Shown: positions 1-64,000 of the stretch, in pieces
Layout: the number at the start of each line of letters is the position of its first letter
How positions within the stretch are numbered: position 1 is the stretch's first letter
Assembly: GCF_011059185.1 (NCBI RefSeq)
Contig: NZ_JAALFE010000019.1
Span: 1 to 64,000, forward strand
Source: Paragemmobacter kunshanensis
GTDB taxonomy: Bacteria; Pseudomonadota; Alphaproteobacteria; Rhodobacterales; Rhodobacteraceae
Length of the DNA: 64,000 nucleotides
Reading direction: 5' to 3'
Position numbers and translations under genes: made by a program
The notes under the pieces: generated by a model
What the model was told of the DNA's origin: nothing
The model's database searches: none
What the model saw: only the letters and a program-made list of their open reading frames with translations

Positions 1-150
1 CCAGAATGCTGCGGGTTCGAGGCTTGATCCACCCGACTTCGGCCGTTTGCGCGACGACAGACACCGCTCGGGGCGAAGAACGCTTGCCCAGCGAGCAAAA
101 TCAGGCGATCTTGAAGTCAAGCGGCAGGCCACTTGGGGAATGTCGGTTCA
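1..150. other. Left-edge sequence that replaces the 3' end of kynA
   Basis: This stretch does not continue the kynA family sequence. The match to tryptophan dioxygenase stops at about position 150, and the minus strand then reads TGAACCGACATTCCCCAAG before a stop. No recognisable protein is seen in any frame of the first 115 bases. A TGAACC terminus resembles the ends of some IS3-family elements, but no transposase is visible, so the origin is unresolved. A deletion, an insertion with only its edge in the window, or another rearrangement are all possible. Confidence 0.4.
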
Positions 151-800
151 TAGGCCTCCCAATGCCGGGCCGGATCGCGATAGACGCCTTCCCACATCGC
201 GCGCACCCCGTCATCGGCCTGCCAGGGCTGCCGCATGTCGCGTGCCAGCACCGCCTCGGGCACCGGCAGGCCAAGGCGCGCGACATGGGCCAGCGCCACA
301 TCGTACAGGCTGGGCCGCGCCAGTTCCGCCTCCAGCCGGGCCAGGATGTCGGGGCGGTGCGCATGGGGCCGCAGCATGGCCGCGTTGCGGTTGCCCACGG
401 CATATTCGATCAGCCGGTATTGCCAGCTTTGAAAGCCCGAGGACTGCCCCAGATCGTCGCGGAAGCGCGAATAGTCCGAGGGCGTCATGGTGCGCAGCAC
501 ATCCCAGGCGGAATTGAGCTGCTCGAAGATCCGCGCCACGCGGGCCAGCATCTTGAACGCCTCGCGCGCCTGATCGGCGGCGATCATCCGGCGCGCGGCG
601 TCGATCTCGTGCAGGGCAAGCCGCATCCACAGTTCCGATGTCTGGTGCTGGATGATGAACAGCAATTCGTCATGCGCGCCGGTCAGGCAGTGCTGGGCGG
701 AAAGGATGCGGTCGATCTGCAGGTAATCGCCATAGGACATGCGCCCGTCAAAGGACATCTGCGCACCGTCGCGGGCGGGATCAAAGGCTGTATCGGTCAT
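117..800 (-). pseudogene. kynA: Tryptophan 2,3-dioxygenase, 3'-truncated
   Basis: The intact family opens the indole ring of L-tryptophan to N-formylkynurenine in the cytosol, using heme. The 227 residues begin with the usual start (MSFDGRMSYGDYL) and keep the substrate-site segment IIQHQTSELWMRLALHE and the block SSGFQSWQYRLIEY. Homologues are about 280 residues. Here the family match ends at HWEAYE and a short unrelated tail (PTFPKWPAA) leads to a stop. The lost part normally holds the RHVTTVER segment, with the proximal heme histidine, and the GFKRGTGGTGG loop, so the product should be inactive. A GGAG ribosome site precedes the start, and kynU lies upstream on the same strand. Confidence 0.8.
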
Positions 801-929
801 GGGCTTGCTCCATCGCGTGAAAGGGGGGATCAGGAGGAAGCGGCGCCCTTTCCATCCAGCACCGAAAGCTGGCCCATCCGCCGCCAGATGGCGACCCAGC
901 CGCCCGGGCGGCAGACCGGCGGAAGGGAC

Positions 930-1005
930 GATTTTTCTGCGAAAAATCTGGGTGCGCCCGCCTTGCAGGCGGAGCGCACAATGCCGGAATTTTCGCAGAA
1001 AATTC
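930..1005. repeat. Inverted pair of A/T-stem triloop palindromes around a GC hairpin
   Basis: GATTTTTC-TGC-GAAAAATC lies at 930-948 and GAATTTTC-GCA-GAAAATTC at 987-1005. On the minus strand the first reads C-GCA-G at its loop, so the two copies face opposite ways. Between them a GC hairpin (952-957 with 974-979, inner stem 958-963 with 967-972, one bulged A) fills the gap. The block sits between kynU and kynA. It may end or protect the kynU transcript, or be a REP/BIME-like repeat; the function is not shown by sequence. Confidence 0.75.
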
Positions 1006-1014
1006 GTGGCATTG

Positions 1015-2211
1015 TCAGGTGACCTTCGCGCGCGTCTTGAACTCGGGCCGGTCCCAGCTTCCGCTGGCCATGATGCCCGCCAGGATCCCTACCGCGCGAT
1101 CAACCTCGTCAAGGCCGATGTAAAGCGGCGTGAAGCCGAAGCGCAGGATATCGGGCGCGCGGAAATCGCCGATCACGCCTGCCGCGATCAGCGCCTGCAT
1201 GATGGCATAGCCCTCCGCATGGCGGAAACTGACCTGGCTTCCGCGCTGCGCGTGGTCGCGCGGGGTGGCAAGGGTCAGCATCGGGCAGGCGGCCTCCACC
1301 CCCGCGATGAAACGGTCGGTCAGCGCCAGCGACCGCGCCCGCAGATCGGCCATGTCGACCCCGTCCCAGATATCCATCGCCGCCTCCAGCGCGGCCAGTT
1401 GCAGCACCGGCGGCGTGCCCACGCGCATCCGTTCGATGCCGCGACCGGGGCGATAGGCCAGGTCAAAGGCGAAGGGCGCCTCATGCCCCAGCCAGCCCGA
1501 AAGCGCCGGGCGCGCGGCTTCGGCATGGCGGGGGGCCACATAGATGAAGGCCGGGCCGCCGGGGCCGGAATTGAGGTACTTGTAGGTGCAGCCCACCGCG
1601 AAATCCGCGCCAACGCCAGCCAGATCCACCGGCAGCGCCCCGGCCGAATGGGCCAGATCCCAGACCGCCAGCGCCCCCATCGCATGGGCCTTTTCGGTGA
1701 TCGCCGCCATGTCATGGCGGCGGCCCGTGCGATAATCCACTTCCGTGATCATGGTCACCGCCACGGTTTCGTCGATGGCCTCCAGCACCTCTTCCGGGGC
1801 CACCGTGCGCAGGCTGTAGCCATTGCCAAGGGTCCGCACCAAGCCGTCGGCCATATAGAGATCCGAGGGGAAATTGCCGGTATCCGACAGGATCACCCGC
1901 CGCCCGGGATTCATCTCAAGGGCCGAGGCCAGCGCCTGATAGACCTTGATCGACAGCGTGTCCCCCATCACCACCGTGCCGGGCTCCGCCCCGATCAGGC
2001 GGGCGATGCGATCACCGATTCGCGCGGGCTGGTCCATCCATCCGGCGCGGTTCCAGCCGGTGATCAGCATCCCGCCCCATTCCTCGGTCACGCAGCGCGC
2101 CACGCGCGCCGCCGCCGCCCGGGGCAGGGGGCCCAGCGAATTGCCGTCCAGATAGATCAGCCCCGCAGGGATATCAAAGGCCTTGCGGGTGGCGGTGAAG
2201 TCGGTGGTCAT
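1015..2211 (-). CDS. kynU: Kynureninase
   Basis: A PLP enzyme that cleaves L-kynurenine to anthranilate and alanine in the kynurenine pathway. The 398-residue protein starts MTTDFTATRKAFDIPAG, has the family's early LIYLDGNSLGPLPRA, the aspartate-bearing VWDLAHSAGALPVDL segment, and the PLP lysine in CTYKYLNSGPGGPAF. The ATG at 2211 is chosen over longer forms because GGGAGAG lies six bases upstream and the extra N-terminus is low-complexity Arg/Ala. It precedes the truncated kynA by about 214 bases on the same strand. With kynA broken, kynureninase may lack its usual local source of substrate unless another dioxygenase gene exists. Confidence 0.93.
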   Translation of the reverse strand: MTTDFTATRKAFDIPAGLIYLDGNSLGPLPRAAAARVARCVTEEWGGMLITGWNRAGWMDQPARIGDRIARLIGAEPGTVVMGDTLSIKVYQALASALEMNPGRRVILSDTGNFPSDLYMADGLVRTLGNGYSLRTVAPEEVLEAIDETVAVTMITEVDYRTGRRHDMAAITEKAHAMGALAVWDLAHSAGALPVDLAGVGADFAVGCTYKYLNSGPGGPAFIYVAPRHAEAARPALSGWLGHEAPFAFDLAYRPGRGIERMRVGTPPVLQLAALEAAMDIWDGVDMADLRARSLALTDRFIAGVEAACPMLTLATPRDHAQRGSQVSFRHAEGYAIMQALIAAGVIGDFRAPDILRFGFTPLYIGLDEVDRAVGILAGIMASGSWDRPEFKTRAKVT

Positions 2212-2396
2212 GCTGTCTCTCCCTGCACTGTCCCATCCATGCCGTGTCCGCGCGCGGGTGACAAGCCGTGCCGCGCCGCCCGCCGCGGGCGGGAAGGGGG
2301 CGGCAGCCCGGCCAAAAGGGCGGAAACGGCGTGGAAAGCGTCGAAAACGGATGCAAGGCATCTTGCCATTCCCGGCCGGTGCGGAAAGAAAGGTCC

Positions 2397-2452
2397 GGGC
2401 CGGGAAGGGGCCGGGAAACAGCCGGGGACGGGGCTGGGGATCCGGGCCGGGG
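2397..2452 (+). promoter_or_regulatory. Two tandem G-quadruplex motifs in a gene leader
   Basis: The plus strand reads GGGCCGGGAAGGGGCCGGG at 2397-2415. After seven bases follow five more G runs (GGGG, GGGG, GGGG, GGG, GGGG) separated by two to four bases at 2424-2452. Both fit the four-run G3+ rule with very short loops. The second ends 13 bases before the GTG start at 2466 and abuts its GGAAGG ribosome site, so a folded RNA could mask translation. The folding itself is inferred. Confidence 0.6.
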
Positions 2453-2465
2453 AAGGAATGCTGAC

Positions 2466-2912
2466 GTGCCGAAGATCATCGACCTGCCACCGCTCTGGCT
2501 GATCGGCTTTCTGGGCCTTGTCTGGCTGATCGGCCGGGCGCTGCCGCTGCCGCTCTTCGGGCCTCTGGGCGATGTCGCGGCGGCGGTGCTGCTGGTGGTG
2601 GCGCTGGCGCTCGCCGGGGGGGCTGTCCTTGCCATGGCGCAGGCGCGCACCACCGTCATCCCGCATCGCCAGCCCGCGGCGCTTGTCACCCATGGCGTGT
2701 TCCGGCTGTCGCGCAATCCCATCTACCTTGCCGATGCGGGTATCCTGCTGGCGGCGATCCTCTGGCTTGACGTGCCGCTGGCCCTACCGCTGGTGCCCCT
2801 GTTCCAGATCATGATCCGCGAAAGGTTCATCCGGGCCGAGGAAGCCCGCCTCCGCGCCGGGTTCGGGGCCGAATTCGACCGATGGTCCTCGCATGTGCGG
2901 CGCTGGCTGTGA
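2466..2912 (+). CDS. ICMT-like membrane methyltransferase family protein
   Basis: A 148-residue integral membrane protein of the isoprenylcysteine carboxyl methyltransferase / phospholipid methyltransferase-like superfamily, whose members use SAM. Hydrophobic segments are visible at about residues 8-25, 35-55 and 88-110. The family-type signature RLSRNPIYLADAGILL is followed by a C-terminal ERFIRAEEARLRAGFG segment. The true substrate cannot be told, since bacteria generally lack prenylated CaaX proteins. The GTG at 2466 is preceded by GGAAGG, and the in-frame upstream part is Gly/Arg junk. It diverges from kynU across a 254-base gap holding two G-quadruplex motifs. Confidence 0.75.
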   Translation: MPKIIDLPPLWLIGFLGLVWLIGRALPLPLFGPLGDVAAAVLLVVALALAGGAVLAMAQARTTVIPHRQPAALVTHGVFRLSRNPIYLADAGILLAAILWLDVPLALPLVPLFQIMIRERFIRAEEARLRAGFGAEFDRWSSHVRRWL

Positions 2913-2962
2913 CAGGGGCGCCGGGGGTGTGGGCAATTGTCGCAAAGAATGACGGTATTTGT

Positions 2963-2990
2963 TTGAAATAATCTTGCGTAGTGATATCTG
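2963..2990 (+). promoter_or_regulatory. Possible promoter of pntAB
   Basis: In a visibly A/T-rich patch, TTGAAA (2963-2968) and TATCTG (2985-2990) are 16 bases apart and about 55 bases before the pntA GTG. The -10 match is weak. The drop in GC just upstream of a two-gene operon supports a promoter here more than the exact boxes do. Confidence 0.3.
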
Positions 2991-3044
2991 CGTTTGCGGA
3001 AACAGAAAGATGCTGCACCCGCAGCGTAAATCGGGGGAGAAAGC

Positions 3045-4616
3045 GTGAAGATCGGGGCACCGAGGGAAATTTTCGAAGGCGAGAACCGGGTGGCGATGAC
3101 GCCCGATTCCGTGCAGGCGCTGGCAAAGCTGGGCCATGGTTGCGTGATCGAATCGGGCGCGGGGGCGAAGGCGGGCTTTTCGGATGCCGCCTATGCCGCC
3201 GCCGGGGCCGAGGTTCTGCCGGATGCCAAGGCCGTCTTTGCCGCCGCGGATGTGGTGGTCAAGGTGCGCGGCCCCGAGGCGGCCGAGGCCGCGCTTCTGA
3301 AGCAGGGCCAGACCCTGATCAGCTTCTTCTGGCCCGCCCAGAACGAGGCGCTTCTGAAGCAGGTGGCCGATCAGGGCGCGACGGTCGTCGCCATGGACAT
3401 GGTCCCCCGGATCAGCCGCGCGCAGAAGATGGATGCGCTGTCGTCGATGGCGAATATCGCGGGCTATCGCGCGGTGATCGAGGCCGGGAACAATTTCGGC
3501 CGCTTCTTCACCGGGCAGGTGACGGCAGCGGGCAAGGTGCCCCCGGCCAAGGTGCTGATCGTGGGGGCGGGCGTCGCGGGCCTTGCCGCCATCGGCACCT
3601 CTGTCTCCTTGGGCGCGATCGTGCATGCCTTCGACGTGCGCCCCGAAGTGGCCGAGCAGATCGAATCGATGGGGGCGAATTTCGTCTTCCTCGAATTCGA
3701 ACAGACGCAGGATGGCGCGGCGACCGGGGGTTATGCGGCCCCGTCCTCCCCCGAATTCCGCGAAAAGCAGCTTGCGAAGTTCCGTGAGCTTGCGCCCGAG
3801 ATGGACATCGTCATCACCACCGCCCTGATCCCCGGCCGGCCCGCGCCGAAGCTCTGGACCGAGGACATGGTCAAGATGATGAAGCCCGGCTCCGTCATCG
3901 TGGACCTTGCCGCCGAACGCGGCGGCAACTGCGACCTGACGGTTCCCGACCAGAAGATCGTCACCGAAAACGGTGTCACCATCGTGGGGTATACCGATTT
4001 CCCGTCGCGCATGGCGGCGCAGGCATCGACGCTTTACGCCACCAATATCCGCCACATGCTGACGGACCTGACACCGGCCAAGGACGGCGTCATCAACCAC
4101 AACATGGAAGATGACGTGATCCGCGGCGCCACCGTGGCGCATCAGGGGGCAGTCACCTATCCGCCGCCGCCGCCCAAGATCGCGGCCATCGCGGCCGCGA
4201 AGCCCAAGGAAAAGGCCAAGGAACTGACGCCCGAGGAAAAGCGCGCGGCAGAGACGGCGGCCTTCAAGAAGCAGACCCGCGATCAGGTGGCGATGCTGGT
4301 AGTGGGCGGCGGTCTGATCCTTGCGGCGGGCCTCTATGCCCCGGCAAGCTTCATGTCGCATTTCATCGTCTTCGTGCTGTCGGTCTATGTCGGCGTTCAG
4401 GTGATCTGGAACGTCTCGCACAGCCTGCACACGCCGCTCATGGCGGTGACGAACGCGATTTCGTCGATCATCATCCTTGGCGCGCTGATGCAGATCGGGT
4501 CGGGCAACTGGCTTGTGGTCATCCTTGCCGCGCTGTCGGTCTTCATGGCGGGGATCAACATCTTCGGTGGCTTCATGGTCACCCGGCGCATGCTCGCCAT
4601 GTTCCAGAAGTCGTAA
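3045..4616 (+). CDS. pntA: NAD(P) transhydrogenase subunit alpha
   Basis: The alpha subunit of the proton-translocating transhydrogenase, which uses the proton gradient to drive NADH + NADP+ to NAD+ + NADPH. The 523 residues hold the NAD(H)-binding dI domain (start [20 protein letters not shown], nucleotide fold around [15 protein letters not shown] at ~166, loop region near [10 protein letters not shown]), a charged Pro/Lys linker at ~365-405, and membrane helices at ~420-515. It is the fused form, unlike the split pntAA/pntAB of some relatives. The start is GTG, with GGGGGAGA upstream; no better ATG exists. pntB follows after 13 bases with AAGGAG between them. Confidence 0.95.
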
Positions 4617-4629
4617 GGAGTAGCGCGCG

Positions 4630-6063
4630 ATGGAATACGGATTCACCACCGCCGCCTATGTCGTTGCGGCAGTTCTCTTCATCCAGTCACTGGGGGGGCT
4701 TTCTGGGCAGGAAAGCGCCAAGCGGGCCGTCTGGTATGGCATCGTCGGCATGGCGCTGGCCGTGGCGGCCACGCTTTACGGCCCCGGCGCGGGCAACTGG
4801 CTTGTGTCGCTGATCATGGTCGCCGTGGGCGGCGCGATCGGCTGGTATGTGGCGCAGCGCGTCCAGATGACCGAGATGCCGCAGCTTGTGGCGGCGATGC
4901 ACTCCCTCGTCGGCCTTGCGGCTGTCTTCATCGGCTTCAACACCCATATCGAACTGACCAGCATCGCAGGCATGGACGAGGCCGCGCGTCAGGCACTGAC
5001 GGGCTTTGCCGCCAAGGTGGCGGAGAAGACGGCCGTTGAAGTGGCGATCCTGCGGGTCGAAACCTTCCTCGGCGTCTTCATCGGGGCGGTCACCTTCACC
5101 GGCTCTGTCATCGCCTTCGGCAAGCTGGCCGGAAAGGTGGACGGCAAGGCCAAGAAGCTGCCGGGTGGCCATGCGCTGAACGCGGGCGCGGCGATCATCT
5201 CGCTTGTGCTGCTCTTCGTCTATCTCCAGTCGGGCTCCACGCTGGCGCTGCTGGTCATGACGCTGGCAGCGCTTTTCATCGGCTATCACCTGATCATGGG
5301 GATCGGCGGGGCGGATATGCCCGTCGTCGTGTCGATGCTGAACAGCTATTCCGGCTGGGCGGCGGCGGCGATCGGCTTTTCGCTGTCGAATGACCTCTTG
5401 ATCGTGGTCGGCGCGCTGGTGGGCTCCTCCGGGGCGATCCTCTCCTACATCATGTGCAAGGCGATGAACCGGTCGTTCATTTCCGTGATCCTCGGCGGCT
5501 TCGGCGGCACGACGGGGCCCGCGATGGAGGTGACGGGCGAACAGATCGCCATCGACGCCGATGGCGTGGCGGCGGCGCTGAACGATGCGGATTCGGTCAT
5601 CATCATCCCCGGCTACGGCATGGCGGTGGCGCAGGCGCAGCAATCGGTGTCGGAACTGACGCGGAAACTCCGTGCCAAGGGCAAGAACGTCCGCTTCGCC
5701 ATCCACCCCGTCGCGGGCCGCCTTCCCGGCCACATGAACGTGCTGCTGGCCGAGGCGAAGGTGCCTTACGACATCGTGCTGGAGATGGACGAGATCAACG
5801 AGGACTTCCCCGAAACCGACGTCGCCATCGTGATCGGCTCGAACGACATCGTGAACCCGGCGGCACAGGAAGACCCCAACAGCCCCATCGCCGGGATGCC
5901 GGTGCTGGAATGCTGGAAGGCCAAGCAGGTGTTTGTCTCCAAGCGGGGCCAAGGCACGGGCTATTCGGGGATCGAGAACCCGCTTTTCTACAAAGAGAAT
6001 ACGCGGATGTTCTATGGCGATGCGAAGAAGTCGATCGACCAGCTTCTGCCGATGATCGACTGA
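4630..6063 (+). CDS. pntB: NAD(P) transhydrogenase subunit beta
   Basis: The beta subunit, 477 residues: about eight or nine membrane helices in the first ~265 residues that form the proton channel with PntA, then the NADP(H)-binding dIII domain. dIII shows the fold signature [17 protein letters not shown] at ~318, the [20 protein letters not shown] segment, and [20 protein letters not shown] near 400. The protein ends in the usual [11 protein letters not shown]. It is co-transcribed with pntA, and a strong hairpin terminator follows about 47 bases after the stop. Confidence 0.96.
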
Positions 6064-6109
6064 CGGGGGGAGGGCGCAAAGCGCCAAACCCCAAGGCCGC
6101 GCCCCAGGG

Positions 6110-6140
6110 AAAGGCCCCGGTCGCAGGACCGGGGCCTTTT
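6110..6140 (+). terminator. Rho-independent terminator after pntB
   Basis: AAAGGCCCCGGTC (6110-6122) pairs perfectly with GACCGGGGCCTTT (6127-6139) around a GCAG loop, and a further T follows. The A-flanked stem would end transcripts on either strand, but only the pntAB operon runs into it. Confidence 0.85.
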
Positions 6141-6293
6141 CATGCCCGACCGCATCCTTGGCATCCCGCCCGCCCGCCGCCCATCCTGCGGGCTTTTCTG
6201 CAACAGCGCCCTTGCATACCCGCGTATCCCGCCATTTCACTGGAAGCGCAGCCTTCCGCGCCCTACCTCGCGGGAAAGACAGGCAGGACGACC

Positions 6294-7577
6294 ATGGCCA
6301 CCATCGCAGACCATCCCCTTCGCTATGCCCTCGTGAACGAGTTGCACGCGCGGCCCTTCCCCTCGCTCGAGGTGCCGTGCCACGCCGTCTACATGGCCTT
6401 CAAGGAACCGGTCGATGCCGCCAACCGCGACCGCGCCCGCGACCGCGCGCATCTTCTGGCGCTGCTTGACCGCCACGCCTCGGCCCATCCGCAGCCCGAC
6501 GCCACCCATTTCTCCGGCCCCATCGGGCGGCATGACCTGAAATGGGAAAGCCATACCGAGTTCGTCACCTATTCCGCCTTCGGCCCCGGCCTTTCCGCCC
6601 GCCCCTTCGATCCGGCCGAGGCCGAGGTTTTCCCCGAAGACTGGCTCGCCGATGCGCCGGGCAAGCGGATCTGCTCGGTGCTGATCCGGGTCGAGGAAAT
6701 GCCCGAGGACGAAGCCGCGGTGCTGGACAAGCTGGAAGACTGGTTCGTTCCCGAAAGCCTCGCGCTCAGCCGGGTGGTCGATGGCGCGGCCATCGTCGCG
6801 GGGGATTTCCGGATAGATCCGGCGGGCCACATGCGCTTTGCCGTCTTCGTGCGCCCCGGCACCGGCTCGCGCCGCGTGGGCCGCATCGTGCAGCGCCTCT
6901 GCGAGGTGGAAACCTATCGCGCCATGTCGATGCTGGGTCTGATGCGCGCGCGCCAGCTGACCGCGCGGCTCAACACGCTCGACCCGCAGCTGATGGCGCT
7001 GGTTTCGGCGCTGGATACGACCGAACGCTCGCCCGAGGCGGCTTTGCACGAATTGCTGACGATCTCGTCGGAACTGGAAAGCCTTGCCGTGCAGTTCTCC
7101 TTCCGCTTCGGCGCGACCGCGGCCTATGAGGCCATCGTCTCCCAGCGGATCGAGGTGATGCGCGAGGCCCGCATCCAGGGTCGCCAGACCTTTGCAGAAT
7201 TCATGATGCGCCGCTACGATCCCGCCATGCGCACGGTGAAATCGGCCGAGGCGCGGCTGCGCAGCATGGCCGAACGGGCCGAACGCGCGGCGGAACTCTT
7301 GCGCACGCGGGTCGATGTGGAACGCAGCGCGCAGAACCAGAAACTGCTGGAAAGCATGGACAAGCGCGCCGATCTGCAACTGCGCCTGCAGCGCACGGTC
7401 GAGGGGCTCTCGACCGTTGCCATCAGCTATTATGCGGTGAACCTGGCCGCCTATGCGCTGGAACCGCTGGCGCACAAGGCGCATCTGTCACACGGCGCGC
7501 TGATGGCACTCTTGACCCCGCTGGTCCTGCTGGCGGTCTGGCTGATGGTCCGCCGCATCCGCACCCATTTCGACTGA
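6294..7577 (+). CDS. DUF3422 family membrane protein
   Basis: A 427-residue protein resembling the DUF3422 family of proteobacteria, whose function is unknown. The N-terminus has the family-like HPLRYALVNELHARPFP, then a KWESHTEFVTY segment at ~80. Around residues 250-350 lies a long charged, helical region rich in Glu and Arg that looks like a coiled coil. Two hydrophobic helices (AISYYAVNLAAYALEPL and LMALLTPLVLLAVWLMV) close the protein before a basic tail. The ATG at 6294 is preceded by GCAGGA; upstream in-frame sequence is the antiparallel shadow of pntB. It has no operon partner and ends convergent with dppC. Confidence 0.75.
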   Translation: MATIADHPLRYALVNELHARPFPSLEVPCHAVYMAFKEPVDAANRDRARDRAHLLALLDRHASAHPQPDATHFSGPIGRHDLKWESHTEFVTYSAFGPGLSARPFDPAEAEVFPEDWLADAPGKRICSVLIRVEEMPEDEAAVLDKLEDWFVPESLALSRVVDGAAIVAGDFRIDPAGHMRFAVFVRPGTGSRRVGRIVQRLCEVETYRAMSMLGLMRARQLTARLNTLDPQLMALVSALDTTERSPEAALHELLTISSELESLAVQFSFRFGATAAYEAIVSQRIEVMREARIQGRQTFAEFMMRRYDPAMRTVKSAEARLRSMAERAERAAELLRTRVDVERSAQNQKLLESMDKRADLQLRLQRTVEGLSTVAISYYAVNLAAYALEPLAHKAHLSHGALMALLTPLVLLAVWLMVRRIRTHFD

Positions 7578-7594
7578 CGGCCTTCCAAAGGGCA

Positions 7595-7636
7595 GGGGGG
7601 GCCACAGCCCCCCCCCGATTTTTCGCAGAAAAATCG
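7595..7636. terminator. Hairpin terminator with triloop palindrome between convergent genes
   Basis: GGGGGGGC (7595-7602) pairs with GCCCCCCC (7607-7614) around CACA and is followed by CGATTTTT, the form of a terminator for the plus-strand gene. The T run is the left arm of a second palindrome, CGATTTTTC-GCA-GAAAAATCG (7616-7636), of the same class as those at 930, 987, 28925, 29013 and 58968. On the minus strand the palindrome is flanked by a G run, so it could also serve the end of the importer operon. Confidence 0.6.
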
Positions 7637-7657
7637 CCCCCCCCGGGCGCGGGCGCC

Positions 7658-8581
7658 TCAGCGCCCGCGGATGCGCGGATCCAGTGCGTCGCGCAGACCG
7701 TCGCCGATATAGTTCACGCTCAGCACCGTCAGCGAAATCGCCAGCCCCGGCCAGATCACGCGCTCCGGATAGGTCCGGATCTCGGCGATCCCGTCATACA
7801 AGAGCCGCCCCCAGGTCGGGAAATCCGGCGGAAAGCCGAGGCCCAGGAAGGACAGCACCGATTCCGTGATGATCGCCGCGGCGATCCCCAGCGTCGCCGC
7901 CACAAGAACGGGCGACAGCACGTTGGGCAGGATATGCCGCGTGATGATCCGCCGCGATGGCGTGCCGATCGACCGCGCCGCCAGCACGAATTCGCGTTCC
8001 TTCAGCGCCAGCACCTCGCCCCGCACCACCCGCGCCGCCTGCATCCAGCTTGTCAGCCCGATGGCCATGACGATCAGCAGGAAGGTCCCCAGCCGCGGGC
8101 CAAGGATGCCCGCCACCGTGTCGCGGAACAGGAAGATCATCACCAGCAGCAGGGGCAGCAGCGGCAGCGCAAGGAAGAGGTCGGTCAGCCGCATCAGAAG
8201 CCCGTCGATCCGCCGGAAGAAGCCTGCCATCACCCCTACTGTCGTGCCGATGAAGATGGCCACCAGCATCGCCACCGTCCCCACGGCCAGCGAGATGCGC
8301 CCCCCGAACATCATCCGCGCCAGCATGTCGCGGCCCAGCTGATCGGTCCCCAGCGGATGCGCCAGGCTCGGCCCCTGATTGCGCATCTTGAACATTTTCA
8401 CCGTGTCGCTTTCGATGAAGTTCGGGTCGATCCGCCAGACCAGCGGCCCGATCAGACAGAACACCGCCAGCCCCCCCAGCAGGAACAGCGCCGTCATCGC
8501 GCCCTTGTGCTTGCGGAACTGCGCCCAGACATCGCCCCAGGGGCCACGCACCTTTTCTATCTGCACGGCGGTCTCAGTCAT
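7658..8581 (-). CDS. dppC: Peptide ABC transporter permease, DppC/OppC type
   Basis: One of two inner-membrane permeases of a peptide/nickel-type (PepT) importer. The 307 residues show a first helix at ~28-50, an N-terminal domain with HPLGTDQLGRDMLARMMFGG, and a binding-protein-dependent transport core with the EAA-type loop AARSIGTPSRRIITRHILPN, which contacts the ATPases. It ends DGLRDALDPRIRGR, as is common in the family. The ATG at 8581 overlaps the dppB stop by eight bases, so translation is probably coupled. It is the last gene of the five-gene operon; the ligand is not known. Confidence 0.9.
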   Translation of the reverse strand: MTETAVQIEKVRGPWGDVWAQFRKHKGAMTALFLLGGLAVFCLIGPLVWRIDPNFIESDTVKMFKMRNQGPSLAHPLGTDQLGRDMLARMMFGGRISLAVGTVAMLVAIFIGTTVGVMAGFFRRIDGLLMRLTDLFLALPLLPLLLVMIFLFRDTVAGILGPRLGTFLLIVMAIGLTSWMQAARVVRGEVLALKEREFVLAARSIGTPSRRIITRHILPNVLSPVLVAATLGIAAAIITESVLSFLGLGFPPDFPTWGRLLYDGIAEIRTYPERVIWPGLAISLTVLSVNYIGDGLRDALDPRIRGR

Positions 8582-9581
8582 AGCGGATCCTCGGGTCAAG
8601 GATGCCGTAAAGGATGTCGGCAATCAGGTTGAACATCACGATCAGCACCGCGAAGATGAAGGTCACGGTCTGCACGGTGGGCAGGTCCGACACGTTGATC
8701 GCCCCGATCAGCGCCGCGCCGATCCCGTTGATCTTGAAGATCTGCTCGGTCACGATGGCCCCGCCGAAAACCGTGGGCAGACCCAGCGCCACCACCGTCA
8801 CCACGGGGATCAGCGAATTGCGCAGCACATGCTTCAGCACCACCTTCTGCTCGCCCATCCCCTTGGCCCGCGCGGTGCGCACGTAATCCTGCCCCAGATT
8901 CTCCAGCACCGAAGACCGGGTATAGCGGCTGATCTCGGCCGCGTTGAACAGCGCCAGCACCGTCACGGGCAGGGCCATCTGCGCCAGCATCTTGGTGAAA
9001 CTGGCCCAGTCCACCACCTCAAGGTTGGTGTCATAGATCGTCGGGAACCAGCCAAGGTTCACCGCGAAGATCAGGATCAGCAGGTTGCCGGTAAAGAAGG
9101 TGGGAACCGAAAAGCCCGCCATGGCAAAGAAGGTGCCGGCCTGATCGAACCAGGAATACTGGCGATAGGCGGAATAGATGCCGATGGGCAGCGCGATCAG
9201 CACCCCGATCAGATAGGCCGTCCCCACCACCGTCAGCGTCTGGGGCAGGCGTTCGCCGATGATCTGGAACACCGGCACCTTGGATTGCCAGCTGATGATC
9301 CGCTGCGCGCCTTGCGCGAAATCCGTGCCCAGAAGGGCGTCGATGCCGTAAAGCGGCTCGATCCAGAAGAACTGCTTCAGCCACAGGAAATAGCGCACCA
9401 TCACCGGCTGATCCGCCCCCATCGCCTCCAGCATCTTCTGGCGCACATCCGGCGGCACGGTCAGCGGCACATCCGAAAGCGGGCTTCCCGGGGCCAGATC
9501 GACCAGCAGAAAGATCACCAGGCTGATCAGCAGCAGGGTCGGTATGGCGGTCAGCAACCGCCGAAGCGTGAATGTCAGCAT
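8574..9581 (-). CDS. dppB: Peptide ABC transporter permease, DppB/OppB type
   Basis: The partner permease, 335 residues. It opens with the hallmark MLTFTLRRLLTAIPTLLLISL signal-anchor helix and the DLAPGSP motif, has further membrane helices from ~105, and has the EAA loop TARAKGMGEQKVVLKHVLRN at ~220. It ends ADILYGILDPRIRYD. A larger periplasmic loop at ~65-105 is present, as in relatives. It follows the binding-protein gene by 84 bases and overlaps dppC. Confidence 0.92.
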   Translation of the reverse strand: MLTFTLRRLLTAIPTLLLISLVIFLLVDLAPGSPLSDVPLTVPPDVRQKMLEAMGADQPVMVRYFLWLKQFFWIEPLYGIDALLGTDFAQGAQRIISWQSKVPVFQIIGERLPQTLTVVGTAYLIGVLIALPIGIYSAYRQYSWFDQAGTFFAMAGFSVPTFFTGNLLILIFAVNLGWFPTIYDTNLEVVDWASFTKMLAQMALPVTVLALFNAAEISRYTRSSVLENLGQDYVRTARAKGMGEQKVVLKHVLRNSLIPVVTVVALGLPTVFGGAIVTEQIFKINGIGAALIGAINVSDLPTVQTVTFIFAVLIVMFNLIADILYGILDPRIRYD

Positions 9582-9665
9582 GGGCGTCCCGAACAGGGGG
9601 TGGCTGGAAACAGGCGGGCGCGCGCGGCTGGCGGATGCCGCCGCGCGCGCCCCTTGTCGTTCAGA

Positions 9666-11369
9666 TCACTTCGCGCGGGTCCAGTCCTGGACGTTCCACA
9701 GCTCGGTATCCCACGAGTTCATCACGAAGCCGTCCAGCGTGTTGGACTTGGCCGAGAAACGGCCGCGATCCACCAGCGGGATGACGACATTGCTGTCCTT
9801 GGTCAGCATGTCGTTCAGCTTCTTCACCAGCTCGCCCCGCGCCTCGATGCCCGAGGTGGTGGACAGCTCCTTCACCAGCGCGTCATAGGCCGGATCGCAG
9901 AAGCGGTTGATGTTCTCGCCCTGCCACTGGTTTTCCGGGCCCGGGATCTTGTCGCAAAGGTATTGCGACATGTAGGGCTCGGCATCAGTGCCGTCGAAGT
10001 TGTTGGCGTACATTTCCACGTCGGCATAGAACTTCTGGAAGGTGTCGGGCGAAGCCGCATCCCCGCCGAAGAAGACCGAGGCGTCGATCGACTTCAGTTC
10101 CACTTCGATGCCGATGGCATTCCACCAGCCCTTGATCAGCGCCTGGAAGTCCTGCCGCACCGCATTGACCGAGGTCTGATAGAGGATCGAGAACTTCTTC
10201 CCGTCCTTGTCCAGGATCCCGTCGCCATCGGTGTCGGTCCAGCCGGCTTCGGCCAGCAGGGCCTTGGCCCCTTCGACATCCTGCGTCAGGCAGCCCGTAT
10301 TGTCCGAGGCCTGATAGGCCGGGGCCGGCACCAGGTTGCAGGTCGGGCGACCCGCGCCGCCATAGCCGATATCCACCAGCGCCTGACGGTCGATCGCCAT
10401 CGACAGCGCCTTGCGCACATTCGGATCGCTGAAGATCGGATGCGGATGCTTGACGGTGGACCGCTCGCCTTCCGGCAGGGCGGGCGAGGGGTCGGTCATG
10501 TTGATCTCGATCCGCTCCACCAGCGTGCCGAAGGCGTTCACAAAGGTGCCCTTGCCGCCCGCTTCCATCTGCTTTTGCTGATCGGGGTTGATCTGGGTGT
10601 TCCAGGCATAGTCGAATTCGCCCGTCTCCATCACCGCCGAGGCCGCCGCCAGCGCGTCGCCGCCGCCCTTGATGGTGACCTTGCCGAAGGCGGGCTTGGC
10701 CGCGTCGCGATAATTCGGGTTCACTTCCAGCGTGACCACGTCATTCACCTTGAAATCGGTGACGATGAAGGGGCCGGTGCCGATGGGCTTGGAGTTCTGC
10801 TCCACGCAGCTTTGCGCGGCAGCACCAAGGCAGGCTTCGAACTGCGCCTTCTGCAGGATCGGCGCGGTGCCGCCGGTGAAGGGCTGATAGGGATAGGGCT
10901 TCGGCCCTTCGAACTTGACGATCACCGTCAGGTCATCGGGCGTCTCGATCGAGGCGATGCCTTCGTATTTCGCGCCCTGCGCACAGCCGCCATCGGGGGC
11001 GGTGCAGTATTCATAGGTGAATTTCACATCGGCGCTGGTCACCGGCGTGCCATCCGACCAGACGAGGCCTTCCTTCAGCTTCCAGGTGATCGAGGTGAGG
11101 TCGGCCGCAACGCCGCCATTCTCCACCGTGGGGATATCCTGCGCGAGACGCGGGAAAAGCTGGCCGTCCTGATCGAAGCCCGCCAGCGGCTCCAGCACCA
11201 GCGACCCGGCCTCGACGTCCTTCGTCCCCGAGGACAGATAGGCATTCAGCGTCGACACGGCCTGGTAATAGAAGATCTTTACCTCGCCGTCGGCGCCCCG
11301 TTCGGCATGGGCCGCAGGCGCCAGCACGAAGGCCGCCGCAGCGCCCAGAAGGGCGGTTCTGAATTTCAT
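9666..11369 (-). CDS. dppA: Peptide ABC transporter substrate-binding protein
   Basis: A periplasmic solute-binding protein of family 5 (SBP_bac_5), 567 residues. A Sec signal peptide ([22 protein letters not shown]) is followed by a mature domain with [20 protein letters not shown], the [19 protein letters not shown] segment and [18 protein letters not shown]. It delivers ligand to DppBC. The ATG at 11369 has AGGAG upstream and overlaps the dppF stop (ATGA). The ligand could be peptides or another compound carried by this broad family; the neighbouring deacylase and amine oxidase genes suggest a nitrogenous substrate, which is inference. Confidence 0.92.
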
Positions 11370-12439
11370 TTCACTTCTCCTTGTTGGTTGTGCTCGCGCA
11401 CCTCGGCACCGGGGGATGCATGCCCCCCGGCTGTATCCATCGCCATCAGGTGGCAGGCGACAAAACGCCCGGGTTCCACCTCGGCCAGTTCCGGTTCGAC
11501 ATCGCGGCAGACCGCCATCACCTGCGGGCAGCGCGTGCAGAAATTGCATCCCTTGGGCGGATTGGCGGGCGACGGCACGTCGCCTTTCAGGATGATCCGC
11601 TGCCGCGTCGCCTCCAGCGTGGGGTCGGCCTCGGGCACGGCGGACAGCAGCGCCCTGGCATAGGGATGCAGGGGGCGGGCATAAAGCGCCTCGCGCGGGG
11701 AAAGTTCGGCGATCTGGCCCAGATACATCACCGCCACCCGGTCGGCGATATGGCGCACCATGGACAGGTCATGGCTGATGAAAAGATAGGTCAGCCCCAG
11801 CCTGTCCTGCAGATCCTCCAGCAGGTTCACAACCTGCGCCTGGATGGATACGTCCAGCGCCGCGATGGGTTCGTCGCAGACGATGAAGCGCGGGTTCAGC
11901 GCCAGCGCGCGGGCAATCCCGATCCGCTGCCGCTGCCCGCCGGAAAATTCATGCGGATAGCGGTTGGCAAAGCGGCGGTTCAGGCCCACCTGATCCATCA
12001 GTTCATAGACCCGCGCGGTCTTCTTGTCCTCGTCCCAGTCGGTATGTTCGTCCAGCGGCTCGCCGATGATCGCGGCCACCGTCATGCGGGGGTTCAGGCT
12101 CGCCTGCGGGTCCTGGAACACCATCTGCATCATGGGCCGCTTCCTGCGCAGCGCATCGGGCGGCAGGCTGGCGATATCCTCGCCCCCGATCACCACCTGA
12201 CCGGCGGTCGGTTCATAAAGCCGCAGCAGGGCACGCCCCACCGTGGATTTGCCACAGCCGGATTCGCCCACAAGTCCAAGGGTTTCCCCCTCGAGGATGT
12301 CGAACGACACGCCATCCACCGCCTTCACCGCCCCCACCTTGCGGCGCAGGATGCCCGCGTAGATGGGGAAGTGCATCTTCAATCCCCGCACGCTGACCAG
12401 CGGCTTGCGCAGGGCGCCGGGTGATCCGCCATCAGCCAT
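11366..12439 (-). CDS. dppF: Peptide ABC transporter ATP-binding protein, DppF/OppF type
   Basis: A 357-residue nucleotide-binding subunit. Walker A is [19 protein letters not shown], the Q-loop [16 protein letters not shown], the signature [16 protein letters not shown], Walker [15 protein letters not shown] and the switch histidine [10 protein letters not shown]. The C-terminal oligopeptide/dipeptide extension carries a cysteine cluster ([14 protein letters not shown]) that may bind an Fe-S cluster in this family. The ATG at 12439 overlaps the dppD stop by eight bases, and the stop overlaps dppA. Longer in-frame starts would run into dppD. Confidence 0.92.
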
Positions 12440-13442
12440 GGCGCACCTCCGGGCTCCAGTGGCAGGCCACGTCATGGCCCTGACCGACGGGCAGGCCGTC
12501 GATGGCCCGCCGCTGCGGATTCTCCGCCTCGCAGCGATCATGGGCATGGGCGCAGCGCGCCCGGAACGGGCAGGCCACCGGCGCGCCCGACAGGATCGGC
12601 GGCTGGCCCTGAATCACCTCCAGCCGCGCCGCGCGTTCCCCCGTCAACGAGGGCACGGTCTTCAACAGCGCCCGCGTATAGGGATGCTGCGGATTGGCGA
12701 ACAACTCCCGCACCGGGGCCTGTTCCACCACCTGCCCGCCATACATCACCATCACCCGGTCCGCGATGCCCGCGATCACCCCAAGGTCATGGGTGATCCA
12801 GACAATCGCCATGCCCAGCTTCTGGCGCAACTCCTTCACCAGCTCGATGATCTGCGCCTGGATCGTCACATCCAGCGCCGTGGTCGGCTCATCCGCGATC
12901 AGCACATCCGGGTCGCAGGCCAGCGCGATGGCGATCATCACCCGCTGGCGCATGCCGCCCGAAAACTGGTGCGGATAGCTTTTCAGCCGCTTCCGCGCAT
13001 CCGGAATGCCCACCAGCGCCAGCAGTTCCGCCGCGCGATCCTCGGCCTGGCGCTTCGTCATCCCCATATGCTTGATCAGCGGCTCCATGATCTGGTTGCC
13101 CACCGAAAAGACCGGGTTCAGGCTGGTCATCGGGTCCTGGAACACGAAGCCCACCTTCGCGCCCCGCACCGCCTGCAACTCACGCGGCGCCAGCTTCAGC
13201 AGGTCCCGCCCGCCCAGCAGCACCTCGCCCCCCCGCACCTCGGCCGGGGGCGAAGGCAAAAGCCCGATCAGCGACATCATGGTGACGGACTTGCCCGATC
13301 CGCTTTCCCCCACCACGCCCAGCATCTCGCCGGGGCGCAGGTGGAAACTGACGGAGTTCACGGCATGTATCTCGCCGCCACGCGTCTTGAAAACGGTCTT
13401 GAGACCCCGCACATCGAGGACAGGTTCCGCCCCATCGGGCAT
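12432..13442 (-). CDS. dppD: Peptide ABC transporter ATP-binding protein, DppD/OppD type
   Basis: The first gene of the operon and the second ATPase, 336 residues: Walker [21 protein letters not shown]-loop [16 protein letters not shown], signature [16 protein letters not shown], Walker [16 protein letters not shown]-loop ITHDLGV. The C-terminal extension has [14 protein letters not shown]. The ATG at 13442 is preferred over the GTG at 13463 because a G-rich stretch (GGGGGGTC) lies at ribosome-site distance only for the ATG. An ATPase-first order (D-F-A-B-C) is less common than binding protein first. Confidence 0.9.
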
Positions 13443-13605
13443 ATGCAGACCCCCCAAGGTCACTGATTTTTGTTGTTATTCCGAAAGGGCGCGGGCGCCT
13501 CTCCGGGCCGTGTTGGGGCGAGTGTTAGAGATTTTTCGCCTTGTCGCAAGCCGCTTGTGCAGCCTGACCTTGCGTCACATCCGCGGGCCTTGACCGCCCG
13601 GCGGC

Positions 13606-13626
13606 TTGCCGCCACCTTGGCGGCAA
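13606..13626 (+). promoter_or_regulatory. Hairpin just before the argE ribosome site
   Basis: TTGCCGCCA (13606-13614) pairs perfectly with TGGCGGCAA (13618-13626) around CCT. The AAAGGGG ribosome site starts right after the stem, 10-15 bases before the start at 13645. No T run follows, so it is not a terminator. It might shape mRNA stability or be an operator; neither is shown. Confidence 0.45.
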
Positions 13627-13644
13627 CAAAGGGGAATGCACCGA

Positions 13645-14814
13645 ATGCCCGCCGCCGTCACGCTGTCGCCGCGCCAGATCCTTGATCGACTGGTAAAATT
13701 CCCCACCGTCAGCCGCGACACCAACCTTCCCCTGATCGACTGGGTCGAGGACTACCTCGCCTCCCACGGCATCACGGCGCATCGCCACTGGCACGAAGAT
13801 GGCACCAAGGCCGCGCTTTTCGCCCATGTCGGGCCGTGGGAAGAGGGGGCGGTCGTCCTGTCGGGCCATACCGATGTCGTCCCGGTCGAAGGGCAGGACT
13901 GGACCTCGGATCCCTGGACGGTGACGGAACGCGACGGCCGCCTCTATGGCCGCGGCACCTGCGACATGAAGGGATTCGACGCCCTCGCCCTCTGGGCGCT
14001 GGTCGAGGCGCATCAGCGCGGGGTGAAACGCCCGCTCCAGATCGCATTGAGCTATGACGAAGAGGTGGGCTGCACCGGCGCCCCGCCCATGATCGCCGCC
14101 ATGCAGGGGGTGGTTCCGAAAGGGGCCGCCGCCATCATCGGCGAACCCTCCCTGATGAAGGTCATCAACGGCCACAAGGGCGGCACGGGGTTCCACGTCC
14201 ATGTGAAAGGGTTCGAGGTGCATTCCTCGCTGCTGCCCTATGGCGTGTCGGCCATCATGGAAGGCGCGCGGTTGATCCAATGGGCCAATGACCGCAATGC
14301 ATGGATCCAGGGCCAGCCCCGCAGCGCCCAGGCGCTGCCCTTCGATCCGCCCTTCACCACGCTGCATGTCGGCATGATCCAGGGCGGCACGGCGCATAAC
14401 ATCACCGCCGCCGATTGCCGCTTTGCCCTCGAAATGCGGGTCGTGCCGGGGGAAGAGGTGGAAACCCACGCCCAGGCCTTCATCGCCGAGGCCGCGCGCA
14501 TCGACGCCGCGATGAAACAGATCCGCCCCGAGGCGGGCATCCATCTTGACCGTTTCTTCGGCGTCCCCGCCCTGCAACCCGAACAGGACGGCGCGGCCGA
14601 GGCGATCTGCCGCCGCCTGACCGGCGACAATGCCACGGGCGTCGTCTCCTATGGCACCGAAGCGGGGCAGTTCCAGGAGGCGGGCTATTCCGCCGCCATC
14701 TGCGGCCCCGGCGACATCGCCCAGGCGCATCAGCCCGATGAATGGCTGTCGCTTGCCGAATTCGAGGCGGGCCACCGCTTCATGCAACGCCTGCTGGACG
14801 AGCTTTCCCGATGA
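13645..14814 (+). CDS. argE: Acetylornithine deacetylase (ArgE/M20 family)
   Basis: A zinc-type M20 deacylase of 389 residues that would remove the acetyl group from N-acetylornithine or a related N-acyl amino acid. Metal-site motifs are visible: SGHTDVVPVEGQDW (His and Asp ligands, ~72), GRGTCDMKGFDA (~104), and YDEEVGCTGAPPM (catalytic Glu, ~138). The dimerisation domain follows from ~180, and the last His ligand is probably in the C-terminal IAQAHQPDEWLSLAEF. The ATG at 13645 lies at good distance from GGGG; an ATG nine bases upstream is too close. It diverges from the peptide importer and overlaps the next gene (ATGA). Confidence 0.85.
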   Translation: MPAAVTLSPRQILDRLVKFPTVSRDTNLPLIDWVEDYLASHGITAHRHWHEDGTKAALFAHVGPWEEGAVVLSGHTDVVPVEGQDWTSDPWTVTERDGRLYGRGTCDMKGFDALALWALVEAHQRGVKRPLQIALSYDEEVGCTGAPPMIAAMQGVVPKGAAAIIGEPSLMKVINGHKGGTGFHVHVKGFEVHSSLLPYGVSAIMEGARLIQWANDRNAWIQGQPRSAQALPFDPPFTTLHVGMIQGGTAHNITAADCRFALEMRVVPGEEVETHAQAFIAEAARIDAAMKQIRPEAGIHLDRFFGVPALQPEQDGAAEAICRRLTGDNATGVVSYGTEAGQFQEAGYSAAICGPGDIAQAHQPDEWLSLAEFEAGHRFMQRLLDELSR

Positions 14815-16157
14815 TGCGCTTCCCCATCTCCGACGCCTCCCCCATCCGCTTTCCCGGCCCACCCCCCGCCGCCTGCGATGTTGTCGTGCTGGGCGGCGGC
14901 GTCATCGGGGTGATGACGGCCTGGTTCCTGGCCGAAAAGGGCCTCAAGGTCACGCTCTGCGAAAAGGGCCGCATCGCGGGCGAACAATCCAGCCGCAACT
15001 GGGGCTGGATCCGCCAGCAGGGCCGCGACATGGGCGAACTCCCCATCATGATGGAAAGCCTGCGTATCTGGAAATCGCTGGCGCAGGAAATGGGCGAAGG
15101 CCTGGGCTTCCGGCAGGAAGGTGTCCTCTACCTCGCCAAGACCGAGGCCGAGGTGGAAAGGTTCGAAGCCTGGCTGGACGAGGCCCGTCCGCATGGCGTG
15201 GATACCCACATGATGGGATCGGGCGCGGTAACAGAGCGGCTGAAGGGCAGCGCCAAGCCCTGGGTCGCGGGGCTGCATACGCCCTCTGACGCCCGGGCCG
15301 AGCCGTGGCAGGCCGTGCCCCTTCTGGTGGAAGGGGCCATCGCGCGCGGCGCGGTGGTGGTGGAGAATTGCGCCATCCGCCGGCTGGATGTGCAGGCGGG
15401 CCGCGTGGCGGGGGTCTTCACGGAAGCAGGCCGCATCGCCTGCGATCAGGTCGTGGTGGCGGGGGGGGCCTGGTCGGCGCTGTTCCTGCGGGCGCATGGG
15501 GTGCATATCCCGCAACTGGCGGTGCTGGCCTCGGTCGCCGCGACCGAACCCATGGCCGAGATCTTTCCCGGCAATGCCTGCGACGACGATTTCGCCTTCC
15601 GCCGCCGCCAGGATGGCGGCTATTCCATCGCGCCGGGATCGGGGCATGATTTCTTTGTCGGCCCCGACGCCTTTCGCGATTTCTTCACCTATCTGCCGGT
15701 GCTGAAGAAGGATTTTCGCTCCACCGGCTTTCGCCCCATGGCCCCTGCGGGCTTTCCCGATGCCTGGGGCACCAGGCGGCGCTGGGGCGGGGACGAGGTT
15801 TCGCCCTTCGAAGGCATCCGCGTGCTGAACCCGGCCCCGAACATGGACCGGATCGCCCGCGTGCAGGCCGCCTTTGCCGAGGCCTTCCCCGGCATGGGCC
15901 GCCCCCGCCTGCGCGCGGCCTGGGGGGGCATGATCGACACCATGCCCGATGTCGTGCCCGTGGTGGACCGGGTGGCGGCCCTGCCGGGCCTGACCATCGC
16001 CACGGGGATGAGCGGCCACGGCTTCGGCATCGGCCCCGGCATGGGCCGCGTGGTGGCCGATCTGGTGGCGGGGGGCGATCCGGGCCATGACCTGACCCGC
16101 TTCCGCCTGTCACGCTTTACCGACGGGTCGCGGCTCATCCCCGGCCCCTCGCTGTAA
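14811..16157 (+). CDS. FAD-dependent amine/D-amino acid oxidoreductase (DAO family)
   Basis: A 448-residue flavoprotein of the glycine/D-amino acid oxidase family (PF01266). The dinucleotide-binding motif VVVLGGGVIGVMTAWFLAEKG lies at ~23, followed by EKGRIAGEQSSRNWGWIRQQ, a close match to the FAD-contacting segment of this family. The C-terminus has the usual IATGMSGHGFGIGPGMGRVVADL. The substrate is unknown; relatives oxidise sarcosine, D-amino acids or opine-like amines. The start ATGATG overlaps the argE stop, so the two are co-translated and probably act in one pathway on an amino-acid-like substrate. No Cys for covalent flavin was identified. Confidence 0.85.
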   Translation: MMRFPISDASPIRFPGPPPAACDVVVLGGGVIGVMTAWFLAEKGLKVTLCEKGRIAGEQSSRNWGWIRQQGRDMGELPIMMESLRIWKSLAQEMGEGLGFRQEGVLYLAKTEAEVERFEAWLDEARPHGVDTHMMGSGAVTERLKGSAKPWVAGLHTPSDARAEPWQAVPLLVEGAIARGAVVVENCAIRRLDVQAGRVAGVFTEAGRIACDQVVVAGGAWSALFLRAHGVHIPQLAVLASVAATEPMAEIFPGNACDDDFAFRRRQDGGYSIAPGSGHDFFVGPDAFRDFFTYLPVLKKDFRSTGFRPMAPAGFPDAWGTRRRWGGDEVSPFEGIRVLNPAPNMDRIARVQAAFAEAFPGMGRPRLRAAWGGMIDTMPDVVPVVDRVAALPGLTIATGMSGHGFGIGPGMGRVVADLVAGGDPGHDLTRFRLSRFTDGSRLIPGPSL

Positions 16158-16239
16158 TCATGCGGAGCGCGCCCCCCAAGGGGCCGCGCAAGCCTTTTGT
16201 CTCGCCTCCCGCGCGTGCCGCGCGTCCGGCTCGGCTGAT

Positions 16240-16285
16240 GGGGGCGCCGCCCCCAAACCCCCGGGGTGTTTTTGCCAGGATGAAG
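16240..16285 (+). repeat. GC hairpin plus GTGTTTTTG...GATGAAG 3' element, copy 1
   Basis: A GC hairpin (GGGGGCGCCGCCCCC) is followed by AAACCCCCGGGG, TGTTTTTG and CCAGGATGAAG. A near-identical arrangement is on the minus strand at 23017-23070. Elements of this type recur after genes in Rhodobacterales genomes, from general knowledge. It lies about 80 bases downstream of the oxidoreductase on the same strand and probably acts as its terminator. Confidence 0.6.
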
Positions 16286-16351
16286 GGGGCAGAGCTTTAC
16301 AGGGCAGGTGGGGCAGGCTAGGCCGCGCCTCCCCGGTCAGGAGCAGTGGAT

Positions 16352-17605
16352 ATGGGCGCGGTCTTTGCAGGCTTGGATTTCGGCACCTCGAATTCCACCG
16401 TCGGTCTGGCGGATGCGGGCGGCGCGCGGCTGATCGCGCTGGAAGGGGATCAGGTGACGCTGCCCTCGGCCGTGTTCTTCCATGCCGATGGGGAGGCGCC
16501 CGATTTCGGCCGCGCCGCGCTTTCGGCCTATCTGGAAGGGGATGAGGGCCGCCTGATGCGCGGGCTGAAATCGACGCTGGGATCGGGGCTGATCCAGGAG
16601 CGCACGGCGGTGGGCAATCGCGCCGTCAGCTTCCGCGACATCCTGCAGCGCTTCATCGCCCATCTGCGCCAGCGGCTGGATGCCGTCCAGCCCGGATTGA
16701 CCCAGGTCGTGCTCGGCCGCCCGGTGCATTTCGTCGATGACGATCCGGCCGGGGATGCCGCCGCGCAGGCCGTGCTGGAAGAGATCGCGCGTCACTGCGG
16801 CTTTCGCGATGTGGAGTTCCAGTTCGAACCCGTCGCCGCGGCGCTGGATTACGAACAGCGGCTGGAGCGGGAAGAGATCGTGCTGGTCTTCGATATCGGC
16901 GGCGGGACATCCGACCTGTCGGTTCTGCGGCTGTCGCCCCTGCGGGCGCGGCTGGCCGAGCGTGCGGGCGATATCCTGGCCAATGACGGCATCCGCGTCG
17001 GCGGCACGGATTTCGACCGCCTGCTCTCGCTGGCCGAGGTGATGCCGCATCTGGGCTATCTCTCCCCGACCCGGGGCGGGGCAGGGACCATGCCGCGCCA
17101 TTACTGGCAGGACCTGGCGACCTGGCACCGGATCAACAGCCTTTACAGCCAGCGGGTGATGGCCGATCTCAAGGCACTGACGCATGAGGCGGACCATCCC
17201 GAACGGATCGCCCGGATGATCCGCGTGGTCGAAGGGCGCCATGGCCATGCCCTGGCGATGGAGGTGGAGCGTGCCAAGATCGCCCTGTCCGGCGAGGAGG
17301 CCACGCGCCTCGCCCTTTCCGCGCTGACGGGCGGGCCCAACCCGATGGCCCGGCGCGACCGTTTCGAAGAGGCCGTCGCCGCCCCCGTCGCCCGCATCGG
17401 CGCGCTGATCGGCAGCACCATCGCCGCGGCGGGGCTGGGGCCGGATCGCATCGCCACCGTCTTCCTTACCGGCGGCTCGTCGCAACTGCCGCTCTTGCGC
17501 GCCACTGTGGCCGCCGCCCTGCCGCAGGCGCGGCTTGCCACGGGCGACATGCTGGGATCGGTCGGCACCGGCCTTGCGCTGGATGCCCGCCGCCGCTTCG
17601 GCTGA
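16352..17605 (+). CDS. Hsp70-family protein, YegD-like
   Basis: A short Hsp70-like ATPase of 417 residues, similar in plan to E. coli YegD: essentially the actin-fold nucleotide domain without a classic substrate-binding domain. Phosphate-1 loop AGLDFGTSNSTVGLADAGG is at ~5, phosphate-2 VFDIGGGTSDLSVLRL at ~178, and the adenosine loop VFLTGGSSQLPLL at ~372. Its partner and client are not known. The ATG at 16352 sits eight bases after CAGGAG; the GTG at 16346 is too close. It stands alone, with the amidohydrolase gene 54 bases downstream. Confidence 0.85.
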   Translation: MGAVFAGLDFGTSNSTVGLADAGGARLIALEGDQVTLPSAVFFHADGEAPDFGRAALSAYLEGDEGRLMRGLKSTLGSGLIQERTAVGNRAVSFRDILQRFIAHLRQRLDAVQPGLTQVVLGRPVHFVDDDPAGDAAAQAVLEEIARHCGFRDVEFQFEPVAAALDYEQRLEREEIVLVFDIGGGTSDLSVLRLSPLRARLAERAGDILANDGIRVGGTDFDRLLSLAEVMPHLGYLSPTRGGAGTMPRHYWQDLATWHRINSLYSQRVMADLKALTHEADHPERIARMIRVVEGRHGHALAMEVERAKIALSGEEATRLALSALTGGPNPMARRDRFEEAVAAPVARIGALIGSTIAAAGLGPDRIATVFLTGGSSQLPLLRATVAAALPQARLATGDMLGSVGTGLALDARRRFG

Positions 17606-17659
17606 TCCTGCTTGCGCCCGGGCGGGGCTGCGCTACCCTTGCGCGAAAGGAGAACGCCC

Positions 17660-18826
17660 ATGCCCGTCAAGAACCGCTTCGCCGAATTGCTGCCCGAGAT
17701 CACCGCCTGGCGGCGCGATTTCCACGAACATCCCGAACTGCTGTTCGACGTCCACCGCACCGCGGCCAAGGTGGCCGATCTCTTGCGCCAGTTCGGCTGT
17801 GACGAGGTGGTCGAAGGCATCGGTCGCACCGGCGTCGTGGGCGTGATCAAGGGCAAGACCAATACGGTGGGCCGCGTCGTGGGCCTGCGCGCCGATATGG
17901 ATGCGCTGCCGATCATCGAACAGACGGGCGTCCCCTATGCCTCCAAGACCCCCGGCAAGATGCATGCCTGCGGCCATGACGGCCATACCGCCATGCTGCT
18001 GGGCGCGGCCAAATACCTGGCCGAAACCCGCAATTTCGACGGCACCACCATCGTCATCTTCCAGCCCGCCGAAGAAGGCGGCGGTGGCGGGCGCGAGATG
18101 GTGGCCGATGGCATGATGGATCGCTGGGGGATCCAGGAGGTTTACGGCATGCACAACATGCCGGGCATCCCCGTGGGCCATTTCGCGATCAGGAAGGGCG
18201 CGCTGATGGCCGCCGCCGACCAGTTCGAGATCACCGTGACAGGCAAGGGCGGCCATGCCGCCAAACCGCATGACTGCGTGGATACCACCGTGGTCGCGGC
18301 CCATATCGTCGTGGCGCTGCAAACCATCGCGTCGCGCAACGTGGACCCGCTGAAACAGGTCGTCGTGTCGGTCTGCACCGTGGAAACGGATTCGACCGCC
18401 CATAACGTCATCCCGCAGGTGGTGAAGATGAAGGGCACGGTCCGCACCATGGATCACAAGGTGCAGGATTTCGTCGAAACCCGCATCGCGGAAATCGTTT
18501 CCGGCACGGCGCTGGCTCTGGGCGCGACCGCCACGGTCAACTATGCCCGCGGCTATCCGGTCACCATCAATGCCGATGAGAACACCGATTACGCGGTCGA
18601 GGTGGCGCGTCAGGTCTCGGGCCAGGTCGATCCCGACACCGCCCCCCTGATGGGGGCCGAGGATTTCAGCTTCATGCTGAACGAACGCCCCGGCGCCTAT
18701 ATCTTCGTGGGCAATGGCGACACGGCGATGGTCCACCATCCGGCCTACAATTTCGACGACAACGTCATCCCCTTCGGCGCAAGCTGGTATGCCGGGATGG
18801 TGGAAAGCCGGATGCCCGCCGCATGA
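17660..18826 (+). CDS. M20 amidohydrolase (hippurate hydrolase-like)
   Basis: A cytosolic metal-dependent amidohydrolase of the M20D/HipO-IAA-amino-acid hydrolase group, 388 residues, which would cleave N-acyl amino acids. It opens AWRRDFHEHPELLFDVHRTA and carries the binuclear metal motifs RADMDALPI, MHACGHDGHTAMLLGAAKYL and FQPAEEGGGGGREMV (catalytic Glu). The dimerisation domain has the family's GKGGHAAKPHDCVDT and VSVCTVETDSTAHNVIP. The C-terminal LMGAEDFSFML also fits. AAAGGAG supports the ATG at 17660. The next gene overlaps by four bases. The acyl substrate cannot be assigned. Confidence 0.88.
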   Translation: MPVKNRFAELLPEITAWRRDFHEHPELLFDVHRTAAKVADLLRQFGCDEVVEGIGRTGVVGVIKGKTNTVGRVVGLRADMDALPIIEQTGVPYASKTPGKMHACGHDGHTAMLLGAAKYLAETRNFDGTTIVIFQPAEEGGGGGREMVADGMMDRWGIQEVYGMHNMPGIPVGHFAIRKGALMAAADQFEITVTGKGGHAAKPHDCVDTTVVAAHIVVALQTIASRNVDPLKQVVVSVCTVETDSTAHNVIPQVVKMKGTVRTMDHKVQDFVETRIAEIVSGTALALGATATVNYARGYPVTINADENTDYAVEVARQVSGQVDPDTAPLMGAEDFSFMLNERPGAYIFVGNGDTAMVHHPAYNFDDNVIPFGASWYAGMVESRMPAA

Positions 18827-19182
18827 TCGGGGCGGGCCTCACCGCCGCCATCGGGGCGCTGCATGTCTATATCATGGTGCTGGAGATGTTCCGCTGGGAA
18901 CATCCCCGCACCCGCCGCGCCTTTGGCACGAGTGAGGATTTCGCGCGGGCAACCAAGACCCTCGCCGCCAATCAGGGCCTTTACAACGGCTTCCTCGCCG
19001 CGGGCCTCTTCTGGGCCGTGGCCGAGGGCGTCACCTCATGGGGACGCCCCCTCGCCATCTTCTTCCTTGCCTGCGTCCTGATCGCGGGCCTCTACGGCTC
19101 GGCCACCGCCAGCCGCCGCATCCTCTTCATCCAGGCGCTTCCCGCAGCCCTCGCCCTGATCGCCGTCACCCTGCGGATCTAG
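18823..19182 (+). CDS. DUF1304 family small membrane protein
   Basis: A 119-residue protein with four likely membrane helices, matching the DUF1304 pattern: an early HVYIMVLEMFRWEHPRTRRAFG, then AANQGLYNGFLAAGLFWAV and two C-terminal helices. Function is unknown. The ATG overlaps the stop of the amidohydrolase gene (ATGA), so it is translated with it. Its TAG and the cydB TAG share the palindrome CTAG at 19179-19182, so the convergent genes overlap by four bases. Confidence 0.78.
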   Translation: MIGAGLTAAIGALHVYIMVLEMFRWEHPRTRRAFGTSEDFARATKTLAANQGLYNGFLAAGLFWAVAEGVTSWGRPLAIFFLACVLIAGLYGSATASRRILFIQALPAALALIAVTLRI

Positions 19183-20183
19183 TCATAGGACAGCTTCGTG
19201 GCCTTGCCGCGGAAGATCACATAGGCCAGCACCGTATAGCCAAGGATCATGGGCAGCACGACCAGCGTGCCGACAAGGATGATCGACAGGCTTTCCGTGC
19301 TGGCCGCCGCGTCCCAGATCGTCAACTGCTCCGGCACGATATAGGGGTAGAAACTGTAGGCCATCCCGAAAAAGCCCAGCACCATCAGCACCACCGCCCC
19401 CGCAAAGGGAAACCAGGCGAAACTGTCATTCGCCGTCGGCAGCCGCCGCAGCGCAATCCAGAGCAGCGCCACCAGCAGCCCCGACATCAGCGGCAGGGGG
19501 GCCAGCGCCACGATCTCGGGGAAGCGGAACCACTTGTCGAAGATCCGCGCGCTCACCAAAGGCGTGGCGACGGACACCGCCCCCATCCCCAGCACCATCC
19601 CCCAGATGCCGCCCTTGGCCCAATCCACGGCCTTCCGCTGCAAGACCCCGTCGGTCTTCAGGATCACCCAGGCCGCCCCGATGAAGCTGTAGGCCACGGC
19701 CAGCGCCCCCGCCGTCAGCGCGGCAAAGGCCACCTTGGGCCATGTCCATTCCAGCCCCATCACATACATGCCCAGCATGAAGCCCTGCGCCAGCGCCGTC
19801 ATCAACGACCCCGCCCAGAAGGCCGCATCCCAGGGCCGCTTGTGCCCAAGCGGCGCCTTGGCGCGGAATTCGAAGGCCACCCCCCGCAGGATCAACCCGA
19901 TCAGCATCACGGCGACGGGCAGATAAAGCGCGGTCAGGATATCCCCATGCGCCACGGGGAAGGCCACCAGCAGGATGCCGATGGCCAGAACCAGCCATGT
20001 CTCATTGGCATCCCAGAACGGCCCGATCGAGGCGATCATGCGATCCCGCTCCGCCTCTTCGGCAAAGGGAAACAGAAGGCCGACCCCAAGGTCGAACCCG
20101 TCCAGCACGACATAAAGCAGGATCGACACCCCCATCAGGGCGGCAAAGATCAAGGGCAGAGCTTCGGGATCGAACATCGCCAT
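19179..20183 (-). CDS. cydB: Cytochrome bd-type quinol oxidase subunit II
   Basis: Subunit II of the bd-family terminal oxidase (CydB/CioB), 334 residues, all membrane helices. Typical features are LYVVLDGFDLGVGLLFPF near the N-terminus, the GPFWDANETWLVLAIGILLVAFP segment and RGVAFEFRAKAP. It pairs with CydA to oxidise quinol and reduce oxygen with high affinity. The ATG at 20183 overlaps the cydA stop (TGATG); an ATG six bases later has a better-spaced GGAG and may be the real start. Confidence 0.92.
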   Translation of the reverse strand: MAMFDPEALPLIFAALMGVSILLYVVLDGFDLGVGLLFPFAEEAERDRMIASIGPFWDANETWLVLAIGILLVAFPVAHGDILTALYLPVAVMLIGLILRGVAFEFRAKAPLGHKRPWDAAFWAGSLMTALAQGFMLGMYVMGLEWTWPKVAFAALTAGALAVAYSFIGAAWVILKTDGVLQRKAVDWAKGGIWGMVLGMGAVSVATPLVSARIFDKWFRFPEIVALAPLPLMSGLLVALLWIALRRLPTANDSFAWFPFAGAVVLMVLGFFGMAYSFYPYIVPEQLTIWDAAASTESLSIILVGTLVVLPMILGYTVLAYVIFRGKATKLSYD

Positions 20184-21541
20184 CACTCCGCAGGCTGCAT
20201 GCCGGGGCTGGCCACGGGCGCATCATAGCGCCCGCCCTTCCGCGCCAGGTGAAAGATCACCCCCACATAGGCCGCCAGCAGCGCGACATAGATCGCCACA
20301 TAGGCCAGCAGCGTGGACAGGACCATCCCCCCCGCAATGTCGCCCACCGCCTGCTCCACCGTCAGCACGCCCTGCACCAGCCAGGGCTGCCGCCCGATCT
20401 CGGTCGTGTACCAGCCCGCAAGCGTGGCACCCCATCCGGCGAAGGTCATGCCCGTCAGGCCCCAGAGATAGGGCCGCGGCATCCCCTCGACGCCCCGCCG
20501 CCACAGCATCCACGCCCCCGCCCAACTGATCACCAGCATCAGCATCCCGATGCCCACCATCACCCTGAAGGACCAGAAGACAGGCGCCACCGGCGGATGC
20601 ATCACCTCGCCCTCCGCCGTGATGAAATCGTTCAACCCCGGCACCACCCCCGCAGGGTCATGCTTCAGAATGACCGAGGCCATCGACGGAATCCCCACCT
20701 CGAAGGCATTGCTCCGCGTCTCCTCATCGGGCAGGGCGAACAGCAAGAGCGGCACGTTTCCTTGCGTCTCCCAGTTGCCTTCCATCGCCGCCACCTTGGC
20801 CGGCTGATGCTCCAGCGTGTTCAACCCATGCATGTCGCCCGCCAGGATCTGGATCGGGATCAGCACCGCGCCGAGGATCACGCCAAAGCGCAGCCCCGTC
20901 TCCACCTCCGCCCCGCGATGCCCGCGCAGCCAGCGCCAGGCCGACAGCCCCGCGATCAGGAAGGCCACCGTCAGCCCGCTCGCCAGCAGCATATGCGACA
21001 GGCGGTAAGGCATCGACGGGTTGAAGATGATCGCCCACCAATCCACCGCATGCACGATCCCGTCGCGCAATTCATGGCCGACCGGCGTATGCATCCAGGA
21101 ATTCAGCACAAGGATCCAGAAGGCGCTCATCGTCGTGCCAAAGGCAACAAGGAAGGTCGCCAGCGTATGCAGCCAGCCCGGCACGCGGCTTGCCCCGAAC
21201 AGCATGATCCCAAGGAAGACCGCCTCAAGGAAGAAGGCCGTCAGCACCTCATAGGCCAGCAATGGCCCCGCCACATTCCCCACCACCTCCATGAAGCCCG
21301 GCCAGTTGGTGCCGAACTGGAAGGACATGGTGATCCCCGACACCACCCCCAGCGCGAAGGACAGCGCAAAGACCTTCACCCAGAACAGATACAGGTCCAT
21401 CCATTTCCGCTCCCCCGTCCGGTTGAAGCGCAGCTTGAAGAACAGAAGCACCCATCCCAGCGCGATGGTGATCGTCGGAAACAGGATGTGGAAAGAGATA
21501 TTGGCCGCGAACTGGATGCGGGAAAGCAAAAGCGTATCCAT
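20183..21541 (-). CDS. cydA: Cytochrome bd-type quinol oxidase subunit I
   Basis: The catalytic subunit, 452 residues, holding the hemes. The N-terminal ANISFHILFPTITIALGW carries an axial His at ~18; GQPWLVQGVLTVEQAVG near 380 belongs to the quinol/heme region. The length suggests a short Q-loop, as in the cyanide-insensitive (CIO) branch, rather than the long-loop E. coli type. AAAGGTGAG precedes the ATG. Expression is probably oxygen- or redox-controlled, and two TGCGAC repeats lie upstream. No cydDC genes are next to it. Confidence 0.93.
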   Translation of the reverse strand: MDTLLLSRIQFAANISFHILFPTITIALGWVLLFFKLRFNRTGERKWMDLYLFWVKVFALSFALGVVSGITMSFQFGTNWPGFMEVVGNVAGPLLAYEVLTAFFLEAVFLGIMLFGASRVPGWLHTLATFLVAFGTTMSAFWILVLNSWMHTPVGHELRDGIVHAVDWWAIIFNPSMPYRLSHMLLASGLTVAFLIAGLSAWRWLRGHRGAEVETGLRFGVILGAVLIPIQILAGDMHGLNTLEHQPAKVAAMEGNWETQGNVPLLLFALPDEETRSNAFEVGIPSMASVILKHDPAGVVPGLNDFITAEGEVMHPPVAPVFWSFRVMVGIGMLMLVISWAGAWMLWRRGVEGMPRPYLWGLTGMTFAGWGATLAGWYTTEIGRQPWLVQGVLTVEQAVGDIAGGMVLSTLLAYVAIYVALLAAYVGVIFHLARKGGRYDAPVASPGMQPAE

Positions 21542-21598
21542 GACTCACCTTTCTGACTGCACCTCAGATAGGGCCTCCCGCCCCGGATTCGAGGGCGC

Positions 21599-21627
21599 TG
21601 CGACGGGCTGCCCCATGCGACAGCCTG
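21599..21627 (-). promoter_or_regulatory. Direct repeat TGCGAC-type sites upstream of cydA
   Basis: TGCGACGGGCTG (21599-21610) and TGCGACAGCCTG (21616-21627) are repeated with 17-base phasing, 58-86 bases before the cydA start. On the coding strand each gives GTCGCA. This resembles the loose GCGNC/GNCGC pattern recognised by RegA/PrrA regulators, which control respiration genes in relatives; the link is inference. Confidence 0.35.
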
Positions 21628-21668
21628 TCCGTTCAAGTCATGGTTAATGGCTTCTTGCCAGGGCGCGC

Positions 21669-21703
21669 GTCTGCACCGCCGTCTGCACCGGCTGTCTGCA
21701 CCG
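21669..21703. repeat. Three copies of GTCTGCACCG upstream of cydA
   Basis: GTCTGCACCG occurs exactly at 21669-21678, 21681-21690 and 21694-21703, separated by two and three bases. The block lies between cydA and moaA, 128 bases upstream of cydA. Iterated short sites of this kind can be regulator binding sites, but they may also be chance duplication. Confidence 0.5.
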
Positions 21704-21775
21704 GGCGCGGCACCGCCACTTTGGTCAAAAGGCAAAGGTAAATACAGCGTTCCCAATGGGTTAGGCCGTGTCGCC

Positions 21776-22789
21776 TCAACCGCCCGTATGGCTCATATGC
21801 CGCGACATCGTCCCCCGCACCCCGGCGCGGGAATAGTCGAAGTCATGCCCCTTGGGCTTCTTGGCAATGGCCGCCCGGATCGCCGCCTCTACCACCGCAT
21901 CATCGGGGCTCGCCCGCAGGGGCGCGCGCAGATCGGCCATGTCTTCCTGGCCCAGGCACATGTAAAGCTCGCCCGTGCAGGTCAGCCTGACCCGGTTGCA
22001 GCTTTCGCAGAAATTATGCGTCAGCGGCGTGATGAAGCCCAGCTTCTGCCCCGTCTCCTCCAGCCGGACATAGCGCGCAGGCCCCCCCGTCCGCTCGGCC
22101 AGATCGTGCAGGGTGAACCGCTCCGCCAGCCGCGCCCGCAGGTCCTTCAGCGACCAGTACTGATCCAGCCGGTCCTCGTTCCCCAGATCCCCCATCGGCA
22201 TGACCTCGATGAAAGTCAGGTCATGCCCCTCGGCCGCGCACCAGTCAACCAGTTGAAAAAGCTCGTCTTCGTTGAAGCCTTTCAAGGCCACGGCATTGAT
22301 CTTCACCCGCAGCCCGGCCTCCTTCGCGGCGGCGATCCCGTCCAGAACCTGCGCCAGACGGCCCCAGCGGGTGATCTGCGCGAACTTCTCCGCATCCAGC
22401 GTATCGAGCGAGACATTGATCCGCCGCACCCCGCAGGCCACCAGCTCTGCCGCATGCTTGCGCAATTGCGATCCGTTGGTGGTCAGCGTCAGTTCCTTCA
22501 GCGCGCCGCTCTCCAGATGCCGCGCCATGGCGCGGAAAAAGGTCATGATCCCCTTGCGCACCAGGGGTTCCCCCCCCGTGATGCGCAGCTTCTCCACCCC
22601 CAGCCGCACGAAGGCCGAACAGAGCCGGTCCAGCTCCTCCAGCGACAAGAGGTCCGCCTTGGGCAGGAAGGTCATGTTCTCCGCCATGCAATAGACACAG
22701 CGGAAATCGCAGCGATCCGTCACCGACACCCGCAGATAGGAAATCGGTCGGGCGAAAGGGTCGATCAGCGGGGCAGGGCGCGCATCCAT
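21776..22789 (-). CDS. moaA: GTP 3',8-cyclase (molybdenum cofactor biosynthesis)
   Basis: A radical-SAM enzyme that rearranges GTP to 3',8-cyclo-GTP in the first step of molybdopterin synthesis. The 337 residues carry the N-terminal SAM cluster [15 protein letters not shown] (CX3CX2C, ~29), the GGEP motif in [14 protein letters not shown], and the second cluster [18 protein letters not shown] (CX2CX13C, ~255). It ends in the essential Gly-Gly. There is no clear ribosome site before the single ATG. Other moa genes are not in the window. A Mo-cofactor enzyme exported by the Tat system encoded at 61842-63648 would be a natural client elsewhere in the genome. Confidence 0.95.
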
Positions 22790-23016
22790 GACACAAGGTT
22801 AAGAACTATCCCCCACCCTCGCAAGCCACGAAACGCCGCTTTCCCCCCCGCCCGCGTCAGACCTTCGTCGCTGCTCCGCCCGATGGATCCGACGCGCAAT
22901 CCCCACCCAGGCCGGTGCCTGCCCGAAAGGCGCGGGGATGGCCGCCAGACAAGCCCCCGCCGCGCGCCTCCTTAATCCTGCATTAAGGTTAACGCGCCCT
23001 TGCCGAAGCAACCGGT

Positions 23017-23070
23017 CTTCATCTTGGGAAAAATACCCTGGGGGTCCGGGGGCAAAGCCCCCGGGGGCCG
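23017..23070 (-). repeat. GC hairpin plus GTATTTTT...GATGAAG 3' element, copy 2
   Basis: Read on the minus strand, GCCCCCGGGGGC-TTT-GCCCCC is followed by GGACCCCCAGG, GTATTTTTC and CCAAGATGAAG. It begins 17 bases after the alkD-like stop, on the same strand, and ends in a T run, so it fits a terminator for the glmU-glmS-alkD cluster. It matches the element at 16240 closely. Confidence 0.6.
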
Positions 23071-23086
23071 ATGCCGCAGGCCGCCG

Positions 23087-23758
23087 CTAGAGGTATCGCG
23101 CCGCTTCCTTGCGGGCAAAGCTCTTCAGACCCGCGCCGGGGCCTTCGAGGAACACCCGCACCCGCGCCGCGTCATGCTTGGACAGGTCGCGCAGCCACCA
23201 GGCCACGGCCTTCTGGATGAACCAGTCGCGATCCGCCACAAAGTCGGCCGCCCATCCCAAGGCCCGCTCGCGGATGGCAAGCTCTTGTTCCTTCGGGAAA
23301 TTCATCTTGGCAAAGGGCAGGGTGATCACCAGCGCCGCGCGGCGGGTCCACATGTTTCCGCTTGCCGTCCAGCCCGCCACCGTCTCGATCCGCGCCGGAT
23401 CGGCCACCAGCCGCTTCTGCCCGGCAATGGTCGCATGATCGGCCACCGCCCAGCCCTCAAAGCCCTCGGTCCAGCCGCAGATCATCTCCCAGGCGGCCTG
23501 ATCGGGCCGCAGCCGCGCCTGGGTCAGCAGCTTTGCCGCCGCCACCATGGCCTCATGCACGCCCGTCTCCCAAAGGCCGCCCGCCAGCGCCACGCGCTCC
23601 TCCACCGACAGCGCCGCGCGCCATTCGGCGACCAGTTCCTCGATCTGCGGCACCGCAACCCCCAGATATCGCCGGGCGATCTTGTGATAGGCCGCCATCT
23701 CGGCGGCCTTCTCCGCATCCCCCAGCGCTTCCAGCCGCGCCAGCGCCCCGGCGATCAT
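23087..23758 (-). CDS. DNA alkylation repair protein, AlkD-like
   Basis: A 223-residue, all-helical protein of the AlkD family (HEAT-like repeats), which in characterised members excises 3- or 7-alkylated purines. Visible family segments are MAAYHKIARRYLGVAVPQIEEL, ARLRPDQAAWEMICGWTEGFEGWAVAD, and the C-terminal DRDWFIQKAVAWWLRDLSKHD with its aromatic/Arg-rich face. The ATG overlaps the glmS stop (ATGA), so it is translated with glmS and glmU, an unexpected pairing of repair and cell-wall precursor genes. A hairpin element follows its stop. Confidence 0.82.
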   Translation of the reverse strand: MIAGALARLEALGDAEKAAEMAAYHKIARRYLGVAVPQIEELVAEWRAALSVEERVALAGGLWETGVHEAMVAAAKLLTQARLRPDQAAWEMICGWTEGFEGWAVADHATIAGQKRLVADPARIETVAGWTASGNMWTRRAALVITLPFAKMNFPKEQELAIRERALGWAADFVADRDWFIQKAVAWWLRDLSKHDAARVRVFLEGPGAGLKSFARKEAARYL

Positions 23759-25578
23759 TCCACCGTCACCGATTTCGCCAGGTTCCTCGGCTGATCCACA
23801 TCGGTGCCCTTGGCGATGGCCGTGTGATAGGCCAGCAACTGCGCCGGAACCGCATAGAGGATCGGCGCCAGCGCGGCGGGCACTTCCGGCAGGGTCAGCG
23901 TCCGCCAGACCCCATGCCCCGCCTCCGCCACGCCCTGCGCGTCGGAAATCAGCAGCACCTTGCCATGCCGCGCCATCACCTCCTGCATGTTCGACACGGT
24001 CTTGTCGAACAGCGCGTCCCGCGGCGCCAGAACGATCACCGGCACCCGCGCGTCGATCAGGGCGATGGGGCCGTGCTTCAGTTCGCCCGAAGCATAACCT
24101 TCGGCGTGTATATAGCTGATTTCCTTCAGTTTCAGCGCCCCCTCCAGGGCCAGCGGGAACATCGCCCCGCGCCCCAGGAACAGCACGTCCTGCGCCTCGG
24201 CCAGTTCCTCGGCAATCGCCGCGATCGGGGCCGACAGGGCCAGCGCATGGTTCATCAGCCCCGGCAGGTTGCGCAAGCCGACCAGCAGTTCCCCCGCCTG
24301 ATCCGCCGTCAGCCGCCCCCGGTCCAGCCCCGCCTTGATCGCCATCAGCGCCAGCACGGTCAACTGGCAGGTGAAGGCCTTGGTCGAGGCGACGCCCACT
24401 TCCACCCCCGCCAGGATCGGCAGGCTCAGGTCGCTTTCCCGCGCGATCGACGATGTCGGCACATTCACCACCGACACGACCTTCGCCACCTTTTCCTTCG
24501 CATGGCGCAGCGCGGCCAGGGTATCCGCCGTCTCGCCCGACTGGCTGACGAAGACCGCCCAGGATTTCTCGGACAGGACGGGATCGCGATAGCGGAACTC
24601 GCTCGCGATATCGACTTCCGCCGGAAGGCCCGCGATCTGCTCGAACCAGTATTTCGCCACATGGCAGGCATAAGACGCCGTCCCGCAGGCCACCATCATC
24701 ACCCGGTCGACGCCCGTGAAATCAACGCCTTCCGGCAATTGCAGGGCGGGGTTCACCCCGCCGCCCGTGTAATGCTTCAGCGCATCCGCAATGACCACGG
24801 GCTGTTCGGCGATCTCCTTCGCCATGAAATGCTTGTAGCCCGATTTCTCGATCCGGGCGCTGTCGATCTGGATCCGCGTCTCGGCCCGGTTGGCCCGGCG
24901 ATCCTCGGCATCGAAGATCTCGGCCCCCGCCCGGGTGATCACCGCCCAGTCGCCCTCTTCCAGATAGGTGATCCGGTCGGTCATCGGGGCCAGCGCGATG
25001 GCATCCGAACCCACGAACATCTCGCCCTTGCCATGGCCGATGGCCAGCGGGCTGCCCTTGCGGGCGGCGATCATCAGGTCATCCTCGCCATCAAAAAGGA
25101 AGCACAGCGCAAAGGCCCCGTGCAGGCGCTTCAACGTCGCGCGCGCGGCCTCCACCGGGGTCATCCCGCGCAGCATGTGCATCTGCGCCAGCAGGGCGAT
25201 GGTTTCCGTGTCGGTCTGGCTTTCCTGCACATGGCCCGCCGCCGCCAGTTCCTCGCGCAATTCGCGGAAGTTCTCGATGATCCCGTTATGCACCACCGCC
25301 ACCGGCCCCGCACGGTGCGGATGGGCATTGGTAACGGTTGCCGCGCCATGTGTGGCCCAGCGGGTATGTCCGATGCCCGCCTTTCCGGCGAGCGGCTCAT
25401 GCACCAGTAGATCCGACAGGTTCACCAACTTTCCCACCGCGCGGCGGCGGTCCAGCCGGCCGCCGTTCACCGTGGCGATCCCGGCGCTGTCATAGCCGCG
25501 ATATTCCAGCCGCTTCAGCGCCTCCACCAGCAGCGGAGCCGCTTCGTGATTGCCCAAGACCCCTACAATTCCGCACAT
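23755..25578 (-). CDS. glmS: Glutamine-fructose-6-phosphate aminotransferase
   Basis: Makes glucosamine-6-phosphate from fructose-6-phosphate and glutamine, the entry to UDP-GlcNAc, peptidoglycan and LPS. The 607 residues have the class II amidotransferase domain starting at the nucleophile Cys2 (MCGIVGVLG), with GHTRWATHG and HNGIIENF, then two SIS domains (CGTASYACHVAKYW, FVSQSGETADTLAALRHAK). It ends PRNLAKSVTVE, as usual. The start overlaps the glmU stop (TAATG). No glmS ribozyme is expected or seen in this gram-negative context. Confidence 0.97.
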   Translation of the reverse strand: MCGIVGVLGNHEAAPLLVEALKRLEYRGYDSAGIATVNGGRLDRRRAVGKLVNLSDLLVHEPLAGKAGIGHTRWATHGAATVTNAHPHRAGPVAVVHNGIIENFRELREELAAAGHVQESQTDTETIALLAQMHMLRGMTPVEAARATLKRLHGAFALCFLFDGEDDLMIAARKGSPLAIGHGKGEMFVGSDAIALAPMTDRITYLEEGDWAVITRAGAEIFDAEDRRANRAETRIQIDSARIEKSGYKHFMAKEIAEQPVVIADALKHYTGGGVNPALQLPEGVDFTGVDRVMMVACGTASYACHVAKYWFEQIAGLPAEVDIASEFRYRDPVLSEKSWAVFVSQSGETADTLAALRHAKEKVAKVVSVVNVPTSSIARESDLSLPILAGVEVGVASTKAFTCQLTVLALMAIKAGLDRGRLTADQAGELLVGLRNLPGLMNHALALSAPIAAIAEELAEAQDVLFLGRGAMFPLALEGALKLKEISYIHAEGYASGELKHGPIALIDARVPVIVLAPRDALFDKTVSNMQEVMARHGKVLLISDAQGVAEAGHGVWRTLTLPEVPAALAPILYAVPAQLLAYHTAIAKGTDVDQPRNLAKSVTVE

Positions 25579-26933
25579 TATTGATGCCCTTTTGCCTTGC
25601 TGGCCTTTATGGATTTTAACTTTTCGAACAATTTCGTCGCAAGTCCCGCGCGGTTGACCTGCCGCGCCCGGCCGATGGCCACGGCCTCGGCGGGCACGTC
25701 CTCGGTGATCACCGAACCCGATCCCGTCAGTGCGCCATCGCCCACCGCAACCGGGGCCACCAGCATCGTGTCCGATCCGATGAAGGCGCGCTTGCCGATC
25801 ACCGTGCGGTGCTTCATCACGCCGTCATAATTGCAGGTGACGGTGCCCGCGCCGATATTGGTGAATTCGCCGACCTCGGCATCGCCCAGATAGGTCAGGT
25901 GGCCCACCTTCACGCCCTCGTCCAGGATCGCGTTCTTGATCTCGACGAAATTGCCGACATGCACATCCTCGGCCAGTTCCGCTCCGGGGCGCAGCCGGGC
26001 AAAGGGGCCGACCTGCGCGCCCCGGCTGATATGGCAGCCCTCAAGATGGCAGAACGCCTTGACCTCCGCCTCGCTCTCGATGGTCACGCCGGGGCCGAAG
26101 ATCACGTTCGGCCCGATCACCGCATCGCGCCCCACCACCGTATCCAGCGCGAAGATCACCGTTTCCGGTGCGGTCAGCGTGACACCGTTCTCCAGCGCCT
26201 CCTCCCGCGCCCGCGCCTGGAAGGCGCGCTCCGCCTCGGCCAGTTGCGCGCGGGTATTCACCCCCATCGTCTCGGCCTCGTCGCACAGCACCAGCCCGGC
26301 CGAAAGCCCCTCGGCCCGCGCCAGTGCCACGATATCGGTCAGGTAGAACTCGCCCGCCGCATTGGCATTGCCCACCGATGCGCAAAGCCGCATCAGCACG
26401 GCCGCCTCGGCGCAGACGACGCCGGAATTGCACAGGGTGACGGCCCGCTCCGCCTCGGTCGCGTCCTTCCATTCCACGATCCGTTCCAGCACCTCGCCCT
26501 CGGCGATCAGCCGGCCATAACGCCCCGGATCGGCGGCGTGAAATCCCAGCACCACCACCGCATGCCGCCTGCGCGCGGCCAGCATCGCCTGCAGGGTCTC
26601 GGGCCGCACGAAGGGCGTGTCGCCGTAAAGCACCAGCGCATCGCCGCTGACCCCTTCCAGAAGGGGGGCCGCCTGCAGCACGGCATGGGCGGTGCCCTTC
26701 TGCTCTTCCTGCACGACGGTCTGCACATCCTCGTCAAAGGCGCGGGCGGCCCTGGCCACCGCTTCGGCCCCATGGCCCGTCACGACAACCGTCACTTCCG
26801 GCTCCAGCGCGCGGCCCGCCTGCATCGCGTGATGCAGCAGCGGGGCGGCCCCGACCTTGTGCAGCACCTTGGGCAGGTCGGAATTCATCCGCGTTCCCTG
26901 TCCCGCCGCCAGAATGACCAAAGAAACCGACAT
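25578..26933 (-). CDS. glmU: Bifunctional UDP-GlcNAc pyrophosphorylase / GlcN-1-P acetyltransferase
   Basis: Catalyses the last two steps to UDP-GlcNAc. The 451 residues start with the nucleotidyltransferase signature LAAGQGTRMNSDLPKVLHKV, show VLYGDTPFVRPETL at ~100, then the left-handed beta-helix of hexapeptide repeats from ~250 (VIGPNVIFGPGVTIESEAEV) with the acetyltransferase segment YLGDAEVGEFTNIGAGTVTCN. It is the first gene of the minus-strand cluster glmU-glmS-alkD and diverges from the phosphatase gene across 96 bases, which should hold both promoters. Confidence 0.96.
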   Translation of the reverse strand: MSVSLVILAAGQGTRMNSDLPKVLHKVGAAPLLHHAMQAGRALEPEVTVVVTGHGAEAVARAARAFDEDVQTVVQEEQKGTAHAVLQAAPLLEGVSGDALVLYGDTPFVRPETLQAMLAARRRHAVVVLGFHAADPGRYGRLIAEGEVLERIVEWKDATEAERAVTLCNSGVVCAEAAVLMRLCASVGNANAAGEFYLTDIVALARAEGLSAGLVLCDEAETMGVNTRAQLAEAERAFQARAREEALENGVTLTAPETVIFALDTVVGRDAVIGPNVIFGPGVTIESEAEVKAFCHLEGCHISRGAQVGPFARLRPGAELAEDVHVGNFVEIKNAILDEGVKVGHLTYLGDAEVGEFTNIGAGTVTCNYDGVMKHRTVIGKRAFIGSDTMLVAPVAVGDGALTGSGSVITEDVPAEAVAIGRARQVNRAGLATKLFEKLKSIKASKAKGHQ

Positions 26934-27029
26934 GCTGCCCCTTCCCTTATCCTTGCGCCCGTTTTACCCCCATCCGGGCGGGCCGCAAGCCTTGCCCGCT
27001 TCACACCTGTTTACGGGGTATTTCAAGCG

Positions 27030-27689
27030 ATGCGGACTGTGGTCTTCGATCTGGACGGAACTTTGGCGGATACCTCGGCCGATCTGCTGGCCGCGGCGAA
27101 TGCCTGTTTCCGCGATCTGGGGCATGGCGACATGCTGACCCCCGCCGATACGCTGACCGCCTTTCACGGCGGAAGGGCCATGCTGCGGCTGGGCTTTTCC
27201 CGGTTGGGCGCGGTGTCCGAGACGATGATCGACGCGCAATATCCCCGCCTTCTGGCGGCCTATGCCGAGGGCATCGACACCCATACCCGCCTCTATCCCG
27301 GCGCAATCGCGGCGGTCGAGGTGCTGCGGGGCAGGGGCTTTGCCACCACGATCTGCACCAACAAGCCCGAAGGTCTGGCCGAAACGCTGGTGAACCGCCT
27401 CGGCATCCGCAGCCTGTTCGATGTGCTGATCGGGGCCGATACGCTGCCCACGCGCAAGCCGGACGTGGCACCCTATGCGGCCTCGGTCGAACGTGCGGGC
27501 GGGCAGGTCGCGCGCTCCATGCTGGTGGGCGACACCGACACGGATCGCAAGACCGCCCGCGCGGCCGGGGTGCCGGTCGCGCTGGTGACCTTCGGCCCCG
27601 AAGGGCGCGACATCGCGCGCCTTGATCCTGATGCGCTGCTCGATCATTTCGACGAACTGCCGGAACTTGCGGAAAGGCTGGTGCGCTGA
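27030..27689 (+). CDS. gph: HAD-superfamily hydrolase, phosphoglycolate phosphatase-like
   Basis: A 219-residue HAD phosphatase with all four motifs: I, VFDLDGTLADT at ~5; II, TTICTNKPEG at ~108; III, the KPDVAPYAAS lysine at ~143; IV, MLVGDTDTDRKTARAAG at ~167. The helical cap between motifs I and II is the type seen in phosphoglycolate phosphatases, which clear 2-phosphoglycolate; exact substrate is inferred. There is no strong ribosome site before the ATG at 27030, but longer frames are shadows of glmU. It overlaps the DegT gene by one base (TGATG). Confidence 0.8.
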   Translation: MRTVVFDLDGTLADTSADLLAAANACFRDLGHGDMLTPADTLTAFHGGRAMLRLGFSRLGAVSETMIDAQYPRLLAAYAEGIDTHTRLYPGAIAAVEVLRGRGFATTICTNKPEGLAETLVNRLGIRSLFDVLIGADTLPTRKPDVAPYAASVERAGGQVARSMLVGDTDTDRKTARAAGVPVALVTFGPEGRDIARLDPDALLDHFDELPELAERLVR

Positions 27690-28918
27690 TGGAACGCTTC
27701 ACGGGCAGCTTCACCCAGCAGGAGCCCATCCCCGACGCAGGCATCGAGGCCGCGCTCGCCGTGCTGCGCCATGGGCGGCTGCATCGCTACAACACCGCCC
27801 CCGGCGAACTGTCCGAGACCGCGCTTCTGGAAGAGGAATTCGCCTCCCTCACCGGCGCGCGCTACTGCCTTGCCGTGGCCTCGGGCGGCTATGCCATGGC
27901 CTGTGCCCTGCGCGCCATCGGGGTTCGCGCGGGGGACAGGGTGCTGTCCAATGCCTTCACCCTTGCCCCGGTGCCCGGCGCCATCGCCTCGATCGGCGCG
28001 GTGCCGGTCTTCGTGGAGGTCGCCGAAGACCTGACCATCGACCTCGCCCATCTGGAACAGCAGGCCAATGCCTCGGGCGCGCGCGTCCTTCTGCTGTCGC
28101 ACATGCGCGGACATGTCTGCGACATGGACCGCCTGATGGCGCTTTGCGACAGGCTTGGCGTTACCGTGGTGGAGGATTGCGCCCATACGATGGGCGCAAC
28201 CTGGAAGGGTATCCCCTCGGGCCGACATGGCAAGGTCGCGGCCTATTCGATGCAGACCTACAAGCACGTCAATTCCGGCGAGGGCGGCTTCCTGATCACC
28301 GACGATCCGCAGGTCGCCGCCCGCGCCGTGCTGCTGTCGGGCAGCTACATGCTCTATGCCCGCCACCGCGCCGCCCCCCCGCCCGAAGCCTTTGAAGGCA
28401 TCCGCCTCGACACGCCCAACATTTCGGGCCGGATGGACAATCTGCGCGCGGCGATCCTGCGCCCGCAACTGCCTCTGCTGGCAGATCGGGTGCGGCGCTG
28501 GGGCCTGCTCTACCGCAGCCTGGAGGCGGGCCTGACCGAGACGCCGGGCCTGCACCTGATCCCGCGGCCCGCGCATGAGGTCTATGTCGGCTCCTCGTTC
28601 CAGTTCCTGCTGCGGGACTGGCCGGCCGGGCGCATCCAGGCGGTGATCGCCCGCTGCGCTGCGCGCGGGGTCGAGTTGAAATGGTTCGGCGCGCCCGATC
28701 CCGTGGCCTTCACCAGCCGCTACGATCACTGGCGCTATGCCGATCCTGCACCATTGCCGCAGACCGACCGGGTGCTTGCAGGCCTGATCGACATGCGCGT
28801 GCCGCTGACCTTCACGCCCGAGGATTGCGCGCTGATCGCCCGCATCATCCGGGCCGAGGTTCTGGCCGTGCAGCAATCCGGGGAAGAGGCGGCAACCGCG
28901 GCTCCTCTGGCCGATTGA
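27689..28918 (+). CDS. DegT/DnrJ/EryC1/StrS family PLP aminotransferase
   Basis: A 409-residue fold-type I PLP protein of the sugar aminotransferase family. SGGYAMACALRAIGV and ADLTID-type segments bind cofactor, VVEDCAHTMGATWKG carries the Asp that contacts the PLP ring nitrogen, and YSMQTYKHVNSGEGGFL holds the Schiff-base lysine at ~191. Family members transfer amino groups to keto-sugars, yet no sugar nucleotide genes lie nearby; the partner gene encodes a phosphatase. The substrate is therefore unknown. Its 3' end faces creA across a dense array of palindromes. Confidence 0.85.
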   Translation: MERFTGSFTQQEPIPDAGIEAALAVLRHGRLHRYNTAPGELSETALLEEEFASLTGARYCLAVASGGYAMACALRAIGVRAGDRVLSNAFTLAPVPGAIASIGAVPVFVEVAEDLTIDLAHLEQQANASGARVLLLSHMRGHVCDMDRLMALCDRLGVTVVEDCAHTMGATWKGIPSGRHGKVAAYSMQTYKHVNSGEGGFLITDDPQVAARAVLLSGSYMLYARHRAAPPPEAFEGIRLDTPNISGRMDNLRAAILRPQLPLLADRVRRWGLLYRSLEAGLTETPGLHLIPRPAHEVYVGSSFQFLLRDWPAGRIQAVIARCAARGVELKWFGAPDPVAFTSRYDHWRYADPAPLPQTDRVLAGLIDMRVPLTFTPEDCALIARIIRAEVLAVQQSGEEAATAAPLAD

Positions 28919-28924
28919 GGATAC

Positions 28925-29060
28925 GAATTTTCTGCGAAAATTCTGCAGGGCGATCCTTCTGCGAAGGATCATGTCCCCGCCATGCAAGCGTCTTGCCATG
29001 CCGCAGGCATGAGAATTTTCGCAGAAAATTCGTCACTCCCTGAATTTTCGCAGAAAATTC
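28925..29060. repeat. Array of short triloop palindromes between convergent genes
   Basis: Perfect eight-base stems with three-base loops: GAATTTTC-TGC-GAAAATTC (28925-28943), GATCCTTC-TGC-GAAGGATC (28952-28970), GAATTTTC-GCA-GAAAATTC at 29013-29031 and again at 29042-29060. Two further hairpins lie between: CATGCAAG-CGT-CTTGCCATG (one extra C, 28981-29000) and CATGCC-GCA-GGCATG (28997-29011), which share CATG. The first two face the minus strand and the last two the plus strand by loop sequence. It lies in the 177-base gap after the DegT gene and before the creA stop. Confidence 0.85.
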
Positions 29061-29095
29061 GCAGTCCCTCTGGGCAGACCGCAGGTCCGTGACGC

Positions 29096-29596
29096 CTATT
29101 CCACGCCCTGCGCATTCCACAGCGGCACGGTCGAGATCGACATCTTCGCCGATCCTTCCGTCACCTCGCGGGCATGGGCCAGATAGATCAGCGTCCGGTT
29201 CGCCTCGTCATAGATGCGCGTGATCGAAAGCGACTTCAGAAGCAGCGACTGCCGCTCGGAAAAGATCTCCTCCCCCTCCGGCCCGCGGCGGATGTCGCCC
29301 AGGGTGATCGGCCCGGTCTGGCGGCAGGCGATGGAGGAATTCGACGGATCCTCGAACCAGTTTCCCTGCACCAGCCGGTCGATGGTGGAGCGTTCGAAAT
29401 AAGCCAGATGGCAGGTCACCCCCGCCACGTCGGGATCCGGCAGGGCTTCGATCAGGATGTCATTGCCGATCCAGTCCACGCCGATGCTGCCCACCTCCTC
29501 GGCCCCCGCGGAAAAGGGGGCAAGGAAGGCCGAAAGGATCAGCGCGGCAAGGGCAGGGCGGCGGGGCAGGGCAGGCGTTCCGGGCAGGATGGGCAT
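29096..29596 (-). CDS. creA: CreA family exported protein
   Basis: A 166-residue secreted protein resembling the CreA family of unknown function. A signal peptide (PALAALILSAFLAPFSAGA) precedes the mature EEVGSIGVDWIGNDILIEA. The conserved-looking blocks DPDVAGVTCHLAYFERS, GNWFEDPSNSSIACRQTGPI and LLLKSLSITRIYDEANRTLIYLAHA follow; two cysteines could form a disulfide. GAGGAG lies seven bases before the ATG at 29596 and four before one at 29599; either could be used. It diverges from the nuo operon. Confidence 0.85.
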   Translation of the reverse strand: MPILPGTPALPRRPALAALILSAFLAPFSAGAEEVGSIGVDWIGNDILIEALPDPDVAGVTCHLAYFERSTIDRLVQGNWFEDPSNSSIACRQTGPITLGDIRRGPEGEEIFSERQSLLLKSLSITRIYDEANRTLIYLAHAREVTEGSAKMSISTVPLWNAQGVE

Positions 29597-29760
29597 CATG
29601 GGGCTCCTCGGTCGGGGATGGGGCGAGACAATCGCAAAGCCGCCCCGGATGCCAGTGCCTTGGTCGCCGGGCGGCAGATTGCGGCTTGTCCGACAGAAAC
29701 GCTCGGCGACTCGCTTCGCGATATCCGTTCCCTGCCGGTGCCGCGCCGCGGCATCCCGCC

Positions 29761-29780
29761 TTGTGTGCCATGGCATACAA
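29761..29780. promoter_or_regulatory. 20-bp palindromic operator-like site upstream of nuoA
   Basis: TTGTGTGCCATGGCATACAA is symmetric except for one pair (G/T at positions 5 and 16). A/T ends with a GCCATGGC centre are typical of a dimeric repressor site of the GntR or LacI type. It is 47 bases before the candidate -35 box of the nuo promoter and could serve either diverging gene. Confidence 0.45.
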
Positions 29781-29826
29781 AGCCGAATTCCTGTCCCTTT
29801 CCACCCGCTTTTCGCCCTGCCTTCGG

Positions 29827-29855
29827 TTGACCCCGCCCGGGGGGAAGAGTAAACG
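29827..29855 (+). promoter_or_regulatory. Candidate nuo operon promoter
   Basis: TTGACC (29827-29832) and TAAACG (29850-29855) are 17 bases apart and give a leader of about 60 bases before the nuoA GTG. The -35 match is good and the -10 match moderate. Confidence 0.42.
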
Positions 29856-29923
29856 ATGCGCGAGAGATCAAGCGGCCCGCCAGTGGTTCGCAGCTCGCAT
29901 GTCGCCAGCCGAAGGAGCGCCTC

Positions 29924-30289
29924 GTGGACCCAATCCTCCGAGAGTATCTTCCCATACTCATTCTTCTGGCCATCGCGGTCGGCCTTGGCCTTGTGCTGAT
30001 GCTGGCGGCGGCGGTGCTGGCGGTGCGCAATCCGGACCCGGAAAAGGTGTCCGCCTATGAATGCGGCTTCAACGCCTTTGACGATGCGCGGATGAAGTTC
30101 GACGTGCGGTTCTACCTCGTGTCGATCCTCTTCATCATCTTCGATCTGGAAGTGGCCTTCCTCTTCCCCTGGGCCGTCGCCTTCGGCGACATCAGCATGA
30201 CGGGGTTCTGGTCGATGATGGTCTTCCTGGCCGTGCTGACCATCGGCTTTGCCTATGAATGGAAGAAAGGAGCCCTGGAATGGGAGTGA
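29924..30289 (+). CDS. nuoA: NADH-quinone oxidoreductase subunit A
   Basis: A small membrane-arm subunit of complex I at the junction with the peripheral arm, 121 residues, three helices. The conserved loop [25 protein letters not shown] lies at ~43-67 and the helix [19 protein letters not shown] carries the acidic residues of the quinone-coupling region. The start is GTG with AAGGAG seven bases upstream. It opens the operon, and its end overlaps nuoB by 10 bases. Confidence 0.96.
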
Positions 30290-30813
30290 GCACGTCCGCC
30301 AACCAGGCGGGTGGCGATCACGAGGTCGCCGTCCAGGCCCTGAACCGCGAATTGCAGGACAAGGGTTTCCTGCTGACCTCGACCGAGGACATCATCAACT
30401 GGGCGCGGATCGGCAGCCTGCACTGGATGACCTTCGGCCTCGCCTGCTGCGCGGTGGAGATGATGCACACCTCCATGCCGCGCTATGACCTTGAACGCTT
30501 CGGCACCGCGCCGCGCGCCTCGCCCCGGCAGTCGGACCTGATGATCGTCGCAGGCACGCTGACGAACAAGATGGCCCCGGCCCTGCGCAAGGTCTATGAC
30601 CAGATGCCGGAACCCCGCTATGTGATCTCCATGGGATCCTGCGCCAATGGCGGGGGGTATTACCACTACTCCTATTCCGTCGTGCGCGGCTGCGACCGGG
30701 TGGTTCCCGTGGATATCTATGTCCCGGGCTGCCCGCCCACCGCCGAGGCGCTGCTTTACGGCATCCTGCAGTTGCAGCGGAAGATCCGCCGCACCGGCAC
30801 CATCACCCGCTGA
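30280..30813 (+). CDS. nuoB: NADH-quinone oxidoreductase subunit B
   Basis: The peripheral-arm subunit that binds cluster N2, the last electron carrier before quinone. The 177 residues show the paired cysteines [12 protein letters not shown] (~54), [21 protein letters not shown] (~115) and [14 protein letters not shown] (~146), the four ligands of N2. AAAGGAG precedes the ATG at 30280; the upstream ATG-like in-frame codon would extend further into nuoA. Confidence 0.97.
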
Positions 30814-30825
30814 GGAAGATCAGGC

Positions 30826-31425
30826 ATGTCCGAAGCCCTGCAAGAACTGGCGGCGCATATCACCTTCAAGCAGCCCGATGCCGTGGGCGCGGCCAGGGTG
30901 GCGCATGGCGAACTGACGCTCGAGGTCGAGCCGGACCACCTGCTGTCCCTGGTGGAATTCCTGCGCACCGACAGCGCCTGCCGGTTCACCAGCCTGGTGG
31001 ACATCACGGCCGTGGATTATCCCGAACGGGCCGAGCGGTTCGATGTCGTCTACCACTTCCTGTCGATGTATCAGAACCACCGCATCCGCCTGAAGATCGC
31101 GGTGGATACCGAAGGGATGGTGCCCTCGCTGACCGAGATCCACCCTTCGGCCAACTGGTTCGAACGCGAAGTGTTCGACATGTTCGGCATCCTCTTCTCG
31201 GGCCATCCCGACCTGCGCCGCATCCTCACCGATTACGGCTTCCGCGGCTTTCCGCTGCGCAAGGATTTCCCCACCACCGGCTATTCCGAGGTCCGCTATG
31301 ACGAGGCGCAAAAGCGCGTCGTCTACGAACCCGTCAAGCTGGTGCAGGAATACCGCCAGTTCGATTTCATGTCGCCCTGGGAAGGGGCGGAATACATCCT
31401 GCCCGGCGACGAGAAGAAGGCCTGA
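30826..31425 (+). CDS. nuoC: NADH-quinone oxidoreductase subunit C
   Basis: A 199-residue peripheral-arm subunit that packs against NuoD and has no cofactor. The family block [29 protein letters not shown] is at ~105-133 and is followed by [20 protein letters not shown], the standard C-terminal region. It is separate from nuoD, not fused as in E. coli, and the two are parted here by an unrelated sulfotransferase-like gene. Confidence 0.97.
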
Positions 31426-31428
31426 TCC

Positions 31429-32310
31429 GTGAGCGGAACGCCAACAGTCCTGTTCTGTGTGGGTGCGACAAAGGCAGGCACGTCCTGGCTTTATCGCCAT
31501 CTGCACCGGCATCCGGATTGTCACCTCCGCTCGATCAAGGAACTGCATTACTTCGACATGCTCGAATCCGGCACGCAGCGCCGCTTTCGCAAGCTGCTGC
31601 GCGAGAAGATCGCGCTTCTGCGCGCCGCCATCGCCGACGGCAACCCGCGCCCCTCGCTGGAGCGGCAGCTGCGCGATGCGCTGGACTGGAAGGCCGTGAT
31701 CGGGGCCGAGGGCGAGAATCTCGACGCCTATCTCGGCTATCTGTCGAATGGCCGGGGCGCACGCCCGCTGGTGGCGGACATAACCCCCGCCTATGCCCTT
31801 CTGCCCGAGGCACGGCTTCACCGCATGTCCGAGGTCGCGCCGCGGACGCGCTTTCTCTATCTGCTGCGCGATCCCGTCGCGCGGCTGTGGTCGCAGGCGC
31901 GGATGCTGGCGGCGCGGCGGATGGGGGATATCGCGGAATTCCCGGCCCTGGCGGCGCGGATGATGGAGACGATGATCACCGCGATCCGCGACGGCGTGCG
32001 CGACCGCGAGGATTACATCGGCGCGATTTCCCGCCTGCGCGCGGCCGTGGCGCCCGACCGGCTGCTGATCCAGTTCCAGGAAGAGATGATGACATTGCCG
32101 GGCCTGTCGCGGCTGCAGGCCTTTCTCGGGATTTCCGATATCGCCGGGGATTTCGAACATCGCGTGCATGAAGGCACGCCGCTTTCCTTGCCCGATGATC
32201 TGCGGGCGCGGGCGCGGGTGGCGCTTGCGCCGCAATACGAATTCGTCGCCAGCCATTTCCCGGATCTTCCGGGCAACTGGCGGCAGAACATGACAGAGGT
32301 TCACGGATGA
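31429..32310 (+). CDS. Sulfotransferase-like protein inside the nuo operon
   Basis: A 293-residue protein of the PAPS-dependent sulfotransferase fold. The 5'-phosphosulfate loop is [14 protein letters not shown] at residues 12-25, and the 3'-phosphate site is [16 protein letters not shown] near 141-156, with the conserved Arg and a Ser in place. ELHYFDML and [12 protein letters not shown] fit the substrate-side core of the bacterial members. Substrate is unknown. It starts at a GTG three bases after nuoC, and its stop overlaps the nuoD start (ATGA), so it is translated within the complex I message. To my knowledge no complex I role is known for this family; it could act on lipid, glycan or protein. 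Confidence 0.8.
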
Positions 32311-33518
32311 TGGACGGCAGCTTCGACGATGCCCTGACGGGCGAACAGAAGATCCGCAACTTCAACATCAACTTCGGGCCGCAGCACCCGGCGGCCCATG
32401 GTGTGCTGCGTCTTGTCCTGGAACTGGACGGCGAGATCGTGGAACGCTGCGATCCGCATATCGGCCTGCTGCATCGTGGCACCGAAAAGCTGATGGAAAG
32501 CCGGACCTACCTGCAGAACCTGCCCTATTTCGACCGGCTGGATTACGTGGCCCCGATGAACCAGGAACATGCCTGGTGCCTGGCCATCGAAAAGCTGACC
32601 GGCACCATCGTGCCGCGCCGGGCCAGCCTGATCCGCGTGCTGTTCTCCGAAATCGGCCGCGTGCTGAACCACCTGCTGAACGTCACCACACAGGCGATGG
32701 ACGTGGGCGCGCTGACGCCCCCGCTCTGGGGGTTCGAAGAGCGCGAACAGCTGATGGTCTTCTACGAACGGGCCTGCGGTGCGCGCCTGCACGCGGCCTA
32801 TTTCCGCCCCGGCGGGGTGCATCAGGATCTGCCGCCCGCGCTTCTGGACGATATCGACGCCTGGGCCGAGAAATTCCCCAAGGTGCTGGACGACATCGAC
32901 ACGCTGCTGACGGAAAACCGCATCTTCAAGCAGCGCAATGCCGATATCGGGATCGTCACCGAAGAGGATATCCAGACCTGGGGCTATTCCGGCGTCATGG
33001 TGCGCGGATCGGGCCTCGCCTGGGACCTGCGCCGCAGCCAGCCCTATGAATGCTACGATGAATTCGACTTCAAGATCCCTGTCGGCAAGAACGGCGATTG
33101 CTATGACCGCTATCTCTGCCGCATGGCCGAAATGCGCGAGTCGACCTCGATCATCCGGCAGGCCATCGCGAAACTGCGGGTGGAAAAGGGCGATGTGCTG
33201 GCCCGTGGCAAGATCACGCCGCCGAAACGGGCCGAGATGAAAACCTCGATGGAGGCGCTCATCCATCACTTCAAGCTTTACACCGAAGGTTTCCACGTCC
33301 CCGCGGGCGAGGTCTATGCCGCGGTCGAGGCGCCCAAGGGCGAATTCGGGGTCTACCTCGTCGCCGACGGCACCAACAAACCCTATCGCGCCAAGATCCG
33401 CGCGCCGGGATATCTGCACCTGCAATCCATGGATTACATCTGCAAGGGCCACCAGCTTGCCGACGTATCCGCCATCATCGGCACGATGGATGTCGTGTTC
33501 GGGGAGATCGACCGCTAA
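32307..33518 (+). CDS. nuoD: NADH-quinone oxidoreductase subunit D
   Basis: A 403-residue 49-kDa-type subunit that forms the quinone site with NuoB. It starts with [20 protein letters not shown] (quinone-site HPAAH at ~27), has [20 protein letters not shown] and [18 protein letters not shown], and ends in [19 protein letters not shown]. The start at 32307 overlaps the sulfotransferase stop, and a second ATG follows directly. Confidence 0.97.
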
Positions 33519-34420
33519 TGCTGCGCCGCCTGCATCCCGTCCAACCGGACAGCTTCGCCTTCACGCCCGCCAATCTGGAATGGGCGAAAGGGCAGATTTC
33601 CAAATATCCCGAAGGCCGTCAGGCATCGGCCATCATCCCGCTTCTGTGGCGCGCGCAGGAACAGGAAGGCTGGCTGACGCGCAAGGCCATCGAATGCGTG
33701 GCCGACATGCTGGGCATGGCCTATATCCGCGCGCTGGAAGTGGCGACCTTCTACTTCATGTTCCAGCTGCAACCCGTTGGCTCTGTTGCCCATATCCAGA
33801 TCTGCGGCACCACCTCCTGCATGATCTGCGGGGCCGAGGAACTGATCGCCGTCTGCAAGGAACTGATCGCCCCCGCGCCGCATAGCCTGTCGGCGGATGG
33901 CAAGTTTTCCTGGGAAGAGGTGGAATGCATGGGCGCCTGCGCCAATGCGCCCATGGCCCAGATCGGCAAGGATTACTATGAGGATCTGACCGCCGCGAAG
34001 CTGCGCGACCTGATCGCCCGCTTCTCCAAGGGCGAAGTGCCGGTCCCCGGCCCGCAGAACGGCCGCTATGCGGCCGAACCGCTGTCGGGGCTGACCTCGC
34101 TCAAGGAGTTCGAATCCGGCCGCCAGCAATACAATGCCTCGGCCCAGCTTGCGGTGGATATCGGCGATACGGTGAAGCGGATCGACGGCACCGAAGTGCC
34201 GATCCTGACGCCCTGGCTGGGCAAGGCCGCAAAGCCTGCCGCCGCCGCAAGGCCGAAGGCCGCCAAGGCCGCCGCGCCTGAAAAGGCCGAAGCCGCGCCG
34301 AAGGCTGCGGCCAAGCCCGCGGCAAAGCCTGCCGCAAAGAAAGCAGCCACGCCGGAAACGGCCCCGGCCACCGAAAAGAAGACCCGCGCCCCGCGCGCGA
34401 AAAAGACGGAAAAGGAATGA
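33518..34420 (+). CDS. nuoE: NADH-quinone oxidoreductase subunit E, with long Ala/Lys tail
   Basis: Carries the [2Fe-2S] cluster N1a in the NADH-dehydrogenase module. The thioredoxin-like core is complete by ~170 and has the ligands C96/C101 ([11 protein letters not shown]) and C137/C141 ([11 protein letters not shown]). Residues ~235-300 form a tail of Ala-Lys-Pro repeats ([20 protein letters not shown]), making the protein 300 residues against about 160-240 in well-known relatives. The tail is basic and probably unstructured. The start overlaps the nuoD stop (TAATG). Confidence 0.94.
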
Positions 34421-34473
34421 CTGAACGGTAACGGAAGGGGCGGACCTGACGCCCCGGGAATAGGGACAAGCGC

Positions 34474-35220
34474 ATGAAACGAGTCGAAAACCTGAATGCT
34501 CCGTCACTGTCGGGATGGCTGATCGCCATCGCGGCCGGGGTCATTGCCTTTGCGGTGGCAAAGGTGGTCGGCCAGTTCGATTACACGACCTCCGGCTTCT
34601 TCGGGGTGGTCATCGCCCTTGTGGCCGGGCTTGTGCTGGGCATGCCCTGGGGCGCTGCCGACCGCATCCCCAAGCCGGAAGCCGACGCGCATCCCGAACC
34701 CGCCGCCGCCGAAGCCGCTTCCGCGCCGGCCGCCGCCGCCCCCATGCCCGAAGCTGTGGTGGCGCCCGTGGCGGTGATGTCGGCCCCCGTTGCTGCTGCA
34801 CCCGCTGCTGCACCGGCAGCTGCACCGACGGCGGCACCCGTCTCCAGCCCGGCCCCTGCCGCGCCCGCCGCCAAGGCCGCCCCCGCCGCCAAGCCCAAGG
34901 CCGCCAAGCCCGCGGAGGCCACGCCCCCCGTCGGCGGCACGAAGCCCAAGGCGCTGAAGGCCGCGCGCAAGGGGGCCGCCGATGATCTGAAGGTCATCGA
35001 AGGCATCGGCCCCGCGCTGGAAAAGGTCTTGAATGAAAACGGAATTTTCCACATCGACCAGATCGCGCAATGGGGCGCGGCCGAAGTGGAATGGATGGAC
35101 GGCAACCTGAAAGGGTTCAAGGGCCGCGTCACCCGCGACAAATGGGTGGCACAGGCCAGACTGATCGGCGAGGTGGGGCTGGAGGAATTCCTCCGCCGCG
35201 CCAAGACGAACGATTACTGA
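34474..35220 (+). CDS. Membrane-anchored helix-hairpin-helix protein of the nuo operon
   Basis: A 248-residue accessory protein. Two hydrophobic helices lie at ~12-28 and ~35-55, then about 100 residues of Ala/Pro/Lys-rich linker. The C-terminal domain from ~168 begins DDLKVIEGIGPALEKVLNENG, a helix-hairpin-helix (GIGP) motif, and continues QIAQWGAAEVEWMDGNLKGF. Similar HhH modules occur in alphaproteobacterial nuo operons, sometimes fused to NuoE, from general knowledge. Its linker resembles the tail of the NuoE just upstream, so the two may be tethered or have exchanged segments; this is inference. Role in complex I is unknown. Confidence 0.75.
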   Translation: MKRVENLNAPSLSGWLIAIAAGVIAFAVAKVVGQFDYTTSGFFGVVIALVAGLVLGMPWGAADRIPKPEADAHPEPAAAEAASAPAAAAPMPEAVVAPVAVMSAPVAAAPAAAPAAAPTAAPVSSPAPAAPAAKAAPAAKPKAAKPAEATPPVGGTKPKALKAARKGAADDLKVIEGIGPALEKVLNENGIFHIDQIAQWGAAEVEWMDGNLKGFKGRVTRDKWVAQARLIGEVGLEEFLRRAKTNDY

Positions 35221-35227
35221 GGCGGGA

Positions 35228-35452
35228 ATGGCTACGCCCAGCGATCAGGACAAGGCCCTTGCACGGCAGGCGCGCAGCGTCGCCTTCGTGCTGGCGGGGA
35301 CCATGGTCCTGTGGATGGGGGCAAGCTTTCTCGGGGGAAGGTTCGGCTGGGAAACCCGCTTCGCCTTCCTCTTCGACCTCGCAGCCATCGCCGCGTTCAT
35401 CTGGGCGCTGGTCGTGACATACGGGATCTGGCGCAAGCGCCGGGGCAATTGA
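35228..35452 (+). CDS. DUF5337-type small membrane protein
   Basis: A 74-residue protein with two membrane helices ([19 protein letters not shown] and [21 protein letters not shown]) between charged ends. It matches the kind of small protein annotated DUF5337 in Rhodobacterales complex I operons. It may be a minor subunit or assembly factor, but no function is known. It follows the HhH gene by seven bases with GGCGGGA before its ATG, and nuoF begins ten bases after it. Confidence 0.7.
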
Positions 35453-35462
35453 GGGGCAAGAC

Positions 35463-36758
35463 ATGCTCAAGGATCAGGACCGCATCTTCACCAACCTCTA
35501 CGGGATGCATGACCGCACCCTTGCCGGGGCGAAGAAGCGCGGCCATTGGGACGGCACCGCCGACATCATCAAGCGTGGCCGCGACACGATCATCGAACAG
35601 GTCAAGGCCTCGGGCCTGCGGGGCCGTGGCGGCGCGGGCTTCCCGACGGGTCTGAAATGGTCCTTCATGCCCAAGCAGAGCGATGGTCGCCCGTCCTATC
35701 TGGTGGTGAACGCCGACGAATCCGAACCCGGCACCTGCAAAGACCGGGAAATCATGCGGCACGATCCGCATACCCTGATCGAAGGCTGCCTGATCGCCTC
35801 CTTCGCGATGGGCGCGAATGCCTGCTACATCTACATCCGCGGCGAATACATCCGCGAGCGCGAGGCGCTGCAGGCTGCCATCGACGAATGCTACGACGCG
35901 GGCCTTCTGGGCAAGAACGCCGCGAAGTCGGGCTGGGATTTCGACCTTTATCTGCATCACGGTGCAGGTGCCTATATCTGCGGCGAGGAAACCGCGCTGC
36001 TGGAATCCCTCGAAGGCAAGAAGGGCATGCCCCGGATGAAGCCGCCCTTCCCGGCAGGGTCGGGCCTTTATGGCTGCCCGACCACGGTGAACAACGTCGA
36101 ATCCATCGCGGTGGTCCCCACCATCCTGCGCCGTGGCCCCGAATGGTTCGCAGGCTTCGGCCGCCCGAACAACGCGGGGACAAAGCTCTTCGGCATCTCG
36201 GGCCACGTCAACAACCCCTGCGTGGTCGAAGAGGCGATGTCGATCCCGCTCAAGGAACTGCTGGATCGCCACTGCGGCGGCGTGCGCGGCGGGTGGAAGA
36301 ACCTCAAGGCCGTGATCCCCGGCGGATCGTCGGTGCCGCTGCTCACGCAGGCGCAATGCGATGACGCGATCATGGATTTCGACTGGCTTCGCGAACAGCG
36401 CTCGGGCCTCGGCACGGCGGCGGTGATCGTGATGGACCAGTCCACCGACGTCATCAAGGCGATCTGGCGGCTGTCCAAGTTCTACAAGCATGAAAGCTGC
36501 GGCCAATGCACCCCCTGCCGCGAAGGCACGGGCTGGATGATGCGCGTGATGGATCGTCTGGTCCGCGGCGAGGCCGAGGTCGAGGAAATCGACATGCTGC
36601 TGTCCGTGACGAAGCAGGTCGAAGGCCACACGATCTGCGCCCTTGGCGACGCGGCGGCATGGCCGATCCAGGGCCTCGTACGCGCCTTCCGGGATGAGAT
36701 CGAGGATCGCATCAAGGCGAAAAAGACGGGCCGCCTCTCGGCGGTCGCGGCGGAATAA
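35463..36758 (+). CDS. nuoF: NADH-quinone oxidoreductase subunit F
   Basis: Binds FMN, NADH and [4Fe-4S] cluster N3. The 431 residues contain the NADH/FMN loop [20 protein letters not shown] at ~53, [16 protein letters not shown] at ~83, [20 protein letters not shown] at ~172, and the cluster motif [16 protein letters not shown] at ~345 with a fourth Cys in [13 protein letters not shown]. Everything expected of an active subunit is present. A low-GC gene follows after six bases. Confidence 0.97.
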
Positions 36759-36764
36759 ATTCAT

Positions 36765-37148
36765 ATGACGCATCAAGCTACGATCATTACCGCCTCCTTG
36801 ACCGGTCTTGCTACCGGCCAGATGGTGTTTGCTGATCCGCTGTTGCGTCAGTGTGGCGAGTTCCACATCGATTTGCGTCGTTCAACCCAGACCGTTGAGG
36901 GTAAAGATCGTTTGATCGAAATCGTCCAGTTCGATGAAGAAAGTCGCCGTTTCGGCGTAATGATTTCTCCGGCAGACGGCTTAACGGGCTCTAGTGCCAA
37001 CGTCATTGCGATAATGTCTGCGGATATTGTCTGCATGCACCTTGATGCTCGTGTGAGCGAAACACGTCCGGCTGTGCGCGAGGGCGACGGTTGGCTTGTG
37101 GACAGCGGATGCGAAGGGCACTTGGTCCGGCTGGAGGAGAAGTGTTGA
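36765..37148 (+). CDS. Unknown protein with atypical base composition
   Basis: A 127-residue protein I do not recognise. No signal peptide or membrane helix is obvious; it has three cysteines in the C-terminal third (IVCMHLDARV, DSGCEGHLVRLEEKC) and looks beta-rich. Third codon positions use many A/T bases (GCT, GAT, CGT, TTG, GTA and a rare TTA) unlike the flanking nuo genes, which are strongly G/C-ending. No clear ribosome site precedes the ATG. The composition suggests recent transfer into the operon, though the stop is neatly coupled to the next gene's start (GTGTTGA). Confidence 0.65.
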   Translation: MTHQATIITASLTGLATGQMVFADPLLRQCGEFHIDLRRSTQTVEGKDRLIEIVQFDEESRRFGVMISPADGLTGSSANVIAIMSADIVCMHLDARVSETRPAVREGDGWLVDSGCEGHLVRLEEKC

Positions 37149-37405
37149 TCGAAAATCTCACCCGGATCGGAACCTTTGGCGCAATGGTCAGCCTTTCTGC
37201 GTGCGCGTCTGCTGTTCCTGTCGCACCGGAAGCGGCTGCGCCCCTGACCGTGGTGCGCCAAGGCGCGCCCTACGCGAATTGGGAAGGCGCCGCCGCAAGG
37301 AAGCAGGCCGAGGCGGAATGCGCCGCGCTGGGCAAATCCCTGCGCCCGTCGATCTATGACCGCTATCAGGGCGGCGCATGGGTCTATGTGGAGGGCTGCG
37401 CATGA
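37142..37405 (+). CDS. Small predicted lipoprotein in the nuo operon
   Basis: An 87-residue protein with a lipobox (MVSLSACASA, Cys ~21). The mature part is about 65 residues (VVRQGAPYANWEGAAARKQA, then YDRYQGGAWVYVEGCA), with two more cysteines. It starts at GTG 37142 or TTG 37145 behind GGAGGAG; the TTG spacing is better, and both overlap the upstream stop. The stop overlaps an ATG of the next frame. Function is unknown. Confidence 0.6.
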   Translation: MLIENLTRIGTFGAMVSLSACASAVPVAPEAAAPLTVVRQGAPYANWEGAAARKQAEAECAALGKSLRPSIYDRYQGGAWVYVEGCA

Positions 37406-37474
37406 CCCGTTATGCGATGACATCCGCCCACACCCGCGCTTGTGATGGCATAGCAGGGCGCATCTCCCCCAAAT

Positions 37475-37497
37475 CCTTGGCAGGAACTGCCAAGGAG
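37475..37497 (+). promoter_or_regulatory. Hairpin overlapping a ribosome binding site
   Basis: CCTTGGCA (37475-37482) pairs perfectly with TGCCAAGG (37488-37495) around GGAAC. The right arm runs into AAGGAG (37492-37497), the ribosome site for the ATG at 37504. Folding would hide much of that site, so translation of the DUF5333-type gene may depend on ribosomes or a factor opening the stem. Confidence 0.55.
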
Positions 37498-37503
37498 AAG
37501 GCC

Positions 37504-37905
37504 ATGAAACTGTCGCTCACCCTCGCCACCCTGATGATCGCCGCCCCGGCCCTTGCCGCCGACCTGCCGATCAACAAGGAACCGCATATCAACCACATCC
37601 TGCTGCAGGGCTTCATCGGCGATGCCATCGCCGACAACTGCCCCGCGCTGGAACCGCGCAAGCTGCGCGCGCTCGGTGAATTGAACAAGCTGCGCGCCTA
37701 TGCGCAGGAGAAGGGCTATTCGGTCGCGGAAATCCGCGCCTTCGTCACGTCGGACACCGAAAAGGCGCGCGGCAAGGCCGAGGCGGCGGAGTGGCTGAAG
37801 GCCAAGGGGGCGGAACCCGGCAAGGAAGCCGAATACTGCCGCATCGGGCGGGAAGAGATCGCGAAGGAGTCGCTGATCGGTTATCTGCTGAGGGATACCG
37901 AATGA
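37504..37905 (+). CDS. DUF5333-type exported protein
   Basis: A 133-residue secreted protein with a Sec signal peptide (MKLSLTLATLMIAAPALAA) and a helical mature domain: NHILLQGFIGDAIADNCPAL, then KLRALGELNKLRAYAQEKGY and a second cysteine in AEYCRIGREEI that could pair with the first. It resembles proteins annotated DUF5333 in Rhodobacterales nuo operons. The ATG at 37504 is chosen because it begins the signal peptide and has AAGGAG upstream; a longer in-frame form from 37402 would bury it. The stop overlaps the next small ORF (ATGA). Confidence 0.72.
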   Translation: MKLSLTLATLMIAAPALAADLPINKEPHINHILLQGFIGDAIADNCPALEPRKLRALGELNKLRAYAQEKGYSVAEIRAFVTSDTEKARGKAEAAEWLKAKGAEPGKEAEYCRIGREEIAKESLIGYLLRDTE

Positions 37906-37988
37906 CCCAAGCGATGCAGGCCCCGGCACCTATGGAACAGGCGCAGCTGTGGAAATCCCACCGCTGCACCCAAGTGGCGGCGGAGTGA
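37902..37988 (+). CDS. Possible 28-residue ORF between DUF5333-type gene and nuoG
   Basis: Begins at an ATG overlapping the upstream stop and ends just before the next ORF, encoding a polar 28-residue peptide with no recognisable feature (MTQAMQAPAPMEQAQLWKSH...). Coupling at both ends suits translation, but so short a frame may be chance or only relay ribosomes to the next gene. Confidence 0.35.
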   Translation: MTQAMQAPAPMEQAQLWKSHRCTQVAAE

Positions 37989-37993
37989 CGGGC

Positions 37994-38176
37994 ATGTGCT
38001 ACGGACACCAGGACCCGAAACAGGCTATGCGCGACATCGAGGCGCGCGTGAAACATCTGTCCCTCTCGGGGCAGGACGAGACGAAACAGGCGACCCGCGC
38101 GCCGTTCGGGGGGCTTCTGGCCCGCCTGCGCGACGCGGTGAACGGGCTGCTGCGGAAGGACCGGGCTCATGTCTAA
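37994..38176 (+). CDS. Small unknown protein upstream of nuoG
   Basis: A 60-residue hydrophilic, probably helical peptide ([20 protein letters not shown]... ending [10 protein letters not shown]). A GTG nine bases earlier overlaps the previous stop and is an alternative start; GGCGGAG lies upstream. It overlaps the nuoG start by eight bases, which argues that it is translated. No family recognised. Confidence 0.5.
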
Positions 38177-40190
38177 CCTGAAGAAGATCAACATCGACGG
38201 CATCGAGGTCGAGGTGGATGGTGCCATGACCATCATCCAGGCGGCCGAGGTTGCGGGCGTGGAAATCCCCCGTTTTTGCTATCACGAACGCTTGTCGATC
38301 GCCGGCAACTGCCGGATGTGCCTTGTTGAAGTCGTGGGCGGTCCGCCGAAACCCGCCGCTTCCTGCGCGATGCAGGTCCGCGACCTGCGCCCCGGCCCGA
38401 ATGGCGAGGCGCCGGTCGTCAAGACCAAGTCGCCGATGGTCAAGAAGGCCCGCGAAGGGGTGATGGAATTCCTGCTCATCAACCACCCGCTCGACTGCCC
38501 GATCTGCGATCAGGGCGGCGAATGCGACCTGCAGGATCAGGCGATGGCTTACGGCGTGGACTTCTCGCGCTACCGCGAACCGAAGCGGGCGTCGGATGAC
38601 CTGAACCTTGGCCCGCTGGTGGCCACCAAGATGACGCGTTGCATCTCCTGCACGCGCTGCGTCCGCTTCACCACCGAAGTCGCGGGCATCACCCAGATGG
38701 GCCAGACCGGGCGCGGCGAGGATAGCGAGATCACCTCCTACCTCAACATGACGCTCGACAGTAACCTGCAGGGCAACATCATCGACCTCTGCCCCGTCGG
38801 TGCGCTGACGTCGAAGCCTTACGCCTTCACCGCGCGTCCGTGGGAACTGACCAAGACCGAAACCATCGACGTGATGGATGCGCTGGGGTCGAACATCCGC
38901 GTGGATACCAAGGGCCGCGAAGTCATGCGCATCCTGCCGCGCAACCATGACGGCGTGAACGAGGAATGGATTTCCGACAAGACCCGCTTCGTCTGGGACG
39001 GCCTGCGCCGCCAGCGTCTGGACACGCCCTATATCCGCGAAAATGGCAAGCTGCGGAAGGCGGGCTGGGGCGAGGCGCTGGCCGCTGCCGCCGCTGCCAT
39101 GAAGGGCAGGAAGGTTGCAGCACTTGTCGGCGATCTGGCCCCGGTCGAGGCGATCTTCAGCCTCAAGCAACTGGTCGAAGGTCTGGGCGGCAAGATCGAA
39201 GCCCGCACCGATGGCGCGCGCCTGCCTGCGGGCAACCGCTCGGCCTATGTCGGCACTGCCTGCATCGAGGATATCGACAGCGCGAAGTCGATCCTGCTGA
39301 TCGGCACCAACCCGCGTGTCGAGGCGGCGGTCCTGAACGCCCGCATCCGCAAGGCCTGGACGCTGGGAGCCAAGGTCGCGCTGGTCGGGCCTGCGGTCGA
39401 TCTGACCTATGACTACCACCACGCCGGCACCGACCGCGCCGCGCTGACCGCCCTCGTGGCCGAGGCGCAGAAGGCCGGACCTGACGGCAAGCTCGCCGTC
39501 GTGATCATCGGCCAAGGCGCGATCAACGAGGCGGATGGCGAGGCCGTGCTGTCGCAGGCGATGGCTCTGTGCTCTGCCACGGGCGCGAAGCTTCTGGTCC
39601 TGCACACCGCCGCGTCGCGTGTCGGCGCGCTGGACGTGGGGGCCGTCACCGAAGGCGGCCTTGCCGCCGCGACCGAAGGCGCAGAGGTGATCTACAACCT
39701 TGGCGCGGATGAGGTGGAAATCGCCCCCGGTCCCTTCGTCATCTATCAGGGCAGCCATGGCGACCGTGGCGCGATGCGCGCCGACGTGATCCTTCCGGGC
39801 GCGGCCTGGACCGAGGAGAACGGCCTTTTCGTCAACACCGAAGGCCGCCCGCAACTGGCGCTCCGCGCCGGTTTCGCACCCGGCGAGGCGAAGGAGAACT
39901 GGGCGATCCTGCGCGCGCTGTCGGCCGAACTCGGCGCGACGCTGCCCTGGGACAGCATGGCCGCGCTGCGCCGTGCGCTGGTGGCGGCCCATCCGCATCT
40001 GGGCCGCGTGGACGAAGTCGCCGAAAACGCATGGCAGCCGCTGGAGGTGAAGGCCCCCGCCAAGGCCGATTTCCGCACTGCGATCAAGGACTTCTACCTC
40101 ACGAACCCCGTTGCCCGCGCCTCTGCCCTGATGGGCGAGCTGTCGGCCATGGCGGCGCAACGCGCCCGCGTTGCGCTGGCGGCGGAATGA
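38169..40190 (+). CDS. nuoG: NADH-quinone oxidoreductase subunit G
   Basis: The large iron-sulfur subunit of the NADH module, 673 residues. The N-terminal ferredoxin domain holds [2Fe-2S] N1b ([20 protein letters not shown], plus a later Cys in ASCAMQV). A His-Cys cluster follows in [18 protein letters not shown], then the N4 motif [10 protein letters not shown] with CPVGAL. The rest is a molybdopterin-oxidoreductase-like domain without cofactor. It overlaps both neighbouring small genes by a few bases. Confidence 0.96.
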
Positions 40191-40609
40191 GGCAGCCCGG
40201 AATGGCACATCGCGCAGGCATCATCGCAAGGGCAGGGGTCGCGGCAGCGGCCCTGTCGGCCTGCGCGCCTGCGGCGGGCGTGTCCAGCATGGGCAGCTTC
40301 AACCCGTCCTATCAGGGGATCGAGACGATCCTGCTGGACGGGGATCTGGTGAATTTCCGCGTCGCCATGAAAGGCGCGCGGGACAATGCGGATGTCGAGG
40401 CCTATGCGCGCTGCGCGGCGGCCCAATATGCGCTGATCCGCGGCGCGGGCTTTGCGCGGCATGTGCGCACGACCGTGGCGCGTTCAGGTGAAATCTGGCG
40501 GGGGGATGCGGTCTATACCATCTCTGCCGCCCTTCCGAGGGGCTTCAGGACAATCGACGCCGAAGTGATGGTGCGCGATTGCGGCTCGCTCGGGATACCG
40601 ACTGTCTGA
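40187..40609 (+). CDS. Predicted lipoprotein between nuoG and nuoH
   Basis: A 140-residue exported protein with a lipobox in [14 protein letters not shown] (Cys ~25). The mature domain ([61 protein letters not shown]) looks alpha/beta and has two Cys. The ATG at 40187 overlaps the nuoG stop (ATGA); an ATG at 40202 behind GAGG gives an equally good signal peptide. Similar unassigned genes occur at this point in relatives, from general knowledge; function unknown. Confidence 0.65.
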
Positions 40610-40621
40610 GGGAAAGGCATC

Positions 40622-41659
40622 ATGACGGATTTCTTCGCAACAGGGATGGGAACGGCGGTTCTGGTGGCGGCGCAGACGCTGCTGCTCGTCGGTTTCGTGA
40701 TGCTCTCCATGCTCTTCCTCGTCTATGGCGACCGGAAGATCTGGGCGGCGGTGCAGATGCGGCGCGGGCCGAACGTGGTGGGGCCCTGGGGCCTGCTGCA
40801 AACGGTGGCCGATGCCGCGAAATACGTCTTCAAGGAAATCGTGATCCCCGCCGGGGCGGATCGCCCGGTCTTCTTCCTTGCGCCGATGCTCTCCTTCGTG
40901 CTGGCGCTGATGGCCTGGGCGGTGATCCCCTTCGACAATGGCTGGGTGCTGGCCAATATCAACGTGGCGATCCTCTTCGTCTTCGCCATGTCGTCGCTCG
41001 AAGTCTATGGCGTGATCATGGGCGGCTGGGCGTCGAACTCCAAATACCCCTTCCTCGGCTCGCTGCGCTCTGCCGCGCAGATGATTTCCTATGAGGTGTC
41101 GCTGGGCCTGATCATCATCGGCATCATCATCTCCACCGGGTCGATGAACCTTTCGGCCATCGTGCAGGCGCAGGACGGCAACCTCGGCCTTCTGAACTGG
41201 TACTGGCTGCCGCATCTGCCGATGGTGGCGCTGTTCTTCATCTCGGCGCTGGCCGAAACCAACCGCCCGCCGTTTGACCTGCCCGAAGCGGAATCCGAAC
41301 TCGTCGCGGGGTTCATGGTTGAGTACTCCTCCACCCCGTTCCTGCTGTTCATGGCGGGGGAATACATCGCGATCTACCTCATGTGCGCGCTGATGAGCAT
41401 CCTGTTCTTCGGCGGCTGGCTGTCGCCCATCCCGGGCCTGCCCGATGGCTGGTGGTGGATGGTGGCCAAGATGGCCTTCTTCTTCTTCCTCTTCGCGATG
41501 GTGAAGGCCATCGTGCCCCGTTACCGCTATGACCAACTCATGCGGATCGGCTGGAAGGTCTTCCTTCCCCTGTCGCTCGCCTGGGTCGTGATCGTGGCCT
41601 TCCTTGCGAAATTCGAAGTGCTTGGCGGCTTCTGGGCCCGCTGGACGATCGGAGGCTGA
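40622..41659 (+). CDS. nuoH: NADH-quinone oxidoreductase subunit H
   Basis: The membrane subunit that forms the quinone chamber, 345 residues, about eight helices. Diagnostic blocks are [20 protein letters not shown] at ~36, [10 protein letters not shown], and the acidic loop [20 protein letters not shown] at ~213, followed by [21 protein letters not shown] precedes the ATG. nuoI begins two bases after the stop. Confidence 0.97.
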
Positions 41660-41661
41660 AA

Positions 41662-42156
41662 ATGGCGAATATCGACTGGACCCGCGCCACGCGCTACTTC
41701 CTGCTGCAGGACTTCATCAAGGGCTTTGCCCTTGGCATGAAGTATTTCTTCGCCCCCAAGGCGACGGTGAACTACCCGCATGAAAAGGGGCCGCTCTCGC
41801 CCCGTTTCCGCGGCGAACACGCCCTGCGCCGCTATCCGAATGGCGAGGAACGCTGCATCGCCTGCAAGCTGTGCGAGGCCGTCTGCCCCGCGCAGGCCAT
41901 CACCATCGACGCCGAACCGCGCGAGGACGGCAGCCGCCGCACCACGCGCTATGACATCGACATGACGAAATGCATCTATTGCGGCTTCTGCCAGGAAGCC
42001 TGCCCCGTCGATGCCATCGTCGAAGGCCCGAACTTCGAATTCTCCACCGAAACCCGCGAGGAACTGTTCTACACCAAGGAAAAGCTCCTCGAGAACGGCG
42101 CGCGCTGGGAGGCCGAGATTGCCCGCAATCTCGAACTCGACGCGCCCTATCGGTGA
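41662..42156 (+). CDS. nuoI: NADH-quinone oxidoreductase subunit I
   Basis: A 164-residue ferredoxin-like subunit with two [4Fe-4S] clusters (N6a, N6b) from [16 protein letters not shown] at ~69 and [16 protein letters not shown] at ~108. The N-terminal amphipathic part [18 protein letters not shown] lies on the membrane. Lengths and motifs are normal. Confidence 0.97.
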
Positions 42157-42162
42157 GCGCAG

Positions 42163-42573
42163 ATGACTGACGCCTTCACCAAGATGATCCAGCAGATGAT
42201 GGAGCAGGGCCAGGAAATGGTCCGCGCCTTCAACCCTGCGCTGGAGAACATGTCGGTGAAGGGCTTCGACCAGCTCTTTCCGACCATGTCCAAGGACATG
42301 ATGGAAATGTGGTTCGGCAAGACCTTCAACCGCGAAGGTCTGGATGCCAAGACACGGCTTCTGGTCACCATCGCCGCGCTGACGGTGCTGGGCGCACAGG
42401 CCGAACCGCAGCTGAAGCTGGCGGTGCGCCACGCGCTGGAAGCGGGCGCCACGGAACGCGAGATCGCCGAAGTGATCTGGCAGATGAGCATGTTCGGCGG
42501 CCTGCCCGCCATGCAGAAGGCGCTGGAGATTGCCCAGTCCGTCTTCGCGGAAGTTCAGGAGAAAGACGCATGA
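42163..42573 (+). CDS. Carboxymuconolactone decarboxylase-like protein in the nuo operon
   Basis: A 136-residue helical protein of the CMD/AhpD superfamily. The core [20 protein letters not shown] and [20 protein letters not shown] fits the family, but the CxxC redox pair of AhpD is absent, so peroxidase activity is unlikely. The Met-rich N-terminus ([27 protein letters not shown]) is notable. It lies between nuoI and nuoJ, overlapping the nuoJ start (ATGA). A complex I function is possible but unshown. Confidence 0.8.
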
Positions 42574-43184
42574 GCGTTGCAGATTACGCCTTCTATGCCT
42601 TCGCCATCGTCACCGTGACGGCGGGCCTTCTGGTCACCATCAGCCGGAACCCGGTGCATTCGGTGTTGTGGCTGATCCTGGCCTTCCTGTCCTCGGCGGG
42701 GCTCTTCGTCCTTCTGGGGGCGGAGTTCGTGGCCATGCTGCTGATCATCGTCTATGTCGGCGCGGTGGCGGTGCTGTTCCTTTTCGTCGTCATGATGCTG
42801 GACATCGACTTTGCCGAACTGAAGGGCGAGATGGCGAAATACATGCCACTCGCGCTGCTGATCGGGGTGGTGATCCTGATGCAGATCTCGCTTGGCGTCG
42901 GGGCCTGGATCCAGGCCGAAGGCGCGATGGGCCTGCGTCAGGCCGTGGCCCCCGATGCGGCGCAGGTGGAAAACACCAAGGCGCTGGGTCTGCTGATCTA
43001 TGACAAGTATATCTACCTGTTCCAGGCTTCGGGCCTGGTGCTGCTGGTCGCGATGATCGGGGCGATCCTGCTGACGCTGCGCCACCGTAAGGATGTGAAG
43101 CGGCAGAACGTGCTGGCGCAGATGTGGCGCGATCCGGCCAAGGCGATGGAACTGAAGGACGTGAAGCCGGGGCAGGGGCTCTGA
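42570..43184 (+). CDS. nuoJ: NADH-quinone oxidoreductase subunit J
   Basis: A membrane subunit of 204 residues with five helices: [20 protein letters not shown] and the pi-bulge helix [21 protein letters not shown]-type segment at ~55-75, where the conserved region [11 protein letters not shown] sits. The C-terminus extends in a basic tail ([14 protein letters not shown]). The ATG at 42570 overlaps the upstream stop. It is followed by an intra-operon repeat. Confidence 0.95.
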
Positions 43185-43250
43185 TCAAGGCGGGGTGAAC
43201 CCCTTCAAGGCGGGGTGAACCCCGCCCTACGGCCGGGCGGTGACGCCCGG
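43185..43250 (+). repeat. Tandem hairpin repeat between nuoJ and a lipoprotein gene
   Basis: A 20-base unit, TCAAGGCGGGGTGAACCCC plus one base, is present twice in a row (43185 and 43205). The second copy forms GGCGGGGT-GA-ACCCCGCC (43209-43226). CCGGGCG-GTGA-CGCCCGG (43233-43250) follows. No T run follows, so readthrough is likely; mRNA processing or stabilisation would fit. The GGCGGGGTGAACCCCGCC core is common between genes in this order, from general knowledge. Confidence 0.7.
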
Positions 43251-43287
43251 AAACCAGACAAGGCCAAAAGGCCCGAGGGAACCGAAG

Positions 43288-43791
43288 ATGGTTGGACAGT
43301 GGATGCAGACGAAAGGACCCGCGCGCGGCTTTGCCGCCGTGCTGGCCCTTGCCGCATTGGCCGCCCTGTCGGGCTGCGTCTCGGACGATCAGGCCGTGGA
43401 CATGGGCCTTGCCACCAAATGCGAGGCGGATGGAACGGTTGCCGTCCTCGGCGATCCGGCGCGGCGCTTCGTGACGAAGTCGGATACCGAAATCTGCCGC
43501 GGCCCGCGTCGCGACAGCTATAGCGAAACGCGCCTTGCCATCATCGACTGCGGCACGCAGACGGCCCTCAGCGCGGGCGTCACCCGCGCCAGCGCCGATC
43601 AGGCCCGCCGCGGACCGGATTACGACAATACCGCCGCCGTGGAACAGGCGCGGCTTCGGCTCAAGGTCGGTCTTGCCGATCTGGCCGCGACAGAAGCCAG
43701 CCTCCGCGCTGCAGGCGTGCCCGTCACCCTTGCGCCGGGCGGGGCCGAGCAATGCACGAAACTGGCCGCCGGTGCGGCCCAAACGAACTGA
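43288..43791 (+). CDS. Predicted lipoprotein between nuoJ and nuoK
   Basis: A 167-residue exported protein. A signal segment GFAAVLALAALAALSGC has a lipobox (LSGC, Cys ~30). The mature part has KCEADGTVAVLGDPARRF, an RRDSYSETRLAIIDCGTQTA block and a C-terminal helical section ending KLAAGAAQTN, with several cysteines (about four). GAGGGA precedes the ATG at 43288. No family is recognised. It is the third predicted lipoprotein in this operon. Confidence 0.65.
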   Translation: MVGQWMQTKGPARGFAAVLALAALAALSGCVSDDQAVDMGLATKCEADGTVAVLGDPARRFVTKSDTEICRGPRRDSYSETRLAIIDCGTQTALSAGVTRASADQARRGPDYDNTAAVEQARLRLKVGLADLAATEASLRAAGVPVTLAPGGAEQCTKLAAGAAQTN

Positions 43792-43823
43792 CGGGGCATC
43801 AAGCCCCATAGGGAACGAGAGAG

Positions 43824-44129
43824 ATGGTTGGACTTGAACATTACCTGACGGTCGCCGCGGCGCTCTTCGTCATCGGGATCTTCGGCATCTTCCTGAACCG
43901 GAAGAATGTCATCGTGATCCTGATGTCGATCGAGTTGATGCTCCTGTCCGTGAACATCAACCTTGTCGCCTTCTCCTCGCATCTTGGCGATCTTGTCGGA
44001 CAGGTCTTCACCATGTTCGTCCTGACCGTCGCCGCCGCCGAGGCCGCCATCGGCCTTGCGATCCTCGTCGTCTTCTTCCGCAACCGCGGAACGATCGACG
44101 TGGAAGACGTCAACGTGATGAAAGGCTGA
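43824..44129 (+). CDS. nuoK: NADH-quinone oxidoreductase subunit K
   Basis: A 101-residue, three-helix MrpC-like subunit. It has [20 protein letters not shown] with the conserved region before the helix [17 protein letters not shown] (key Glu ~36), and a second Glu in [13 protein letters not shown] (~72). GAGAGAG-type purines precede the ATG. The stop lies five bases before nuoL. Confidence 0.96.
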
Positions 44130-44134
44130 TCCGA

Positions 44135-46336
44135 ATGGCAACGATCATTCTCTTTGCGCCGCTGATCGGCGCGCTGATCTGCGGCTTCGGCTGGCGCTTC
44201 ATCGGGGAAAAGACCGGGCAGGTGCTGACCACCGCGCTGGTCTTCCTCGGGGCGCTGCTTTCCTGGATCATCTTCCTTACCCATGATGGCGTGACCGAAC
44301 AGGTCGTGCTGATGCGCTGGATCGAAAGCGGCAGCCTTGCCACGGAATGGGCGATCCGGCTGGACCGGCTTACCGCGATCATGCTGGTGGTGGTGAACTC
44401 GGTCTCGGCCCTCGTCCATCTCTACAGCTTCGGCTACATGGCGCATGACGACAACTGGCGCGACGATGAACCCTACCGCGCCCGGTTCTTCGCCTATCTC
44501 TCCTTCTTCACCTTCGCCATGCTGATGCTGGTGACGTCCGACAACCTCGTCCAGATGTTCTTCGGCTGGGAAGGGGTGGGGGTCGCCTCCTATCTGCTGA
44601 TCGGCTTCTATTACAAGAAACCCTCGGCCAATGCCGCCGCGATCAAGGCTTTCGTCGTCAACCGCGTGGGCGATTTCGGCTTTGCGCTGGGGATCTTCGC
44701 GCTGTTCTTCCTGACGGACTCGGTCAGTTTCGACGTGATCTTCGCCAAGGTGCCGGAACTGGCGCAAACCAATCTCACCTTCCTCTGGGGGGAATGGAAT
44801 GCCGCGAACCTGATCGGGGTGCTGCTCTTCATCGGGGCCATGGGGAAATCGGCGCAGCTCATCCTGCACACCTGGCTGCCCGACGCGATGGAAGGCCCGA
44901 CGCCGGTTTCCGCGCTGATCCACGCGGCCACCATGGTGACGGCGGGTGTCTTCCTCGTCTGCCGCATGTCGCCGCTTTACGAATTCGCGCCCTCCGCCAC
45001 GGCCTTCATCACCGTGCTGGGGGCCACCACGGCCTTCTTCGCCGCCACCGTCGGCCTTGTGCAGAACGACATCAAGCGCGTGATCGCCTATTCGACCTGC
45101 TCGCAGCTGGGCTACATGTTCGTGGCGGCGGGTGTGGGCGTCTATTCGGTGGCCATGTTCCACCTGTTCACCCACGCCTTCTTCAAGGCGATGCTGTTCC
45201 TTGGCGCGGGCTCGGTCATCCATGCCACGCATCACGAACAGGACATGCGCAACTATGGCGGCCTGCGGAAGAAGATCCCGCTCACCTTCTGGGCGATGAT
45301 GATCGGCACGCTGGCCATCACCGGGGTCGGCATCCCGCTGACGCATTACGGCTTTGCCGGTTTCCTGTCGAAGGACGCGGTCATCGAAAGCGCCTATGTG
45401 GGCAGCCACTATGCCTTCTGGCTGCTTGTCGTGGCGGCGGGGATGACCAGCTTCTATTCCTGGCGTCTGATGTTCCTCACCTTCTACGGGGAAAGCCGCG
45501 CGCAGGGCCACGGCCACCACGGCCATGACAGCCACGGCCACGGCCATGACGATCATGGCCACGGCCATCACGAACCGCATGAAAGCCCCGCCGTCATGCT
45601 GGTGCCGCTGGGCGTGCTTGCCCTTGGCGCGGTCTTCTCGGGCATGATCTGGTACAACAGCTTCTTCGGGGATGAGGGCAAGGTCCGGTCCTGGTTCGGC
45701 CTGCCCGTCGCGGAACATGCCGCAGCCGAGGGTGAACATGCCGCCGCCGAAGGCGATGCCCACGCCGCCACCACGGCAACGGAAGGCGAAGCCGCCGAAA
45801 CCCACGCCGCCACCGCCGCCACCGAAGGCGAAGCGCATGGCGAAGCCGCGGCCGAAGGCCATGCCTTCCCGCAGCCCGAACCGGGGCAGGGCGCCATCTT
45901 CATCGGCCCCGACAACCACGTCCTGCACGAGGCGCATCTCGTGCCGAAATGGGTGAAGGTCTCGCCCTTCGTGGCGATGGTGCTGGGCTTCCTTCTGGCC
46001 TTCCAGTTCTACATCCGCCGCCCCGATCTGCCCGGCAAACTGGCCGAGCAGCAGCGCCCGCTTTACCTCTTCCTTCTGAACAAGTGGTATTTCGACGAGC
46101 TTTACGACTGGGTCTTCGTTCGTCCCGCGAAATGGCTTGGCGGCTTCCTCTGGAAGAAAGGCGATGGCGCGGTGATCGACGGGTCGATCAACGGCGTCGC
46201 CATGGGGATCATCCCCTTCTTCACCCGGCTCGCGTCACGCGCGCAGTCCGGCTACCTGTTCCACTATGCCTTTGCCATGGTTCTGGGCATCGCCGCCCTG
46301 ATCACATGGATGACGCTCTCGGGGGGCGCGCACTGA
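44135..46336 (+). CDS. nuoL: NADH-quinone oxidoreductase subunit L, with His-rich inserts
   Basis: The distal antiporter-like subunit, 733 residues against about 610-700 in many relatives. The proton channel core is normal: [20 protein letters not shown] (Glu ~144), [20 protein letters not shown] (Lys ~230), [20 protein letters not shown]. Residues ~458-483 form a His/Gly/Asp-rich loop, and residues ~526-585 are an Ala/Glu/His-rich insert with imperfect repeats, before the long lateral-helix region and the final helix. The extra charged parts should sit in soluble loops between helices; metal binding is possible but unproven. Confidence 0.95.
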
Positions 46337-46337
46337 T

Positions 46338-47876
46338 ATGGAAAACCTCCTCTCCATCATCACCTTCATTCCGGCTGTCGCCGCGGCCATCCTTGCCCTG
46401 TTTCTGCGGGGCGATGATCCGGCGGCGCAGCGGAATGCCAAATGGCTCGCCCTTCTGGCCACCACGGCGACGTTCCTCGTCTCGCTCTTCGTGCTGCTGG
46501 GCTTCGATCCCTCGAACACGGATTTCCAGTTCGTCGAGGAATATGACTGGATCCTCGGCCTGAAATACAAGATGGGCGTGGATGGCATCTCGGTCCTCTT
46601 CGTGATGCTGACCACCTTCCTCATGCCGCTGACCATCGCCGCCTGCTGGGAGGTGGAGCATCGCGTGAAGGAATACATGATCGCCTTCCTGATGCTGGAA
46701 ACGCTGATGCTCGGCGTCTTCTGCGCGCTGGACCTTGTGCTGTTCTACCTGTTCTTCGAGGCGGGTCTGATCCCGATGTTCCTGATCATCGGCATCTGGG
46801 GCGGGAAGGAGCGTATCTACGCGGCCTTCAAGTTCTTCCTCTATACCTTCCTCGGCTCGGTCCTGATGCTGGTCGCGATGATCGCGATGTATATGGATGC
46901 GGGCACCACCGACATCCCGTCGCTTCTGGCCCACAACTTCGGGTCCGAGGACATGCAGGTGCTGGGCATCCATGTCGTGGGCGGCATGCAGACGCTGCTG
47001 TGGCTGGCCTTCTTCGCCTCTTTCGCGGTGAAGATGCCGATGTGGCCGGTGCATACCTGGCTGCCAGATGCCCACGTGCAGGCGCCCACCGCAGGCTCGG
47101 TCGTGCTGGCCGCGATCCTGCTGAAGATGGGGGGCTACGGCTTCCTGCGCTTCTCGCTGCCGATGTTCCCGGTGGCATCCGACCTGCTGGCGCCGCTGGT
47201 GCTGTGGATGTCGGCCATCGCCATCGTCTATACCTCGCTCGTGGCGCTGGCGCAGTCCGACATGAAAAAGCTGATCGCCTATTCCTCGGTCGCGCATATG
47301 GGCTACGTGACCATGGGCATCTTTGCCGCGAACCAGCAGGGCATCGACGGCGCGATCTTCCAGATGATCAGCCATGGCTTCATCTCCGGCGCGCTCTTCC
47401 TTTGCGTCGGCGTGATCTATGACCGCATGCACACGCGCGAGATTGATGCCTATGGCGGCCTCGTGAACCGGATGCCCGCCTATGCGCTGATCTTCATGTT
47501 CTTCACCATGGCCAATGTGGGCCTGCCGGGCACCAGCGGATTCATCGGCGAATTCCTGACGCTGATGGGGATCTTCCAGGTGAACACCTGGGTCGCCGCC
47601 ATCGCCACCACGGGCGTCATCCTTTCGGCGGCCTATGCGCTCTGGCTTTATCGCCGGGTCGTCATGGGCGAATTGCTGAAAGAGGCGCTCAAGACCATCA
47701 CCGACATGACGCGCCGCGAGAAGGCGATCTTCGCCCCCCTCGTCGCCATGACCCTGCTTCTCGGCGTCTATCCCGCGCTGGTGACCGATATCATCGGGCC
47801 CAGCGTCTCGGCGCTGATCACCGACTATCAGGCCGCGCTGCCCGTCACCGACGGCGCGCAGCTTGCCCAGAACTGA
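46338..47876 (+). CDS. nuoM: NADH-quinone oxidoreductase subunit M
   Basis: An antiporter-like membrane subunit of 512 residues, about 14 helices. [20 protein letters not shown] carries the conserved Glu at ~140, [20 protein letters not shown] the channel Lys at ~230, and [17 protein letters not shown] and [16 protein letters not shown] follow. It starts one base after the nuoL stop, without a strong ribosome site, so coupling is likely. Confidence 0.97.
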
Positions 47877-47889
47877 AGGGACGATTGAG

Positions 47890-49326
47890 ATGACCCCGCA
47901 AGATTTCTCCACCGTCCTGCCCGAGGTCGTGCTGGCCGTCTATGCCATGGCGGCGCTGATGTTCGGCGTCTACACGACCAAGGACAAGGTCGCCCCCCTG
48001 ATCAGCTGGGCCACGGCCGGGCTGTTCCTCGCGCTCGCGCTTTGGATCGGGGCGGGGGGCGAGGGTGAGCGTGCCGCCTTTGGCGGCATGTTCATCGACG
48101 ATCCTTTCGCGCGCTTTGCCAAGGTGACGATCCTTGTCTCGGCCGCCGCCGTCCTGATCATGAGCCAGGATTACATGATCCGCCGCGATCTGCTGCGCTT
48201 CGAATATCCCATCCTGCTTGCGCTTTCGGTCGTCGGCATGATGATGATGGTCTCGGCCGGCGATCTGATGGCGCTCTATCTGGGCCTCGAACTGCAATCG
48301 CTGGCGCTATACGTCGTCGCCGCAATCCGCCGCGACAGCGTGAAATCCACCGAAGCGGGGCTGAAATACTTCGTCCTCGGCGCGCTTTCCTCGGGCATCC
48401 TGCTTTATGGCGCCTCGCTGACCTATGGCTATGCGGGCACCACGCTGTTTTCGGGCATTCTGTCCACGCTGGAACATGGCGCGCCGCTGGGCCTGCTCTT
48501 CGGCCTTGTGTTCATGCTGGCGGGCCTTGCCTTCAAGGTCTCTGCCGCGCCCTTCCACATGTGGACGCCCGATGTCTATGAAGGCTCTCCCACGCCGGTG
48601 ACCGCCTTCTTCGCCACCGCGCCCAAGGTCGCCGCCATGGCCCTGCTGGCCCGCCTGTCCTGGGATGCCTTCGGGGCGATCCCGGGCGACTGGTCGCAGG
48701 TTCTGGCGGCGCTGGCCGTGATTTCCATGTTCCTTGGCGCCATCGCGGCCATCGGCCAGCGCGACATCAAGCGCCTGATGGCCTATTCCTCCATCGCCCA
48801 TATGGGCTATGCGCTGGTGGGCCTCGCCTCCGGCACGGCCGAAGGCGTGCAGGCCATGCTGATCTACATGGCGATCTATGTCACGATGAACGTCGGCACC
48901 TTCGCCTTCATCCTGTCGATGGAAAAGGACGGCCGCCCCGTCACCTCGATCGACAGCCTGAACAGCTTCGCCCGGAAAGAGCCGCTCAAGGCGCTTGCCA
49001 TGCTGGTCCTGATGTTCAGCCTTGCCGGCGTGCCGCCCATGGTCGGCTTCTTCGGCAAGTTCTATGTGCTGAAAGCGGCGGTCGATGCGAACATGACATG
49101 GCTCGCGCTTGCCGGGGCCGTGGCCTCGGTCATCGGGGCCTTCTACTATCTCCGCATCGTCTTCTTCATGTATTTCGGCAAGGAGTCGGATGGCATGGAC
49201 TCCCGCATGGCCCCCGCGCAATGGGCCATGCTGGTGGCGGTGGCGGTGATCATGGTGGCGGGGATCGTGAATCTCTTCGGCATCGAACCCGCAGCCGCCA
49301 TCGCGGCGGAAGCCCTTGTCCGCTGA
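47890..49326 (+). CDS. nuoN: NADH-quinone oxidoreductase subunit N
   Basis: The third antiporter-like subunit, 478 residues. [20 protein letters not shown] has the channel Glu, [21 protein letters not shown] the Lys region, and [22 protein letters not shown] and [17 protein letters not shown] follow. The ATG at 47890 is chosen over an in-frame codon 27 bases earlier because the latter overlaps nuoM and lacks a ribosome site. Its end overlaps birA by 11 bases. Confidence 0.96.
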
Positions 49327-50071
49327 CGCCTGGCCCAAGGATGTGGCGCGCCACATCCTCGATACGGTCGACAGCACGAACGCCCATGCCTTCCGGCTGG
49401 CCCCGCAGAGCGCGGGGCCTTGCTGGATTCTGGCAGGCGAGCAGACTGCAGGCCGTGGCCGCCGCGCCCGCGCCTGGGACAGCCCGCGCGGCAATTTCCA
49501 CGGCACGCTGCTGCTGCACCCCACGGAACCCGCATCGCAAGTCGCCCTCCGCTCCTTCGCCGCGGCCCTTGCGCTGCGCGATGCCTTTGTCGCGCTGACC
49601 GGCCTGCCGCAGGCATTCGCGCTCAAATGGCCCAATGACGTGCTGCTGAACGGCGGCAAGGTCGCGGGTATCCTGCTGGAAAGCAGCGGCGCAGGGCAGG
49701 GTGTGCAGCACCTCGCCATCGGGATCGGCGTCAACCTGATCGCCGCGCCGGACCCCGCGCTGATGGAGTCGGGCGCCGTGCCCCCCGTCACGCTGCTGGC
49801 CGAAACCGGCCTGCGCGTGACGCCTGAAACCTTCCTCGACGCCCTCGCCCCCGCCTATGCACGATGGGAGGCGACCTTCACTACCGAAGGCTTCGCCCCC
49901 CTCCGCACCGCATGGCTGACCCATGCCGCCCGCCTTGGCGAAACCATCCGCGCCCGTACCGGCACGGAAACCCGCGAAGGCACTTTTGAGACCATCGACG
50001 ACACCGGCGCCCTCATCCTGCGCCAGTCCCACGGCCCCGTCGCCATCCCGGCGGCGGAAGTCTTCTTCTGA
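49316..50071 (+). CDS. birA: Biotin-[acetyl-CoA-carboxylase] ligase
   Basis: Attaches biotin to carboxyl-carrier proteins. The 251 residues lack an N-terminal DNA-binding domain, so this is the non-repressor type. Motifs are [20 protein letters not shown] (ATP/biotin loop), [21 protein letters not shown] (catalytic Lys) and IGIGVNLI. The start is a TTG at 49316 inside the nuoN end; no better codon lies before the conserved domain. The nuo-birA linkage also occurs in Paracoccus (established knowledge). Confidence 0.93.
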
Positions 50072-50084
50072 CAGGGGAACACCC

Positions 50085-50864
50085 ATGCTCCTCGCCATCG
50101 ACTGCGGCAATACCAACACCGTCTTTTCCATCTGGACCGGCGACCGCTTCATCGCCACCTGGCGCATCGCGACCGATCACAAGCGGACGGCGGATGAATA
50201 TCACGTCTGGCTGTCCTCCCTGATGATGCTGACCAGGACCGAGGCCACGATCACCGATGCGATCATCTCCTCCACCGTGCCGCGCGTGGTGTTCAACCTG
50301 CGCGTCCTCTGCAACCGCTATTTCGACTGCCGCCCCCTTGTCGTGGGCAAGCCGGAATGCCGCCTGCCCGTCGCGCCGCGCGTGGATCAGGGAACCACCG
50401 TCGGCCCTGACCGCCTCGTAAACACCGTCGGCGCCCATGATCGCCATGGCGGCGATCTGATCGTCGTGGATTTCGGCACCGCCACCACCTTCGACGTCGT
50501 CGATACCGACGGCGCCTATATCGGTGGCGTCATCGCCCCCGGCGTCAACCTCAGCCTCGAGGCGCTGCACATGGCCGCCGCCGCCCTGCCGCATGTCGAT
50601 ATCAGCCGCCCCGCCCGCGCCATCGGCACGAATACGGTGGCCTGCATGCAATCCGGTGTATATTGGGGCTATATCGGCCTTGTCGAAGGGATCGTGCGCG
50701 AGGTTCGCAAGGAACGCGACCGCCCGATGAAAGTGATTGCGACAGGCGGCCTCGCCTCCCTTTTCGCGCAGGATACCGAACTATTTGACAGCGTCGAAGA
50801 TGACCTCACCATGCATGGCCTGATGCTCATCGACCGCTACAACAAGGAACTGGAAACCGCATGA
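50085..50864 (+). CDS. coaX: Type III pantothenate kinase
   Basis: Phosphorylates pantothenate, the first step of CoA synthesis. The 259 residues belong to the ASKHA fold: LLAIDCGNTNTVFSIW (phosphate-1) at ~2, VGPDRLVNTVGAHDRHGG, VVDFGTATTFDVVDTDGAYI (phosphate-2, Asp) and VIATGGLASLF (adenosine). AGGGGAAC precedes the ATG. The stop overlaps the RNase J start (ATGA). Confidence 0.95.
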   Translation: MLLAIDCGNTNTVFSIWTGDRFIATWRIATDHKRTADEYHVWLSSLMMLTRTEATITDAIISSTVPRVVFNLRVLCNRYFDCRPLVVGKPECRLPVAPRVDQGTTVGPDRLVNTVGAHDRHGGDLIVVDFGTATTFDVVDTDGAYIGGVIAPGVNLSLEALHMAAAALPHVDISRPARAIGTNTVACMQSGVYWGYIGLVEGIVREVRKERDRPMKVIATGGLASLFAQDTELFDSVEDDLTMHGLMLIDRYNKELETA

Positions 50865-52534
50865 CTGCAAACCGGCTGATCTATCTTCCCCTCGGTGGTG
50901 CCGGGGAGATCGGCATGAATGCCTATGTCTATGGCTATGGTCCGGCGGGCAAGGAACGTCTGATCCTGGTCGATATGGGCGTGACCTTCCCCGACATGGA
51001 CACAACCCCCGGGGTGGACCTGATCCTTCCCGATCTGGGCTGGCTGGAAGACAATCTCGACCGGCTCGAGGCGATCTTCATCACCCATGCCCATGAGGAC
51101 CATATCGGCGCGCTGGGGCATCTCTGGCCCAAACTGCAAAAGCCCGTCTATGCCCGCCGCTTCACCGCCACCATCGGGCGGCTGAAATTCGAAGAGCAGG
51201 GCCTTCCGGTCGAGATGATCCGCACGGTCCTTCCGCGCCCCGAAACGGTGACGGCGGGGCCGTTCAAGGTGCAATTCGTGCCGGTCAGCCATTCCATCCC
51301 CGAAAGCGCCGCGCTGCTGATCGACACGCCCGCAGGCCGCATCGTGCATTCGGGCGATTTCAAGCTGGATCACAACCCCATCGTGGGCGAGCCCTGGGAT
51401 GACGCCCGCTTCACCGAGATTGCGGCGGAACGCCCGGTCAAGGCGCTGATGTGCGACTCGACCAATGTCTTCTCGCTCCATCCCGGCCGCTCCGAAAGCT
51501 CCATCCGCGAACCGATCCGCGAATTGGTGGCCGGGCGGGGCGGGCTGGTGGTCGCCACCACCTTCGCCTCGAACGTCGCCCGCCTGCGGACCCTGGCCGA
51601 AGCCGCCCGCGCGGCGGATCGGTCCGTCTGCCTGATGGGCCGGGCGATGAAGCGCATGGTCGCGGCTGCCGAACAATCCGGCGTCCTGACCGAATTCCCC
51701 CGCACCGTCAGCCCCGAAGAGGCCGCCGATATCCCGCGCGGCAACCTGATGCTGATCGTGACCGGATCGCAGGGCGAACGCCGCGCTGCCAGCGCGCAGC
51801 TCTCGCGCGGCAAGTATCTGGGGATGGAGATGAAGCAGGGCGACCTTTTCCTCTTCTCGTCCAAGACCATTCCGGGCAATGAACGCGATGTCCTGCGCAT
51901 CATGAACAACTTCTCGGAAATGGGCGTCGATGTCATGGATGACGGCGGCGGCAAGTATCACGTCTCGGGCCATGCCAATCGGCCCGATCTGGAACATGTC
52001 CACCGCCTGCTGCTGCCCGACATGCTGATCCCCATGCATGGCGAACACCGCCACCTGCGCGAACATGCCCGCATCGGGGCCGAGGCCGGGCTTGCCTCTG
52101 CCGTGGTCACCAATGGCATGATGGTCGATCTGTCGGGCGAGGCGCCGGTCGTCGTCGGCCATGTGGAAACCGGGCGCGTCTATCTGGATGGCACCGCCCA
52201 TGTCGGCGCGCTGGAAGGCGTGATCCGCGACCGGATCCGCATGGCGCTGAACGGCCATGTCATGGTGACGGTCATCCTCGATGACGAGGCCGAGGTTCTG
52301 GGCGACGCCTGGGTCGAGATCATGGGCCTGTCCTCCAAGGGCCGCTCCGGCCCCCTGGCCGAGGTGATGGAGGCCGAGCTTGCCCAGTTCCTCGATGGGG
52401 CAGGGCGCAAGATCCTCCGCGACGATGACAAGCTGGACGAGGCGCTGCGCCGCATCATCCGCCAGGTCGCGATGGAAGAGATCGGAAAGAAGCCCGAGGT
52501 GACGGTCGTCGTCAGCCGCCTGATGGCCGAATAG
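50861..52534 (+). CDS. rnj: Ribonuclease J
   Basis: A metallo-beta-lactamase/beta-CASP nuclease with endo- and 5'-3' exonuclease activity on RNA, 557 residues. The metal motif is IFITHAHEDHIGALGHLWP (HxHxDH, ~72); HSGDFKLDHNPI follows at ~165; the beta-CASP region has GQ-type ITGSQGERRAA and HVSGHANRPDLEHVHRLLLP with MLIPMHGEHRHLREH. The C-terminal domain ends EVTVVVSRLMAE. It is the last gene of the nuo operon's run before the palindrome terminator. Confidence 0.94.
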   Translation: MTANRLIYLPLGGAGEIGMNAYVYGYGPAGKERLILVDMGVTFPDMDTTPGVDLILPDLGWLEDNLDRLEAIFITHAHEDHIGALGHLWPKLQKPVYARRFTATIGRLKFEEQGLPVEMIRTVLPRPETVTAGPFKVQFVPVSHSIPESAALLIDTPAGRIVHSGDFKLDHNPIVGEPWDDARFTEIAAERPVKALMCDSTNVFSLHPGRSESSIREPIRELVAGRGGLVVATTFASNVARLRTLAEAARAADRSVCLMGRAMKRMVAAAEQSGVLTEFPRTVSPEEAADIPRGNLMLIVTGSQGERRAASAQLSRGKYLGMEMKQGDLFLFSSKTIPGNERDVLRIMNNFSEMGVDVMDDGGGKYHVSGHANRPDLEHVHRLLLPDMLIPMHGEHRHLREHARIGAEAGLASAVVTNGMMVDLSGEAPVVVGHVETGRVYLDGTAHVGALEGVIRDRIRMALNGHVMVTVILDDEAEVLGDAWVEIMGLSSKGRSGPLAEVMEAELAQFLDGAGRKILRDDDKLDEALRRIIRQVAMEEIGKKPEVTVVVSRLMAE

Positions 52535-52563
52535 TCCCGGGCGCAGGGCAACTGCCGCCGGGA

Positions 52564-52601
52564 AAAAGGAAAGGGCCCCGAATTCGGGGCCCTTTCCTTT
52601 T
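52564..52601. terminator. 38-bp perfect palindrome, bidirectional terminator
   Basis: AAAAGGAAAGGGCCCCGAA is followed directly by its exact reverse complement, ending in CCTTTT. The A/T flanks give a T-rich tail on both strands. It lies 29 bases after the rnj stop and 14 before the helicase stop, so one element serves both convergent genes. Confidence 0.92.
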
Positions 52602-52615
52602 GGTTCCGTCCGATG

Positions 52616-54223
52616 TCAGCCCTCGGTGCCGTTCGCGGCGAGCGCGTCTTCGCCCTCGTCCTGCGCCGAGGGGCCTGCGATCTTGAAGCTGCGCAGGATG
52701 AAATCGGGGACATGATCCCCCATGCCCACCACCGGCGGGCCGGACCGATCGTCGCGGTCGCGGCTGCGGCGATCATCGCGCCGGTCGCGCCGGTCTTCGT
52801 CGCGGCGGGGACGTTCCTCTTCGCGGCGCGGGCGGTCATCCTCGCGGCGCGGACGCTCTTCCCGGCGAACCGGGGCTGCGGCCACAACTTCTGCCTCGAC
52901 CGGGGCTTCTGCGGCGGCGGCAGGGGCCGCCACCTCGGCCCGCGCCTCACGCGGGGCAGGGCGCTCGTCCCGGTTGCCCCGTCCGCGGCTGCGATCCCGA
53001 TCCCGATCCCGGCCACCGCTGCGGCCGCCACGCTCTTCCCGCGGGCGGTCGCTGCCTTCGCCGGCCAGATCCAGCCCCTCGGGCAATTCGCCGCGCGGGA
53101 TCTGCTGCTTGACCAGGCTTTCGATGGCCGACAGGTATTTCTCGTCCGACGGCACGGCAATCGTAAAGGCCTTGCCCAGACGCCCCGCCCGGCCGGTCCG
53201 CCCGATCCGGTGGACATAATCCTCCGGATGGCTCGGCACGTCAAAGTTGAACACATGGCTCACCGCCGGAATGTCCAGCCCGCGCGCCGCCACGTCCGAG
53301 GCCACCAGCAGATGCAGCGATCCATCGCGGAACCCGTCCAGTGTCCGCATGCGCTGCGACTGGTCCAGATCGCCATGGATGGGGGCCGCGTTGAAGCCGT
53401 GCGATTTCAGCGACTTCGCCACCACATCCACATCCATCTTGCGGTTGCAGAAGATGATGGCATTGGTGCAGCTTTCGCCTTCCGCCCGGATCAGCGCCCG
53501 CAGCACGGCCCGCTTTTCGGTGAAGGAGCGATCCTTCCGCGTCGGCTGGAACTGGATCAGCTTCTGCTCGATCGTGGCCGAGGTGGTGGATTGCCGTGCC
53601 ACCTCGATCTTGGCCGGGTTCGACAGGAAGGTATTGGTGATCCGTTCGATCTCGGGCGCCATGGTGGCCGAGAAGAACAGCGTCTGCCGCGTGAAGGGCG
53701 TCAGCTGGAAGATGCGTTCGATATCGGGGATGAACCCCATGTCCAGCATCCGGTCGGCCTCATCCACCACCATGATCTGCACGCCGGTCAGCAGAAGCTT
53801 GCCGCGTTCGAAATGGTCCAGCAGACGGCCGGGCGTGGCGATCAGCACGTCGACACCCCGGTCGATCAGCTTGTCCTGCTCGCCAAAGGAGACGCCGCCG
53901 ATCAGCAGCGCCTTGGTCAGCTTGGTATGCTTGGCATAGATGTCGAAATTCTCGGCCACCTGGGCGGCCAGTTCCCGCGTCGGCGCCAGAACCAGCGACC
54001 GGGGCATCCGCGCCCGCGCGCGGCCCTGCCCCAGCAGGGTGATCATCGGCAGGGTGAAACTGGCGGTCTTGCCCGTGCCCGTCTGTGCGATCCCCAGCAC
54101 GTCGCGCCCTTGCAGCGCATGCGGGATGGCCTGGGCCTGAATGGGGGTCGGGGTTTCATAGCCCGCTTCCGCGATGGCCTGAAGTACGCGCGGATCCAGC
54201 GCGAGGTCGGAAAACTTGGTCAT
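52616..54223 (-). CDS. DEAD-box ATP-dependent RNA helicase
   Basis: A 535-residue RNA helicase of the RhlE/DbpA-like group. The Q motif is FSDLALDPRVLQAIAEAGYE; motif I AQTGTGKT; Ia PTRELA; II VVDEADRMLDMGF; III FFSATMAPEI; VI HRIGRTGRAGR. The last ~130 residues are an Arg/Glu/Asp-rich tail with RR(D/E)-type repeats, typical of RNA-contacting extensions. The ATG at 54223 is chosen because AAGGACG precedes it and the longer form lacks similarity. It may act together with RNase J in RNA turnover, as the two genes are neighbours; this is inference. Confidence 0.92.
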   Translation of the reverse strand: MTKFSDLALDPRVLQAIAEAGYETPTPIQAQAIPHALQGRDVLGIAQTGTGKTASFTLPMITLLGQGRARARMPRSLVLAPTRELAAQVAENFDIYAKHTKLTKALLIGGVSFGEQDKLIDRGVDVLIATPGRLLDHFERGKLLLTGVQIMVVDEADRMLDMGFIPDIERIFQLTPFTRQTLFFSATMAPEIERITNTFLSNPAKIEVARQSTTSATIEQKLIQFQPTRKDRSFTEKRAVLRALIRAEGESCTNAIIFCNRKMDVDVVAKSLKSHGFNAAPIHGDLDQSQRMRTLDGFRDGSLHLLVASDVAARGLDIPAVSHVFNFDVPSHPEDYVHRIGRTGRAGRLGKAFTIAVPSDEKYLSAIESLVKQQIPRGELPEGLDLAGEGSDRPREERGGRSGGRDRDRDRSRGRGNRDERPAPREARAEVAAPAAAAEAPVEAEVVAAAPVRREERPRREDDRPRREEERPRRDEDRRDRRDDRRSRDRDDRSGPPVVGMGDHVPDFILRSFKIAGPSAQDEGEDALAANGTEG

Positions 54224-54359
54224 AAGCGTCCTTGCAGATGCGGGATCGGCCCGCAAAGGTGAAGGGACGCTGCTCTCCGGGCGCCCCGGCGTCATGGGTG
54301 GCCTTGCCACTTGCCGCGCGTGTAGCGGAATTGCCGCGCAGGGTCAAGGATTGGCAAGG

Positions 54360-54387
54360 TTGACAGGCTGCGAAAGCCCAAGATACC
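54360..54387 (+). promoter_or_regulatory. Candidate promoter for the two-gene unknown operon
   Basis: A consensus TTGACA (54360-54365) is followed after 16 bases by GATACC (54382-54387). It would start transcription about 35 bases before the ATG at 54428. Confidence 0.4.
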
Positions 54388-54427
54388 AAGTTTCCGGTGG
54401 TAGTTGTGACGAGTGGGTTGGTGCAGG

Positions 54428-55378
54428 ATGGAAACGGCGCAACAGGCGACCGATCCGGTAGCCTCGGCGCAGCCGGGGCAGGGCGGCCCGGATGCGGCAG
54501 CCCCGGCCCCCGTGCCGTCCCCCCCGCCTTCCGCCGACAGCCTGCCCACGCCGCCCCTTGCGCCCGCACTTCTTTACTATGCCGTCTGGTTGCCCGCCCC
54601 CGATGGCGCGGCGGCAGGCCCGCCGATCTATCTGCCGGCATCGGGTGGCGGCGGCCTTGCGGCAGCGTCCCCCGCCGCCTTCGCGCCCCCGATTGCGCCC
54701 CCCGCCGCGCCCCCCGCCGCGCCCCCCGCACCCGGCCCCGCCACATCGGCCGCCGCGTCGCATAACCAGCGTCTGCTTCTTCTGGCCATCCTCGCAGGCG
54801 TCATGCTGGTTCACCTGCCCTGGATCGCCTATCTGGTCGCCGTCCATGGCTGCTGGGGCACGTTTCTCGATGCCTGCTGGCAGGCCCCGGTCACCGATGC
54901 GCTTCTGGCCGACGAGGCCGACCCTTTCGCCGAAACGCTGGGCGATCCCTATATCTTCGCCCGCATCGTCTTTCTGATGCTGCGCGTGCAGGCGGTGCTG
55001 TCATCGGACTGGGCCGAATACAGCCAGGCCATGCAGCTTTCCACCGGCCTCGGCTCCTTCGTGCTGACGCGGATCGTGGCCTCCAACGGCCTTGTCACCC
55101 AGGGGCGCGACAAGGCCATCTACCTGGCCGCCCTCTGCTTCACGCTGTTCCTGCTGCTGTTCTGGGCCGAACTGCACCTCACCTCCGACGCGGTTCATCC
55201 ACTCCTCGGCGATGACACCGTGCTTGACTACATCTCGCAGACCTTGCCGCCGGATTTCGCCAGCTACGGCTCCGTGCGCGACGGGTTGATGCAACTGCTG
55301 CAATTCCTCCGCCTCGCCGATGCCCTGATCCTCGGCGCCTGCCTTGCCCTGCCATCCACCAACAGAAAGCCCGCATGA
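54428..55378 (+). CDS. Unknown membrane protein with Pro/Ala-rich N-terminus
   Basis: A 316-residue protein I do not recognise. The first ~115 residues are Pro/Ala-rich and disordered, including an APPAAPPAAPPA stretch. Hydrophobic helices follow at ~120-140 (LLLLAILAGVMLVHLPWIAYL), ~180-195, ~235-255 (AIYLAALCFTLFLLLFWAELH) and near the C-terminus, with soluble segments between. The ATG at 54428 lacks a clear ribosome site; a GTG 15 bases earlier is possible. It overlaps the next gene (ATGATG), and the two probably work together in the envelope. Confidence 0.65.
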   Translation: METAQQATDPVASAQPGQGGPDAAAPAPVPSPPPSADSLPTPPLAPALLYYAVWLPAPDGAAAGPPIYLPASGGGGLAAASPAAFAPPIAPPAAPPAAPPAPGPATSAAASHNQRLLLLAILAGVMLVHLPWIAYLVAVHGCWGTFLDACWQAPVTDALLADEADPFAETLGDPYIFARIVFLMLRVQAVLSSDWAEYSQAMQLSTGLGSFVLTRIVASNGLVTQGRDKAIYLAALCFTLFLLLFWAELHLTSDAVHPLLGDDTVLDYISQTLPPDFASYGSVRDGLMQLLQFLRLADALILGACLALPSTNRKPA

Positions 55379-56343
55379 TGCCATCCGCCCTGCGCCCCAC
55401 GGTCCTCCTTCTGGCCGCCGCCCTGCTCTGGCTGGCCGGCATCGCGCGGGCCGATACCGAACTGCGCTTCGAATTCACCCATCTCGAAGCGGGCCTGCCC
55501 GCCCCCGCCCCCGATCTGACGATCACCGATGTCTTCTCGGGCGCCACACTGGCCGCCCTGCCGCAAGAGGCCCCCGAAGGCAGCGCCATCCTGTCCCTCA
55601 TGCTGCCCGACAGCCAGTTCGACGGCCCCTATGCGCGCCTGCGCGTCGTGGTGGGCGGCCTGCAACTGCCCCCCGGCGACAGCAAGAGCGGCGAGGAAAT
55701 CCGTTTCGCCTTTGAAATCGTCCTGCGCCGCGACCTGCTGGAAGGGCCGGTCGTCCTGCGCATTCCCGTCGTCACCACCTCGCGGCGGCAGGCGATGAAA
55801 CCCTACATGTCCATGCCCGACCTGATCGAGGAACTGCCCGACCGCTTCTTCCTCGCGCAGCAATGGATGTCGCTCTACCGTGCCAGCCCCGAAGCGGTGG
55901 CCGCCGCCCCCCAGGCCTTTGCGCTCCACCGGCTGATCGCCCGCGCCGTGGTGGATTTCGCCATCGCCACGGCGGATGGGCGGCGCGGGCCGGTGCTGAT
56001 CCTGCCCTCGCCCGAACTGGCGCAGACGCTCGATCTCTACTGGTCCTCGATGCCCAAGGGCCAACAGACGCATATGGCCGCCTATGCCGATGCCCGCACG
56101 ATCCTCTGGCTCGACGTGCCGCTGGCCGAAGACCTGCTCCGCACCGCCCGCCGCAGCGGGATCGAGGCCCCCGCCGCCTGCGCCGCCGCGCGGGAACATC
56201 TGGAGTTCTTCGCCCGCCGCCTGCCCGAAGGCGAAGAGGCGGGCTGGGTCGACGCGCTCTTTCCCGTGCCCGGCACGCTGGAGGGCTATCTCGAAGGGCG
56301 CAGGCTCGACATCCTCTTCGCCTGCACCCGCCTCAGGATCTGA
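55375..56343 (+). CDS. Unknown exported protein
   Basis: A 322-residue protein with a clear Sec signal peptide (TVLLLAAALLWLAGIARA, cleavage near 26). The mature part begins with a beta-rich region (TELRFEFTHLEAGLPAPAPD, LRVVVGGLQLPPGDSKSGEE), then a helical domain from ~140 with FFLAQQWMSLYRASPEAVAA and two or three cysteines near the C-terminus. No family is recognised. Its start overlaps the upstream membrane-protein gene, and its end is 27 bases from the convergent prfC stop, with a small CGGGCG/CGCCCG hairpin (56347-56363) between. Confidence 0.65.
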   Translation: MMPSALRPTVLLLAAALLWLAGIARADTELRFEFTHLEAGLPAPAPDLTITDVFSGATLAALPQEAPEGSAILSLMLPDSQFDGPYARLRVVVGGLQLPPGDSKSGEEIRFAFEIVLRRDLLEGPVVLRIPVVTTSRRQAMKPYMSMPDLIEELPDRFFLAQQWMSLYRASPEAVAAAPQAFALHRLIARAVVDFAIATADGRRGPVLILPSPELAQTLDLYWSSMPKGQQTHMAAYADARTILWLDVPLAEDLLRTARRSGIEAPAACAAAREHLEFFARRLPEGEEAGWVDALFPVPGTLEGYLEGRRLDILFACTRLRI

Positions 56344-56370
56344 TGTCGGGCGGGCGACGCCCGGCAGGGA

Positions 56371-57969
56371 TCAGACCATCATTTCCTTGGTCGCGGTCAA
56401 GCGCAGATCGGGATAGTCCCGCTCCACCCGGTCGATATCCCATCTCAGCCGCGTCAGATAGACCATGTCGCCGTCATTGTCGGTGGCGATATGGCCCTTG
56501 TTGACATTGACGAAGCGGTCCACCTCTTCCTTCGGGCCCGCCACCCAGCGCGCGCTGGTGAATTGCGACGGCTCGAACCGCACCGGCAGGCCGTATTCCT
56601 GTTCGATCCGGCTGGCCAGCACCTCGAATTGCAGCGCCCCCACGACGCCCACGATGAAGCCCGACCCGATCATCGGCTTGAAGACCTTGGCCGCGCCTTC
56701 CTCGGCAAACTGCATCAGCGCCTTTTCCAGATGCTTGGCCTTCATCGGATCGCCCGCCCGCACGCCCTGCAGCAGTTCCGGCGCGAAGGACGGAATGCCG
56801 GTAAAGCGCAGCGCCTCGCCCTCGGTCAGCGCATCCCCGATGCGCAACTGGCCATGGTTCGGAATGCCGATGATGTCGCCCGCCCAGGCCTCTTCGGCCA
56901 GTTCCCGGTCGGCGGCTAGGAACAGAACCGGGTTCGACACCGCCATGATCTTCTTCGACCGCACATGCAGCAGTTTCATGCCCCGCTCGAAATGGCCCGA
57001 GGCGAGGCGCACAAAGGCCACCCGGTCGCGGTGCTTGGGGTCCATGTTGGCCTGCACCTTGAAGACGACGCCCGTCACCGCCGCCTCTTCCGGGGCCACC
57101 TTGCGGCTGGCCGTGGGCTGGGGCTGGGGTTCGGGGCCGTATTTCCCGATCCCGTCCATCAATTCCTTCACGCCAAAGGAATTGATCGCCGATCCGAACC
57201 AGATCGGCGTCATCGACCCGTTCAGCAGCGCCGCGCGGTCAAAGGCGGGCAGCAGTTCCCGCGCCATCTCCAGTTCCTCGCGCAGCTTGGCCAGCAGGCC
57301 CGCCGGCACATGCTCGGCCAGCTTCGGATCCTCCAGCCCGTTGATCTGGATCGTCTCCGCCACCCGGTTCCGATCCGCCCGGTCCATCAGTTCCAGCCGG
57401 TCGTTCAGGATGTCATAACAGCCCAGGAACTCGCGCCCCTGGCCGATGGGCCAACTGGCGGGCGATACGTCGATCGCCAGATTCTCCTGAATCTCGTCGA
57501 TGATCTCGAAGGTGTCGCGCGCCTCGCGGTCCATCTTGTTGCAGAAGGTCAGGATCGGCAGGTCGCGCAAGCGGCAGACCTCGAACAGCTTCTGCGTCTG
57601 GCTTTCCACGCCCTTCGCCCCGTCGATCACCATCACCGCGCAATCCACGGCGGTCAGCGTGCGATAGGTGTCTTCCGAGAAATCGCTGTGGCCGGGCGTA
57701 TCCACCAGATTGAACCGGTACGTCCCGAAATCAAACGACATGGCGCTGGCCGAGACGGAAATCCCCCGCTCCTGCTCCATCTTGATGAAGTCCGACCGCG
57801 TCCGCCGCGCCTCGCCCTTGGCGCGCACCTGACCCGCCATCTGGATCGCGCCCCCGAACAGCAGGAACTTCTCGGTCAGCGTCGTCTTGCCCGCGTCCGG
57901 ATGCGCGATGATGGCAAAGGTCCGGCGGCGGGCGATTTCGGGCGGAAGGGTGGGGCGATTGTCCAGCAT
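56371..57969 (-). CDS. prfC: Peptide chain release factor 3
   Basis: A translational GTPase that recycles RF1/RF2 after termination. The 532 residues show G1 AHPDAGKTTLTEKFLLFG, the G2-region RTRSDFIKMEQERGISVSA, G3 DTPGHSDFSEDTYRT, G4 LTFCNKMDREARDT, and RF3-specific C-terminal blocks such as QFEVLASRIEQEYGLPVRFE. It stands alone on the minus strand. Confidence 0.96.
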   Translation of the reverse strand: MLDNRPTLPPEIARRRTFAIIAHPDAGKTTLTEKFLLFGGAIQMAGQVRAKGEARRTRSDFIKMEQERGISVSASAMSFDFGTYRFNLVDTPGHSDFSEDTYRTLTAVDCAVMVIDGAKGVESQTQKLFEVCRLRDLPILTFCNKMDREARDTFEIIDEIQENLAIDVSPASWPIGQGREFLGCYDILNDRLELMDRADRNRVAETIQINGLEDPKLAEHVPAGLLAKLREELEMARELLPAFDRAALLNGSMTPIWFGSAINSFGVKELMDGIGKYGPEPQPQPTASRKVAPEEAAVTGVVFKVQANMDPKHRDRVAFVRLASGHFERGMKLLHVRSKKIMAVSNPVLFLAADRELAEEAWAGDIIGIPNHGQLRIGDALTEGEALRFTGIPSFAPELLQGVRAGDPMKAKHLEKALMQFAEEGAAKVFKPMIGSGFIVGVVGALQFEVLASRIEQEYGLPVRFEPSQFTSARWVAGPKEEVDRFVNVNKGHIATDNDGDMVYLTRLRWDIDRVERDYPDLRLTATKEMMV

Positions 57970-58099
57970 GCCCGCGCATTAGCCCAAAGCGCGGCGCGCG
58001 TCCACTGGGCCGCAGCGGCCCGCGTGCAGCCGCCACCCTTGCCGCCCCGCGCCCGGGGCGCTAGGCATGGTTCACAACAGGAAAACAGGGGAGATCGAC

Positions 58100-58879
58100 A
58101 TGGATCTGGGCATCCGGGGAAAACGCGCATTGGTCTGTGCCTCGTCCAAGGGGCTCGGCAAGGGCTGCGCCGAGGCGCTGGCCGAAGCGGGGGTTGACCT
58201 GGTCCTGAACGCCCGCGGGGCCGAAGCGCTGGAGGCCACGGCCGCCGCCATCCGCGCCCGCCACAACGTCAATGTCACCGCCATCGCCGCCGACATCACC
58301 ACCGATGAGGGGCGCGACCGCGTGCTGCAGGCCGCGGGCGCGGTGGATATCCTCGTCACCAATGCCGGCGGCCCGCCGCCTGGCATGTGGTCGGACTGGA
58401 CCCGTGACGATTTCATCCGCGCGCTGGATGCCAACATGCTCACGCCCATCGCCCTGATGAAGGCGCTGCTGCCGGGGATGATCGAGCGGAAATGGGGCCG
58501 CGTGGTCAACATCACCTCGCAATCGGTGAAGGCGCCGATCGCCGTGCTGGGCCTGTCGAATTCCGCCCGGGCGGGGCTGACGGGCTATGTCGCGGGCACC
58601 TCGCGCCAGGTCGCGCCCTTCGGCGTGACGATCAACAACCTTCTGCCCGGCATCCATGCCACGGATCGCGCCACCTCGCTCGACCAGGGCGTGATGAAGG
58701 CCGAAGGCATCGGCATGGAAGAGGCCCGCGCCCGGCGCGAAGCCACGATCCCCGCCCGCCGCTACGGCGACCCGGCCGAATTCGGCGCGGCCTGCGCCTT
58801 TCTCTGCTCGCAGAAGGCGGGCTTCATCGTCGGGCAGAACATCCTGCTCGATGGTGGCCAGACCCTCGCGACCCTCTGA
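58100..58879 (+). CDS. SDR-like oxidoreductase lacking the usual catalytic Tyr-Lys pair
   Basis: A 259-residue Rossmann protein. The nucleotide loop reads CASSKGLGKGCAEALAEAG in place of TGxxxGIG, and NAGGPPPG replaces NAGG/NNAG. VVNITSQSVKAP keeps the Ser region, but the YxxxK segment reads GLSNSARAGLTGY, with Ser and Arg where Tyr and Lys stand. A known SDR-like subgroup close to beta-ketoacyl-ACP reductase has this pattern, from general knowledge. It may have altered or no redox activity. AGGGGAG supports the ATG at 58100. Triloop palindromes follow the gene. Confidence 0.8.
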   Translation: MDLGIRGKRALVCASSKGLGKGCAEALAEAGVDLVLNARGAEALEATAAAIRARHNVNVTAIAADITTDEGRDRVLQAAGAVDILVTNAGGPPPGMWSDWTRDDFIRALDANMLTPIALMKALLPGMIERKWGRVVNITSQSVKAPIAVLGLSNSARAGLTGYVAGTSRQVAPFGVTINNLLPGIHATDRATSLDQGVMKAEGIGMEEARARREATIPARRYGDPAEFGAACAFLCSQKAGFIVGQNILLDGGQTLATL

Positions 58880-58885
58880 CAGGGC

Positions 58886-58992
58886 GAAAATTTTTCGTCG
58901 AAAAATTTTCCGGCGGGGGCCGTGCCCCCGCCAGCCCGCCCCGAGAAGGCCCGCGCCAGCGCGGGCCGAAAATTTTTCGGAGAAAAATTTTC
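58886..58992. repeat. Composite of two A/T palindromes and two GC hairpins
   Basis: GAAAATTTTTC-GTC-GAAAAATTTTC (58886-58910) and GAAAATTTTTC-GGA-GAAAAATTTTC (58968-58992) flank two GC hairpins: GGCGGGGGC-CGT-GCCCCCGCC (58912-58932) and GGCCCGCGC-CA-GCGCGGGCC (58948-58967). The stems are perfect. The block starts seven bases after the SDR stop and ends 93 bases before the ABC ATPase gene. It could end the SDR transcript. Confidence 0.85.
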
Positions 58993-59085
58993 ACGCCCCG
59001 GCAGGCCGCAGGACATGGTGCCTCCGGCTTGCCCTGTCCTGTCCCGGCTGATAGGCAGAATTCCGATCAATTCCCTAGGAATAGA

Positions 59086-60174
59086 ATGCCCGACCCCTCC
59101 CCCCCGCGCCTCGAGATCTGCAACCTGACCCGCGCCTTCGGCGGCAGGCCGGTGGTGGACGACGTGTCGCTCAGCGTCGCGGCGGGGCAGGTGACCTGCC
59201 TGCTCGGCCCGTCGGGCTGTGGCAAATCGACGACGCTGCGCATGATCGCGGGCGTGGAGCAGCCCGATGCCGGCATCATCCGCATCGACGGCCAGCCCGT
59301 CTGCGGCGATGGCCCGACGCGCCCGCCCGAGGCGCGCTCGGTCGGACTCATGTTCCAGGATTTCGCGCTCTTTCCGCATCTGACCGTGGCGCAGAATGTG
59401 GCCTTCGGCCTGCCGCGCGACAGGGCGCTGCAGGCGCGGCGGGTGGAGGAACTGCTCGAACGGGTGAACCTCACCGGCTATGGCCCCAAGCATCCGCATC
59501 AGCTTTCGGGCGGCGAACAGCAGCGCGTGGCCCTTGCCCGCGCTTTGGCCCCGCGCCCCAGGGTCATGCTGATGGACGAACCCTTCTCCGGCCTCGACAA
59601 CCGCCTGCGCGACGGCATCCGCGATGCCACGCTGGACCTGCTGAAGGAGGAAGGCACCGCCGTCCTCCTCGTCACCCATGAACCGGACGAGGCGATGCGC
59701 ATGGCCGACGAGATCGCGCTGATGCGCGGCGGCCGCATCGTGCAGCGCGGCGCGCCCTACAACATCTACAACGCCCCCGTGGACAAGGCCGCCGCCGCCT
59801 TCTTCTCGGACATCAACGTGATCCGCGGCACCTCGCGCGGGGCGCTGACCGATACGCCCTTCGGTGCCTTCCTCACCCCCGGCCATGCCGACGGGGCCGA
59901 GGTGGAGATCGTCATCCGCCCCCAGCACCTCAAGATCGATTTCGATCGCGGCGGGCGCGGCCCCAATCCAACCGCCCAGGACGGCACCCCCGCGCGCGGC
60001 GTGATCCAGCGCGCGCGCTATCTGGGCCGGGAATCGCTGGTGGATTTCCGGATGGAGCATGACGGCTCCATCCTTACCGCCAGCGTGCCGGGCGTCTTCC
60101 TGCCCAAACCGGGCACCGCGCTCTGGCTGATGATCCGGCGCGACCGCTGCTTCGTCTTCCCTGTCAGCCGCTGA
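59086..60174 (+). CDS. ABC transporter ATP-binding protein, FbpC/PotA type, without partner genes
   Basis: A 362-residue ATPase with a C-terminal TOBE-like domain, similar to those of ferric iron, spermidine/putrescine or thiamine importers. Walker A LLGPSGCGKSTTLRMIAG, Q-loop MFQDFALFPHLTV, signature QLSGGEQQRVALARAL, Walker B VMLMDEPFSGLDNRLRD, H-loop LLVTHEPDEAMRMA. The accessory domain has VIRPQHLKIDFDRGG at ~285. No permease or binding-protein gene lies beside it, so its transporter must be elsewhere. TAGGAA is a modest ribosome site. Its end overlaps the convergent yafY-type gene by 11 bases. Confidence 0.88.
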   Translation: MPDPSPPRLEICNLTRAFGGRPVVDDVSLSVAAGQVTCLLGPSGCGKSTTLRMIAGVEQPDAGIIRIDGQPVCGDGPTRPPEARSVGLMFQDFALFPHLTVAQNVAFGLPRDRALQARRVEELLERVNLTGYGPKHPHQLSGGEQQRVALARALAPRPRVMLMDEPFSGLDNRLRDGIRDATLDLLKEEGTAVLLVTHEPDEAMRMADEIALMRGGRIVQRGAPYNIYNAPVDKAAAAFFSDINVIRGTSRGALTDTPFGAFLTPGHADGAEVEIVIRPQHLKIDFDRGGRGPNPTAQDGTPARGVIQRARYLGRESLVDFRMEHDGSILTASVPGVFLPKPGTALWLMIRRDRCFVFPVSR

Positions 60175-60844
60175 TCCCCATCCGCGCCCGCCACGCCGCC
60201 AGATCGCGCCCTGCCTCAGGTGCCTGAACACGCCCCGTGTCGTGCAGGCTGGCAATCCGGTCCACCCGGAAACTGCGGAAATCCCCCCGCGTCTCGCACC
60301 ATGCGGCCAGCGTCCAGACCCGCCCCCAGAACTCCAGGACAAGCGGCCGCACCTCCCGACGGGACTTTCGCCCCTCGCCATCCGCATAGGCCAGCTCCAT
60401 CACAGCCCCCAGCCGTATCGCGCGCCGCAGGTCCGGCAGATGCCGGGCTGCGGCCAGCGCCTCCTCGCCCGGAAAGATCCAGACCGGCGGCTCCGCCCGC
60501 GTCGCCCGCGATGCGGGCAGCACCGCCATGATCTTGCCCGACAGCCGCTCCACCGCCCCGGCCATCCCCGGATCCGCACCCTCAGCCAGCAACCGCAATG
60601 CCAGGATCAGCGCCTCCGTCTCCTCTTCCGTCAGCGTCAGCGGAGGTAAGGTGATCGGCTCGCGCAGGATGTAACCCACGCCCCGCTCACCCTCCACCGG
60701 CAGGCCCCCGGCGATCAGCGTCGCCATGTCCCGCCACAGCGTGCGGGTGGAAACCTCCAGCCGCCCGGCCATGTCGCGGGCGGTGTGCAACCGCCCGTCG
60801 CGCAGGATCTGGATCAGGTCGAACAGGCGGTCTGTGCGGCGCAT
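60164..60844 (-). CDS. YafY-type HTH/WYL transcriptional regulator
   Basis: A 226-residue regulator: an N-terminal winged HTH (RRTDRLFDLIQILRDGRLHT, ARDMAGRLEVSTRTLWRDMA, VEGERGVGYIL) and a C-terminal WYL-like ligand-sensing domain from ~135 (LGAVMELAYADGEGRKSRRE, VRPLVLEFWGRVWTLAAWCE, FRVDRIASL). It is probably a repressor or activator responding to a small molecule. The ATG at 60844 has no ribosome site, and a TTG two codons earlier is the alternative. It lies downstream of a short exported ABM-like gene and a truncated paralogue at 61333. Confidence 0.82.
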   Translation of the reverse strand: MRRTDRLFDLIQILRDGRLHTARDMAGRLEVSTRTLWRDMATLIAGGLPVEGERGVGYILREPITLPPLTLTEEETEALILALRLLAEGADPGMAGAVERLSGKIMAVLPASRATRAEPPVWIFPGEEALAAARHLPDLRRAIRLGAVMELAYADGEGRKSRREVRPLVLEFWGRVWTLAAWCETRGDFRSFRVDRIASLHDTGRVQAPEAGRDLAAWRARMGISG

Positions 60845-60875
60845 GGGCAAAGCGTGGCGGGGCAGGGCGCGCCCG

Positions 60876-61262
60876 TCAATCCATCGCGAAGGCCAGCGCC
60901 TCGTGGCGCATCACAACGCTGGAACCGTCGATCATCGCCATGAAGGGGCCAAAGGCGGGGACCTCCATCATCGCCGCGGCCGCCGCCTGCGCGCTGGCCG
61001 CATCGCGCCATTCCACCCAGTCGGTCCATTGCCCATCCGCCCCCAGCACCAGCCGCCGCCGCAGGAAACCGGGCTGCCCTCGCAAGGGCGCCTCGGTCGC
61101 GCGCGCCGCCTCCAGAAATGCCGCAGGCTCGCTGCCTGCCACAAGACGAAAGGTCACGACCTCCACACAGGGCGCAACGCCCCCGCGCCCGCCATCGGCA
61201 GGGGCGGGCAGCGGCAGCACCGTCAGGGCGGCAATCAGCGAAACGGTCAGTCTCCGGCGCAT
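60876..61262 (-). CDS. Small exported protein with antibiotic-biosynthesis-monooxygenase-like fold
   Basis: A 128-residue protein. The N-terminal MRRRLTVSLIAALTVLPLPAPA resembles a signal peptide; the rest has the ferredoxin-like dimeric barrel pattern (EVVTFRLVAGSEPAAFLEAA, FLRRRLVLGADGQWTDWVEW, FMAMIDGSSVVMRHEALAF). A role in redox or stress is common for such folds but cannot be assigned. GAGAGGAG precedes the ATG. It lies between two YafY-type regulator genes on the same strand and may be their target. Confidence 0.6.
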   Translation of the reverse strand: MRRRLTVSLIAALTVLPLPAPADGGRGGVAPCVEVVTFRLVAGSEPAAFLEAARATEAPLRGQPGFLRRRLVLGADGQWTDWVEWRDAASAQAAAAAMMEVPAFGPFMAMIDGSSVVMRHEALAFAMD

Positions 61263-61332
61263 GGGTCTCTCCTCTCAAGGCTCCGATGCCCCCTTTTGCC
61301 AGACCCCAACCGACATCCCCTGTCAGCAGCCT

Positions 61333-61689
61333 TCACCCCGCCGTCTCGATCCCCGCCTGCGGCATCAGCGTGGCCACCTTGCCCAAGAGCATCCGCGCCG
61401 CCCGGGCGCGGGGATTGGCCTCGTCCTCGGCCACATGGCGCAGCCCTTCCACCAGCGCCTCCAGCTCATCCACCGTCAGCAGCGTGGGCGGCAGCATCAG
61501 GGGCGAGCGCAGGATATATCCCAGCCCCCGCTCCCCCTCCACCGGCAGGCCGGTTCGCGCCATCACCGCCATGTCGCGCCAGATCGTGCGGGTGGAGACC
61601 CCCACCGCCGCCGCCAGTTCCGCGGCCGTATGCAGCCGCCCGTCGCGCATGATCTGGATCAGATCGTAAAGACGGTCATCGCGTTTCAT
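61333..61689 (-). CDS. Truncated YafY-type regulator (HTH only)
   Basis: A 118-residue paralogue of the regulator at 60164. The HTH is intact (KRDDRLYDLIQIMRDGRLHT, AAELAAAVGVSTRTIWRDMA, VEGERGLGYILRSPLMLPPT), followed by the helical linker, but the ~110-residue WYL domain is absent and the frame ends at QAGIETAG. No remnant of WYL is visible downstream. It could bind the operator without sensing a ligand, or be a decayed copy. AGGACC precedes the ATG, and a perfect inverted repeat lies 22 bases upstream. Confidence 0.7.
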   Translation of the reverse strand: MKRDDRLYDLIQIMRDGRLHTAAELAAAVGVSTRTIWRDMAVMARTGLPVEGERGLGYILRSPLMLPPTLLTVDELEALVEGLRHVAEDEANPRARAARMLLGKVATLMPQAGIETAG

Positions 61690-61710
61690 CTGGTCCTTCC
61701 GCAGGCTGCT

Positions 61711-61730
61711 ACTGACAAAATACTGTCAGT
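61711..61730. promoter_or_regulatory. Operator-like inverted repeat ACTGACA-N6-TGTCAGT
   Basis: Perfect seven-base arms separated by six bases, 22 bases upstream of the HTH-only regulator's start. The A/T-rich spacer and the position suit autoregulation by the YafY-type proteins nearby. It is also about 28 bases upstream of the candidate tatA -35 box. Confidence 0.6.
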
Positions 61731-61757
61731 TGAACCGCGGCGAAACCCCATTCCCCT

Positions 61758-61786
61758 TTGAAGCGCGCGGAAAGCGGGCCTAAACA
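61758..61786 (+). promoter_or_regulatory. Candidate promoter for tatABC
   Basis: TTGAAG (61758-61763) and TAAACA (61781-61786) are 17 bases apart, giving a start about 50 bases before the tatA ATG. Matches are partial. Confidence 0.35.
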
Positions 61787-61841
61787 TCACCCTCAGAACG
61801 GGGATCGGGCCCGCCACGGGCCCCTACGGATGGAGCTGACC

Positions 61842-62060
61842 ATGTTCAACAATATCGGCCCGATGGGCCTGATCCTGATCGCGATCGTCGTGCTTGTGCT
61901 GTTCGGGCGCGGCAAGGTCTCGTCGCTGATGGGCGAGGTGGGCAAAGGCATCACCGCCTTCAAGAAGGGCGTGAACGACGGCAAGGCCGAGCTTGAGAAT
62001 GAAAGCGCCGAGGTCGCACGCGACGTGACGCCCGCCGCCGCCGACAAGGACAAGGCCTGA
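61842..62060 (+). CDS. tatA: Sec-independent protein translocase subunit TatA
   Basis: A 72-residue pore-forming subunit of the twin-arginine translocase. One membrane helix ([17 protein letters not shown]) leads to the FGRGK hinge and an amphipathic helix ([16 protein letters not shown]), then a short acidic/Lys tail. GGAG supports the ATG at 61842; an upstream in-frame ATG at 61830 would itself lie in the ribosome site. Confidence 0.94.
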
Positions 62061-62104
62061 ACCCGGCCCTTCACTGCAGGCCCTGACAGGACGGAGAGAC
62101 AGGC

Positions 62105-62776
62105 ATGGATTTCGGATGGGCGGAACTGCTCGTCATCGGGGTGGTGGCGCTGATCGTCATCGGCCCCAAGGACTTGCCCGAAATGTTCCGCACCCTTGGC
62201 CGCTTCACCGCCAAGGCGCGCTCCATGGCGCGCGAGTTTTCGCGGGCCATGGAACAGGCGGCCAAGGAATCCGGCGTCGATGACGTGGCAAAGGATCTGC
62301 GCAAGGTGACCTCGCCCAAGGCGATGGGCCTGGATGCGGTGAAAAGTGCCGCCGACAAGTTCGAGAAATGGGATCCGCTGAAGAACGCGGCCAAACCCAC
62401 CAGCCCGCCGCCCGCCCGCGTGCCCCCGGTAACCCCGGCAACGCCAGCCGTCACCCCGGCTGCCGCCGCACCGGTGGCCGCGCCTGCCGCGCCCGCAACC
62501 CCGGCCCCGGCCCCCGCCCCGCAACCCGGCCCCGCCACCCGGGCGCTTGCCGAAAAGCAGGCGCAGAAAGCCGCCATCGCGAAAGAGGCCGCGGCCAGAC
62601 TGCGCGCCGTCGATGCCGGTGAAGCCGCGCCCGCCGCCGCCCCGGCGGCGCCCCCGGCCAAGGCCCCGCGCAAGGCGCCCGCAGCCAAGGCCGCAACGCC
62701 CAAGGCGGCCGCTGCGCCAGAGGCAAAGCCCGCCAAGGCCCCCCGGGCCCGCAAATCCGAGGACAAGCCCGCATGA
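62105..62776 (+). CDS. tatB: Sec-independent protein translocase subunit TatB
   Basis: Forms the receptor with TatC. The 223 residues begin [27 protein letters not shown], the TatB helix and GP-K-LP signature, followed by the amphipathic helix [22 protein letters not shown]. From ~95 there is a long Ala/Pro tail with Lys-rich end ([20 protein letters not shown]), likely disordered. AGAGACAGGC precedes the ATG, and it overlaps tatC (ATGA). Confidence 0.93.
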
Positions 62777-63648
62777 GCGCCGGACAGGACGATATCGACG
62801 ACAGCTCCGCCCCGCTGATCGAACACCTCGCGGAACTTCGCAACCGGATCCTCTATTCGCTTGCGGCCTTCATCGTGGCGATGGTGCTGTGCTTCACCGT
62901 CTGGAACCCGATCTTCAACTTCCTGACCCATCCGATCTGCGATGCGCTGGCCGAACGCCAGCAGGATTGCGGGCTGGTGCTGATCAAGCTGCAGGAAGGC
63001 TTCTTCGTCGCGGTCAAGATCTCGGTCCTAGGCGGCTTTGCCCTGTCCTTCCCGATCATCGCCTTCCAGCTCTGGCGCTTTGTCGCGCCCGGTCTTTACC
63101 GGTCCGAAAAGCAGGCCTTCCTGCCCTTCCTTCTTGCCTCTCCGATCATGTTCTTCATCGGCGCGGCCTTCGCCTATTACGTCGTTCTTCCCATCGCCTT
63201 CAATTTCTTCCTGAACTTCCAGCAGAATTTCGGGGGCGATGCCGCCTCGGGCGTGGTGGGCGAGGATGCGCCTGCGGGCATCGTCTTCCAGGGCTCGATG
63301 GAACAGTATCTCTCGCTGACCACAAGCTTCGTGCTGGCCTTCGGCCTCTGCTTCCAGCTTCCGGTCCTTCTCACGCTGATGGGCAAGGCAGGGCTTGTCA
63401 CCTCGCGCGGGCTGGCGGCCATGCGCCGCTATGCCATCGTCCTCATCCTTGTCGTCGCGGCCCTTGTCACCCCGCCCGACGTCATGTCGCAACTCATCAT
63501 GTTCGGGGCGATCTACCCGCTTTACGAAGTGTCCATCCTCCTGATCCGCCGCATCGAACGCCAGCGCGAGGCGCGGATGCGCGCCGATGGCACCTGGATC
63601 GACGAGGATGAGGAAACAGACGAAACCGAACCCGCGACCAAGGCATGA
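62773..63648 (+). CDS. tatC: Sec-independent protein translocase subunit TatC
   Basis: A six-helix membrane protein, 291 residues, that recognises the twin-Arg signal. Typical are [20 protein letters not shown] near the start, [19 protein letters not shown] at ~97-115 and [22 protein letters not shown] near the end. A charged tail follows ([14 protein letters not shown]). The stop overlaps the next gene's start. Confidence 0.96.
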
Positions 63649-64000
63649 CCGAAGACCTTCTCGCCCGCATCGCCGCCGCGCTGGAGCGGATGGCCCCGGC
63701 CCCGATGCCCGCCCCGGATTTCTCGGCCGAGGCCTTTGCCTGGCATACCGATCCCGATCGCCTTGAACCCGTCACCCGGGTCTCGCGGGTGGATATCGGC
63801 CTTCTGGTGGGCGTGAACCGCTCGCGCGACACGCTGGTGGAAAATACCCGCCACTTTGCCCGGGGCCTGCCTGCCAACAACGCGCTGCTCTGGGGCGCGC
63901 GTGGCATGGGGAAATCCTCGCTCGTCAAGGCGGTGCATGCCGCGATCCGCGCCGAAGGGCATGATCTGAAGATCGTCGAACTCAGCCGCGAGGATCTGCC
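63645..64000 (+). CDS. ATPase of the DUF815 family (partial, runs off right edge)
   Basis: The first 118 residues of a P-loop protein. After an N-terminal helical part ([18 protein letters not shown]) and [20 protein letters not shown], Walker A is [19 protein letters not shown] at ~83, then [11 protein letters not shown]. This agrees with the DUF815 AAA+-like family common in alphaproteobacteria, of unknown function. It overlaps tatC by four bases. The rest lies outside the window. Confidence 0.78.

Follow-up and report, generated by a model that had tools for sequence, protein, structure and literature searches.

REP-like hairpins behind genes in Paragemmobacter kunshanensis and other Rhodobacteraceae: self-complementary palindromes, single or in fixed-pitch doublets

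The window, by which we mean the whole 64,000-nt stretch of Paragemmobacter kunshanensis DNA that was analyzed, carries a DegT family gene and a convergent CreA family gene, and the gap between them holds two doublets of hairpins that face each other (Table 1). An earlier note on this DNA had described eight perfect palindromes (at 930, 987, 7616, 28925, 28952, 29013, 29042, and 58968), and each was recovered, with a perfect stem of 8-11 bp and a three-base loop. The orientations given there were likewise correct: the GCA strand is the minus strand for the pair at 28925 and 28952 and the plus strand for the pair at 29013 and 29042. A ninth palindrome (58886-58910) had been overlooked; its loop, GTC, is not GNA on either strand. 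In all, the window (66% G+C) contains 18 perfect palindromes with arms of at least 8 bp and three-base loops, whereas 20 sequences drawn from a second-order Markov model averaged 3.55; nine of the 18 have a TTC-N3-GAA closure. By our own gene calls, all nine window palindromes are in gaps and have at least one gene end before them (9/9), in agreement with the siting in gaps after gene ends described previously. A search of Rfam at gathering score gave 0 matches in the window, the best weak hit falling at the quartet (E=2). Other strings repeated in 3' gaps, (CCAAA)TATCCTCGGGGG and CCTCCGGCGGGAGTATTTGGCGAAAGA, were observed at window positions 7595-7669; copies are also found elsewhere in the genus and beyond it in the Rhodobacteraceae (L057, L068, and L069; SDR and DUF3422 orthologs) and often adjoin GGGGGGC-ggaaa-GCCCCCC-like hairpins.

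Table 1. Positions of hairpins and neighboring genes in the 64-kb window.
Feature	Position	Strand	Remark
Type A hairpin GATTTTTC-TGC-GAAAAATC	930..948	+	Kynureninase / Trp dioxygenase gap; faces the hairpin at 987
Type A hairpin, outer stem ACAATGCC/GGCATTGT on minus strand	987..1005	-	
Type A hairpin, plus strand CGATTTTTC-GCA-GAAAAATCG	7616..7636	-	Between DUF3422 gene and OppC-like permease gene
DegT/DnrJ/EryC1/StrS family gene (PF01041)	27689..28918	+	Upstream neighbor of quartet
DegT-CreA quartet, two doublets facing each other	28925..29060		Hairpin array; orthologous gaps compared
Quartet hairpin 1, GAATTTTC-TGC-GAAAATTC	28925..28943	+	6 bp 3' of DegT stop
Quartet hairpin 2, GATCCTTC-TGC-GAAGGATC	28952..28970	+	Loop centre 27 bp from hairpin 1
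Quartet hairpin 3	29013..29031	-	TGC loop reads on minus strand
Quartet hairpin 4	29042..29060	-	Minus-strand TGC loop; loop centre 29 bp from hairpin 3
CreA family gene (PF05981)	29096..29776	-	Convergent neighbor of quartet
Terminator-like 18-bp palindrome	52564..52601		Orthologous gap in G007/G018: hairpin array beside retained terminator
A-like hairpin, loop GTC	58886..58910		
A-like hairpin, loop GGA	58968..58992		

Genome-wide (4.46 Mb, 117 contigs), GAATTTTCNNNGAAAATTC was found at 33 places (66 rows, as both strands were read) and its reversed control at 0, an excess; the stem GAATTTTC-N3-GAAAATTC enclosed a TGC/GCA loop at 29 of these 33 places. Loops were also tabulated in 864 kb of sequence, comprising the window, 400 kb of its own genome, and 400 kb of genome G008. 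Among the 33 TTC-N3-GAA palindromes of this sample (arms of at least 8 bp), the loop was TGC/GCA in 27, GGA in 2, and another sequence in 4. When 330 perfect intergenic hairpins (arm at least 8 bp, loop 3-5 bases) from 1.66 Mb of 11 genomes of the genus were sorted, 31 read TTC-TGC-GAA (type A) and 30 read xTG-ACG-CAx (type B); hairpins with like closing pairs and other loops numbered 16 and 20, 27 were otherwise A/T-rich, and 206 were GC-rich. Types A and B occur together in G000 and likewise in G008. The GNA-loop rule put forward earlier stands only for the first family, whose loops are non-random; it does not extend to orthologous hairpins, which carry other loops, or to the sister family, which reads G-ACG-C.

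The type A core, WTTTTCTGCGAAAAW, was present in 55 of 296 family genomes, once or twice in most and at least 10 times in seven (the window's genome, 69 copies; G114, 63; G107, 28; G283, 21; G232, 20; G127, 17; G308, 10). Its reversed control gave ten matches, so single hits may be due to chance. One type B stem was present in 4 of the 296 genomes. Among the matches listed, carriers of the type A 19-mer included species of Gemmobacter, Rhodovulum, Tabrizicola, and Pseudorhodobacter, together with a few unrelated low-GC genomes. CP059262.1, titled Exiguobacterium profundum SSD5, contains many type A hairpins (L020, L023, L032, L040, L044, and L048) and looks like a mislabelled Rhodobacteraceae MAG. 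In Bacterium D16-36 and a like locus (L026, L028, L071, L090, and L108), the type A 19-mer lies within a different repeat with a flank of about AGGGCACAGACTTCGC. The type A doublet, searched for with one pattern, was not found in viral contigs.

Several type A counts came from loci selected for an exact type A copy (98 of 112 kept, all >55% G+C), and loop counts from this set are therefore biased. The set also feeds the type A facing and cluster counts, the hairpin-pair pitch counts, and one wobble count (11:10), all given below; the loop and position counts in 864 kb, the sort of 330 hairpins, the 6:1 wobble test, and the core-anchored pairing test are independent of it. On the 5' side type A hairpins have a one-sided flank, the base at -1 being C in 115 of 129 and the base at -2 being A in 74 of 129. 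An outer GC stem of at least 5 was present in 19 of 129 (permuted mean, 7.0), and 14 of these 19 form a subclass whose outer stems are all offset alike, by 3 and 1 bases, some of the 14 being orthologous copies.

Pairing was assessed with a core-anchored test, in which the 9-bp core served only as the anchor and the next five pairs were scored. All five were complementary at 42 of 51 intergenic type A cores (permuted mean 14.2, maximum 21), at 30 of 43 intergenic type B cores (permuted mean 3.7, maximum 9), and at 20 of 26 intergenic cores of a third family, CTTCGAAG (permuted, 7.0). Pairing in type B was all or none, with zero cores having 3 or 4 of the 5 pairs. Within genes, full pairing was seen at 1 of 11 type A, 0 of 69 type B, and 0 of 64 third-family cores, and five scrambled control cores, pooled, were fully paired at 1 of 7 intergenic sites. 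The type A 19-mer occurred in four genomes as 102 perfect copies and 21 copies with one change, and the change lay in the three loop bases in 14 of the latter and in the sixteen stem bases in 7. The stems differ in sequence and stay Watson-Crick paired, and this also holds across species at the DegT-CreA gap.

At that gap, a hairpin array was present in 12 of the 18 genus genomes holding the gene, including G001 with three imperfect hairpins, and was absent in the other six (G017, G013, G003, G016, G015, and G010). In the 12 genomes, 366 of 376 cells were paired and every hairpin scored above the highest of 2000 shuffles. The number of distinct 5' arms per hairpin ranged from 4 to 9 in 11 genomes, a count that omits G001 and hairpin 4 of G014 because of mismatches, while the cell count includes both. 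Cores were of type B or B-like in G008, G012, and G014 and A-like in the remaining carriers, and most of the pairing variety reflects this contrast; among A-like genomes alone, the positions with at least two Watson-Crick pair types numbered 3, 1, 5, and 2 of 8 for hairpins 1-4, respectively. We also followed synteny through 29 gaps around the window. In nine of these, one genome or more had an A/T-rich hairpin, by our reading of the kinds described here in seven of the nine, and only the DegT-CreA gap had a hairpin in all ten synteny genomes, which were picked among carriers of its array. Sites were gained and lost between species at orthologous gaps. Since sites come and go, and since six of 18 genomes lack the DegT-CreA array, no single site is essential.

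Hairpins that follow one another in the same direction keep a set distance, a feature that the earlier note overlooked, as it did the sister families and the persistence of the array across species. Measured between loop centres, type A pairs were 25-29 bp apart in 26 of 30 cases and type B pairs exactly 24 bp apart in 13 of 13. This pitch ignores stem length: arms measure 7-12 bp, and the length of the linker varies so as to compensate. A genome search blind to the palindromes, in which two cores 8-36 bp apart were sought and the start-to-start distance was taken, gave the same picture for type B, with 24 bp in 68 of 71 core pairs in G008, 33 of 34 in G006, and 27 of the 28 listed, out of 39, in G000, and with 23 bp in 13 of 17 in G286, a member of another genus; the reversed control had one match, in G005, and the forward matches listed did not extend to G002, G012, G014, and G005. 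Type A core pairs lay 26-28 bp apart in 46 of 65 cases, with a mode of 27 bp in G008 (8/14), G003 (6/6), and G127 (10/18). Spacing was mixed in G007 and G018, where only 3 of 8 and 2 of 7 pairs fell at 26-28 bp and 9 of the combined 15 lay at 21, 23, 24, or 44 bp, and no doublet was found by the core-pair search in G107, G283, and G232, despite their 28, 21, and 20 type A cores. Third-family neighbors were 22 bp apart among the matches listed (seven pairs, some of them orthologous).

The two main families differ in how often they form doublets. When 127 type A clusters were examined, with other loops not counted, 74 were single, 32 had opposite neighbors only, and 21 contained a same-direction doublet, so that the near-27-bp pitch applies to a minority of copies. 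By comparison, 28 of 30 type B hairpins had, by our reading, a same-direction B or B' neighbor at ~24 bp. Type B thus nearly always forms doublets, and type A occurs as singles, facing pairs, and a minority of doublets. Several type B doublets are packed unusually densely into ~1.3 kb of G000 (C52, 154823-156172). The third family, CAAATTTCTTCGAAGAAATTTG / CAAAAATCTTCCAAGATTTTTG, forms abutting doublets at 22 bp in G007 (14809-14852) and G018 (14252-14295) and was also found in G009, G011, G005, and G000.

Facing is strongly biased. Type A neighbors within 150 bp were inward in 41 cases, outward in 7, and same-direction in 32, and facing doublets form quartets, which bears out the earlier description of an inverted, dispersed set resembling REP/BIME elements. 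Type B doublets of G008 gave 22 inward pairings (two sharing a partner) and 0 outward within 300 bp, a count made on 69 of 71 doublets, with those at 30 and 35 bp set aside. Spacing between opposite neighbors was variable in type A (19-73 bp) and clustered at 38-40 bp in type B of G008 (8/22). Within type B doublets, the stems are almost always unlike: of 128 doublets with the 24-bp pitch, not counting G286, only 1 had equal stems, while 14.8 (sd 3.2) were expected, and none of 5000 shuffles of partners within a genome had so few equal-stem doublets. No such avoidance was seen among the 44 type A doublets compared, out of 65 (3 observed, 3.66 expected), a comparison from which G007, G018, G114, G308, and two long rows of G127 were excluded. 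Unlike type B stems are consistent both with avoided cross-pairing and with slippage that removes equal repeats.

With gene ends defined by our own codon-usage gene caller rather than by annotation, all 27 type A hairpins in the 864 kb (arms of at least 7 bp, TGC/GCA loop) were intergenic and 26 lay beside a gene 3' end. Twelve were in convergent gaps, 14 in tandem gaps, and 1 in a divergent gap; by length, convergent gaps made up 24% of the gap sequence in the same sample and divergent gaps 21% (22.5 of 105.6 kb). In the selected loci, 142 of 163 type A hairpins were intergenic, 9 were within called genes, and 12 were at edges, and 7 of the 142 were in divergent gaps; for types B and B' together, divergent gaps accounted for 6 of 50. 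Many type A hairpins lie <20 bp from a stop codon. Short palindromes in many copies, extragenic and located in convergent or unidirectional gaps next to 3' ends, are what is generally meant by REP sequences, and the present hairpins fit this description.

Our leading interpretation, held tentatively and at less than even confidence, is that these hairpins are a REP-like palindrome family of Rhodobacteraceae with an unusual architecture, in which single hairpins or fixed-pitch doublets, usually facing, are read at gene ends. It builds on the observed position, strict self-complementarity, pitch, and facing of the hairpins, on the one core and one pitch of each family, and on persistence at one orthologous gap.

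It is also possible, if somewhat doubtful, that the hairpins are passive, REP-like remnants, i.e., palindromes, selfish or neutral, that the genome tolerates behind genes, that template switching during replication keeps perfect, and that lose equal neighbors by slippage. The patchy copy number of the type A core, the many genomes with singles only, and the gain and loss at orthologous gaps are all consistent with this, and template switching is described in the passage of PMC8794818 cited here as creating and fixing stems. At the DegT-CreA gap, a single hybrid-looking hairpin in G001 takes the place of hairpins 3 and 4 of its relatives, and this looks like a deletion between two like cores, a slippage-type loss of equal repeats. 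G007 and G018, which are 98% identical, differ by double-base changes in hairpin arms, a further point for passive remnants. On the other hand, no element was gained or lost between these two genomes in 135 kb; of up to 51 gaps compared, one was flagged (39725-40281), G018 being ~560 bp longer there (C10, 39698-40281), and no A/T-rich hairpin was listed for it. Nor do passive remnants by themselves explain an exact 24-bp pitch with stems of 9-12 bp, or the conserved loop, closing pairs, and inward facing.

An RNA element appears unlikely. By this account, the hairpins would act in 3' UTRs, blocking 3' exonucleases after Rho-dependent termination or terminating transcription themselves. Their closeness to stops and scarcity between divergent genes would fit, as would their orientation, since the sense of the nearest gene end is shared by 22 of 30 type A and 22 of 28 type B hairpins. 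However, single type A hairpins in tandem gaps show no preference (23 sense, 19 antisense), and the bias near gene ends is therefore better attributed to inward facing than to transcription. Folded as RNA, the two type B examples tried reached -8.6 and -12.3 kcal/mol, but the commonest type A hairpin reached -4.1 kcal/mol only, and the window doublet prefers another fold. Wobble counts are divided: G-T (G-U) exceeded A-C by 6 to 1 in the TGC sense, but the counts were 11 to 10 in the selected loci and 2 to 3 in a third test, so that G-U was not favored in two of three tests. Since singles in tandem gaps favor neither sense and G-U pairs are not clearly tolerated, an action on both strands is favored over one RNA.

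The flanks speak further against termination itself: of the 26 type A and 28 type B hairpins examined, none was followed by a T-rich tail (at least 5 T in 8). In G007 and G018, an array of three perfect hairpins and one imperfect hairpin lies directly behind a stop, and the terminator of the relatives is still present downstream, its stem having a mismatch in G018. Intrinsic termination was rejected on these two grounds, and the suggestion of bidirectional terminators in the earlier note is not supported. Two gaps do contain a GC hairpin with a type A palindrome after it, and the 5' arm of that palindrome could serve as the U run, but the arrangement is not general.

A classic REP/BIME mobilized by a RAYT is highly improbable: the elements are palindromic, dispersed, in inverted sets, and flanked on one side by a conserved C, but the RAYT domain (Y1_Tnp, PF01797) scored over cut-off in 0 of 9 genus genomes (one weak hit, in G009) and was found in 5 of 14 control genomes, the doublets run in the same direction at fixed pitch, and the flank is AC rather than GTAG, so we rejected mobilization by a RAYT, and the earlier suggestion that the palindromes are RAYT products is not supported. 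With no RAYT found in the 9 genomes, missing U tails, and a quartet beside a retained terminator, neither classic REP mobility nor simple terminators fit.

Returning to REP-like hairpins read at gene ends, the palindromes would act when folded, either single-stranded or as cruciforms, and on both strands. Each core, i.e., the closing pairs and loop, would be read by one protomer of a postulated dimeric factor, and the pitch would be the distance between its two protomers. Such a factor could act in both directions, marking or insulating the 3' boundary of transcription units, and template switching during replication probably helps to keep the arms alike. We infer this reader from geometry alone, and the pitch could instead be inherited from an ancestral doublet, which would argue against a reader. 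Since type A is mostly found as single copies and doublets are missing from three genomes, the case for a fixed-pitch reader is weakened and that for passive remnants strengthened. A reader of folded DNA and passive repeats kept by template switching are compatible and can hold together, with the latter a close rival. We consider rather improbable a stricter two-hairpin code, in which a dimeric hairpin- or cruciform-binding protein, nuclease, or replication complex specific to each family would read the core of that family at its own pitch (TTC-TGC-GAA at 27 bp, xTG-ACG-CAx at 24 bp, or 23 in another genus, and TCT-TC(G/C)A-AGA at 22 bp), while arms drift and stay paired and facing doublets mark gene ends.

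To our knowledge, no mechanism has been described for REPs outside the RAYT families. A base-exact ruler, independent of stem length, predicts a specific reader and would give a sharp handle on such elements. Sister species carry the DegT-CreA array with unlike stems, a natural experiment that can tell conservation of folding from conservation of sequence. The evenly spaced, facing pairs may point to some protein or process by which folded DNA or RNA is recognized where genes end.

The elements share features with several known systems. C-GNA-G sequences form very stable DNA mini-hairpins, and type A reads C-GCA-G on one strand; however, other loops occur at orthologous positions and in type B. 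The energy model used gave equal DNA energies on both strands, and loop stability was rejected as the driver for lack of a strand difference. Intrinsic terminators, including bidirectional and tandem-hairpin forms, place hairpins close behind the stops of convergent genes, as is the case here. They are defined, in the passage of PMC12306157 cited here, by a stable hairpin followed by a T-rich tail. Unlike these, the present hairpins have no T-rich tail, and one gap holds both an array and a terminator. REPINs and BIMEs are dispersed, inverted sets of palindromes behind genes, a description that also covers our elements, whereas the lack of a RAYT hit over the cut-off in 9 genomes, the lack of a GTAG flank, and the same-direction doublets at fixed pitch separate them from GTAG REPs and REPINs. 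In the open-licence literature (titles and starts of abstracts), no account of these elements in Rhodobacterales was found, and the six core strings occurred only in a single, unrelated C. elegans paper. G000 contains, on one contig, two facing GC-rich hairpins, GTCCCGGGCTTGACCCGGGAC (72452-72472) and GCCCCGGGTCAAGCCCGGGGC (72510-72530), which we take to resemble the CGTC REPs of alpha-proteobacteria; this genome may hold both kinds, CGTC-like REPs and type A/B elements.

The closest comparison is with those CGTC REPs. The parts of Di Nocera et al. (2013; PMC3733652) cited here divide REPs into superfamilies with GTAG or CGTC tags and describe the latter as mainly alpha-proteobacterial and without a dedicated transposase, with loops mostly of 4-5 bases (exceptions are noted), the tag CGTC, and a tail mostly fitting CCA; facing dimers predominate and head-to-tail dimers are called negligible. 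Set against that description, our elements are similar in being short palindromes with stems of 8-9 bp, a one-sided unpaired motif, and no dedicated transposase, in lying near gene 3' ends in convergent or unidirectional gaps, and in forming facing dimers often with unlike stems. They differ in their three-base loops, 5' flank AC, A/T-rich stems, and same-direction doublets at fixed pitch. The type A flank reads (G/C)AC on the TGC strand; on the complementary strand the final stem base, C, is followed by GT(G/C), so that the GCA strand often reads C-GT-C/G across the stem end, which may or may not relate to the CGTC tag, whose ends are taken from the description in PMC3733652. On account of loop length, and because head-to-tail dimers are all but absent among CGTC REPs, we place our elements outside that superfamily. 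The fixed pitch, the facing quartets, the stems that drift yet stay paired, and the unlike stems of type B doublets are new here, and we read the elements as REP-like repeats of a new architecture, with a putative function at gene ends, that belong to neither the GTAG nor the CGTC superfamily.
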